In this document: in pieces, positions 1-38,986 of the stretch
How positions within the stretch are numbered: position 1 is the first letter of the stretch
Layout of the letters: the number at the start of each line of letters is the position of its first letter
Source: Pseudomonadota bacterium
GTDB lineage: Bacteria; Chloroflexota; UBA5177
Direction: 5' to 3'
DNA length: 38,986 nt
NCBI GenBank assembly: GCA_021324655.1
Contig: JAJPIP010000062.1
Location: 1 to 38,986, forward strand
The notes under the pieces: model-generated
Told to the model about the DNA's origin: nothing
Database searches by the model: none
What the model saw: only the letters and a program-made list of their open reading frames with translations
Program-made: the position numbers and the translations under genes

Positions 1-10
1 GGTATCCTCG

Positions 11-100
11 CGGTTCACCCCCACGTGCGTGGGGACGGCATGGCGTGCCCGTGTGGCCGGGGCGATCTTGTCGGTTCACCCCCACGTGCGTGGGGACGGC
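11..100 (-). CRISPR. Type I-E CRISPR array, leader-proximal end (two repeats, one spacer)
   Basis: Two identical 29-nt repeats lie at 11-39 and 72-100, separated by a 32-nt spacer (40-71), the usual type I-E geometry. Read on the minus strand, the repeat has the stem CCCCAC/GTGGGG and ends in GTGAACCG, which corresponds to the 8-nt crRNA 5' handle (ATAAACCG in E. coli). The crRNA strand is therefore the same as that of the cas genes, and the array continues past the left edge of the window. Only 19 nt separate the cas2 stop codon from the first repeat, so any leader or promoter must overlap cas2, or the array must be co-transcribed with the operon. Confidence 0.95.
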
Positions 101-119
101 TCTGGATTTTCTGGCGTGT

Positions 120-392
120 TTACGGGATTCGGATCAGCGTCAAGCCCTCGAAGTCTACAGCGGACCGCTGGGAGATGCCGTAAGACCGCACGGCGAATCC
201 CTGCTCGGTATCCGCACTGTAGGCCATGATGCATCCGCCGTGACCCGCCGTGCTACAGATTTTCTCCCACAGCCGGTCGCGCACCATGGCGGAAACCCTG
301 CCCACGAAGACGCCTGTCTTCGGCTCCAGCATCCACCGCGTCAACTCGCCCCGCAGGCTGGTCGGAACCTTCTCTAGAACGAAGATGACCAT
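120..392 (-). CDS. cas2: CRISPR-associated endoribonuclease Cas2, type I-E (CasB/Cas2e family)
   Basis: This 90-residue protein is the subtype I-E form of Cas2. Two Cas2 subunits bridge two Cas1 dimers to make the spacer-integration complex. It matches E. coli Cas2 through the segments PTSLRGELTRWMLE, GVFVGRVSA and VDFEGLTLIR, and its length is close to the 94 residues of that protein, so it is complete. It follows cas1 with a 3-nt gap and is the last gene of the operon. Its stop codon lies only 19 nt before the first CRISPR repeat. Confidence 0.93.
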   Translation of the reverse strand: MVIFVLEKVPTSLRGELTRWMLEPKTGVFVGRVSAMVRDRLWEKICSTAGHGGCIMAYSADTEQGFAVRSYGISQRSAVDFEGLTLIRIP

Positions 393-395
393 CGC

Positions 396-1331
396 TCAGC
401 TCCCCCGAGTGTCCGCGTGGTTGATCCCGCCCGGAACCAGCCGGAATGGGTCCCACAGGTCACCGGGAAGCGCGTCGTCTCCGTCGAAGTCCTCCTCGTC
501 GCTACCGGCGCTAACCCGCCCCAGCACCGCATCAATATCCGCAACGATGCGGTGCAGGACACGCTCGCGACGGAAAGCATCGCGACACGCTCGTCGCACT
601 CGCGTCTCAATCCCCGCCGCCCCCTCCGCGGCGGCGTGGAATGACGCCGGCACCGTAATCTCCACCTTGTACAGGTCACCGATGTCGTACACAAAGGAGA
701 GCATCTTCCCGGTGTGAATGAAGCCAAGCGCCGGCGAGTAGCCCGCCGAGACGATGGCGGCGTGACAGATGCCGTACAGGCAACTATTCGCGGTGGACAG
801 GGCGCGGTTCACTGGGTCAGCCGCCGCCCAGTCGCCGCGCTGCAGTAGCCGCCCCTGCCAGGCGACGCCGGTCTCTCGGCTCGCCCGTGCGTATGCCTCC
901 CGCACACGAATCCCTTCCTTACCGCGGATCTGCTCCAGCGTCAGCGTCGGGTCGATTGGCTCCGCAAAGCGCATCTCGTACATGCGCCGCACCACGCTGA
1001 GGCGACGGCCAGGATCGGAGCACAAGTATGCCTGCCAGAGCATGTTGCGGCCGCTGCGTGTCTCCCCCATGCCCTGGGCGTACATGCGCACTCCCTCCTC
1101 GCCCGTCCAGAGGACGAGGCACCCGTTATCTGCCAGGGCCCGCATCGCAGCATGCGTGATGCTTGTGCCGGGGCCGAGCATGAGGAGCGTCAGCGACGCG
1201 CACGGCACGCAGGTCTTCCCGTTCTTGTCGGTCAGCGCGATGGCCTTGGCGTCCTGGTCGATCCGGCAGTGCTCGATATACAGGTAGCTCCAACTATCGC
1301 GCACCTTGGGGAGGAGGTGGAGGTCTTTCAC
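396..1331 (-). CDS. cas1: CRISPR-associated integrase Cas1, type I-E
   Basis: Cas1 catalyses integration of prespacers at the leader-repeat junction. The 311-residue protein has the metal-binding residues expected of the family: Glu139 in RGKEGIRV, His206 in GFIHTGK, and Asp216 and Asp219 in YDIGDLYK. The start is a GTG at 1331 preceded by GGAAGG. The gene lies 47 nt after cas6e and 3 nt before cas2. The C-terminal tail, rich in Asp and Gly, resembles that of other I-E Cas1 proteins. All catalytic residues are present, so adaptation is probably functional. Confidence 0.95.
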   Translation of the reverse strand: MKDLHLLPKVRDSWSYLYIEHCRIDQDAKAIALTDKNGKTCVPCASLTLLMLGPGTSITHAAMRALADNGCLVLWTGEEGVRMYAQGMGETRSGRNMLWQAYLCSDPGRRLSVVRRMYEMRFAEPIDPTLTLEQIRGKEGIRVREAYARASRETGVAWQGRLLQRGDWAAADPVNRALSTANSCLYGICHAAIVSAGYSPALGFIHTGKMLSFVYDIGDLYKVEITVPASFHAAAEGAAGIETRVRRACRDAFRRERVLHRIVADIDAVLGRVSAGSDEEDFDGDDALPGDLWDPFRLVPGGINHADTRGS

Positions 1332-1378
1332 GGTCTTGTTCCTTCCGTCATCTCTTCAGTTGTTAAGGTTCAGAGCGC

Positions 1379-2050
1379 CTACCTGAGTGGTGCCACCGAG
1401 AGCAGTCCGAAGCCGTATGCCTTGCCCGAGCCGACACCGTCCCGGAGCGTCGCTCGGAAGCCAGGTGCGTCGATTACCTCCAGTGCACCCTCAAATAGCA
1501 CCGACCCAAACGTGAGCTTCTGGCCTCTCTTGTGCCCCAACTGCTTGTTGTCTTGACCGATGCGGACGTTTGGGACGGCAGGTGCGATGCGGGTGCTGAG
1601 GATCCGAAATCCCCCGGCATCCGCCTTCCTCTCGAGCCAGCCCAACTGCTCCTCCGGCCGCCGGAGGTCCACGCGTTTGCCGGACGTCTCGGAGGTGTCC
1701 GCGTTCATCAGACGTTTGGTTGGGTTAGCGCGCAGGCGAAACGCGAGCCGCGTGCCCTGCCCAATCGCCTGGTAGGCCTCGCCAATCTCCTTGCTCTCGG
1801 CGTCGCGCAGGAGGTAGGTCGCGGGCAGGTGCGACCAGTCCGGGCGGGTTACCGATTGGACGAGGACGGTGGACCGACCGCGATCGGTCTCGACGCGGTA
1901 GAGGACACCGAAATGAGTGCGGGCCGATACGCTATCCGGCGCGTCGCCGAAAGCGTCCAGCAGGCACTCGTGAAGACGCTGGCAATCAGCAAGGTGGCGC
2001 TGCACCTGACGGGAGCGGGGATTGAGGGAGAGCCGCGAGAGGTAAAGCAT
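1379..2050 (-). CDS. cas6e: CRISPR RNA endonuclease Cas6e (Cse3/CasE)
   Basis: Cas6e cuts pre-crRNA at the base of each repeat hairpin and stays bound to the 3' hairpin in Cascade. Family signatures are visible in this 223-residue protein: the N-terminal YLSRLSLNPRSR, the FRLRANPTK segment, and the Gly-rich C-terminal loop GVGSGKAYGFGLLSVAP. It starts with ATG 2 nt after cas5e. It would be expected to process the hairpins of both the main array and the mini-array upstream of cas3, because stem pairing is kept in both. Confidence 0.93.
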   Translation of the reverse strand: MLYLSRLSLNPRSRQVQRHLADCQRLHECLLDAFGDAPDSVSARTHFGVLYRVETDRGRSTVLVQSVTRPDWSHLPATYLLRDAESKEIGEAYQAIGQGTRLAFRLRANPTKRLMNADTSETSGKRVDLRRPEEQLGWLERKADAGGFRILSTRIAPAVPNVRIGQDNKQLGHKRGQKLTFGSVLFEGALEVIDAPGFRATLRDGVGSGKAYGFGLLSVAPLR

Positions 2051-2052
2051 TA

Positions 2053-2679
2053 CTATCTCCAGTCCGTTCGTATCCGGCGAGCGGCAAAGCGGCGCTCAGC
2101 AAAGCTCACCGGTACATCCATCCGCACCTCCGAGCCGGCCGCGTCCTCCAGCACATAGCGCAGCGGGGGCGTGCCACGCCCCGGCGGGTGCGCGTGGAGG
2201 GCGCTCGCCAGGTCGGTTTCGACCAGGCCGTCGGGTAGGCGGACCGGGACCGATGGGACGAAGGACTTTCTCCCCAGGTAGAGCGCCCAGCGCGGCCGGC
2301 TCAGCGCCGTGTCTACCAACGTCAGAATCCCCCTCGTCCCCTCCAGTCCAATCAGGAAGCTGGCGTCGGCCAGATAGTAGCGGGTCGAGAGGACAGCGTT
2401 CTTACTCCAGCCATGGACACGCTCCTTTCGGATGACGGGACTGTTGCCACCCATGGTGTGGTAGTCGGCTGCAACGGTGCCGGGGGCATCGACACGCACT
2501 CCCATGCGCAGCGCTGCCAGGTCCGAGACATCCTCCTCACGTCTGCGTCCCAGGGCGGCACAGAGTAGCCCGACCACCCCGCTTTTCGACGGCTCCAGAC
2601 CGGTGTCTCGCTCCCGAAATTGGCTCTGAGTGCCCCACGACTGCATAGGCCCCTCGAGACGTAGCAGGAGCGTTGTCAC
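2053..2679 (-). CDS. cas5e: Cascade subunit Cas5e (CasD)
   Basis: Cas5e caps the 5' handle of the crRNA in Cascade. The 208-residue protein begins with LLLRLEGPMQSWG, the typical Cas5 N-terminus, followed by EPSKSGVVGLLCAALGR. The start is a GTG at 2679 that overlaps the cas7e stop by 4 nt (GTGA), implying translational coupling. Length is typical of the family. The next gene, cas6e, follows after 2 nt. Confidence 0.93.
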   Translation of the reverse strand: MTTLLLRLEGPMQSWGTQSQFRERDTGLEPSKSGVVGLLCAALGRRREEDVSDLAALRMGVRVDAPGTVAADYHTMGGNSPVIRKERVHGWSKNAVLSTRYYLADASFLIGLEGTRGILTLVDTALSRPRWALYLGRKSFVPSVPVRLPDGLVETDLASALHAHPPGRGTPPLRYVLEDAAGSEVRMDVPVSFAERRFAARRIRTDWR

Positions 2680-3791
2680 GCCGTGGTCCCGGTGACAACG
2701 GCCTCGATGAGCTCTGGCACGGAGACGCGCTGCGCGCCCGGCACGTCCATATCCTCAGTCGTTGCCACCCAGCTTCCGGTGGGTGCCGGGCTGGCGTACA
2801 TGTGGGCCAGCTTCTCCCGCTCCTTGACCATCTCCTCGACCGACCGTTGCACTAGGTTCTGTTGACGGCTCGGTCGGATCGGGGTCATGAAGGCGTTGGC
2901 CAGGTTCTCGAATCCCGATGGGCGCACGACCGCGAGGACGAACGACGGGGGATTGTGGGCGGCAAAGGAGTTCTGCTTGCCGGTCGGAAGGGCGCGGATC
3001 GCTGCATCCACAAAGGCGGCGAGCGCGCGCGATGCCAAGGCTTCGTCGCCATTCAGATTCTCGAGCAGCTGCGCCCTATCCACGTTGAGGTAGCGATAGA
3101 AGCAGGCGGAGTTGTACTCGATGGTTCCCATCATGCCCGCCCCGGCGGTGTCCTCCGGATTGAGATCGTCCACGGCCGTGTAGAAATCGAACTCCGGATT
3201 GACCTCGTGGGTCGAGATGGCATGCGCGACCTGGCTGGCAGCATCCACGTTCTGGGCCGGCAAATCGGCCAGCATGCGCCCGAAGAGCGCGACATCCGCC
3301 GCCCGGTTGCGCTCCAGGGCTGCACCCAGCTCCTCCTGCACCACTTTCGGCACGTCGGCCTTGCCCTTCTTGCCGCCCCCTGCCGGCAGCGCCACCAGCG
3401 CCTCCCACCGTGCCAACCCCACCGCCGCCAGTTGATCAATAACCTCGCGCCCCATAAAGAGCAGGTACTGGGTCTTCTCTCCATCCAATCCGAGCCCGAG
3501 GCCCTGCACGGTGCGCTCGGCGACGGCAACTGCCTCGCCCTCGTCCTTGCCCGCGTCCACGAAGGCCTTCTCGAGTTGCTCGACCAACCGCTTGGTCCGT
3601 ACCCCAAGACTCTGCGTTGGGAGGGTGCTCCCCTCCCTGAAGGCAGTACGCATCGCCCGCTTCAGCGCCTGACTTGAGATGCGCGCCCTTTGGTAGCCGC
3701 CAAAGACGCAGTTCTTGGGGGCACCGGTGTCGTCTCGGTTGAGGTTGGATGGTGCCACATTCTGCAGGATGTGAAGTTCGATAATGGCCAT
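2676..3791 (-). CDS. cas7e: Cascade backbone subunit Cas7e (CasC/Cse4)
   Basis: Cas7e forms the six-subunit backbone that wraps the crRNA. This 371-residue protein has the family start (HILQNVAPSNLNRDDTGAPK) and the segment GGYQRARISSQALKRAMR. The later segment FASRALAAFVDAAI-like helix and NPPSFVLA also fit the family. The ATG start is 2 nt downstream of the cse2 stop. The gene overlaps cas5e by 4 nt. Nothing suggests damage. Confidence 0.94.
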   Translation of the reverse strand: MAIIELHILQNVAPSNLNRDDTGAPKNCVFGGYQRARISSQALKRAMRTAFREGSTLPTQSLGVRTKRLVEQLEKAFVDAGKDEGEAVAVAERTVQGLGLGLDGEKTQYLLFMGREVIDQLAAVGLARWEALVALPAGGGKKGKADVPKVVQEELGAALERNRAADVALFGRMLADLPAQNVDAASQVAHAISTHEVNPEFDFYTAVDDLNPEDTAGAGMMGTIEYNSACFYRYLNVDRAQLLENLNGDEALASRALAAFVDAAIRALPTGKQNSFAAHNPPSFVLAVVRPSGFENLANAFMTPIRPSRQQNLVQRSVEEMVKEREKLAHMYASPAPTGSWVATTEDMDVPGAQRVSVPELIEAVVTGTTA

Positions 3792-3793
3792 AC

Positions 3794-4345
3794 TTACTCT
3801 CCTTTAGATTCCGTCTGTTCTTGCGCCGGCCAGAAGTCTCGTCCCCAGCGAAGCTTGACCTGAGAACCGACGCGTGGGGCATCCCAGGCGCGTACGTCCC
3901 GGAGCAGCTGCTCCCAGTGCACGGGGACGTCTTTGTTTCCGCAGAGGGCGACCGCATGTCGCAGGCGGTGGGGCAGCTCCCTCCGGTCGCTCGACAGGAG
4001 GGCGACAAATCGGCGCTGGTCGCTCTCGGGAAGGGTTACTTCCTGTCGCTCCTTAAGCGCCGCGCTGCGCAACGAGGCACCCATGGTACGGGGTGCCCCG
4101 GCGTCGGTCGGCGAGGGGTGGAGCGCGAAGAGCGACGCGACGAGGTAGTAGCACTCCTCTACCCAGCCCTGCAACTCCTGAGCAAATGGAACGACGTACG
4201 GAAACATCTCAGGTGCTTCACCCGGCCCTTTGCCCAGACCGCGCCGCAGGGCCGCTAGGGCTCCCCGCCCGTGCGCGTTCTCCGGCGCCGCCAGTCGGTG
4301 GAGAGAGTCGACGAACGCTTTGTCCCGCCCGCTCGGTTCTGTCAT
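3794..4345 (-). CDS. cse2: Cascade small subunit Cse2 (CasB/Cas11e)
   Basis: Cse2 is the small helical subunit; two copies line the belly of Cascade and stabilise the R-loop. The 183-residue protein is slightly longer than the E. coli one (about 160) and has the expected helical, Arg-rich content, including GRGALAALRRGLGK and the segment SDQRRFVALLSSDRRELPHRLRHAV. It overlaps the cas8e stop by 4 nt (ATGA) and lies 2 nt before cas7e. Recognition rests on motif and position together. Confidence 0.9.
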   Translation of the reverse strand: MTEPSGRDKAFVDSLHRLAAPENAHGRGALAALRRGLGKGPGEAPEMFPYVVPFAQELQGWVEECYYLVASLFALHPSPTDAGAPRTMGASLRSAALKERQEVTLPESDQRRFVALLSSDRRELPHRLRHAVALCGNKDVPVHWEQLLRDVRAWDAPRVGSQVKLRWGRDFWPAQEQTESKGE

Positions 4346-5922
4346 GCCGCATCCTCCTTTTCCTTCTCCTGACGTACTTGGTGAACCGTCCGGCCGAGCA
4401 CCCGCTGCGCCGGCACCATCGCCTGCACCGCGCGCCCACTAGACCCGATCTGGCCGGCGCAGCCGGCGAGGCTCACCTCCGCCGCTCTACAGACCACATC
4501 CGTCCAGGCGCCAAGGGCCGTCCGTCCTGGCACCCTTTGGCCATCTTTCTGGACCCAGTCCTGGGCCTGCGAGGTCAGAAACGCGGCGAAATGCGGCTCG
4601 AGTTGCGGCCAGTAGCGGCGCTCCGGCGCCAGTTGCTGAACCAACGCGTCCACCGCCTTGCGATCCGGCTCGCGGTTTTCGTACTGGGGCGCCAGCACCT
4701 CCCTGGCTAGAAGCCAGGTCGCCGTCTTCAGAGCCTTCGCCGTCCTCTCCGTGACGTCAATTGCCTGATCGAGTCGCTCGTGCAGATCGCTATCGGTGAG
4801 GTAGGCCAGAGGGAGCGGCAGGCGCTCGTGCCGCCACAACCCCACGCTGCCCTGTCCTTTAATGAAGTGGACACCGAAGACGTCCAGGGGAAAGTGCCGC
4901 CGCTTACCTAGCGCGCGCTGGCGACCGGTCGCTGCGAGGGCGCGTAGGGTGCGCGGCTGGCATCGCGCCCTGGTCGTCTCTTCGAAGAGCGCCAGGCTGT
5001 CGCGCCACACGGCGCGCTCCGGCATGAAACCGATCGGCTTGTCCGGCTGTCCGGCGGGCTTCTCGACCGGGCGGTAGGCGACCATAGTTTCGTACTCGTG
5101 CGCACTGACGTCTTTCGGCAATTGCACGCCCTTGAGGACCACAGAGCGCCTAACCCTGCCGTCCGCGTCCGGCAGCAGGCGGATGGAGCGACTCTGCCAG
5201 GTCAGCCAATCTAGATAGCCGAAGGGAAGCCGCACCTCGCGTCCGTGCGGCGCCTCTCGCTCCCAGACCGGTGTGTCGTCGCGCTGCCCGGCAAACGGGT
5301 GGTCTTTGCCGTCGTAGAGCACGGCGTTCAGCAGGAGAGTCTCGCGCAGGGTCTCGCCACGCACCAGGCATACCGCGGAAAAGGAGAGAAGCCCAGCCTC
5401 GGCGGAACTGGTGTTGGATTCGCCGGGGACGGGTGTATGGAGACCGGGGCGGGCAAAGGCTTGGTACGCGAGGAGGTAGCGTGCAGCCTCTGCCGGAGAC
5501 AGCGGCAGTTCTTCGGGGACGTGGCTGAAGTACGGACCATTGGTGCCGCCCAGTTCGTGCGCCAGGATAGCCACCGAGACGTCGCCGGCCCCGCGGGTGT
5601 TCGTCGTCTGATAGAAGGGATGGTCGGCGCCAAAGAGATCGAAGCGGTTACTCCAGCGATCCAGGTAGGCATCGAGCGGGGCGGAATCAAGGCGGTCGGC
5701 GCGCCACAGCGCCGCCCAATCATCGGTGGAGGCCGGACCGTAGACGCGATGAAAGAGAGCGAGCAGGAGACGATGGAGCGCGATGGTGACGAGGGGCGAG
5801 GCGTCCTCGACTCCCTCGATGTCTCCGGCGCGGTGCAGCGCCTCACGCAGCCCGACCTCCGCCGGGCGGTCACCAATCTGAACCGGTATCCACGGTTCGT
5901 GCAGCAGGTTGAACGTTAACAT
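4342..5922 (-). CDS. cas8e: Cascade large subunit Cas8e (Cse1/CasA)
   Basis: Cas8e recognises the PAM and recruits Cas3. I place the start at ATG 5922, giving 526 residues beginning MLTFNLLHEPWIPV, the canonical Cse1 N-terminus. This ATG overlaps the cas3 stop by one base (TGATG). An in-frame extension to 6048 exists but lies inside cas3 and is not Cse1-like. The segment DLFGADHPFYQTTN and the Gly-containing loop GGTNGPYFSHVPE match regions found in Cse1 proteins. Length is similar to E. coli CasA (502 residues). Confidence 0.94.
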   Translation of the reverse strand: MLTFNLLHEPWIPVQIGDRPAEVGLREALHRAGDIEGVEDASPLVTIALHRLLLALFHRVYGPASTDDWAALWRADRLDSAPLDAYLDRWSNRFDLFGADHPFYQTTNTRGAGDVSVAILAHELGGTNGPYFSHVPEELPLSPAEAARYLLAYQAFARPGLHTPVPGESNTSSAEAGLLSFSAVCLVRGETLRETLLLNAVLYDGKDHPFAGQRDDTPVWEREAPHGREVRLPFGYLDWLTWQSRSIRLLPDADGRVRRSVVLKGVQLPKDVSAHEYETMVAYRPVEKPAGQPDKPIGFMPERAVWRDSLALFEETTRARCQPRTLRALAATGRQRALGKRRHFPLDVFGVHFIKGQGSVGLWRHERLPLPLAYLTDSDLHERLDQAIDVTERTAKALKTATWLLAREVLAPQYENREPDRKAVDALVQQLAPERRYWPQLEPHFAAFLTSQAQDWVQKDGQRVPGRTALGAWTDVVCRAAEVSLAGCAGQIGSSGRAVQAMVPAQRVLGRTVHQVRQEKEKEDAA

Positions 5923-8687
5923 CAGTTGATCTCCTCTACCAGGACGCCCAGATTCGGGTCGTTGCGAATGATACAGCGCCCGATGGCGGCGCTGCCGTCC
6001 CTCAGCACGACCGGGCGATGGTCGCGCAGGAGCGGCGATCGGGCCCAACCGCTCGGAACCGGCTGCTGCGCCAGAGAGTGCACAACGCGACGATCGTTCA
6101 GGCTCACCGATCGGAAGAGGAGCCGCTCCACCTCCGCCAGGTCCGGCCGTCCCGTGCTGAGGGGGGTGCCGTCGGGCAGCACCGGCTCGCCGGCACGCTC
6201 CTCGAGCAGCACCACCGGGATGGACAGTTCGCCGAGCCGCGTGCGCGCCTGCACACTGGGATGCGACTCCGGGCTATCTTCGACGCGCACCGTTCCCTGG
6301 ATCTCAGCCAGCGCCTCGCGGTAGTCGGGACCGCGGATGAGCGCCAGGGCCCCCTGCTTCTCCTCCTGGGACTGCTCGCGGGCCCGTTCCTCCCGGCTGG
6401 CTATCCAACGCGCGCGTAGGAGGCCGTCCGCAGGCGGTTCGGCGTCCCCGTACACTTCCTCGATCAAGGGCGAAACGTCGCGCGGAATAGCGATGGACGG
6501 TCGATCGCGCAGCGCCAACCAGGAGCGGAGTAAGACGTGCTCGTCGTAGACCAACTCGGAGCCGCGGTCGAAGTGCGGTGCGCCTCCCTCGATCGCTGGT
6601 TTCCCGATCCACACTTCGGGCGCGCGGCGCGGCCCGCGGTCGTGGCGATGCAAGCGGCCGCAGCGCTGCAGGACAAAGTCGATCGGCGCCAGGTCGGTCA
6701 CCAGCAGGTCGAAGTCCAGATCGAGGCTTTGCTCGACAATCTGGGTTGCCACCAGGACGGCGCGGTGCGGCCGCTCAGCCGTCCCCTTGCCGAAGCGCCG
6801 CAGGGTCCGGTTCTCGCGCTCCATTCGGTCCTCGTAGACGAATCGGGCGTGGAGTAGATCGAGTTCGGGTGCACCGTCGGACGCCGTACCGGGAAAGTAG
6901 GCTCGCAGGGCGGAGTACACCGTTTGCGCCCGGCGCACGGTGTTGCAGATGACAGCAGCCGCGCCACCGTCGCGCAAAGCCGCGGTCAGCTGCTCCCCGA
7001 GCTGGAAGGTTGCTCCCTCTTCTGGGCAGAGGGTCACCCAGCGGACGGCAATGATCTTGTCGGGGCTGTCGAGGTGCAGTGGAAGCGACCTCGCCTCCTC
7101 GTTGCCGATGGCCGTCAGACGCGGATAGTCGGCGGCGGGGAGGACACGCTCCGCCACACCGAGACCCCTGGCGTACGCCTCTGCCAGATCGCGCCGACGG
7201 GCGTCGGGGAGGGTCGCAGAGAGCAGAACGACGGTCGAGCCCAAGGCAGCCAGCCACTCGAGCAAGCGGTCCAGCAGGGTGGACATATAGGTGTCGTAGG
7301 CATGGACCTCGTCGATGACCACGGTCCGGTGCGCCAGGCCAAAGAGACGCACGAAGACGTGGCGCGTCTGCAGGCTGGCCATGAGCGCCTGATCCACGGT
7401 GCCGACGCCGAAGGGCGCGAGGAGGCCACGCTTGCGGTGGGTGAACCACTCCGCCGCCGCAACCGTGCCACCTTGCTCGTCCGCATAGATCTCTCCGAGA
7501 TCAAACAGGCGGTCTCCTTCCTCGCGCAGCGTGCGAAACTCTGACGACAGGGCAGCGTGGCCGTGCAGGAGTTGCACGTTCAGGGCGTCCTCCGGGAAGC
7601 GTTTGAGCAGGAAGTCCCGCGTCCGCTCGAACATCTGATTGCTGGTAGCCTGGGTCGGCAGGCCTATGTAGAAGCCACGCTGCCCCAGCTGCCGACCCCA
7701 CGCGTCGGCCAGCCAGAGCGCCGCCTCCGTCTTGCCAACCCCGAACGGTGCCTCGATGATCACGAGGCCCAGCTCAGGGGCGCTCTGTGCCAGCGCGATC
7801 ACCGCCCGCTGCAACCCGTTCGGCGTGAAGGGGAAGAGATCGCTGAAGGCAACCGGCGGCCGCCTCTTCGGCTGCGCCAACCAGCCGAGGTGGAGCAGTG
7901 CGGTATGCGCGTGCTCGCGGGCTCTCTCCAGATAACCCGGATCAAACGCGGGAACGCTTGTGTCCGTCACGGCGAGAGCAAAGAACGCCTGATTGGAGCC
8001 GATCCAGTCGGCCACGGAGACCAGGCCGGCGAGCCAGAAGGCAGCGGCGTTGTCGACGGTCGCCACCGGAGCTCCCGGCACATCCAGGTGGCACGCCACC
8101 GCGCGAATCAGAGCGGCACGCGCCTCGTGCCATCTCCGCCGGCCCAGCGCATCCCCCTGTTCGCGAGCGTCGGACACTTCCGCCTCGATGGGAAGGCGGC
8201 CATGATGCCCCCCCACCACAACCGCCAGCCGCTCGGCCACGTCCTCGCTCACACCCAGCTCAGGAAGGAAATCGGTGAGTGTAACCGTGGAGATGACGCC
8301 GTGGGGGACGCGCAGGCCAGGGGGCGGCATTTCCAGCGCACCACGCAGCCGGCCGGGAAGAGCCGGATCCTGACGCGCGAAGACGGGCGACGCCTTCCCC
8401 ACATCGTGCACGGCGGCCAGAAAGGCGATCCAGCGGCCGGCCTCGCCCACCGAGAGCCCGATGCGCTCAGCAATCCACTGACGCGCTTGTGGGGTGAGGA
8501 CCTCCTGCCACATGGCCTCCGCCACCGCCGCCACGTCCAGCAGGTGGTAGAGCAGAGGGTGATAGCCCGATTCGCCGCGCGGCTTTGGCAACTTGGCCCA
8601 CAGGGCCATCAGTGCAGCGTAATCAACGCCTGCCGCATCTCCACCTGCGCGAGGATCGGACGCGCCGAGGCGGCGATTATCGGTCAC
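5922..8687 (-). CDS. cas3: CRISPR-associated HD nuclease-helicase Cas3, type I-E
   Basis: Cas3 is recruited to the Cascade R-loop, where it unwinds and degrades DNA. This 921-residue protein has an N-terminal HD domain, with His48/Asp51, His94-Asp95 in AAVHDVGKAS and the GGHHGRLP segment near 159-166. An SF2 helicase follows: Walker A APFGVGKT at 313-320, DEVH at 459-462, SATLP at 490-494, and the QRCGRLHRH motif VI. The start is GTG 8687, with AGAGGA about 5 nt upstream. It is the first gene of the operon, and about 240 nt of leader sequence separate it from the likely promoter. Confidence 0.96.
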   Translation of the reverse strand: MTDNRRLGASDPRAGGDAAGVDYAALMALWAKLPKPRGESGYHPLLYHLLDVAAVAEAMWQEVLTPQARQWIAERIGLSVGEAGRWIAFLAAVHDVGKASPVFARQDPALPGRLRGALEMPPPGLRVPHGVISTVTLTDFLPELGVSEDVAERLAVVVGGHHGRLPIEAEVSDAREQGDALGRRRWHEARAALIRAVACHLDVPGAPVATVDNAAAFWLAGLVSVADWIGSNQAFFALAVTDTSVPAFDPGYLERAREHAHTALLHLGWLAQPKRRPPVAFSDLFPFTPNGLQRAVIALAQSAPELGLVIIEAPFGVGKTEAALWLADAWGRQLGQRGFYIGLPTQATSNQMFERTRDFLLKRFPEDALNVQLLHGHAALSSEFRTLREEGDRLFDLGEIYADEQGGTVAAAEWFTHRKRGLLAPFGVGTVDQALMASLQTRHVFVRLFGLAHRTVVIDEVHAYDTYMSTLLDRLLEWLAALGSTVVLLSATLPDARRRDLAEAYARGLGVAERVLPAADYPRLTAIGNEEARSLPLHLDSPDKIIAVRWVTLCPEEGATFQLGEQLTAALRDGGAAAVICNTVRRAQTVYSALRAYFPGTASDGAPELDLLHARFVYEDRMERENRTLRRFGKGTAERPHRAVLVATQIVEQSLDLDFDLLVTDLAPIDFVLQRCGRLHRHDRGPRRAPEVWIGKPAIEGGAPHFDRGSELVYDEHVLLRSWLALRDRPSIAIPRDVSPLIEEVYGDAEPPADGLLRARWIASREERAREQSQEEKQGALALIRGPDYREALAEIQGTVRVEDSPESHPSVQARTRLGELSIPVVLLEERAGEPVLPDGTPLSTGRPDLAEVERLLFRSVSLNDRRVVHSLAQQPVPSGWARSPLLRDHRPVVLRDGSAAIGRCIIRNDPNLGVLVEEIN

Positions 8688-8699
8688 GGAATCCTCTGC

Positions 8700-8819
8700 T
8701 CATCTCGGGCGTGCCGCGACGTGACAGGCCTGGCAGCCCGGACACCGCAACTCGGTCCGTTCCCCTGTTCTGTGGGTCTGCCCCCACCATGGTGGGGATA
8801 AGTATGACGGTCGGGGCAC
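8700..8819 (-). CDS. Possible 39-codon upstream ORF in the cas leader, with a Cys/His cluster
   Basis: A GTG at 8819 is preceded by a very strong Shine-Dalgarno sequence (AAGGAGGAG, 8821-8829) and opens a 39-residue reading frame ending at TGA 8700, 12 nt before the cas3 start. Residues 26-33 read CPGCQACH, a possible metal-binding cluster. The Shine-Dalgarno lies inside the guide of the mini-CRISPR and the coding frame runs through its second repeat. It could be a leader peptide, a small toxin-like protein, or chance in GC-rich DNA. No homologue is recognised. Confidence 0.25.
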   Translation of the reverse strand: MPRPSYLSPPWWGQTHRTGERTELRCPGCQACHVAARPR

Positions 8820-8864
8820 TCTCCTCCTTGCTGTGCGGTTCACCCCCGCTGCCGCGGGGACAGG
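8774..8864 (-). CRISPR. Degenerate mini-CRISPR in the cas3 leader (candidate Cas-regulating crRNA, CreR-like)
   Basis: On the minus strand there is a repeat-like unit at 8864-8836, a 33-nt guide at 8835-8803, and a second repeat-like unit at 8802-8774. The first unit matches the array repeat at 22 of 29 positions, keeps the handle GTGAACCG exactly, and has a compensatory A-T to G-C change in the stem (CCCCGC/GCGGGG). The second matches at 17 of 29: its stem CCCCAC/GTGGGG is intact, but both flanks, including the handle, have diverged. A crRNA made from it would have a normal 5' handle and a hairpin 3' end. This is the architecture of the Cas-regulating crRNAs described for other CRISPR types. 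Confidence 0.7.
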
Positions 8865-8873
8865 CTGCAAGGA

Positions 8874-8884
8874 ATTGGCCCAAT
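8874..8884. promoter_or_regulatory. Short palindrome upstream of the mini-CRISPR
   Basis: ATTGG-C-CCAAT is a perfect 5-bp inverted repeat with a one-base centre, 10 nt upstream of the mini-array's first repeat. It could be an operator in the cas leader. The evidence is the symmetry and position only. Confidence 0.25.
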
Positions 8885-8936
8885 CTCACTGGCTGGTTCA
8901 CTCGTCGTTACTGTTCTTTCCGTCGCGGTTCTGGGC

Positions 8937-8965
8937 AGCAAACCATACGGTGCGGGAGAAGTCAA
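8937..8965 (-). promoter_or_regulatory. Candidate cas operon promoter
   Basis: Minus-strand TTGACT (8965-8960, five of six bases matching the -35 consensus) is followed after 17 nt by TTTGCT (8942-8937), a weak -10 with a TGG just upstream that resembles an extended -10. Transcription would start near 8930 and give a cas3 mRNA leader of roughly 240 nt that includes the mini-CRISPR. It is the best match I see in this intergenic region, but it is not strong. Confidence 0.4.
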
Positions 8966-9009
8966 GCTGTGATCCGGGTGTGCGCCGAAGACCCACCAGC
9001 GCCGTTCGA

Positions 9010-9034
9010 TAAAATGACCCCGTAGGGGAAGGAG
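9010..9034 (+). promoter_or_regulatory. Candidate -10 and ribosome binding site for the MFS gene
   Basis: TAAAAT at 9010-9015 is a good -10 hexamer in GC-rich surroundings, with no clear -35. GGGAAGGAG at 9026-9034 precedes the GTG at 9039 by 4 nt and fixes that start. Confidence 0.4.
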
Positions 9035-9038
9035 TGGT

Positions 9039-10292
9039 GTGGCGGAGGCAGAGCGCGAGAGTTCCTCACCTGAGGGTGAGCACGATCCCTATCTAGCGCT
9101 GCGCTATCCGTCCTTTCGCCTCCTCGCAGGCGGCGGCTTCATCGGGTCTTTCGGCCAGCAGATGCTGACCGTCGCCCTGGGCTGGGAGCTGTACGTCCGC
9201 ACCGGGTCGGCCCTCGCCCTCGGGTTCGTGGGACTGGCCCAGGTGCTCCCGCTCTTCGTGCTCACCCTGCCGGCCGGTCATGTGGCCGATCGCTACAGCC
9301 GCAAGCAGATCGTGCTGCTGGCGGAGATCGCGGTGACCGCCGGATCCCTCGGTCTGGCGGCACTCTCGGCCACGCGCGGTCCGCTCCCACTGTTTTATGT
9401 CTGCCTGGTGTTGCTCGGCAGCGCGCAGGCCTTTACCAGCCCCGCCCAGTCGGCGCTGATCGCCAACGTCGTGCCCCCGAATGCCTTTGAAAGCGCGACG
9501 AAATGGCGCAGCAGCACCTGGCAGCTCTCGGCGGTGCTGGGTCCGGCCGCCGGCGGCTTCCTCGTCGGGACCGCGGGGGCGACCGTGGTCTTCGCCCTCA
9601 ACGCCGCCGCCGGCATACTCTACGCGCTGTTCCTCCTGGCGATGCGGGTACGGCCAGGGGAGGCACGGCGGCGCGAGCCGGCAACGGTGAGCACGCTGCT
9701 GGAGGGGATTCGGTTCCTGGGACGGACGCCGGTCCTGCTGGCCGCCATCACGCTCGATCTCTTCGCCGTGCTCCTGGGTGGCGCCGTGGCGCTCCTCCCC
9801 ATCTACGCCAGGAGCATCCTGCACGTCGGCGCCTTTGGCCTGGGCTGGCTGCAAGCCTCTTCCTCGGTCGGCGCCGTGCTGATGGCGCTGGTCCTGGCCC
9901 ACCGGCCCGCCTTCCGCCATGCCGGCCTCATCCTGCTGATCGCGGTGGCCGGCTTCGGCGCCGCCACCATTGTCTTTGGGCTCTCCACCTGGTTCCCGCT
10001 CTCCCTGCTGATGCTCTTCACGTTGGGCGCGCTCGACAACATCAGCGTCGTCATCCGCAGCACCCTGGTGCTGGTGCGAACGCCGGACCAGATGCGGGGA
10101 CGGGTGGGGGCCGTCAATTCCCTCTTCATCGGCACCTCCAACCAGCTCGGCGGCTTCGAATCGGGACTGGCGGCACAGCTCTTTGGGCCGGTGATCGCCG
10201 TGGTGGCGGGCGGCGTCGGAACGATCCTCGTGGTGCTGGCCGTCGCCGCCCTCTGGCCGCAGATGCGGAATCTGGGATCGCTCTCGGAGTAA
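9039..10292 (+). CDS. Major facilitator superfamily transporter (EntS/MFS_3-like exporter)
   Basis: This 417-residue integral membrane protein has about 12 hydrophobic segments and the loop 2-3 signature GHVADRYSRKQ of drug/proton-antiport MFS proteins. The sequence AFTSPAQSALIANVVPPNAFESA is typical of the EntS/MFS_3 group, which includes siderophore and multidrug exporters. The substrate cannot be told from sequence. The start is GTG 9039, supported by GGGAAGGAG. It diverges from the cas operon and is followed by the SdpI-like gene on the same strand. Confidence 0.88.
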   Translation: MAEAERESSSPEGEHDPYLALRYPSFRLLAGGGFIGSFGQQMLTVALGWELYVRTGSALALGFVGLAQVLPLFVLTLPAGHVADRYSRKQIVLLAEIAVTAGSLGLAALSATRGPLPLFYVCLVLLGSAQAFTSPAQSALIANVVPPNAFESATKWRSSTWQLSAVLGPAAGGFLVGTAGATVVFALNAAAGILYALFLLAMRVRPGEARRREPATVSTLLEGIRFLGRTPVLLAAITLDLFAVLLGGAVALLPIYARSILHVGAFGLGWLQASSSVGAVLMALVLAHRPAFRHAGLILLIAVAGFGAATIVFGLSTWFPLSLLMLFTLGALDNISVVIRSTLVLVRTPDQMRGRVGAVNSLFIGTSNQLGGFESGLAAQLFGPVIAVVAGGVGTILVVLAVAALWPQMRNLGSLSE

Positions 10293-10357
10293 AGCGATAA
10301 GGCGAGGCCGTGTGTGCGACGGCCCCACGCTACGGAAATCACGCCAGGAGATTCCCC

Positions 10358-11014
10358 ATGATGTTGCCCGCCCGCACCATTTCCCGTCTTGCCACCGCGA
10401 TCGCCGCCGGTACATCTCTCGCCGCCTATCCGTTTCTGCCCGACCGCGTCGCGACCCACTTCGATGCGGAGGGCCGCCCCAACGGGTACAGCTCGCGGAC
10501 ACTGGCGGCGGTACTCATGCCGGCCATGATGCTGGGCCTCCAGGTGCTCAATGACCGCCTCGGCAGCTGGCCGGGCGGAGGGGACCGGGACGATCAGGGG
10601 TCAGGCAAGCGGGCGCGTGACGACGCCGTGGCGGCAACCGAAGTGGGCCTGCTGGAGACTCAGCTGGCCATCCTCGCCTACGGCGCCGGCGTTCCCCTCG
10701 ACATGAATCGGGTGAACCGGGGAATCTACGGGGGCTTGATGCTTGCCCTGGGGAACATCTTGCCGACGCTGCCGCGCAACGGCCTCATCGGAATCCGCAC
10801 CCCCTGGACGCTGGCCGATCCCTCCGTCTGGGAGCGTACCCACCGCCTCGCCGGCTATCTGCTGACGGCCGCCGGGGCGCTGAGCCTGGCTTCTCTGCCG
10901 GCCCGCGGGAAGTGGGCCGCGCGCATTCCCGTGGCCGCGACGCTCGCCGCCATCGGTCTCTCGGTGGGCTACTCCTTCCTGCTCTCGAGGCGCGAGAGCC
11001 ACCCACACCGGTAG
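10358..11014 (+). CDS. SdpI/DUF1648 family membrane protein
   Basis: The 218-residue protein has an N-terminal DUF1648-like segment (LPDRVATHFDAEGRPNGYSS) and a C-terminal SdpI segment (NGLIGIRTPWTLADPSVWERTHR, split here: NGLIGIRTPW then TLADPSVWERTHR). Several hydrophobic helices are present. SdpI proteins give immunity to the SdpC toxin in Bacillus, but most homologues have no known role. ATG 10358 is chosen because CAGGAG lies 7 nt upstream; an in-frame start at 10310 lacks a ribosome binding site. It follows the MFS gene by 65 nt and may share its transcript. Confidence 0.85.
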   Translation: MMLPARTISRLATAIAAGTSLAAYPFLPDRVATHFDAEGRPNGYSSRTLAAVLMPAMMLGLQVLNDRLGSWPGGGDRDDQGSGKRARDDAVAATEVGLLETQLAILAYGAGVPLDMNRVNRGIYGGLMLALGNILPTLPRNGLIGIRTPWTLADPSVWERTHRLAGYLLTAAGALSLASLPARGKWAARIPVAATLAAIGLSVGYSFLLSRRESHPHR

Positions 11015-11089
11015 GCCTCTCAACGTCCTGGAGCTCTACGATCGCTCTCCGCCGCCGGCAGGTCGTTTAAACTGTTGGGCCGTCCCACA

Positions 11090-11118
11090 TTGACACGCCA
11101 TCGGATGGCACCATCCGA
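11090..11118 (+). promoter_or_regulatory. Candidate promoter with hairpin operator for the dienelactone hydrolase gene
   Basis: TTGACA at 11090-11095 is a perfect -35 hexamer. An inverted repeat with 8-bp perfect arms (TCGGATGG and CCATCCGA) occupies 11101-11118, exactly the -35 to -10 interval, and could be an operator. The -10 is poor. AGGAG at 11123-11127 precedes the gene start at 11135. Confidence 0.4.
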
Positions 11119-11134
11119 GGACAGGAGCAGACAG

Positions 11135-11710
11135 ATGGCTGAAGTGGTGCTCTTTCACCATGCGCTCGGACTCACTCCCGGTATCGTCGCCTTCGCCGAC
11201 GACCTCCGTCATGCCGGGCATACCGTCCACACACCCGACCTATTCGCGGGCCGCACCTTCGAGACGATCGAGGAGGGGGTCGGCCACGCGCAGGAGATTG
11301 GCTTCGAGGAGGTCATCGCGCGTGGCGTCCGGGCAGCCGAGGAATTGCCGGCCGAGCTTGTGTACGCCGGCTTCTCGCTCGGCGAGCTCGTGGCTCAGAA
11401 GCTGGCCCAGACCCGTCCCGGAGCGCGCGGCGCGCTGCTCTTTTACTCCTGCGTCCCGGTCTCCGAGTTCAGCGCATCCTGGCCGCCGGGAGTGCCGGCG
11501 CAGATCCACGGCATGGATGCCGATCCATACTTTGTCGGCGAGGGCGACATTGACGCCGCCCGCGAGCTCGTGAACGAGGCTGAGGATGCCGAGCTCTTCC
11601 TCTATCCCGGCGACCAGCACTACTTCGCCGACAGCACCTTGCCGTCGTACCGTGAGGACGCCGCCACCCTCCTGAAACAGCGGGTGCTCGATTTCCTCAG
11701 CGGTCGATAG
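11135..11710 (+). CDS. Dienelactone hydrolase family protein
   Basis: A 191-residue alpha/beta hydrolase resembling the dienelactone hydrolase family. It has the nucleophile elbow GFSLGE and the late His in YPGDQHYFAD. The usual nucleophile Cys of chlorocatechol-pathway enzymes is replaced here by Ser, as in many general DLH-family esterases, so a role in haloaromatic degradation should not be assumed. ATG 11135 is supported by AGGAG. The gene stands alone, with the next gene on the opposite strand. Confidence 0.85.
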   Translation: MAEVVLFHHALGLTPGIVAFADDLRHAGHTVHTPDLFAGRTFETIEEGVGHAQEIGFEEVIARGVRAAEELPAELVYAGFSLGELVAQKLAQTRPGARGALLFYSCVPVSEFSASWPPGVPAQIHGMDADPYFVGEGDIDAARELVNEAEDAELFLYPGDQHYFADSTLPSYREDAATLLKQRVLDFLSGR

Positions 11711-11736
11711 TGGCGGCGAGGAACGGAGCCGACGCC

Positions 11737-12900
11737 TCAGCCGCTCTCCCTCTGCCAGGTCAGTTCCAGGGATCGCGCGAAGAACGCGGCCAGGCGCTCC
11801 GCCTCTTCCTCGGCGGCCTGTCTCGCCCAGGCCGGAATGTCCACGAACGGTTCGATCCGCACCAAGAGGCGATTTCCCTTGACCTCGTGACGCCAGACAC
11901 CGTCCATCCGCCCTGCCACGAGGAGCACGGGCGAGAGCCAGCCTTGCGGACGATAGATACGGTCCTTGAAGGGGCCGGGCAAGAAGTGGGGCGCGACGCG
12001 GGAGGCGGTGATCACATACTGGTCGAAGGCGGGCAGCAGGCGGACCGAGTGGTGAGCCCCGGCGTCCTGCAGCCGGTCCACCTCGCCCGCCGGCGCCCAG
12101 GCAGAGGTGCCCGAGACGTCGACCGGAACGACCTCCTCCCCTAACCCCCGGATCAGGGCACCGGCGCGCGAGGCGGGTACGCCGAGCCAGAGAGCATACG
12201 CCTCGCGGGTGGCAGGTCCATGTGCGGCGAGGTAGCGGCGCGTGACCTCCCGCTCCGCCTCCGCCGTCTCGACCGGTCTCACGCCGCCGAGCCACGAGTC
12301 CGGCCGCGTAAAGCGAACATTCCGGCCAAGATTCGGCGCGAAACAGAGCTGGCAGCGAAAAGCCGCCGGCTTCAGCATGGTGCCCCAGCCATGGCGCAGC
12401 TTTGCCGCCAGATCTTCCGATCCCACGACGCGGGCGACCTCCCCAACCAGTTCCTCCCGGGTGAGAAGCCGGCCTCTGAGCACGCCGGCGACCGCTTCGG
12501 TCACCTGCTCCAGGTCCTCGGCCGTGAGGCCGAAGTAGCGAAGCCAGGCCGGCCGGTGGTAGCGGCGATCGAGGGCGGGGACGCTCTGCCACAACGGCAG
12601 CTCGGGGGCGGGGAGAAGGTGCAGCGTCCCCCGCATCGCCCAGGTCTTTACCAGACTGCGCTCCTCCCACAGGGCGTGGGAGACGGCGTTGGGCGCGAGA
12701 TCATCGACGCGCGCCCAGAGAGCGAGCTCGGCCGAGGACATCAGCTGGGCTTGCACGCCGCCCAGCCGCGCGACGACCGGCAGCATGTCCGCGCGCGGCA
12801 CGCGGCGGTGCAGATGGTGCTGCCGGAGCCGGTAGGCCATGACCTGCTGCCAGGTCACGGATGCCGCCGGCGAGGAGCGCGACGTGGCGCGAGCCGTCAT
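11737..12900 (-). CDS. AlkZ/YcaQ-like winged-helix DNA glycosylase (HTH_42 family)
   Basis: The 387-residue protein belongs to the winged helix DNA-binding (HTH_42) family, which includes AlkZ and YcaQ, glycosylases that excise bulky alkylated bases and unhook interstrand crosslinks. The segment GGVQAQLMSSAELALWAR carries the QxQ motif used in catalysis by these enzymes, and LVKTWAMRGTLHLL is also family-typical. The ATG start lies at 12900. The gene is convergent with the hydrolase gene. The substrate is inferred from the motif; some members of this family lack demonstrated activity. Confidence 0.82.
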   Translation of the reverse strand: MTARATSRSSPAASVTWQQVMAYRLRQHHLHRRVPRADMLPVVARLGGVQAQLMSSAELALWARVDDLAPNAVSHALWEERSLVKTWAMRGTLHLLPAPELPLWQSVPALDRRYHRPAWLRYFGLTAEDLEQVTEAVAGVLRGRLLTREELVGEVARVVGSEDLAAKLRHGWGTMLKPAAFRCQLCFAPNLGRNVRFTRPDSWLGGVRPVETAEAEREVTRRYLAAHGPATREAYALWLGVPASRAGALIRGLGEEVVPVDVSGTSAWAPAGEVDRLQDAGAHHSVRLLPAFDQYVITASRVAPHFLPGPFKDRIYRPQGWLSPVLLVAGRMDGVWRHEVKGNRLLVRIEPFVDIPAWARQAAEEEAERLAAFFARSLELTWQRESG

Positions 12901-12972
12901 GCCATCAGAATAGGGGCTCGATTCCGGATGGTCGAAGGCGGAACGCCGTGCGCCGGACGTGAACGCGAGGCC

Positions 12973-14064
12973 TTACCCGGCGGGAATGCGTGACGGCACG
13001 ATCCCGCGCGGGAACTCTCCCATGGTGCGCACCACTTCCTGCGCCAGCCGCAGCGTTGCCAGGGCATCGTTCAGATCGAGCATCTCGACCGGAGAGTGGG
13101 AGTAGCGGCGCGGGATGGTTGCCACCGCCGTGGAGATGCCGACGTCCCGGATGGCGGAGGCGTCGGTGTCAGTGTAGGCCAGCGTGCCGAGTTGGTAGGG
13201 AATGCCGGCTGCATCGGCGACCTGGATCAGGTAGTCGCGGATCGTCTCCGGCATGATGTAGCCGGACGCATGACTGCCGCTGGAGACCTGAAACACCGGG
13301 CCGCGGCCCAGCGTGACCGGGAACGTGTTCACCTGGATGTCCGGCGTATCGGGGCAGGGGACGGTGTCGATGACGAGGGCGGCCTCCGGCCGCAGCTTCT
13401 CCGCCGCCACGCGGGCCCCCTTGAGCCCCACCTCTTCCTGCACGGCGACCACGGCGGTCAGCGTCCCCGGTAGCTCCTGGCCCTGCAGGGAGCGCATCAT
13501 CTCCAGCAGGATCAGACAGCTCGAGCGGTTGTCGATCCCCTTGCCGTTGATCCGGTTCGGGTTCGACGTCGGCTGCAGCTCGCTCTCCCACACGACCTGG
13601 TCGCCGGGCCGAATGCCGAGGGCCCGCACCTCCTCCGCGGACTCCAATCCGAGGTCGATGTAGAGGTCCTCGATGCCGGGGACGGTGCGGGCATCCGCGG
13701 CCGTCAGGAGATGGCCGGGCCGGATGCCGATGATCCCCGGATGCCCGGCGACACGCACGCGCCGCGCCGTCAGCACGATCTCGTTGACGCCACCCACCGC
13801 CTGGAATCGTAGAAATCCCTCCGCTGTGATGGCCGACACCAGCCCGCCGATCTCGTCGGAGTGGGCTTCCACCATCAGGTGCGGCCCGTTCCCGCCGTTC
13901 CGCCGCGCGTAGAGGTTCCCCATCGGATCGACGCTGACCTCGTCTGCCAGCGGCGTCATCTGCTCGCGCAGGTAGGCCACCACCGCCTGCTCATGCCCGG
14001 AGACGCCGTCGATGCTCGTGAGTCGCGCCAGCTCGTCGCGGAACCGCCCCAGATCGTCGGTCAC
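12973..14064 (-). CDS. M42 family metallopeptidase (glutamyl/tetrahedral aminopeptidase type)
   Basis: A 363-residue dinuclear zinc aminopeptidase of the M42 family, which forms large tetrahedral cytoplasmic assemblies that trim peptides. Zinc and catalytic residues fit the family: His68 and Asp70 in VEAHSDEIGG, Asp178 in GKGIDNRS, Glu210/Glu211 in VAVQEEVGLKGA, Asp233 in VIDTVPCPDTP, and the late His in RRYSHSPVEM. The start is GTG 14064. The upstream 410 nt hold a MITE-like element and nothing else that I can identify. Confidence 0.92.
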   Translation of the reverse strand: MTDDLGRFRDELARLTSIDGVSGHEQAVVAYLREQMTPLADEVSVDPMGNLYARRNGGNGPHLMVEAHSDEIGGLVSAITAEGFLRFQAVGGVNEIVLTARRVRVAGHPGIIGIRPGHLLTAADARTVPGIEDLYIDLGLESAEEVRALGIRPGDQVVWESELQPTSNPNRINGKGIDNRSSCLILLEMMRSLQGQELPGTLTAVVAVQEEVGLKGARVAAEKLRPEAALVIDTVPCPDTPDIQVNTFPVTLGRGPVFQVSSGSHASGYIMPETIRDYLIQVADAAGIPYQLGTLAYTDTDASAIRDVGISTAVATIPRRYSHSPVEMLDLNDALATLRLAQEVVRTMGEFPRGIVPSRIPAG

Positions 14065-14288
14065 ACCGGTCTCCTTGGCGCAGAAAGTCTGGCGTCGGCG
14101 ACGCCTGCGGAATCAGGCGGCCCTCACTCCAGCGCCGGGTCACAGCCGGCCGCGTCTGGACATGTCGGGACGCCCGCGCCCGCTTTTCCCATTATGTGTG
14201 CCGGCCTCTCATCATCGGGCGGCGCCCCACGTCATCGAGCCACTGTATCACGGCGAAATACCGCCGCAAACTGCCCGATACCTCGCCC

Positions 14289-14422
14289 TTAGGGCTCGTG
14301 CATTATCCGGTCGTGGTCGCCCCGCGTGGCGACCAGCCCGGGTTGGTCTCCGCCTGCGTCAGGCTGGCCGGCACTCGGGCCGGCCACGACGACCCGGCGA
14401 TGCCGATAATGCACGAGCCCTG
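14289..14422. mobile_element. MITE-like inverted-repeat element
   Basis: Perfect 17-bp inverted repeats (AGGGCTCGTGCATTATC at 14291-14307, complement at 14405-14421) bracket about 97 nt of non-coding sequence. A 9-bp direct repeat, ACCTCGCCC, lies just outside each end (14280-14288 and 14423-14431), separated from the arms by 2 and 1 nt; it could be the target duplication. No transposase is present. It sits between the M42 and serine hydrolase genes. The alternative is a bidirectional terminator, but arms 97 nt apart fit that poorly. Confidence 0.6.
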
Positions 14423-14475
14423 ACCTCGCCCAATGCCCGCTTTCTCTCAGGGCCAAACCTCTCCGGGCACTGCCC

Positions 14476-15690
14476 CTAGCGGAGGGCATTGGTGAGGCGA
14501 TCGAGCGTCGCATCCAGACGGTTCAGCGCGTCCGGGGGAAAGGTGCGGGAGTTGAAGACGTAGGCGTAGTCGATGCCGTTGGAACGCGATACGGCCAGAC
14601 TGGTTGTGCCGGGCATGCTGCCCGCTCGCGCCCACTGCCAGGTGCCGGCTGCCGTCGAGCGCCGGCCCAGCCCCCAGACCGCATAGGTATGGATGAACCG
14701 GGCGAGGGCGAAAGAGGTCATGGCCAATCCTCCGCCGGCGTCCATCGTCTCCGTCAGGAAGTCACCGCCCCCGTAGGCAGCCGGAACCGCCCGGCTGGAT
14801 GCCGGCCGGAGAGCGGAGAGGCCGTGACCGGGATCGTCGTAGGTGACTTCCCCCGGCAGGCGCCGCTCGCGTGCCGTGTGCGCGAGGTAGACGTCGTGGA
14901 TGCCGAGCGGCACCAGGATGGCATCCCGCACGTAGCCGGGATAGCTCCGACCAGTGACGTGCTCCACGACCAGCCCGAGAAGCACGTAGCCGAAGTTTGA
15001 GTACGAGGCACCGTGCGTCGAGGTGTAGTCCTGCGTGCCGGGTGCGAACTGCAACGGCTCCCCGTACATGTACTCCGCTAGCTGCCGCTTCGTCGGGGGC
15101 ACGGCGAGACCGAGGGCATGGGCGATCTCGCGGATCCGGAACACGGGATCGAAGCCGCTGGACGGAATCACCGTCCCATCTAACGCGGTGACCTGACCGT
15201 GATCGTTCCAGCCGCCGGCGTGATTCACCAGATCCTGGACGGTGATGGCGTTGATACGGGGATCGGGGCTCTGCTGCGAGAAGGCGGGAGACGTGATGCC
15301 GAGGAGCGGGAACACGGCATCGTGGCGCGAGAGCCGGCCGCCGGCGAGGAGCCTGGTGATGGCGGCGCAGGTGAAAGCCTTGCTGCAGCTGGCGATCCGG
15401 AAAAGGCTGGCCGGGCGCGTGACGGCATAATCGGCGGCGGCCCAGGTGTAGGCACGATGCACCACCGTCCGGCCGTCTTTCAGGACGGAGAGCGAGCCCG
15501 CCCGCACGGCATGCTGTTGCATGAAGCGTTGCATCGCATGGTCAAACGGCGCCGATGTGGGGGTGGCGGCCCCGGTGGCCGTCCAGCGCTGCCTGCTCAC
15601 ACTGGCGGCGGTGAGCCCGGTATCGGTCAGGGCCATTGAGAGGCCGGCTGCCATGCCGAGGAAACGGCGGCGCGAAATGGGGTCCGGCAC
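14476..15690 (-). CDS. Serine hydrolase, class C beta-lactamase-related, probably Tat-exported
   Basis: A 404-residue beta-lactamase-fold hydrolase. The catalytic SxxK is ASCSKAF (Ser101, Lys104), and YSNFGYVLLG supplies the YxN motif. The N-terminus has SRRRFLG followed by a hydrophobic stretch, a twin-arginine signal. I choose GTG 15690, which places the RR motif about 7 residues in and has GGAG 8 nt upstream; an in-frame start at 15750 would give an unusually long pre-signal region. Such proteins include esterases, D-aminopeptidases and cell-wall enzymes, so a role in antibiotic resistance is not implied. Confidence 0.87.
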   Translation of the reverse strand: MPDPISRRRFLGMAAGLSMALTDTGLTAASVSRQRWTATGAATPTSAPFDHAMQRFMQQHAVRAGSLSVLKDGRTVVHRAYTWAAADYAVTRPASLFRIASCSKAFTCAAITRLLAGGRLSRHDAVFPLLGITSPAFSQQSPDPRINAITVQDLVNHAGGWNDHGQVTALDGTVIPSSGFDPVFRIREIAHALGLAVPPTKRQLAEYMYGEPLQFAPGTQDYTSTHGASYSNFGYVLLGLVVEHVTGRSYPGYVRDAILVPLGIHDVYLAHTARERRLPGEVTYDDPGHGLSALRPASSRAVPAAYGGGDFLTETMDAGGGLAMTSFALARFIHTYAVWGLGRRSTAAGTWQWARAGSMPGTTSLAVSRSNGIDYAYVFNSRTFPPDALNRLDATLDRLTNALR

Positions 15691-15751
15691 GATAACGTCT
15701 CCGGGAGGGCTGGATGGCCGCATGCTACCGGGCAGCCACCCGCCTGTCAAT

Positions 15752-16261
15752 TCATTCGGTCAGCACCACCCAGCGCTGGCCGTCGATCAGCTCGCGAGCC
15801 GCATCGAGGTGGCCGGCGTGGCAGGCGGTCTCTTCGATGACATGCAAGACGATCTCCCGCACCGTGTTGAGCCGAAAAGTGCCGAAGAAATCGGGCCACC
15901 AGGCCGGAGCCGCGTCGAGCGGCGTGGATTCCACGATGCGGTTGGCGCGCGCGATCTCGTCCCGATAGAGGTCGAAGATCTCGCCGGCGGTCAGGTCGCC
16001 GCTCACCTGCCACGCGTTCTCGGTGTCGTCGAGATGATCGATCACATCCTGCTCGCCGGCGATCACCGCGCGGAACCAGAAGCGCTCGACGTCGAGGGCG
16101 AGGTGCTGCACCAGACCGAGGGGGATCCAGCCGGAGGGGAGGACGGAACGCCGGAGTGCATCCTCGCCGAGGCCGTCCAGAATCCCGGTCACATGGCCGC
16201 GCTGGGCGTTCAGGAACGACTCCAGCACCTGTTTTTCCGAGGCGATATCCGATTGCGCCAT
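15752..16261 (-). CDS. DinB-like / DUF664 family protein
   Basis: A 169-residue four-helix protein of the DinB/DUF664 superfamily, whose members bind metal and often use low-molecular-weight thiols such as mycothiol or bacillithiol. The metal-binding His pattern is seen in LVQHLALDVERFWF and HVIEETACHAGHLDAARELI. ATG 16261 is chosen because it follows AGGAGGGAGCC; an upstream extension to 16408 has no ribosome binding site. It is close downstream of the divergent small membrane gene and upstream of the serine hydrolase on the same strand. The substrate is unknown. Confidence 0.88.
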   Translation of the reverse strand: MAQSDIASEKQVLESFLNAQRGHVTGILDGLGEDALRRSVLPSGWIPLGLVQHLALDVERFWFRAVIAGEQDVIDHLDDTENAWQVSGDLTAGEIFDLYRDEIARANRIVESTPLDAAPAWWPDFFGTFRLNTVREIVLHVIEETACHAGHLDAARELIDGQRWVVLTE

Positions 16262-16447
16262 GGCTCCCTCCTGGGACCACAGGACTACGTCCCGTAGTGT
16301 ACGCCTCCAACCACTCTCCCCTGGGCAACCAGATCCGCCCGTCCCTCCCGCGCCCCTCGAGTACGTGCGGCAAGCAACCGCCGTGCAACGATGCCTACAA
16401 TCGGCCACCGTGCGGAGGTTGCAGCCGGCTATCGAAGGAGATTAGAG

Positions 16448-16636
16448 ATGAAATTGCTGCTGGAATTCGCTCTCGCGATCGTTTTCCATCCCGTCGCCGT
16501 CGTCCTGGCCTGGATCAACATTGCCTCCCGGCATGATCTGGACATGGTCCGGAAGCTTATCTGGGCGATCGTCGTGTTGGTCTGGGGCATCGGCCCCATT
16601 CTGTACATCATCGTCGACGACGGACAGCTGTGGTAG
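16448..16636 (+). CDS. Small two-helix membrane protein, PLDc_N-like
   Basis: A 62-residue protein with two transmembrane helices (roughly residues 3-22 and 36-56). The second helix ends in GIGPILYIIVDDG, resembling the phospholipase-D/nuclease N-terminal (PLDc_N) membrane domain that also occurs alone in small proteins. ATG 16448 has AAGGAG 7 nt upstream. Function unknown. The gene is convergent with the phosphofructokinase gene. Confidence 0.75.
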   Translation: MKLLLEFALAIVFHPVAVVLAWINIASRHDLDMVRKLIWAIVVLVWGIGPILYIIVDDGQLW

Positions 16637-16645
16637 ACAACTCCC

Positions 16646-17800
16646 CTAATACAGGAACATCGGTTTGCCCAGCTGGTGCGCGATTTTCGGGCGATACTCC
16701 TGGACGTCGTACAGCTCCTCCACGTCGACGCGCTTCACCTTCCGGGCGATGACGTCGAGCGGAACGGTGGTATACACGCCGCTCTGTAGCGCCACCATCT
16801 GCCCGGACTCGTGGCGCAGCACGAGATCGATGGCCAGATTGGCGTAGCTCATCGCCACCATGCGGTCCAGCGAGTCCGGCGGGCCGCCGCGCATCAGATA
16901 GCCCAGCTGCTGGTACAGCACCTCTATGCCGGTGATGTCGTGAAGAGCTTCCGCCGTCTGCTGGCCGATACCGCCCAGCTTCCGGTGCCCGTAGGCATCC
17001 TCCTCGCCCCGTTCCACAGTCGCACCGCCTTTCATCGTCGCCCCCTCGGAGATGACGATGACGGCATAGCAGCTGGGGTTCTCGTTACGGTCGTGCATGG
17101 CCAGCGTGGCGAGACGCTCCACGTCGAAGGGGACCTCGGCGATGACGGCGCGGTCGGCACCGGAGAGATAGGACGCGATCAGGACCGTCTCTCCGGAGTT
17201 GCGGCCGAACAACTCGACCACCGCGATGCGCTCGTGGGAGCCGGCGGGCGTGCGAAGGTCGGCAATGAGGTCGACACTGCGGGTGACCGCGGTGGAGAAT
17301 CCGATGCAATAGTCGGTGCCGTAGACGTCGTTGTCCATCGTCTTGGGGATGCCCACCACGGGCACGCCCTCCTGATGGAGACGCACCGCATAGCTGAGCG
17401 TGTCGTCACCGCCGATGGGCGCCAGCATGTCGATGCCCAGGGCCTTGAGCACGCGTAGCACGTGCGGCGTGCAATCCACCGTCCCACCCTCCGGCGCCTG
17501 GAACTCCCCACGCAGGAATCCCGGCACGTCGCTCGCCTTCACCTTGCTGGGATTGGTCCGTGAGGTGTGGAGGAAGGTGCCGCCGAAGCGGTCGATCGTC
17601 CGGACGGTGCGGCCGGTGAGGGGAATGATCCACTCCGACTGATCGGCCGTGCTGTTCGGGTCGTAATTGAGGAGTCCGGCCCAGCCGCGCCGGATGCCGA
17701 CGACCTGGTTGCCGGCAGCGATGGCGCGATTCACCATGACCTTGATACAGGGATTGAGGCCGGGGACGTCGCCGCCGCCGGTCAGGATACCAATCTTCAT
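16646..17800 (-). CDS. 6-phosphofructokinase, predicted pyrophosphate-dependent
   Basis: A 384-residue group A phosphofructokinase that phosphorylates fructose 6-phosphate. Two positions that distinguish phosphoryl donors read as the PPi type: GGDD at 130-133 instead of GGDG, and PKTMDND at 152-158 with Lys where ATP enzymes have Gly. The catalytic Asp is in MDND. The start is ATG 17800, overlapping the GH130 stop by 4 nt (ATGA) with GAGGAG 6 nt upstream; a GTG at 17806 lies too close to that site. The overlap implies co-translation with the glycoside phosphorylase gene. Confidence 0.9.
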
Positions 17801-18885
17801 GGGCACTCCTCGGGCAGGTAATCGGGCACGGTGGTGCAGGCCACGCCGATCCGGGAGTCGGCCATCCCGTAATACACGTCGAGACGTCCGTTCTCCCGTT
17901 GATCGACGGCCGTGGGGAAGACGACATTGGGAACGATCCCCTCCCGCTCATCGTTCTCTTCCGGCGTCAGCACCGGTTGCGGGGAGCGATAGAGGATCTC
18001 AGCCGGCCGCTCGGCATCGAGGACCATGGCGCCGGCATCGTAGACCACATGCTTGGGGACGGCGGGGTTCATCGAATAGGTGCCGGAGACCCCATGGTAA
18101 AAGATCAGCCAGCCCTGCGGAATCCGAATGGGCGGGGTGCCGCCGCCGATCTTGAGCGATTCCCACGGCTGCTCCGGTACCGCCAGCAGCTGGTTGTCGT
18201 ACACCCTGGTGAGATTGGAGATGTCCTGGAGCGCATCTTCCAGGTTGATGTAGCCGATCCAGATGCTCTCCCGATCCTCATGGACATCGGCCGGGACCTC
18301 GAGCGTGACGGTGCCGTCGGGGTGGGAGACGAGATAGGTGGGGCGGTGCAGCAGAGCGAGGGCAGGCCGGCCATCGCGATCGAGGACAACATCGGGGAAA
18401 AAGGCGCCGTCCTTGTTGCCGTAGTGGTTGAAATCGGTGCCCAGACAGTCCGCGTAGTCGAGCAAGCCCAGACGATTCCACTCAAAGAGATCATCGGAGA
18501 CGGCGAGCGCGATGCGCGGGCCCCGCGCCGAGACGGCGGTATAAGCCATGACCCACGTCTGCAGCGGTTCGACCCAGGTCACGCGGGCATCCTCCACGCC
18601 GCCGATCGAGCGCTCGGAGCGCTCGTAGTCGGTGGCCGGCTCGAGGACAATCCCGAGTCGCGTCACCGCCACCGGATCACCGTTGTGGAAGCGGACGCGC
18701 GCCAGACCGATCCGCGAGTAGTTGCCCTCGGCCACCTCCCGCGGGAAGAGATACAGTTCGCCGTCGTGACCGCGCGCCGAGGCGGGATTGAGCACGCCCC
18801 ACGCCTCGAACGGATCGTCCGGGTCCGGGGCCATGATGAGGCCGAGCCGGCGCAGCTGGAAGGGCACATTGTGGACAATGGACAT
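17797..18885 (-). CDS. Glycoside hydrolase family 130 protein (mannoside phosphorylase-type)
   Basis: A 362-residue five-bladed beta-propeller protein of family GH130. The catalytic Asp is Asp99 in [10 protein letters not shown], the family signature. Members phosphorolyse beta-1,4- or beta-1,2-mannosides to mannose 1-phosphate; a minority are hydrolases. The exact linkage cannot be told here. ATG 18885 has GAGGG 8 nt upstream. Its stop overlaps the phosphofructokinase start, linking mannoside phosphorolysis to the hexose-phosphate pool. No transporter gene is adjacent. Confidence 0.87.
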
Positions 18886-18959
18886 AGACGCCCTCGGTGT
18901 CAGAATCGGTGGGACACGTCATGGTACCAAGCACCTATAAGCGCCGAGGGGAGAGACCG

Positions 18960-19829
18960 ATGGACACATCCGAACACTTGCCGCTGATCCCCGGTGACAT
19001 CCGGGACGGCGCCCTGGCCGAGTTGCGGCGCCTGCGGGCCTATGTCGACGCTCTGCCGCTGGATAAATGGTCGGAGCCGAGCGCGGCCGCCGGCTGGACG
19101 GTGGGCGATGTCGTCGCCCATCTGAACCTCACCTTCGGTCTGTACCGCCGGCTGCTGGGGTCGGTGGCGGAGGGCGGCGGATCGAGCAATCTGTGGCGCA
19201 CCATCGGCAAAGCGGCGGAGAGGATCGCGCCGGCCGCCTCGCCCGTCCTGAACAGCGTCAACAGCGCCCTTCCCAAGCTTCTCGACCGCACGCTGGCGCC
19301 GGAGGTGATTCGCGGACAGTTCGACGCGAGCGCGCGGCAGCTGACCCAGACGCTGGAGCGCGTCGGTCCGGAAGATTACAACCGCCCGGTCTGGTACGTG
19401 GGCGGGCCCTATCCCTTCACCTTCTTCCTGGCGTTGACCGTCAACGAGATGGCGCTGCACGGCTGGGACATGGAGTCGCGCACCGCCGAGGTGGCCGATC
19501 TGGACGCAGCGGCGCGGCGCATCCTTCCCTGGTTCTACTGGAGCGGGACACCGCTCATGCTGCAGCTTCCCAAGGACGTGAAAGGGACGATCCAGGTGGC
19601 GCTGTCGGAGCCGGGGGCCGCGATGTGGTGGCGTGCCGGCGGGGAGAAAGTGGAGCAGGGACGCGAGATGACGCCCCACCCGGACGTCTCCATCCGTGGC
19701 GACAGCGCGACCTTCATCCTGACGCTCTCCGGCCGCATGACGCCGGCGACGGCACTGGGCGATGCGCTGACGGCGACCGGAGACCGCACGCTGGCGGAGC
19801 GATTTCTGGCGAGTTGGCGCCTGTTGTGA
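18960..19829 (+). CDS. Maleylpyruvate isomerase-fold protein with C-terminal SCP2-like domain (TIGR03083 type)
   Basis: A 289-residue protein. The N-terminal half is a DinB-like four-helix bundle of the mycothiol-dependent maleylpyruvate isomerase family, with the first metal-binding His at position 54 in VGDVVAHLNLT and another in MALHGWDME. The C-terminal part (from about 200) resembles a sterol carrier protein 2 domain. ATG 18960 follows GAGGGGAGAG. It diverges from the GH130 gene. Substrate unknown. The DUF664 protein nearby is a distant relative in fold. Confidence 0.82.
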   Translation: MDTSEHLPLIPGDIRDGALAELRRLRAYVDALPLDKWSEPSAAAGWTVGDVVAHLNLTFGLYRRLLGSVAEGGGSSNLWRTIGKAAERIAPAASPVLNSVNSALPKLLDRTLAPEVIRGQFDASARQLTQTLERVGPEDYNRPVWYVGGPYPFTFFLALTVNEMALHGWDMESRTAEVADLDAAARRILPWFYWSGTPLMLQLPKDVKGTIQVALSEPGAAMWWRAGGEKVEQGREMTPHPDVSIRGDSATFILTLSGRMTPATALGDALTATGDRTLAERFLASWRLL

Positions 19830-19871
19830 GACCTTGCGGCATCCGAGGGGCCTGAGTATACTTGGATGCGT

Positions 19872-19946
19872 CGCGGGGTAGAGCAGTGGCAGCTCGTCGG
19901 GCTCATAACCCGGAGGTCGCAGGTTCGAGTCCTGCCCCCGCTACCA
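19872..19946 (+). tRNA. Initiator tRNA-fMet (CAT)
   Basis: A cloverleaf with CAT anticodon and encoded CCA. Two initiator hallmarks are visible: no Watson-Crick pair at 1-72 (C1 opposite T72), and three G-C pairs at the base of the anticodon stem (GGG before the loop, CCC after). The T arm contains GGTTCGAGTCC. It is followed by the elongator tRNA-Met gene 32 nt downstream. Confidence 0.93.
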
Positions 19947-19949
19947 GTT

Positions 19950-19973
19950 GGGCCGGCCAACGCCGGCCCGTTT
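19950..19973 (+). terminator. Hairpin between the two tRNA genes
   Basis: GGGCCGGC and GCCGGCCC form an 8-bp perfect stem with a CAAC loop, followed by GTTT. This is a plausible intrinsic terminator or processing structure, though the T-run is short. Confidence 0.5.
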
Positions 19974-19978
19974 CATGG

Positions 19979-20053
19979 GGCGGCGTAGCTCAGTGGTAGA
20001 GCAGGGGACTCATAAGCCCTTGGTCGCAGGTTCGAATCCCGCCGCCGCCACCA
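19979..20053 (+). tRNA. Elongator tRNA-Met (CAT); integration site of the element
   Basis: A 75-nt cloverleaf with 7-bp acceptor stem (GGCGGCG/CGCCGCC), CAT anticodon at 20011-20013 and encoded CCA at 20051-20053. The normal 1-72 pair marks it as an elongator. Position 31-39 is an A-G mismatch. The 3' half from 20008 on is duplicated at 34408, showing that an element integrated here and regenerated the gene. Confidence 0.9.
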
Positions 20054-20056
20054 GAA
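20008..20056 (+). repeat. attL (49-bp direct repeat, left copy)
   Basis: The sequence from the last base of the 5' anticodon stem through CCAGAA is identical to 34408-34456. It divides at 20007/34407 (G versus A) and 20057/34457 (C versus A). The crossover probably lies at the anticodon loop, as with many tyrosine integrases. Confidence 0.95.
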
Positions 20057-20085
20057 CATTTGGCTTGTGGGAGCCAAAGAAGAGA

Positions 20086-20114
20086 AGGCCCCGTGGAACG
20101 ATCCGCGGGGCTTT
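20086..20114 (+). terminator. Intrinsic terminator downstream of tRNA-Met
   Basis: A 9-bp stem (GCCCCGTGG/CCGCGGGGC, one G-T pair) with an AACGAT loop is preceded by AAG and followed by TTT. It lies inside the left end of the element and would end tRNA transcription after integration. Confidence 0.6.
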
Positions 20115-20123
20115 CGCTCGAAA

Positions 20124-20149
20124 TACACCCTTTTTTGCACCCATTTCGC
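20124..20149 (+). repeat. Left arm-type repeat of the element
   Basis: A 26-bp sequence with two copies of a T(A/G)CACCC unit spaced 13 bp apart, ending in ATTTCGC. It matches 34272-34297 at 24 of 26 positions in the same orientation, 67 nt inside attL. It is probably an integrase or excisionase arm-binding site. Confidence 0.7.
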
Positions 20150-20223
20150 CTCAGGTGGCTTCCGCACTTCGATCGGTGCTCGTCCCTCAACCTGTGGTCA
20201 TCGGCTCGTCTCCTCCGTCACAA

Positions 20224-20495
<272 letters not shown>

Positions 20496-20615
20496 TCATA
20501 GACTCAAGCTGGCGTCACCCGCGACGGAGTTGTCTTCGTAAGTGCAACACTGCGAACGTGGCGCCAGCACGTCGAAGTAAATCCTGCAAGGTGTAGTAGC
20601 TGTCGGGCTGGGGAG

Positions 20616-21749
20616 GTGGGGGCGATAGATCCGCATAAACGCAGCGACAGCCGGCGGGCGCGTTTCTTCTTCGACGTGACGAATCTGCCGCTCGAGCGGG
20701 ACCTGGCGAGCCATGGGTTTGTCATCTCCGCGCTCCCCGACCCCAAGGGTCTCGCGAAGTCCCTGGCGGAGACGGACGCGACCCATGTCACCACGGGCCA
20801 CGGCCACTATGACCTCTCCATAGAGGCACCGGGGCCTGGCGAGGACGTCAACCCCTTCATCAGGGCGGCCGACACCCAGTTCGGCCGGGCGGCCGATGCC
20901 CTGACCATCCTCCTGTCCTTCGCGTCTCGCCGGAGCGTCCAGTTCCTCGATCCTCACCTCTATGTCGAGGTATCCGATGATGAGCCTCCCGTCCCGCCGC
21001 ACCTGGTGGTCGAGAGCGACGCGGTGGTCTGGCGTTACTTCGGCGGAACCAGCCTGCGCGGCGTGTTCCCCGGTCGCGCCTACGGCCATCCTTGGTATTT
21101 CACCCAGGACGAGCTGGAGGGCTTCCTCGATCGCAACTTCGACCGGCTGCTTCGTGAGAGCGACGAATCATCCGCGGACGAAAGCGCTGGCCTGCGTCTC
21201 GCCATGCATCACCTCAATGCCTCCCGCGTCGACGACTGGCTGGAGTGGAAGTTCGAGAAGGCGTGGACCGCCCTGGAAGGGCTCATCGGACGATCCCCGG
21301 AGAGCAGAAAGCGCCTACCCTTACCCCAGGAGCAGTTCCGCAAAGTCAGGGAGAAGATCAAGGAGGCGATCAATACGCTCCCGGATGAGATACGCCCAGG
21401 GCGATCGGAGCGGGACGCAATGAGCGCCAAGATCGGCGAATTGAATCGGGAGGCGATCATCCCCAGCGCCATGCGCTTCTTCAAGCGGGTCTTCGCCGAG
21501 CATGAGTATCAGGAAGTGACCGAGGCCGATCTCCGGACGTTCCTCGCTATCCGCAACTCGATAACCCATACCGGGATCATGGACCTCGACGCTCTCAAGC
21601 TGCCAGTCGGCTTCCCCTATGACTACGGGACGGTTCTGCCCCATGAACACGAACGGCTCGACTCGCTGGTAGAGCGCGTTGTGCTGGCGTTGCTCGGCGA
21701 GCGGCCCCACCTGATGGACGTGCCGTGGCAGGACTGGAGAAACGGTTAG
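20616..21749 (+). CDS. Uncharacterised protein with a C-terminal HEPN-type RNase motif
   Basis: A protein of up to 377 residues. Near the C-terminus, AIRNSITHTG (Arg313, His318) fits the R-x4-6-H catalytic motif of HEPN ribonucleases, and an upstream helix EKAWTALEGLIG resembles the first HEPN helix. The N-terminal 200 residues are not recognised. The GTG at 20616 abuts a GGGAG and is a poor start, so the true start may lie downstream or the N-terminus may be truncated. It stands alone, convergent with the integrase. HEPN proteins of this size act in antiviral defence (for example ApeA), which its position in a mobile element supports but does not prove. Confidence 0.65.
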   Translation: MGAIDPHKRSDSRRARFFFDVTNLPLERDLASHGFVISALPDPKGLAKSLAETDATHVTTGHGHYDLSIEAPGPGEDVNPFIRAADTQFGRAADALTILLSFASRRSVQFLDPHLYVEVSDDEPPVPPHLVVESDAVVWRYFGGTSLRGVFPGRAYGHPWYFTQDELEGFLDRNFDRLLRESDESSADESAGLRLAMHHLNASRVDDWLEWKFEKAWTALEGLIGRSPESRKRLPLPQEQFRKVREKIKEAINTLPDEIRPGRSERDAMSAKIGELNREAIIPSAMRFFKRVFAEHEYQEVTEADLRTFLAIRNSITHTGIMDLDALKLPVGFPYDYGTVLPHEHERLDSLVERVVLALLGERPHLMDVPWQDWRNG

Positions 21750-21787
21750 CGCGGGGCGCCTCCGAGTCTTGAAGGACGATTGACCTC

Positions 21788-21898
21788 GTGACGGTCAGGG
21801 TGGGCGGACTGGAAGACGCCCTCCTGGACCTGGTCCGTGACACGCGCAAGGTCGTGCTCGTCTCTCTCCCAGAGAGCAAGGGGAAGCTCAAGCCGTAG
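21788..21898 (+). CDS. Possible 36-codon ORF between the HEPN gene and integrase
   Basis: A GTG at 21788 opens a 36-residue frame (starting MTVRVGGLEDALLDLV) ending at TAG 21896. GAAGGA lies about 13 nt upstream, too far for a convincing ribosome binding site. No family is recognised. It could be a decayed remnant or chance. Confidence 0.2.
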   Translation: MTVRVGGLEDALLDLVRDTRKVVLVSLPESKGKLKP

Positions 21899-21955
21899 TA
21901 CCGGCAGGGGAGAGCCGGTTATAGACACGGGACGAGGGGAAGCTTTTCTTTATCT

Positions 21956-23092
21956 TTACGAGGTCATCTCATGGTATTGGGGTTGGTAGAGCCGGTCCAT
22001 GTGGTCTGCCACTTCCTTGTGCAGAGTAGGCAGCACGTGGCTGTAGGTGTTCATGGTCAGTGCGATGCTGCTGTGACCGAGTAGCTCTTGCACCACCTTG
22101 GGATGCACGCCCTGGCTCAAGAGGTACGTAGCGGCCGTATGGCGGAGGTCATGCGTCCTGACACGCGGCAAGTTGGCATACTCGAGCGCACGGTCCTTCG
22201 CGTGACTGATCGAGCCGGCGTCGAATGGACCACCGGTCAGCGTGCAGAACACGAGGTTTCGCTCCGTCCAGGCCTCGCCGGCGACCCTTCGCTCCCATTC
22301 CTGTCGTTTCTGGTGAGTACGGAGTGCAGCGACCGTGCTGCGGGCAAGCTCGATGCGACGACGGCTGTGCATCGTCTTCGTGTCGCCCACTACCAGGCCC
22401 TTGCCTTTGACCCGCTTCACGGTGTCCCGAACGTGCAGGGCCCGCCCGTCCAGGTCGACGTCCTGCCAGTGCAGCCCTGTCGCCTCCCCGATCCGGAGCC
22501 CTGTCGTCACGAGCAGCGCCCATAGCGCATGCAAGCGGTCGGTCCGAGTGCTCTCCAGAAAAGTTTCGACCTCTTCCGGCGTGAGCGGCCGCATCTCGCG
22601 GCGAGGCGGTCGCGGTGCTGTGACGCGCTCGATGGGGTTGTACCCGATCAAGCCGAGCTTCACCGCGTGGCGGAGGGCATTCTTCAACGTGCGGTGCACG
22701 CGGTTGACGCTCGTTTCCGAAAGGCTCTCCAGTAGTGTCGTATAGGCACGCTGGATATGCTCGTGGCGGAGCGCGTCGAGGCGGACATTCCCAATGTGGG
22801 CGCGGAGTCGCTCGACATCGCACCGGTACGAATCATACGTGGTCGGCTGGACGGTCAACTTGACGCGCCCCTCCAACCACTCGTCCAGATACTCACCGGT
22901 CTTCTTCGCTTTGCCGGCCACCAGGCGACCTTCCTCTGCAGCGCGGACTACCTCCTTGAGCTTCTCCTGTGCCTCCTTGCGAGTTTTGCCATAGACGTAC
23001 TTGCGTTTGCCATCCCCGAGGCGTACACGGGCTCGCCACAAGCCGTTGTCGAGCTTCTTGAAGTTGCCTTCGCCGTTCCCTCGTCGTCCCAT
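21956..23092 (-). CDS. int: Tyrosine recombinase / site-specific integrase
   Basis: A 378-residue phage-type integrase that recombines the element with tRNA-Met. Catalytic residues are visible: Arg200 in TTGLRIGEATGL, Lys239, His314 and Arg317 in THDLRHTAATYL, His340 in LLGHSS, and Tyr350 in TMNTYSHV. An N-terminal AP2-like arm-binding segment (WRARVRLGDGKRKYVYGKT) and a SAM-like core-binding domain precede it. ATG 23092 is chosen because AGGAGG lies 6 nt upstream. The gene lies about 1.9 kb inside attL and is preceded by the excisionase gene on the same strand. Confidence 0.95.
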   Translation of the reverse strand: MGRRGNGEGNFKKLDNGLWRARVRLGDGKRKYVYGKTRKEAQEKLKEVVRAAEEGRLVAGKAKKTGEYLDEWLEGRVKLTVQPTTYDSYRCDVERLRAHIGNVRLDALRHEHIQRAYTTLLESLSETSVNRVHRTLKNALRHAVKLGLIGYNPIERVTAPRPPRREMRPLTPEEVETFLESTRTDRLHALWALLVTTGLRIGEATGLHWQDVDLDGRALHVRDTVKRVKGKGLVVGDTKTMHSRRRIELARSTVAALRTHQKRQEWERRVAGEAWTERNLVFCTLTGGPFDAGSISHAKDRALEYANLPRVRTHDLRHTAATYLLSQGVHPKVVQELLGHSSIALTMNTYSHVLPTLHKEVADHMDRLYQPQYHEMTS

Positions 23093-23159
23093 GTCGCGCC
23101 TCCTCTGGTCGCTTGGTCGCTCGCTCCGGAAGCAGAGCAATCCGACTATGGACACGGCA

Positions 23160-23378
23160 TCAACGTCGATGTCTCGGCATCTCCGACTGTCCACCCTGTC
23201 CTCCGAGTACACCGACCTGCCGTGCGATCCATTCCTCCAGTGCTGACTCCGGAATGCGACGACAGCGGCCGATCTTGATGGTTCTGAGTCCACCGTTGGC
23301 GATCAGCTCATAGACCGTCGTCCGTCCGATGGCCAGCCTCTTCGCAACATTCTTCACCGTCAGTAGGTTCTCTGCCAC
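23160..23378 (-). CDS. xis: Excisionase-family helix-turn-helix protein
   Basis: A 72-residue MerR-like (HTH_17) protein: LTVKNVAKRLAIGRTTVYEL forms the helix-turn-helix and GLRTIKIGRCRRIPESALEEW the wing. Proteins of this family next to integrases serve as recombination directionality factors. The start is GTG 23378 with GAGAGG 8 nt upstream. It overlaps a 34-codon ORF and lies 67 nt before the integrase start. Confidence 0.88.
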   Translation of the reverse strand: MAENLLTVKNVAKRLAIGRTTVYELIANGGLRTIKIGRCRRIPESALEEWIARQVGVLGGQGGQSEMPRHRR

Positions 23379-23464
23379 CGTCTTGTCCTCTCAACTTTCC
23401 ATCCGGCTTCTCGACAGTACGTCGACGCAGTCTTGATGTCGTGGTCTGATTGCTCATTTGTCAT
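23360..23464 (-). CDS. Possible 34-codon ORF bridging the ATPase and excisionase genes
   Basis: ATG 23464 overlaps the ATPase stop by 4 nt (ATGA), and the frame ends 19 nt into the excisionase gene. The peptide is hydrophilic and basic (MTNEQSDHDIKTASTYCREA at the start). The coupling arrangement matches the other junctions of this operon. It is not recognised as a family and may only serve to carry ribosomes to the excisionase start. Confidence 0.4.
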   Translation of the reverse strand: MTNEQSDHDIKTASTYCREAGWKVERTRRWQRTY

Positions 23465-26118
23465 TCCCTTTCCTCCTCGGCTCGGTCGGTCTCCTCACCG
23501 CCGGCCAAACCGGCCAGCGTCCGTGGGTACGCTTTGGCATCCGGCTTCCCCTTGCGGTGCTCGTTCCGCGGCGGCCGCTCTTTGGGGGTGCTCGATTCGT
23601 TCGATTTACCCTGCCTCGTCTTGCCCCGATCTTGCTCGCCGAAGGCGGCCGGATGGCTGGCCTCAATTCGCGCCAGGGCGGAGCGGAGGTCTCGCTCGAC
23701 TGCACTCCGTTCCTGGCCGTAGCGCGCGGCCGAAGTTCGGGCGAGTTGCTCTATGACGGATGATTCGATCTTGGGCGGCGGATCGAGCTGGACGGAGAAG
23801 GTGGGGAGACGCTCACCGGCGGCGGAGAGCTTGACGTAGCATTGATGCTCCCCCAGCCCCACCAGGTCCTGCTCGTCCACCTCGCCGCCCAGTTCAGGAA
23901 CGAGATAGCGGGCGTCCTCGGCACTGGTGTGGAAGGCGAAGAGGCCGTCGAGGTTCGCGAAGACCAAAGAACGAAAGGCGCCAGGATGCTCCCGGTCGAG
24001 CGCGGCGAGGCGAGCGAGGCTCTGGGTGGCCAGGATGAGGTTGGTGCCGTACTTGGCGAGCTCGGTGAGGATGCCCTCGTAGTCGGCGCCGGGCATGGTG
24101 TGGAACTCGTCGACAACGACGGTTACCGGGCGGCGCCGATGGGGAGGGAGGCATGCTTGCTCGGCGACGGCCAGGGAGATCAGGTTGAGCAGGGTAGCAC
24201 CGAGGAGGGCCGAGGTATCCTCTCCGACCGTCCCCTTGGCTGTATTGACGATGACGATCGACCCCGAGCGGAGCCAGGTGAGCGGCTCGATCGTGGAGCG
24301 GGGCTGGCCGACGATGCAGCGGGCGGCGGCACTCCCGGCGAAGCGGTGAATCTTGCTCTCGACCGGATTCGCCACCTCCATCTGGAAGCGGCGATCCAGG
24401 CGCTCGTAGTAGCCGGACCACCAGCTGGTGACGACGGGATCGGTGACGTGCGTGAGGACGCTCTTGCGGAATGGAGCATCGGCGAGCAGCGCCGGCACAT
24501 CCAGGATGGTGTACTGGCGCTCCCGTCCTCCCACTTCCTTACAAAGGGTCTGGTTGGCGGCATAGAGGGTGAGCAGGGCGAAGCGGAAGGCATCCTCCAT
24601 GCGCGGGCCCCAGAAGCCACTGAACTCGTGCCGGAAGATGGCAAGCAGGTTGGCTACGGCCTTGTCCTGATCCCAGCCCAGACGGACGTCGAGCAAGTTG
24701 AGACCGAACGGCCGATCGTGGGCGGCGACGTCGAGGTAGACGACATCATCCCGTCTGTCGGGCGGAACCACGCCTAAGGCGGCCTGTGCGAGGTCGCGGT
24801 GCGGATCGATCAAGACCAGGGTCGGGTGCACCCCATCCATGGTGTGGACTTCCATGATGTGCTGGGCCAGGCGCAGCAAGAGAGAGGACTTGCCGCGGCG
24901 CGTCTTGGCGACGAGCAGGAGGTGACGGCGGAGCACCTCCTCAGGAATCGCCACTGGAACGGAGCGGGACTGATGGCCAGAGACACCGATGCGGCAGCCG
25001 AATGCGACGGCGGCGGGCAGGGGTAATCTCCGGCGCGCCGTGGTGCGATCAAGGAGGGGCACGTCGGCCTGCGCCTGTGGGAGGTGCCAGACACCGGCAA
25101 GCTCGCGGGTGCTCAGGATCGGCACACGGCGCCGCGGCGGGAGAAAACGGAGCTGGCGCAGGTCGTGGTGCGGATTCAGGGACCGAGCGACGAGACCGTT
25201 ACCCACCGCGAGATTGAACTGGCGGTAGCCGGCGGCCAGCCGCTGCAACCGCTCCTCGACCTGGCGACGCGGCACGTCCTCCGGCGCGAAGATCGCCAGG
25301 CGAATCTGAGCGTGATACGCCATGCCGCTCATCTTCTCCTGCACCAGCCGCATGTCGTAGATCGGCTTCCTCCCTCTCCGGCTCAGGAGCCAGAGGACGG
25401 CCACCGTGCCCATCAGGCCCGCCGCGACCAGCTCGGCCAGGTGAAGGACGTCTCCCGCCCGGTACCATCGGTACGCCTGCAGGGCGAGGGTACCCATCAC
25501 CAGAAGGAAAGCCAGGGCGACGACCTCCCGGAGCGAGGTGTCGGCGTGACTCGAGACGCGTTCTCGTTCGGGAACCAGGGGATGCTCGACTGTCAGCCGC
25601 AGGTAGTTCTGGCACCAGTCATCCGCTGCCGGTCGCAGAATGAGCTGGATCAGGCCGCGCCAGCCGTCGGGTAGGTTGCCGAGGGCGGCGAGCAAACCGA
25701 CCATCGGGTCAGCCTGAGCGCCGTATGCCGCGCCGATCTCGACGTCGCGGAAAGTGCGCAGAGGAAGGTAGGTCGGGGCGCGCAGCACCAGGGTGCAGAC
25801 CTGCATCTGCTCACCGTCGCGCTGCCAGGCCGGATCGAGGCCGGGAGAGCGCGTGAGGTCAAGGTGCTTCAGGTCGGCCTGGGGATAGGCAGCGGCAAGC
25901 TGTGCCTCAAGGTGCTGGCGCATGGCGGGACCTCCCGACCGTGCGAGAAACCAACGCCCCGTGTGGGTGGCGGCGATCTCCAGGCTGAAGGTTTCGGGGT
26001 AGGCGATGGCCGCGAAGAGGTTCTCGGCCGGCGTGATGATGGCGGTGTTCGTGCGCGGCGTGATGATCTCGATCAGCTCTGGCTGGTCCTTATCTCGTTG
26101 TCGCTGCCTGAGCTTCAT
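23461..26118 (-). CDS. TraD/TraG-FtsK-type DNA translocase ATPase
   Basis: An 885-residue membrane ATPase of the conjugative DNA-transfer superfamily. Two hydrophobic helices lie near 199-215 and 228-245. The P-loop is AKTRRGKSS at 404-412, with Ala in place of the usual first Gly. Walker B is VTVVVDEFHTM (Asp670, Glu671), followed by NLILATQSLARL. The C-terminus is charged and probably disordered. It overlaps the replication-relaxation gene by 4 nt (ATGA). In this setting it is the likely motor for moving or partitioning element DNA. Related proteins occur in plasmids and ICEs of Gram-positive bacteria. Confidence 0.85.
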   Translation of the reverse strand: MKLRQRQRDKDQPELIEIITPRTNTAIITPAENLFAAIAYPETFSLEIAATHTGRWFLARSGGPAMRQHLEAQLAAAYPQADLKHLDLTRSPGLDPAWQRDGEQMQVCTLVLRAPTYLPLRTFRDVEIGAAYGAQADPMVGLLAALGNLPDGWRGLIQLILRPAADDWCQNYLRLTVEHPLVPERERVSSHADTSLREVVALAFLLVMGTLALQAYRWYRAGDVLHLAELVAAGLMGTVAVLWLLSRRGRKPIYDMRLVQEKMSGMAYHAQIRLAIFAPEDVPRRQVEERLQRLAAGYRQFNLAVGNGLVARSLNPHHDLRQLRFLPPRRRVPILSTRELAGVWHLPQAQADVPLLDRTTARRRLPLPAAVAFGCRIGVSGHQSRSVPVAIPEEVLRRHLLLVAKTRRGKSSLLLRLAQHIMEVHTMDGVHPTLVLIDPHRDLAQAALGVVPPDRRDDVVYLDVAAHDRPFGLNLLDVRLGWDQDKAVANLLAIFRHEFSGFWGPRMEDAFRFALLTLYAANQTLCKEVGGRERQYTILDVPALLADAPFRKSVLTHVTDPVVTSWWSGYYERLDRRFQMEVANPVESKIHRFAGSAAARCIVGQPRSTIEPLTWLRSGSIVIVNTAKGTVGEDTSALLGATLLNLISLAVAEQACLPPHRRRPVTVVVDEFHTMPGADYEGILTELAKYGTNLILATQSLARLAALDREHPGAFRSLVFANLDGLFAFHTSAEDARYLVPELGGEVDEQDLVGLGEHQCYVKLSAAGERLPTFSVQLDPPPKIESSVIEQLARTSAARYGQERSAVERDLRSALARIEASHPAAFGEQDRGKTRQGKSNESSTPKERPPRNEHRKGKPDAKAYPRTLAGLAGGEETDRAEEERE

Positions 26119-28007
26119 CGTGCTGCCTTTCCGGTCGTCCTGACGGTGATGGGATCCGGCCGCCTCGTGGTCATGTTCTCCTTGGGCGCCGACCGCTTGT
26201 GCTTGGTGGAGGGAAGCCAGAAGCGGCGCTCGTCGAAGGCGGCCCCCGGCTCCCGCCAGATAGGGCCGAGAAGGCCGTGTGGGTTACCGTGATCCTCGAG
26301 GCGCCACGTGCAGGTGAGCAGGAGTGGCAAGGGGCAGCCGTAGCGATCGGCGGAACTCTGAGCAACGCACGCGATGGTCTCCTCCGTCGTGTTGTTCGTC
26401 GTCACGAGCAAGATCGTGGGATACCCGGCATAATCCCGTTCGTAGCGGCGGCTGATGCCGTAGTCGTAGTACGCGTCGAGCTTCTCGGTATAGCCTCGCC
26501 GCCGCATCGTGCCGCGGTCGTATTCCAGAAAGAAGCCGTAGATCGTGCCGTCGCGCCGATACATGCCGTACCCGTCCGGCCGCAAGTGGTGACGGCTACA
26601 GGCGCTGGCGTTCTGCCAGGTGAGCATGGCGTCGTCGCTCCCTGCTGCAGCCGAGCGCCGGGCCGCCTCGTACAGTCCCACAAAGAGCGCGTCGACACCC
26701 ATGGTGTGCGCCAGCTCTCGCAGGAGCTTCACCCGAGAGCCGAGCGGCTCGTCCGGCCCCCCTCCCGCCAGCCCCAGCTCGCGGATCGCCACCGGTCGCG
26801 TCAGCGCACGGTGCGCGGCGACCAACGCCAGACCGGAAACCGTCAGCTCGACCAGCTCCATCTCTGCCTCCTTGCCGATCTCGTCCTCCTCGACGAGCCG
26901 CATGAGTCGAAGGCCCATGAGGCGACGAAGGCGTTGCCGCACTGTCGTCCTCTTCGAGCCGAGGACGGTAGCCAGACGTGCGGGAGTCAAGAACGGGTGC
27001 TGGGCCACCAGATCCAGAAGCTCGTGCTCGCGCGGCGTGATCGTTAGCGCCAACCGGCCGAGTCCACCCGCGACCGAGACAGACCCGGCGTGAGGGGCGA
27101 CATCGCCGACCAACCGGGGAAGCGGAGACGCGGGGCGCCGCGGACGCAGCGGCCGGAGACCGATGCGCCTGATGGTCTCCCTCGTTGCCGGGCGGTCGTA
27201 CGCGCCCATCTCCTCGAGCCGCCCCAGATCTGCTGAGAGATGCTCCCAGGTCGCGATCAGCGCAGCCCATCCGGCCTCCCAGCGGGACCACCGCACCTCC
27301 TCCAGCAGCTGCTCCCAGGCAGCTGCCCGGTCTTTGCCAGTCGTGGCGACAAGCAGGCAGGGGAAGGCGACATCCTGTAGCGGCCGGAGGCCGAGCAGCC
27401 GGTAGAGCGTCGGCCGGTAGAGGCGGAGGGGGAAGGTGCCGAGATCGGGAACGAGCAAGAAAGACCCGACCTGGTCGCCCCAGGAGAGGACGGCGTGGGC
27501 AGGGAGGGTGACGGAGACCGGCGTCTTGGCGGTAGGCGGCCGGTAACGCCGGTGCCAGGGACGTTCCCAGTGGAGGAGCTGCGGCCAGCCGGGACCGGCC
27601 TGGGCGAGCCCCGCGAGCAGCTCGTAACCGGCCAGGATTTCCCGGAGCCTGGGAGCGACCGCCAACAGATCGACGCCGCGCAGATGCCAACAGTGAGCCA
27701 GGGAGGCCGGCTCGACGTCGTGGTCCAGGGCGACGGTGGCCAGACCGAGATCGGTGAGGTAGTAGAGCCGGCACGGCGGCTCGGCGTAGAGGGCAGGCTT
27801 GATGGCCCTCACCAGCCCCGCCTCCCGCAAGCGCTCCAGGGAGCGGTAGACGCTGGCTCCTCCCCGGAGACCGATTAGCTGCGCCAGGATGGAGGCGTTC
27901 ACGAGCGGGAGAGACGTGATGAGCATCAAAGTACGTCGATCCCCCGGTCTGGCTCGCAGCCAGGCCAGCGCTTCTTCCGCGTCTTGCCAATGTAGTCGCT
28001 CGGACAT
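26115..28007 (-). CDS. Replication-relaxation family protein
   Basis: A 630-residue protein with an N-terminal winged-helix segment (about 27-110), a second winged helix near 345-400 (PREHELLDLVAQHPFLTPAR), and a C-terminal domain containing RPDGYGMYRR, GFFLEYDRGTM and KLDAYYDY. The PDG...LEYDRGT pattern is the signature of the replication-relaxation family and resembles a PD-(D/E)XK nuclease core. A family member is needed for replication of Bacillus plasmid pAW63. ATG 28007 is the first gene of the mobility operon and directly follows the 11-bp iteron clusters. Confidence 0.82.
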   Translation of the reverse strand: MSERLHWQDAEEALAWLRARPGDRRTLMLITSLPLVNASILAQLIGLRGGASVYRSLERLREAGLVRAIKPALYAEPPCRLYYLTDLGLATVALDHDVEPASLAHCWHLRGVDLLAVAPRLREILAGYELLAGLAQAGPGWPQLLHWERPWHRRYRPPTAKTPVSVTLPAHAVLSWGDQVGSFLLVPDLGTFPLRLYRPTLYRLLGLRPLQDVAFPCLLVATTGKDRAAAWEQLLEEVRWSRWEAGWAALIATWEHLSADLGRLEEMGAYDRPATRETIRRIGLRPLRPRRPASPLPRLVGDVAPHAGSVSVAGGLGRLALTITPREHELLDLVAQHPFLTPARLATVLGSKRTTVRQRLRRLMGLRLMRLVEEDEIGKEAEMELVELTVSGLALVAAHRALTRPVAIRELGLAGGGPDEPLGSRVKLLRELAHTMGVDALFVGLYEAARRSAAAGSDDAMLTWQNASACSRHHLRPDGYGMYRRDGTIYGFFLEYDRGTMRRRGYTEKLDAYYDYGISRRYERDYAGYPTILLVTTNNTTEETIACVAQSSADRYGCPLPLLLTCTWRLEDHGNPHGLLGPIWREPGAAFDERRFWLPSTKHKRSAPKENMTTRRPDPITVRTTGKAAR

Positions 28008-28074
28008 GTAGTCGCTTCTATCCCTTCCCTTTCGTGCTGGAGTTGTCGTTCTCTCTCCAGTCTCAGAACCGTCC

Positions 28075-28129
28075 GTGACTTCGGCGTGACTTCGGCGTGA
28101 CTTCCCGGTGACTTTTCGGTGACTTGGGC
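28075..28129 (+). repeat. Iteron cluster A: five 11-bp tandem repeats
   Basis: Units begin at 28075, 28086, 28097, 28108 and 28119. The first two are GTGACTTCGGC exactly; the other three keep GTGACTT and vary in the last four bases. The strict 11-bp period places one site per helical turn. The cluster lies 68-122 nt upstream of the replication-relaxation gene. Confidence 0.85.
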
Positions 28130-28156
28130 TTCGATTCTCAGTTTGAGGAGCCTCAG

Positions 28157-28211
28157 CTACTCCCGAGCTACTTTCTGACTACGGATCGCCTACTTTCCGA
28201 CTACCTCCCGG
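28157..28211 (+). repeat. Iteron cluster B: five 11-bp tandem repeats
   Basis: CTAC begins units at 28157, 28168, 28179, 28190 and 28201. The best copies are CTACTTTCTGA and CTACTTTCCGA. The period is again exactly 11 bp, but the unit differs from cluster A. Confidence 0.75.
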
Positions 28212-28325
28212 GATGTTGGCCGCTGAGCAGAAAGTCGATCGGTCAGCGCCATGCAATCGCGAAATCCCTGCGGGCATCAGGCTCGGTCGCCTGCCGCTTA
28301 CTGAACTGTCTCCACCGTACGGAGC

Positions 28326-28369
28326 CTGACTTACGCGTGACCCACGCGGGGCTTACATGGGGCTTACGA
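28326..28369 (+). repeat. Iteron cluster C: four 11-bp tandem repeats, with possible degenerate extension
   Basis: Units CTGACTTACGC, GTGACCCACGC, GGGGCTTACAT and GGGGCTTACGA lie at 28326, 28337, 28348 and 28359. In the same phase, GGGGATTTCGC at 28381 looks like a further degenerate unit. The ACTTACGC core resembles the ACTTCGGC core of cluster A. Confidence 0.7.
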
Positions 28370-28610
28370 GGCTACGACCAGGGGATTTCGCGGAGATTCG
28401 CACGATCATGATGACGCGCGGTCCGTCGCCAGCCTCTCACCCTGTAGAGCCGGCCAGCGGGCCGTCCGCTTCCCCTCGTCGCTCGCGCGCGTACTCGGTC
28501 CCTTTCCGTCGCGGCCGAGAGCTCATAGACAGAGCGCTGAGTTTGCACTAGACTTTAGGGTAGCCAGCTATCCCGCTATCTATCAAACCCTCATGAGTAA
28601 GGATGGCACG

Positions 28611-28934
28611 ATGCCCGAGGAGCGCAAGGTACAGACGAACCTCAAGCTCTCGGCCGAGAGGGCGGCAGCCCTGGACGTTGCCTCTGCTGTGGAGGGGAAA
28701 GACAAGGCACAGATCGTGGAAGAGGCCCTTCGGTTGCGTGAGGAGCTGATGGGGACCGAGTATCGCGAGATGATCAAGGTCGCTCTCACCGTTCGCTTCT
28801 CCAACAATCCCGAGGATCGTCTGGCGGCGATCGAGTCGCTGCGAGACAATGTTCAGGGAGCCACGCCGGATGGCTCTGTTGCGGTCGAGGCTGCTATCGA
28901 GAAAATCCAGGCTCGGCGTCGTCAACCTGCGTGA
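28611..28934 (+). CDS. Ribbon-helix-helix (CopG/Arc-type) DNA-binding protein
   Basis: A 107-residue protein whose N-terminus reads as a ribbon-helix-helix fold: strand KVQTNLKLS, helix AERAAALDVASA, turn and helix KAQIVEEALRLREEL. The C-terminal half is helical and not recognised. ATG 28611 has AAGGA 7 nt upstream; an earlier ATG at 28593 has none. RHH dimers commonly bind tandem sites about one helical turn apart, so the adjacent 11-bp iterons are plausible targets. It could act as an operon repressor, copy-control or partition protein. Confidence 0.72.
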   Translation: MPEERKVQTNLKLSAERAAALDVASAVEGKDKAQIVEEALRLREELMGTEYREMIKVALTVRFSNNPEDRLAAIESLRDNVQGATPDGSVAVEAAIEKIQARRRQPA

Positions 28935-29036
28935 CCGGCCTCGCCATTACCGCGAGGTGCCTGGAGCAAGGCCTTCCTCCGGAGCCGGGAGCGCGGGGAC
29001 ACGGTTGGGGGGCCGGAAGTGCAGGATAATCGAAGC

Positions 29037-29372
29037 ATGACGACGCGCGGGACGGAAGCACCGCCGACGCTCGAGGAGCTGCGCTCTGTGCGTGATGCCA
29101 TCCTGCACGCGGCATCGCTGCACCATGTCACCAATGTGCGGGTGTTCGGCTCGGTCGCCCGTGCAAAGGCGACGACCCGGAGCGACGTCGACGTCCTCGT
29201 GGACGTTGCCCCGGAGTGCGGTGGCTGGGAGTTCTTTGGCATCCTCCATGACCTACGCCAGGATCTGGAAGCTTTGCTCGGGCGTCGGGTGGATGTTGTG
29301 AGCATCCGTGGCCCGGCGCCTGACGCACGGAACATGGCGGCAGAGATCGAACGGGGCGCTCTCCCCCTGTGA
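29037..29372 (+). CDS. MntA-type minimal nucleotidyltransferase antitoxin
   Basis: A 111-residue minimal nucleotidyltransferase with the motif VFGSVARAKATTRSDVDVLV, containing the GS and DxD residues that bind nucleotide and metal. Such proteins pair with HEPN (HepT) toxins and inactivate them by adding AMP to a tyrosine near the active site. ATG 29037 is used; a GTG at 29019 is also possible. The stop overlaps the next frame by 4 nt (GTGA), the usual arrangement, but that toxin gene is broken. Confidence 0.88.
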   Translation: MTTRGTEAPPTLEELRSVRDAILHAASLHHVTNVRVFGSVARAKATTRSDVDVLVDVAPECGGWEFFGILHDLRQDLEALLGRRVDVVSIRGPAPDARNMAAEIERGALPL

Positions 29373-29649
29373 GCGCCGATGCTGACATCCGGCGTCTCCT
29401 GTACATCCGCGACACTATTACGGCGATCGAGGAACCGGCGCGCACGGGCTGCTGCCCACGGAGCTGAGTGCCCGGCGCGCCGAGATACTCCGGGAGGGCA
29501 TCCGCGGCTTCCGCAACATTGCCGCCCACGGCTATTTCCGCATCGCTCTCGACGCTGTTTAGGACATCGTGGACAAGCACCTGGCAGCACTGAAGGCCGT
29601 CGCTGTGGAGGAGCTTCGCGAGCGCGGGCACCAGGCTGGTCCCTCGTGA
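29369..29649 (+). pseudogene. Broken HepT (HEPN) toxin gene
   Basis: GTG 29369 overlaps the antitoxin stop and encodes a HepT-like start (ADIRRLLYIRDTITAIEE), but the frame shifts and stops at TGA 29465. The rest continues in another frame: FRNIAAHGYFRIALDAV, which includes the R-x4-H HEPN motif (29512-29529), then TAG at 29560 where the family usually has Trp, then DIVDKHLAALKAV. About 20-40 residues of the middle are missing compared with usual HepT length. The toxin is therefore probably inactive through deletion, frameshift and nonsense. Confidence 0.85.
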
Positions 29650-29920
29650 ACCCCAAGGCGTAACCATCGAAATGCCGAGTCCGGACCGAGGTGCGGGTGG
29701 AAGTGTTTTCAGGCGGCGTACCCGCATACGAGTGAGAGTCAATACGTATATGGTCCGGAAGTTTTACGCAGTTTCCGGCGTCGCCCGGCGGAAAAATGAC
29801 CGAGTCCGCCGATTCGCTGACTGCTCAGATTCGACGTCACTGAGGCTGCGCAAATGTGGCTCCCGGCTGCCCTGCGGCTGAAGTAGCGGCCGACGTGTGT
29901 GGCTCTCCCATGCCACCTTG

Positions 29921-30514
29921 TCACCCGGTTGAGCGCGACTGCCGAAGCAACTCGACGATCTGGTGCAGTCGAGTGTCGATCGCACGGATGATGGCTCCCG
30001 GATCGTCCGGTTCCCCACCACTTGACGGGTACGTCGTGCCTATCGCGAGGCGGAGGTGACGCGCTATCCTCGGCATTCGAAGCGACAAACCAGCGATCTG
30101 GACGAAGCCTCCCGCAGAGAGCACGGCTCGAATCGATCCATGGTCTGCGGTGTGAAGCTGCCGGTCCCGGACGGCGCTCACTACCTCCAGGAAAGTCAGC
30201 CCGTGCGGCGCCACCGTCAAGGTCGGCACCAATGACTTTTGGTACATCCGACCGAGACTGCCGCGCAGTTCTCGCAGCACATCCGGATCTGCCAAGCGCA
30301 CCTCCTCGTGTACCTGCACTTCGATGCCGACTGAACGCGGCACAGGCACATCCGCTGTACGGTCGACGTGGACGGACTCGCCAGCGCGGCGCCAGGCAAG
30401 TTGGTCCGCGAGGTCGAGACCGTGGAGACTTTCACCCACGTGACCCAGCCACGACCAGAGACCGCCCCCGAATTGCCTCAATAGGCCTAGAGCCGGCAGG
30501 GCGAGCGGATGCAT
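29921..30514 (-). CDS. Uncharacterised protein downstream of vsr
   Basis: A frame of 197 codons from ATG 30514 with mixed, protein-like composition, including EVQVHEEVRLADPDVLREL and LTFLEVVSAVRDRQLH. No ribosome binding site precedes that ATG, and the frame stays open upstream into the end of vsr, so the protein may be longer and co-translated with vsr. I recognise no family. It is the last gene in the direction of the restriction-modification module and could belong to it. Confidence 0.45.
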   Translation of the reverse strand: MHPLALPALGLLRQFGGGLWSWLGHVGESLHGLDLADQLAWRRAGESVHVDRTADVPVPRSVGIEVQVHEEVRLADPDVLRELRGSLGRMYQKSLVPTLTVAPHGLTFLEVVSAVRDRQLHTADHGSIRAVLSAGGFVQIAGLSLRMPRIARHLRLAIGTTYPSSGGEPDDPGAIIRAIDTRLHQIVELLRQSRSTG

Positions 30515-30606
30515 GCAACGGCAGCGAGCCGGCGCCGGAAGAAAGCCCTCGACGACGTTGATCCTGTGCAGTGTCGAGGCGTAGCTGCTGGAGGCTCCCG
30601 GGGAGT

Positions 30607-31128
30607 CTACGTCCGCTGAGCCAATGCTGCTGTCACGGAAGACGCGGACTCAGCTCTCTTCAGGCTCTCCCGCGGCGGAGCTGAGGTTCCTCCGTCGCCC
30701 ATCCGCGCTTTCTCGACTTCACAGGTCCTTGCCGACGCCTGGCCGCCACCGGTCGCCTCGAGAACCGCAACCAGCCTATGAATCGGTGCCGAAGGGGCGT
30801 TTAGTTCGTGCTCCCACACGCGGAACACGCGTATGCCCACATTTGCGAGTGCTTCTGCGTGCTCTCTGTCCCGCTCACGGTTACGCTGGATCTTCGCGCT
30901 CCAGTAAGGAGTGTTCGTTTTGAGAACCCGTCCGCTGCGACAATCGGGACAGCCGTGCCAGAAGCAGCCGTCCACAAACACAGCCACTCGCTGCGCAGGA
31001 AAGTAGAAGTCCGGCTTCCCCGGCAAACCCTTGGGACGGAGCTTCCATCCCTTGAGTTGCGCGCGGACAAGTGCCAACCGGAAACGAACCTCAGTAGATT
31101 TATTGCCCTCCGCCCGGATGGCTCGCAT
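30607..31128 (-). CDS. vsr: Very short patch repair endonuclease (Vsr family)
   Basis: Vsr nicks T:G mismatches that arise from deamination of 5-methylcytosine. The 173-residue frame has GKPDFYFPAQ (Asp40, the catalytic Asp), VDGCFWHGCPDC (Asp53, His58), and the terminal VFRVWEHELN. The Vsr-like segment MRAIRAEGNKSTE is the usual N-terminal helix, but in-frame sequence continues upstream (RFQDVPPARTKT, also Vsr-like) to a TGA near 31220, with no ATG/GTG/TTG. A CTG at 31200 with GGGAGG 5 nt upstream may be the true start. It accompanies the C5 methyltransferase, as expected. Confidence 0.9.
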   Translation of the reverse strand: MRAIRAEGNKSTEVRFRLALVRAQLKGWKLRPKGLPGKPDFYFPAQRVAVFVDGCFWHGCPDCRSGRVLKTNTPYWSAKIQRNRERDREHAEALANVGIRVFRVWEHELNAPSAPIHRLVAVLEATGGGQASARTCEVEKARMGDGGTSAPPRESLKRAESASSVTAALAQRT

Positions 31129-31226
31129 AGTCTTTGTGCGAGCAGGCGGAACGTCTTGGAACCTTCCGCCAGGAAGTGTCTCACGGAGCTTTTTATCCAG
31201 GGCAGCCTCCCGTCTTCACATGCCGG

Positions 31227-32336
31227 TCATGGCAAAGGGAGATCCAAATCAGCCTTCAGCTGCGTCCAGCAACGCTTCACCTGCTCGGAGGTGTTGGGAT
31301 CGGATATGTACTCGTGCAAGGCGGTATGGAACTGAAGCCTTGCAGCAGGCGTCATGCGCAATAGTTGTCCCATTGTCCATTCGAAGATGTCCACAAAGTG
31401 GTAAACCGTGTCCTCGTACTGTGTTCTGCCCAAGTACTGGGCCGCATCACCGGTCTTGGCGGCGCTTTCCGGCACGTCGTCGGGGCGGCAGAGGACGAAA
31501 ACCTCTTGAGTCACGTACCCAGTTCTGCGTTCACTAAGTTTCAAAGTGTCGAACGACTCGGTGATTCGAGCGTCTGTGAACGGCTTCACGGTGACCTCGT
31601 ACACCGACAGCACCTCACCATCAGGCTTTTCTTCCTGAATATCTCCCGGCTTATGGCTCGTGGTACTGGTCACTGAGGCACGATCCTCGTGACCAGATAC
31701 CACTACACCGTCGCCCAATGATGCGTGGTACGTGTACATCAAGAGGCCCACAATGCGCTGAGGGGTGTTGCCCCCATCTGGCACTTCAACGATGAGATCT
31801 TTGCACAGGCGATACAGCACCTCTGGTTCGGACTCCGGCACCTCCTCACCTGTCAACCCAGCAATATGGGAAGCAAGGTCTGCCAGCCCTCTCATCAGGG
31901 CAGCGCCGAAGTGCTCGAGTTCGCTCTGCGTCATCTGATCGATGGCCTTCGTCAGCGATACTACCAGCGGCGCGACCTCCGGATCCCGGCGCCTCGCTGC
32001 CCACTGTTCATTAATGCCCTCGGCCCCCTTCGCGATATTCAACGGGCCTGACTTTCTGTGTGGAATCCCGTTCTCTCGTAGGATGGGGCGAATGTGGTTT
32101 TCGAATAGAGAGCGAGGATGACAGGCGTAGAAGTTGGTGCATGCGCTGTAGGTCGGATCGAGTAGGCGACCGACAACCATAACCAGAAGAATCTCCCGAT
32201 ACCCCCACACCGACGAGTTGAGCACCTTCTCCAGGCTGGCGTTGGTCGAGTAGTCCAGGTGGAAGCTACCCGCCCGGCCCGAACCGAGTAACCTCGCAAG
32301 CAGATCGGGAACGCGCTGGTAAGGGTTCGCCATCAC
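31227..32336 (-). CDS. Putative type II restriction endonuclease
   Basis: A 369-residue protein with no family that I can name with certainty. Its place directly after the controller gene (GTGA/ATG overlap at 32333-32336), and with the methyltransferase and Vsr, makes it the likely endonuclease. The segment ending VYEVTVKPF, with HKPGDIQ before it, may be a divergent nuclease core. The segment GIPHRKSGPLNIAKGAEGINEQWAA looks strongly conserved and may be family-specific (a SacI-type endonuclease is possible). Start is GTG 32336 or ATG 32333. Confidence 0.65.
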   Translation of the reverse strand: MMANPYQRVPDLLARLLGSGRAGSFHLDYSTNASLEKVLNSSVWGYREILLVMVVGRLLDPTYSACTNFYACHPRSLFENHIRPILRENGIPHRKSGPLNIAKGAEGINEQWAARRRDPEVAPLVVSLTKAIDQMTQSELEHFGAALMRGLADLASHIAGLTGEEVPESEPEVLYRLCKDLIVEVPDGGNTPQRIVGLLMYTYHASLGDGVVVSGHEDRASVTSTTSHKPGDIQEEKPDGEVLSVYEVTVKPFTDARITESFDTLKLSERRTGYVTQEVFVLCRPDDVPESAAKTGDAAQYLGRTQYEDTVYHFVDIFEWTMGQLLRMTPAARLQFHTALHEYISDPNTSEQVKRCWTQLKADLDLPLP

Positions 32337-32569
32337 GCCTCCCTCTCGTGGCCGAGAAGATCGGCAGGGGACACGCCCAGCGCCTTGGCGAGGCGATACA
32401 GGTTCTCCAGACCAATGTTCCGTCGACCCCTCTCGCAGCTGCTGACATATGTCCTGTCCAGTCCTGCTCGAGCGGCCAACTCCTCTTGGGAGATGTTTCG
32501 TTCCTGCCGCAGTTCCCGGAGACGAGTACCGAAAAGCAGCTTGGGATCGGAGGGAGGCTCTGCTGGCAT
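32333..32569 (-). CDS. Restriction-modification controller (C) protein, XRE-family HTH
   Basis: A 78-residue XRE-type helix-turn-helix protein: LRELRQERNISQEELAARAG and LDRTYVSSCERGRRNIGLEN. Size and sequence fit restriction-modification controller proteins, which delay endonuclease expression until methylation is complete. Its stop overlaps the endonuclease start. No clear Shine-Dalgarno lies at the ATG, and the promoter is close, so the mRNA may be leaderless, as is common for C genes. A C-box pair lies at 32593-32618. Confidence 0.88.
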   Translation of the reverse strand: MPAEPPSDPKLLFGTRLRELRQERNISQEELAARAGLDRTYVSSCERGRRNIGLENLYRLAKALGVSPADLLGHEREA

Positions 32570-32592
32570 ACCCCCGATTTACAAGGAATGAC

Positions 32593-32618
32593 GACGATTA
32601 GTCTACGGACTATGAGTC
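32593..32618 (-). promoter_or_regulatory. C-box operator of the controller-endonuclease operon
   Basis: On the minus strand GACTCATAGTC (32618-32608), CGTA, then GACTAATCGTC (32603-32593). This follows the canonical two-box layout of controller proteins (GACTnnnAGTC, a 4-bp spacer, a second box), and the sequence around it resembles the Esp1396I operator. The boxes lie 24-49 bp upstream of the C start. The C-distal box is a perfect match and the proximal one has a single change, as expected for activation at the distal and repression at the proximal site. Confidence 0.85.
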
Positions 32619-32661
32619 ACATAGGCGATGCGGAGGGGAACTCTCGCTCGCTATGGAAGTC

Positions 32662-33723
32662 CTAGCCTGAAGCGGCCAGCCCGTACTCGAGGGAGAGTTG
32701 GTATGGTTCATCCTCGAGAGGATCAGCGTCCATCGGCTCTGCCGCTAGTTGCTCCGCCAGTGCTCGCGCCACCGCCCGAGCCAAAGGGGGAGGCACGGCA
32801 TTGCCCACTTGGGAGTAACGCTTGGACTGAGGACCCAAGAATGAGAATTCATCGGGGAACCCTTGGATGCGTGCGGACTCTGCGACCGTCAGTCGTCTGA
32901 CGCCCTCAACCTCGCCGATGCGCGGTGCCCCGCCGCTCCTCAGGTGTGCATGGTACGCCACAAGGACGCCGCGCGGATCAAGAATGTGCGTTCTGTTTCC
33001 GCCAGCACTCGCCGGTATTGTTTGACACGGTTCCTCCAAATTGATCGGACGGCCTTGACCGTTCACCATCATCCCGTCCCATGGTTGGGGACGAAGCACA
33101 GGATCCTTCGCATAGACGATCTTCGCCGTGTTCGGCAGGTCGGGAGGGGGGTTCCTCAGCGCCGCACCCGCTGTAACGAACGGCATCTGGCCCCTCGGCC
33201 CGTGTGTCGGGGCGGGAAAGACAAACGGTCTGTGCCTCATCCCAACAACTATCAGTCGCTTTCGGTGCTGAGGCGCTCCATACTCGGCTGCATCCAGTAC
33301 TGATCTTCTAACGACATACCCAAGCTCTGTCAATTGTTCGATAGCGTTCAGGAGGTAAGCTCGATGCCTCCGAAGCTCGAGTCCCCAAACGTTCTCCATG
33401 AGAAAAGCCATCGGCTGGACCTCCTTCACCACACGGATGAAAGACGGTACGCAGTCGCGAGGGTCTTCCTTTGATCGTTGCTTGCCTGCTACGGAGAAGG
33501 GCTGGCAAGGCGGGCCTCCGGCCACCAAGTCCACAACCCCCCGCCACTGCACGAAGCTCAGAGAGTTGATGTCTTGCTCTATGACTTCAACAGCCGGGAA
33601 ATTATGCCTATACGTTGCACAAGCATACCTGTCGAACTCAACAGCAAGTACAGTGTCCCAGCCCGCCAGGTGCAGACCAAGGGTCAGACCTCCAGCGCCC
33701 GCGAATAAGTCGATGCTCTTCAC
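32662..33723 (-). CDS. DNA (cytosine-5-)-methyltransferase
   Basis: A 353-residue type II C5 methyltransferase that protects the element's recognition site. All main motifs are present: I DLFAGAGGLTLG (5-16), IV GGPPCQPFS (69-77, catalytic Cys73), VI ENV (110-112), VIII QHRKR (152-156) and X GNAVP (307-311). The recognition domain between VIII and IX is short, so the target is probably a simple palindrome. GTG 33723 has AGAGGA 6 nt upstream. It is transcribed towards, and lies 92 nt before, the controller gene. Confidence 0.95.
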   Translation of the reverse strand: MKSIDLFAGAGGLTLGLHLAGWDTVLAVEFDRYACATYRHNFPAVEVIEQDINSLSFVQWRGVVDLVAGGPPCQPFSVAGKQRSKEDPRDCVPSFIRVVKEVQPMAFLMENVWGLELRRHRAYLLNAIEQLTELGYVVRRSVLDAAEYGAPQHRKRLIVVGMRHRPFVFPAPTHGPRGQMPFVTAGAALRNPPPDLPNTAKIVYAKDPVLRPQPWDGMMVNGQGRPINLEEPCQTIPASAGGNRTHILDPRGVLVAYHAHLRSGGAPRIGEVEGVRRLTVAESARIQGFPDEFSFLGPQSKRYSQVGNAVPPPLARAVARALAEQLAAEPMDADPLEDEPYQLSLEYGLAASG

Positions 33724-33756
33724 TCATGTCCTCTTAAGAGAATCTGGGGCCATGGT

Positions 33757-33777
33757 GGGTATACCCAATATATTGGG
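33757..33777. promoter_or_regulatory. Overlapping palindromes covering the methyltransferase promoter
   Basis: CCCAATATATTGGG (33764-33777) is a perfect 14-bp palindrome and GGGTATACCC (33757-33766) a perfect 10-bp one; they share three bases. On the minus strand the first contains TATATT, a good -10 with a weak TGGCAA 17 nt upstream. The sites lie 34-54 bp before the methyltransferase start and could mediate autorepression. Confidence 0.6.
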
Positions 33778-34271
33778 GCTACGAGCGGATTGCCACCTAC
33801 CGTTCGCGCCATGCTAGCTATATTAGAACTAATGACCGACTGCGACTGCAAGTCCCGCAGTCGGGACTGCCACCGACCGCGACGCGGGAGCCGGCCCTGC
33901 CACCGCGTAGCACGTCCTCGACAGGAGCGACCAAATGCTCTTCCGGCCGGCTGCTGTAACGATCGAAGCCGTTTCATCTGCCCCACCGGAGCCGCCGATG
34001 ATTTGGAATCCGCCATTCAGGCTATACATGTTATCTCTGGCATCCCCGGCTGCCCCACACTCAGATGCTTGTACAAGCGCCCGGCGGCGATCCACGATCA
34101 GCTTGAGGGGTCGACTGGAATGCACTCTGTTCCAGCAGCAGTCGGTCGGGTCCGCAGCTCCGGGGAGCGGGCAGATGTGCGGAGGTTTCATGCGACGAGT
34201 CTATCTTCTCCTAGCATGCTTGGAGCCGGTAGCGGGGCGATGGTCTAGCAGGGCCGTCTGCAACTGATTTC
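33778..34271. other. Non-coding or degraded stretch before the right arm
   Basis: About 490 nt with short open frames on both strands, none with a family, ribosome binding site or convincing composition. The best is a 120-codon minus frame (33829-34191), which overlaps plus-strand frames. Between 33840 and 33880 there is a small inverted repeat (CAGTCCCG-like bases around 33848-33868). I see no gene that I can support. Confidence 0.4.
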
Positions 34272-34297
34272 TGCACCCTTTTGTGCACCCATTTCGC
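34272..34297 (+). repeat. Right arm-type repeat of the element
   Basis: A 26-bp sequence with TGCACCC at 34272 and again at 34284, followed by ATTTCGC. It matches the left arm repeat at 24 of 26 positions, same orientation, 110 nt before attR. In the excised circle the two would flank the core, like the arms of a phage attP. Confidence 0.7.
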
Positions 34298-34407
34298 TCC
34301 GTTCGTCACCGTTCGGCCGCGGTCGCCAGGAGCCCGGTATCTCGCTTTTTGGCTTGAGCACGCGAAGTACGAACCTTCGGGGATTTCGGCGAACGTCAGT
34401 CCCCAGA

Positions 34408-34456
34408 ACTCATAAGCCCTTGGTCGCAGGTTCGAATCCCGCCGCCGCCACCAGAA
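34408..34456 (+). repeat. attR (49-bp direct repeat, right copy)
   Basis: Identical to 20008-20056. Only the tRNA 3' half is present; the sequence before it has no tRNA 5' half, so it is not a functional tRNA gene but the original 3' end displaced by integration. Chromosomal sequence resumes after it. Confidence 0.95.
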
Positions 34457-34517
34457 AGCTGCTCCCGGCGTACGATGAACCCGGCACCTCCTTGGTGACT
34501 CGACCAACTTTGGTCGC

Positions 34518-35123
34518 TCACCTCACCCGGCGGTAGCGGATGTGCGTGGCGAGCGGCGAGTGAAGCACTTCAACGGGCTCGAGCCCAAGCGCGGCGTCGC
34601 CCTCGAAGATCCGCTCGCCGGCACCGAGCAGGACCGGCACGATGTCGATCGTCAGTTCATCGATCACGCCCGCGGCCAGTGCCTGGCGGACCGTCCACGC
34701 GCCGCCCGCGATGTCGACGCCGTCCTCACCCGCGGTCTCGCGCGCCTGCGCGTAGGCAGCCTCGAAGCCCTCTGTGACGAAGTGGAAGATCGTCCCGCCT
34801 TCCATCCTGATGGGGTCGTGGGGATGGTGGGTGAGCACAAACACGGGGGCGTGGTACGGCGGCTCCGGACCCCACCAGCCGCGCCAGTACTCGTCCCACG
34901 CGCCGCGGATCGGCCCGAACATATTGCGACCCATGACGTACGCGCCGCGTGGGCGCATGAGCCAGCGGGTTGCCGTCTCGTCGGCAACGTTGGCGCGCTC
35001 GTCGCCGAGATGCCAGCGGTGCAGTTCGATTCCACGCTTCCCAAGTGGGTTGTCGCGGCTTTGATCGGGGCCGGCGACGAAGCCATCCAGCGAAATCGAC
35101 ATGTGGCAGGTAGTATCCGTCAT
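34518..35123 (-). CDS. Dihydrofolate reductase/RibD C-terminal family protein
   Basis: A 201-residue protein of the RibD C-terminal (dihydrofolate reductase-like) superfamily, predicted NAD(P)H-dependent reductase. It has the family start HMSISLDGFVAGPD, GAYVMGRNMFG, VDIAGGAWTVRQALAAG and LTIDIVPVLLGAGERIFEG. ATG 35123 has AGGAGA 6 nt upstream. Stand-alone members of this group have no known substrate and should not be assumed to be folate enzymes. It lies just outside attR. A paralogue is at 38062. Confidence 0.87.
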   Translation of the reverse strand: MTDTTCHMSISLDGFVAGPDQSRDNPLGKRGIELHRWHLGDERANVADETATRWLMRPRGAYVMGRNMFGPIRGAWDEYWRGWWGPEPPYHAPVFVLTHHPHDPIRMEGGTIFHFVTEGFEAAYAQARETAGEDGVDIAGGAWTVRQALAAGVIDELTIDIVPVLLGAGERIFEGDAALGLEPVEVLHSPLATHIRYRRVR

Positions 35124-35305
35124 CAGAGTCTCCTGACGCGAGGGCGATCTACAACGGTAGCACGGTGCGCGGCTCACTCGGTTTACACGGCGACGGGATT
35201 CTTGATCAGGCGGATAAGCACCCGGACTGACGCCGGACGACATCAAGCGCTACCGGCGACGGTGAGGGTTCGACGACCAGTCTCGAATAGCTGCACCACT
35301 CCTCA

Positions 35306-36136
35306 CTAGATCGAGCACTCTCGGATCTGTCTGAGCCACTCTGTGCCCAGTTGGCGGCCGTTCGGGAGGTGGTCGTCTCGGTCCCAGCGCCACGTTGCGA
35401 TCATCGCCAGCATGAGGAGCCGGCACTCACGAAGCAGGTCTTGATTCGCGTTCGGATAGTGCACGTTGACGCCGTCGGGCGCATGCGCGATGTCGAACTC
35501 GACAGGCCCGCGACAACACGTCTCGAGGTCGACAAACAGTAATCCCTTCTTCGTCCTGAGCAGGTTCCCTACATGCGGCTCCCCGTGCAGCAGCTGCTCG
35601 TCGGCGCCGCGGGTGCTAATCGTGTGTCTCAGGCGTCTCAACGTCTCGCTGAGTAGCTCCCGATCTGCGTCAGCCAGCTCCGGCGTGTGATCACGGTTGT
35701 CAACCAACCACTGCGCCTCCTGGACTCGATCCGTGAAGTGCGGCGCAGTCACATCGATCTGTCGCATGCCGGCATGCAGCGCCTCGAGCGCCCGAGCATA
35801 CTCGGATGACGCGATGTCTCGGGGTGGCACAGGCTCGTAGTAGGTCCACAGCGTGACCGCGAAGCCGTCACGCATGTAGACGCGCGGCTCCGCCCGAGGC
35901 TCGAGCTCGGCCACCGGGCTATCGGTTTCGGCAAGCCTCCGCGCGACCTCGACCTCGAACGCAGCGCCGGCGCGATGCGCCGCAGGCGCGACCCGAGCAA
36001 GAACGTCACATGGGAGCAGGCGCACCGCGAGCCGATTCGAGTCCTGAAGGACAACCGCGTCATCGACTCTCAGATTAAGTGCTGCGCCCGTGGCCATACC
36101 CGCGGCCACCGCATGTGGAACGTCTGATGCCTTCAT
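35306..36136 (-). CDS. Aminoglycoside phosphotransferase-fold (APH) protein
   Basis: A 276-residue kinase-fold protein. The catalytic loop HGEPHVGN at 184-191 corresponds to the HGDxHxxN motif with Glu in place of the usual Asp, followed by VDLETC (Asp203) for metal binding. Members phosphorylate small metabolites such as choline, homoserine or antibiotics; the family alone does not show resistance. The start is ATG 36136. The Glu substitution is seen in some homologues, so I would not call it inactive. Confidence 0.8.
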   Translation of the reverse strand: MKASDVPHAVAAGMATGAALNLRVDDAVVLQDSNRLAVRLLPCDVLARVAPAAHRAGAAFEVEVARRLAETDSPVAELEPRAEPRVYMRDGFAVTLWTYYEPVPPRDIASSEYARALEALHAGMRQIDVTAPHFTDRVQEAQWLVDNRDHTPELADADRELLSETLRRLRHTISTRGADEQLLHGEPHVGNLLRTKKGLLFVDLETCCRGPVEFDIAHAPDGVNVHYPNANQDLLRECRLLMLAMIATWRWDRDDHLPNGRQLGTEWLRQIRECSI

Positions 36137-36285
36137 CGTCGCCTGGCCGCTCTTTCTCCCCCCTGAGTCATGGGTGGTGCTATGAACCTACCGGGTTTGC
36201 CCCAGATAAGAAAACTTTACGTAGCCCGGGCGCTCACGAGGTCTGCCCCCAGGAGTGCGGCCTTCCGGGCGACTCTGCCGGCGCG

Positions 36286-36308
36286 GCTGCCGGCGCACAG
36301 CCGGCAGC
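36286..36308. terminator. Strong hairpin between the pentapeptide and APH genes
   Basis: GCTGCCGGC and GCCGGCAGC form a 9-bp perfect stem with a GCACA loop. No T-run follows on either strand, so it may be a Rho-independent-like attenuator, a protein site or an mRNA-stabilising structure downstream of the pentapeptide gene. The rest of the 268-nt gap shows nothing else. Confidence 0.35.
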
Positions 36309-36404
36309 GGTGCACCGGAGAGAAGCGCGGCACGTATAGCGCAGGGTTCGATCGGAAAGGGAGACTACGATACGCCCCAGACCTGAGCCATCCCCTGACT
36401 GCCC

Positions 36405-37703
36405 TCAGCGTCCGAAGACGCGCTGAGAGAGCATGGCGATGAAGAGCCCCTCAAAGAGAAAGCCGGTGATCGCCTCTGCCGCCGTTATGAGGCTCTGGGG
36501 GCTGGCGGCCGTGAATGGCGTGGCGAAGACCCGGCCGTGAAAGGCGGTGATGCTCAGTACTACCGCTTCTCGCACCCCGAAGTGGGTAGCCCCTCCTTGG
36601 TTCAGGCCGTAGTACAGGGCGGCGAACAGAACGATGAGCGCCACGTAGGCGACGATCATGCGCCCCATCCGATACCCGTACCCGGTCAGCGCATCCAGCA
36701 GGAGGGAGAAGAGATACGCCGCGGCCTGACGCCTCCCTTTCAGGGCCAGCAGCTTGCGCTCCAGCACCTTGGACCGGTAGAAGAATCTCCCGGCGTCGTC
36801 CGTCATCCCCTGCGCTTGCAAGGCCAGCGCGAGCTGCTGGTTGGCGCGTGCCGCCGAGTTGAGCATCCGGATTCGCATGCTTCGGTCGAACGTCTGCCCG
36901 TATCGCTCCGGCTCGAGCGCCCGCCGGTCGTCCCCCAGCTCGCGGATCACCGACCAGTTGACGACCGAGAGGTTGACGCCCTCCCAGTGGATATCGGCGA
37001 GCATCGGGCCCACCCCCTCTTCATCGGTCGGGTAGAGGTCGGTGACGTGTGCTCCCGCCAGATACGCTTCGTGCAACATGGCGCCCTGGAAGTGAACACG
37101 ATAGAGGAAAGCGCCCTCCAGATGTGCGTTCCACAGATCGGCCCGGTCGAAATGCGCCCCGTCGCAGTTCGCCTCCCGCAGGTTGACGCCCCACAGGCTT
37201 GCCCCCTCCAGCCGGCAGCCGCGCATATCGGCACGCGCCATGTCTGCGTAGTCGAGGCAGGCGCCTTCCAGGTGCGTCTCGACAAGATGCGCGCCCTGTA
37301 GATTGATGGCCGCGGCGCGGCGCTGCCCCTGCGTCAGGTCCCAGATGCCGCGTCGCGCCGGGTCGCACGCCGTCCGTGTCAGCGGCAGGCCGGAGAGGTC
37401 GGTGTAGCTCAGGTCGGCGCCGCGCAGGTCGAGCCCGACCCGCTCTCTCTGGCTCTCATCCCCCGGGTCCACCGGCCCGCGGCCATCCTCGTGCGCCGCG
37501 AGCAGCCACTCGACGTCCGCCCGCTCCAGCCGGACACGCCCGAAGGGGAAGGTGCCGAGCACGGCGTCGGCCGGAGTGGTCAGTCGCGCCGCCAGCTCGG
37601 CCTGGCGCTCCTCCCCGATCTCCGGCTCGGTGCGCCATGGCTGGCCGCGATGCGTCCAGATTGCGTTCCAATCGGCCGTCGTTACCGCCTCCATGGTCCC
37701 CAT
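36405..37703 (-). CDS. Pentapeptide-repeat membrane protein with ion-channel-like C-terminus
   Basis: About 432 residues from ATG 37703 (or 429 from 37694, which has GGGGA just upstream). The middle carries A(D/N)LxG-type pentapeptide repeats, for example GLDLRGADLSYTDLSGL and ADMRGCRLEGASLWGVNLRE, forming a right-handed beta-helix. The C-terminus has two hydrophobic helices flanking VLSITAFHGRVF, arranged like a two-helix potassium channel pore domain (Ion_trans_2) but without TxGYG. The N-terminal frame extends to 38000 without ribosome binding site or family resemblance. Role unknown; the soluble helix may gate or anchor the channel-like part. Confidence 0.78.
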   Translation of the reverse strand: MGTMEAVTTADWNAIWTHRGQPWRTEPEIGEERQAELAARLTTPADAVLGTFPFGRVRLERADVEWLLAAHEDGRGPVDPGDESQRERVGLDLRGADLSYTDLSGLPLTRTACDPARRGIWDLTQGQRRAAAINLQGAHLVETHLEGACLDYADMARADMRGCRLEGASLWGVNLREANCDGAHFDRADLWNAHLEGAFLYRVHFQGAMLHEAYLAGAHVTDLYPTDEEGVGPMLADIHWEGVNLSVVNWSVIRELGDDRRALEPERYGQTFDRSMRIRMLNSAARANQQLALALQAQGMTDDAGRFFYRSKVLERKLLALKGRRQAAAYLFSLLLDALTGYGYRMGRMIVAYVALIVLFAALYYGLNQGGATHFGVREAVVLSITAFHGRVFATPFTAASPQSLITAAEAITGFLFEGLFIAMLSQRVFGR

Positions 37704-38061
37704 AGTGCGAGAGCTGGAGGACGCGTGTCCAGCGGGCGTCTTATCACTCCGAGTCGCGTTTCGCCTCTGTTGCCGATCAGTCGCCCAGGTTTGCCGGAAT
37801 CCACTCGGTCGCAGAGGTTCGGCCACCTCGACTTTCGGCTTGCGGACGTTAAAGGCCGCCCCTCCGGCGGTACCCGGCGTCATTGCCGCGCTCTTGCTGC
37901 GGCCCACAACCTCCGCGGTCCAGGACGGCGAACAAGGACAAACCTCGACGCCGGCCCTCGGGTATGGACCTCCTGTTGCCGTTCGTTTGGGAGTCGCCAC
38001 GAGTTCGGTGTCGACTTTCCGGCCGTCCGTTCGACGTATTTATAGGAGGAGGTAAGATAGG
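37704..38061. other. Intergenic region between divergent pentapeptide and reductase genes
   Basis: About 360 nt. The only clear signal is the AGGAGG at 38043-38048 and following GATAGG that serve the reductase start at 38062. An open minus frame continues from the pentapeptide gene to 38000, but lacks features of a coding start. No other gene or RNA is visible. Confidence 0.5.
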
Positions 38062-38634
38062 ATGGGCAAGATCGTCTCTGACATAAGCATATCCCTGGAC
38101 GGCTACTTCGTGGGTCCCAACGACGGGCCCGAGCACCCGCTCGGCGAGGGAGGTGACGTCCTGCACGAGTGGATCTTCAGAAGTCCCGACACATTCCCTG
38201 AGCTCATGGCTGATCTGCAGCAGTCAACCGGTGCGATCGTGATGGGCCGGCGGTCCTACGAGCTCGCGAACGGATGGGGCGAGGAGCCCCCGTTTCGCCT
38301 GCCCATCTTCGTGGTGACGCACCGGCCGCACCCGCGGCTGGAGAAGAAGGGCGGGACGAGCTTCACCTGGGTGACCGATGGTCTCGAGAGCGCGATGCAG
38401 CAAGCGCGGGCGGCCGCCGGCGATCGCGCGATTGCCATCCACGGGGGCAGCGTCGCCCAGCAGCTCCTGCGGGCCGGCCTGCTCGACGAGCTGCGACTTC
38501 ACATCATCCCGGTGCTGCTGGGCGCCGGCAAGCGGTTCTTCGAGGACGGCGCGCTGCCGCCCACGGCGCTGGAGTTGGTGAACGAAAGAGCAGACGACAC
38601 CGCCGTCCACCTGCACTACCGCGCCGCGCGATGA
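38062..38634 (+). CDS. Dihydrofolate reductase/RibD C-terminal family protein (second copy)
   Basis: A 190-residue relative of the reductase at 34518: SDISISLDGYFVGPND, GAIVMGRRSYELANG, IAIHGGSVAQQLLRAGLLDEL and LHIIPVLLGAGKRFFED. ATG 38062 lies downstream of AGGAGG and GATAGG. Substrate unknown. The two copies flank the APH and pentapeptide genes but are diverged enough that a recent duplication is unlikely. Confidence 0.9.
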   Translation: MGKIVSDISISLDGYFVGPNDGPEHPLGEGGDVLHEWIFRSPDTFPELMADLQQSTGAIVMGRRSYELANGWGEEPPFRLPIFVVTHRPHPRLEKKGGTSFTWVTDGLESAMQQARAAAGDRAIAIHGGSVAQQLLRAGLLDELRLHIIPVLLGAGKRFFEDGALPPTALELVNERADDTAVHLHYRAAR

Positions 38635-38734
38635 CCAGGAGCGGCGGGCGGAGCCGTGGGACGTCGCGCTCCCGCGTTCGGATCGATGTTCACGCCGCTG
38701 ATGGCGGCGACGCTCTCGGGCTCCGCGAGCCGGT

Positions 38735-38986
38735 TCAGCTGTCCCCGGCGAGGACGTCGCGCAGTTTGCGTGCGAAGGCTTCGGGCTGGCCGGCGTAGGG
38801 AGAGTCGCCGCCCACGAATCCGCCGTGGTGGCTGGGAAAGACCGTGGCCTGCTGACCAAGCTGATCGGCCGTGGCGACCGACGTCCGTCCGGTGAAGGTT
38901 CCCATAGACTCTTCGCCCACGGCGATCACGATGCGGGTCGGCGCCGCGGCCAGCGCGTCGACGTCAGGGCGATAGCTGGTGACGGC
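38735..38986 (-). CDS. Alpha/beta hydrolase, C-terminal part (truncated by window edge)
   Basis: Minus-strand frame open to the right edge, giving about 83 C-terminal residues. It contains APTRIVIAVGEES, typical of the strand carrying the acidic residue, and VFPSHHGGFVG with the catalytic His, as in small alpha/beta hydrolases. The rest of the gene lies beyond the window. The 100 nt between it and the reductase gene show nothing. Confidence 0.75.
   Translation of the reverse strand, partial: AVTSYRPDVDALAAAPTRIVIAVGEESMGTFTGRTSVATADQLGQQATVFPSHHGGFVGGDSPYAGQPEAFARKLRDVLAGDS

Follow-up and report, generated by a model that had tools for sequence, protein, structure and literature searches.

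Phased 11-bp repeat arrays as a putative relaxase-binding part of oriT in a Chloroflexota integrative mobilizable element

An element at a tRNA-Met gene and its relaxase

The window, by which we mean the whole 38,986-nucleotide stretch analyzed here, is part of a 108-kb contig (C53) in a 3.8-Mb draft genome. Within it lies a 14.4-kb element (20057–34456) bounded by an exact 49-bp direct repeat, the first copy of which (attL, 20008–20056, plus strand) includes the 3′ end of a tRNA-Met gene (19979–20053) and the second of which (attR, 34408–34456, plus strand) ends the element. This tRNA gene is the second of a tandem tRNA-Met (CAT) pair (19872–20053) and is the attachment site. Three genes lie in turn on the minus strand: a tyrosine integrase (21956–23293), a HerA/TrwB-like ATPase proposed as the coupling protein (23461–26118), and a 630-aa protein of the Replic_Relax family (PF13814; 26115–28007). 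The ATPase gives weak DUF87 and TrwB_AAD_bind matches, no FtsK model matched it, and it is 41–64% identical to its relatives. Named relatives of the ATPase are mostly Chloroflexota metagenome-assembled genomes at high identity, followed by Patescibacteria at low identity, which makes Chloroflexota the probable phylum of the host.

Two further gene groups accompany this module. Divergent from the relaxase operon, a plus-strand group (28593–29663) comprises a ribbon-helix-helix (RHH) gene (28593–28934), a minimal nucleotidyltransferase (NTP_transf_2; PADLOC candidate PDC-S09, E 3.7e-23) and a 94-aa ORF, and looks like toxin-antitoxin or candidate defence cargo. On the minus strand (30607–33723), a Vsr-like nicking endonuclease, a 369-aa ORF and a C5-cytosine methyltransferase form restriction-modification-like cargo. 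No type IV secretion system (T4SS) family was found among the ORFs scanned, nor any TrbL or PEGA homologue in the window. With an integrase and a relaxase between direct repeats, and T4SS genes not recognised, the 14.4-kb element is an integrative mobilizable element (IME). Its compact module of coupling protein, relaxase and integrase without a T4SS resembles class 8 of the streptococcal IMEs (PF13814/MobC relaxase, VirD4, integrase) as outlined in the relevant part of PMC5357655. That class differs in phylum and in its serine integrase, where the present element has a tyrosine integrase and a coupling ATPase that is only weakly like VirD4/TrwB, and the same part of PMC5357655 reports no oriT arrays.

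The PF13814 match of the 630-aa protein is strong (E 6.5e-28; 98.5 bits against a gathering cut-off of 25.3), and TraX of plasmid pAM373 matches the same family at 27.1 bits; the family is recognised as the MobC (MOBC) relaxase superfamily (PMC5357655). In 14 homologues P477-D478, E495, D497 and K509 are invariant, which is the PD-(D/E)XK pattern (PD..ExD..K). An AlphaFold2 model (mean pLDDT 84, pTM 0.83) contains a winged helix plus a nuclease-like domain, twice over; as read from the secondary structure of this model, the first nuclease-like half appears to be a degenerate copy and the second complete. Sequence profiles place MarR-type winged helices at about residues 16–97 and 310–397, and the best structural match in the PDB was FokI (E 2.5e-3), followed by MarR-type winged helices, with no E-value passing 0.001. 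Direct comparison with pAM373 TraX by hhalign covered the winged helix only and was not significant (probability 2.6, E 0.017), and the NCBIfam MobC_subf model matched at E 4.2e-4, yet far under its cut-off. MOBC membership thus rests on the PF13814 match and the motif, by which sequence criteria the protein is a putative MOBC-type relaxase. It had no match in plasmid or phage collections, and a contig scan with this single relaxase as query found nothing, whereas the ATPase alignment as query did recover relatives.

Three arrays in 11-bp register

Upstream of the relaxase gene lie three clusters of 11-bp units, all treated here as features of the minus strand. Array A1 (28075–28129), a candidate relaxase-binding site ending 67 bp from the relaxase start codon, has five units reading GTGACTTNNNN on the plus strand and NNNNAAGTCAC on the relaxase-operon strand, with GTGACTT starting at 28075, 28086, 28097, 28108 and 28119. 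Array A2 (28157–28211) has five units of CTACNNNNNNN on the plus strand, AAGTAG-like on the operon strand, with CTAC at 28157, 28168, 28179, 28190 and 28201. Array A3 (28326–28380), of the TGACTTACG type, has four clear units (CTGACTTACGC at 28326, GTGACCCACGC at 28337, GGGGCTTACAT at 28348 and GGGGCTTACGA at 28359) and a weaker fifth at 28370. Every step within the three arrays is exactly 11 bp.

The initial annotation had described three clusters in exact 11-bp register, and this description held: each exceeds shuffled DNA. In first-order Markov shuffles made per segment, the scores of A1, A2 and A3 were equalled at period 11 in none of 500 (each P = 0.002, 1/501, the smallest possible value) and over any period of 8–23 in none of 60 (each P = 0.016, 1/61, again the smallest possible). 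A1 is the best-scoring tandem array in the window, and its self-match at lag 11 (41/55) tops all lags from 8 to 29 across the window. Among the loci compared for an exact 4-mer occurring at least five times in register at period 11, only A1 and A2 had one; a scan for perfect 5-mers in register proved too strict for degenerate arrays, and a Dirichlet column score was used instead.

The three clusters may not represent unit types that are unrelated to one another. On the relaxase-gene strand A1 reads AAGTCACG, A3 reads AAGTCAG / GGTCACG / GTAAGCC and A2 reads AAGTAG, so that AAGTCA is common to A1 and A3; A3 TGACTTACGCG and A1 TGACTTCGGCG are identical at 9 of 11 positions, and by this comparison the A3 unit appears to be the A1 unit in diverged form. 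A2 is similar to the units of a related locus, L086 (GAAGTAATCGG). The suggestion that three unit types imply three proteins is correspondingly weak, as a single unit seems to underlie at least two of the clusters in variant form. The array DNA had no match in the plasmid collection.

Inverted repeats near the arrays are limited to two. An exact 11-bp pair (CGCGAAATCCC / GGGATTTCGCG; left arm 28258–28268, right arm 28382–28392, plus strand) encloses A3, and a 24-bp dyad, CTGGAG-N12-CTCCAG (28037–28060; shuffle P 0.01 at this locus), opens inside a box, GAGACTGG (28057–28064, minus strand; consensus A[AG][ACG]CTG), that lies between A1 and the operon. Next to A1 there is nothing comparable to the long inverted repeat of pAM373.

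Arrays and box at related transfer operons

Whether such arrays occur at homologous loci was a refuting test proposed in the initial annotation, and they do: of 14 related Chloroflexota elements, 7 have an 11-bp array ahead of the transfer operon, with unit sequences that differ, at P 0.005 in six (C114, L086, L089, L096, L108, L110) and at P 0.025 in L102. About half of the related operon starts are thus without a clear 11-bp array, and in three (L090, L092, L106) the best period is 21 bp. These 14 starts, in draft genomes, were located for the most part through homologues of PEGA or TrbL proteins, and they are not a fully blind sample, some relatives having first been noticed via the array. 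In most relatives the array ends 44–75 bp ahead of the first operon gene. Of 52 loci, a count that includes a few duplicate records, 18 scored best at period 11 and at most 6 at any other single period that is not a multiple of three; distantly related ATPase loci, mostly of Patescibacteria, had no period-11 excess (3/47).

The units themselves vary (GAAGTAATCGG, TGCAACTCNCC, GGGACCCTC, NNNNACGCYCA and others), yet the operon strand of 16 upstream regions is enriched in GT[AC]A[CT], with 32 occurrences compared with 11 on the opposite strand and a shuffled value of 9.8. Direct DNA alignments of the window region with relatives scored within the shuffled range: the flanks are not conserved among relatives, and motif and period alone are kept. 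PEGA-domain proteins are often encoded first in Chloroflexota transfer operons (L086:1876–3291, L108:335–1777 and relatives); they have beta-propeller-like repeats and an MxFPF-type start, and no T4SS name is attached to them. A related element elsewhere (L059:2032–2096, G228:C34) carries an array of 15-bp period (GTCAGACCGGGTCAA) about 3 kb past its integrase.

The GTGACTT unit of A1 recurs on contigs C114, C127 and C207. Allowing at most one mismatch, 7 genomes of the class together have 10 occurrences of GTGACTT-N4-GTGACTT and none of the reversed control pattern, and the pairs in the genome of the window (G000) and on two of four contigs of G005 adjoin relaxase, T4SS or integrase genes. 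In G005, which belongs to another genus, C127 (L007:3373–3416) has GTGACTT at 11- and 22-bp steps upstream of a broken PF13814 gene whose product is 50% identical. A second element of the window's own genome, on C114, has a GTGACTT array (L047:1902–1956) 44 bp upstream of trbL and encodes TrbL, a TraG/VirB4-like P-loop protein, PrgI, a CHC2 primase, an ATPase, a relaxase and an integrase. A tRNA-Arg gene beside that integrase (G000:C114:24880–24955) is the likely attachment site; no second copy of a flanking repeat of at least 15 bp was found near the expected end. The third contig, C207 of G005 (L048:4518–8080), has an integrase gene and two degenerate GTGACTT arrays, each after a similar stem-loop sequence, and no relaxase or ATPase homologue was found on it, which suggests either a remnant or a hitchhiker that has no relaxase.

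The box A[AG][ACG]CTG is kept as well, occurring between array and first gene at 11 of the 14 operon starts (once on the reverse strand) against a shuffle mean of 1.4 and a maximum of 5 in 1000 shuffles. In several elements it opens dyads with differing stem letters (CTGGAG/CTCCAG, CTGACG/CGTCAG, TAGACTGGCATTC/GAATGCTAGTCTA), many of which are not significant individually. The box may mark nic, or it may serve as a −10 element accompanied by an operator.

A putative origin of transfer and its rivals

The closest precedents are plasmids with MOBC relaxases. According to a 2025 review (PMC12857230), from which we take the facts on pAD1, TraX of pAD1 (the MOBC prototype) has an N-terminal winged helix and binds oriT at five direct repeats about 70–120 bp from nic. 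Five MOBC plasmid regions served as positive controls, and in four of them the gap separating the traG-like and traX genes holds tandem repeats, either of 11 bp (five units) or of 12 bp (five to six units). In pAM373 a 12-bp unit (TTAGGCATACCT) recurs five to six times next to a large inverted repeat, in the gap separating the PF13814 gene from the traG-like gene; in two plasmids whose TraX is 60% identical, five 11-bp units (TAGAGTAAGTA) lie between traG and traX; and another has six 12-bp repeats in the same gap. The fifth, in which an insertion sequence adjoins traX, had no array. We infer that the five 11-bp plasmid repeats are the published pAD1 binding site.

The present locus shares with pAD1 oriT2 and pAM373 oriT (Enterococcus faecalis) a set of five (to six) tandem 11- or 12-bp repeats beside PF13814 and TraG-like genes, and with their TraX a relaxase of winged helix plus restriction-endonuclease-like active site. 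It differs in that its unit sequence is unrelated to theirs, in that pAM373 TraX has 261 aa and one domain copy whereas the protein here has 630 aa and two, and in that a large inverted repeat adjoins the pAM373 array whereas only the 6-bp dyad and the 11-bp repeat pair occur here. Moreover, theirs is a Bacillota plasmid and ours has three clusters on an integrated Chloroflexota element.

We read the arrays, with a probability of roughly 0.7, as the putative relaxase-binding (iteron) part of the oriT in an IME whose relaxase is of MOBC type. One suggestion of the initial annotation, namely that the adjacent replication-relaxation protein reads a transfer site here, gains support, the family of that protein being the MOBC superfamily, whose prototype binds five direct repeats, and 11-bp arrays being present at homologous loci. 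In the proposed mechanism, the integrase would excise the 14.4-kb circle from tRNA-Met, and the winged helices of the PF13814 protein would dock on the repeats, whose one-turn spacing would set a row of relaxases on one helix face. The PD-(D/E)XK domain of a docked relaxase would then nick a nearby nic, perhaps at the AGRCTGG box and dyad adjoining A1, and the coupling ATPase would deliver the strand to a mating pore. As the element has no recognised pore, it would depend on one from elsewhere; the T4SS element on C114 is the obvious candidate helper because it carries the same iteron unit and mobilizable elements with a common helper have oriTs like the helper's (PMC6414798). As A1 and the box sit at the expected promoter of the relaxase operon, relaxase binding at A1 probably also controls that operon.

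Regulation without transfer is the main competitor, in which a winged-helix protein (the relaxase or another regulator) would bind repeats upstream of a TAGRCT −10 box and have no role in nicking. The 44–75-bp distance to the first operon gene in most relatives favors it, as does the fit of the conserved box to a TANNNT −10 element, TAGACT being commoner upstream of genes than in coding DNA (two counts only), and the position of A1 just upstream of the −10-like box fits a plain operator equally well. However, in the MOBC prototype a site of the same format is bound by the relaxase (PMC12857230). The array keeps to the first gene of the transfer operon, be it the relaxase, ATPase, PEGA or trbL gene, which is how an oriT would behave, and no other conserved DNA-binding gene was seen; we therefore regard an operator-only role as unlikely.

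Binding by the divergent RHH protein, whether in the manner of ParR on parC or as a relaxosome accessory protein, appears highly improbable. Its gene lies 200–500 bp from the arrays, and ParR binds 11-bp repeats at parC, which in plasmid R1 come in sets of five with an RHH gene nearby. Yet no RHH homologue occurs in any related locus searched, including those with the GTGACTT unit, so that the arrays persist without it, and GCTATC repeats, noted by eye, lie just upstream of the RHH gene itself (28567–28585). Most known relaxosome accessory proteins are RHH proteins (PMC12857230), but with a nucleotidyltransferase gene next to it this one is more likely a toxin-antitoxin regulator; the protein had no match in the plasmid collection. 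The partition site that had been suggested, if of ParRMC type, finds no support, no ParM-like family having been found among the ORFs scanned and the RHH gene not travelling with the arrays in relatives.

Nor does the proposed kinship with the clt sites of Streptomyces seem likely. Those sites are likewise short tandem repeats on integrated elements with an ATPase, TraB, but their spacing is 8 bp rather than 11 bp, and a nuclease-type relaxase is present here; TraB systems have an FtsK-type double-stranded DNA translocase, whereas the ATPase here matches DUF87 and TrwB_AAD_bind weakly and no FtsK model. Highly improbable, too, is that the arrays are arm-type sites of the integrase or replication iterons of the excised circle: some tyrosine integrases read short tandem arm sites, C207 has two arrays near an integrase and no relaxase homologue, and the Pfam title of PF13814 includes "replication," but 8 kb separates the arrays of the window from the tRNA att repeat, and on C114 the distance to the integrase is about 12 kb. 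The arrays track the operon start and not the att end, and no Rep-like gene was recognised in the element, so that the replication origin first proposed is not supported either.

Returning to the relaxase-binding part of an oriT as our preferred reading, we offer a more ambitious version of it tentatively, as something we would sooner doubt than defend: that Chloroflexota have a distinct MOBC relaxosome, with a doubled relaxase, drifting phased 11-bp iterons and an oriT that is also the operon promoter, and that the oriT here is composite, with two iteron specificities (GTCAC and GTAG) serving more than one helper, one of them in the same genome.

Lack of sequence conservation has left most oriTs outside a few model plasmids unrecognised, and a full-text literature search joining MOBC, oriT and Chloroflexota found no paper. 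The array format, known from plasmids of gut bacteria, is here found in an unrelated phylum. That format is kept, with some five sites phased at 11 bp where a transfer operon begins and a conserved box after them, while the unit sequence changes. With the kept format as a rule, MOBC-type oriTs can be sought across a range from enterococcal plasmids to Chloroflexota, and the pairing of mobilizable elements with the helpers they ride can readily be tested.
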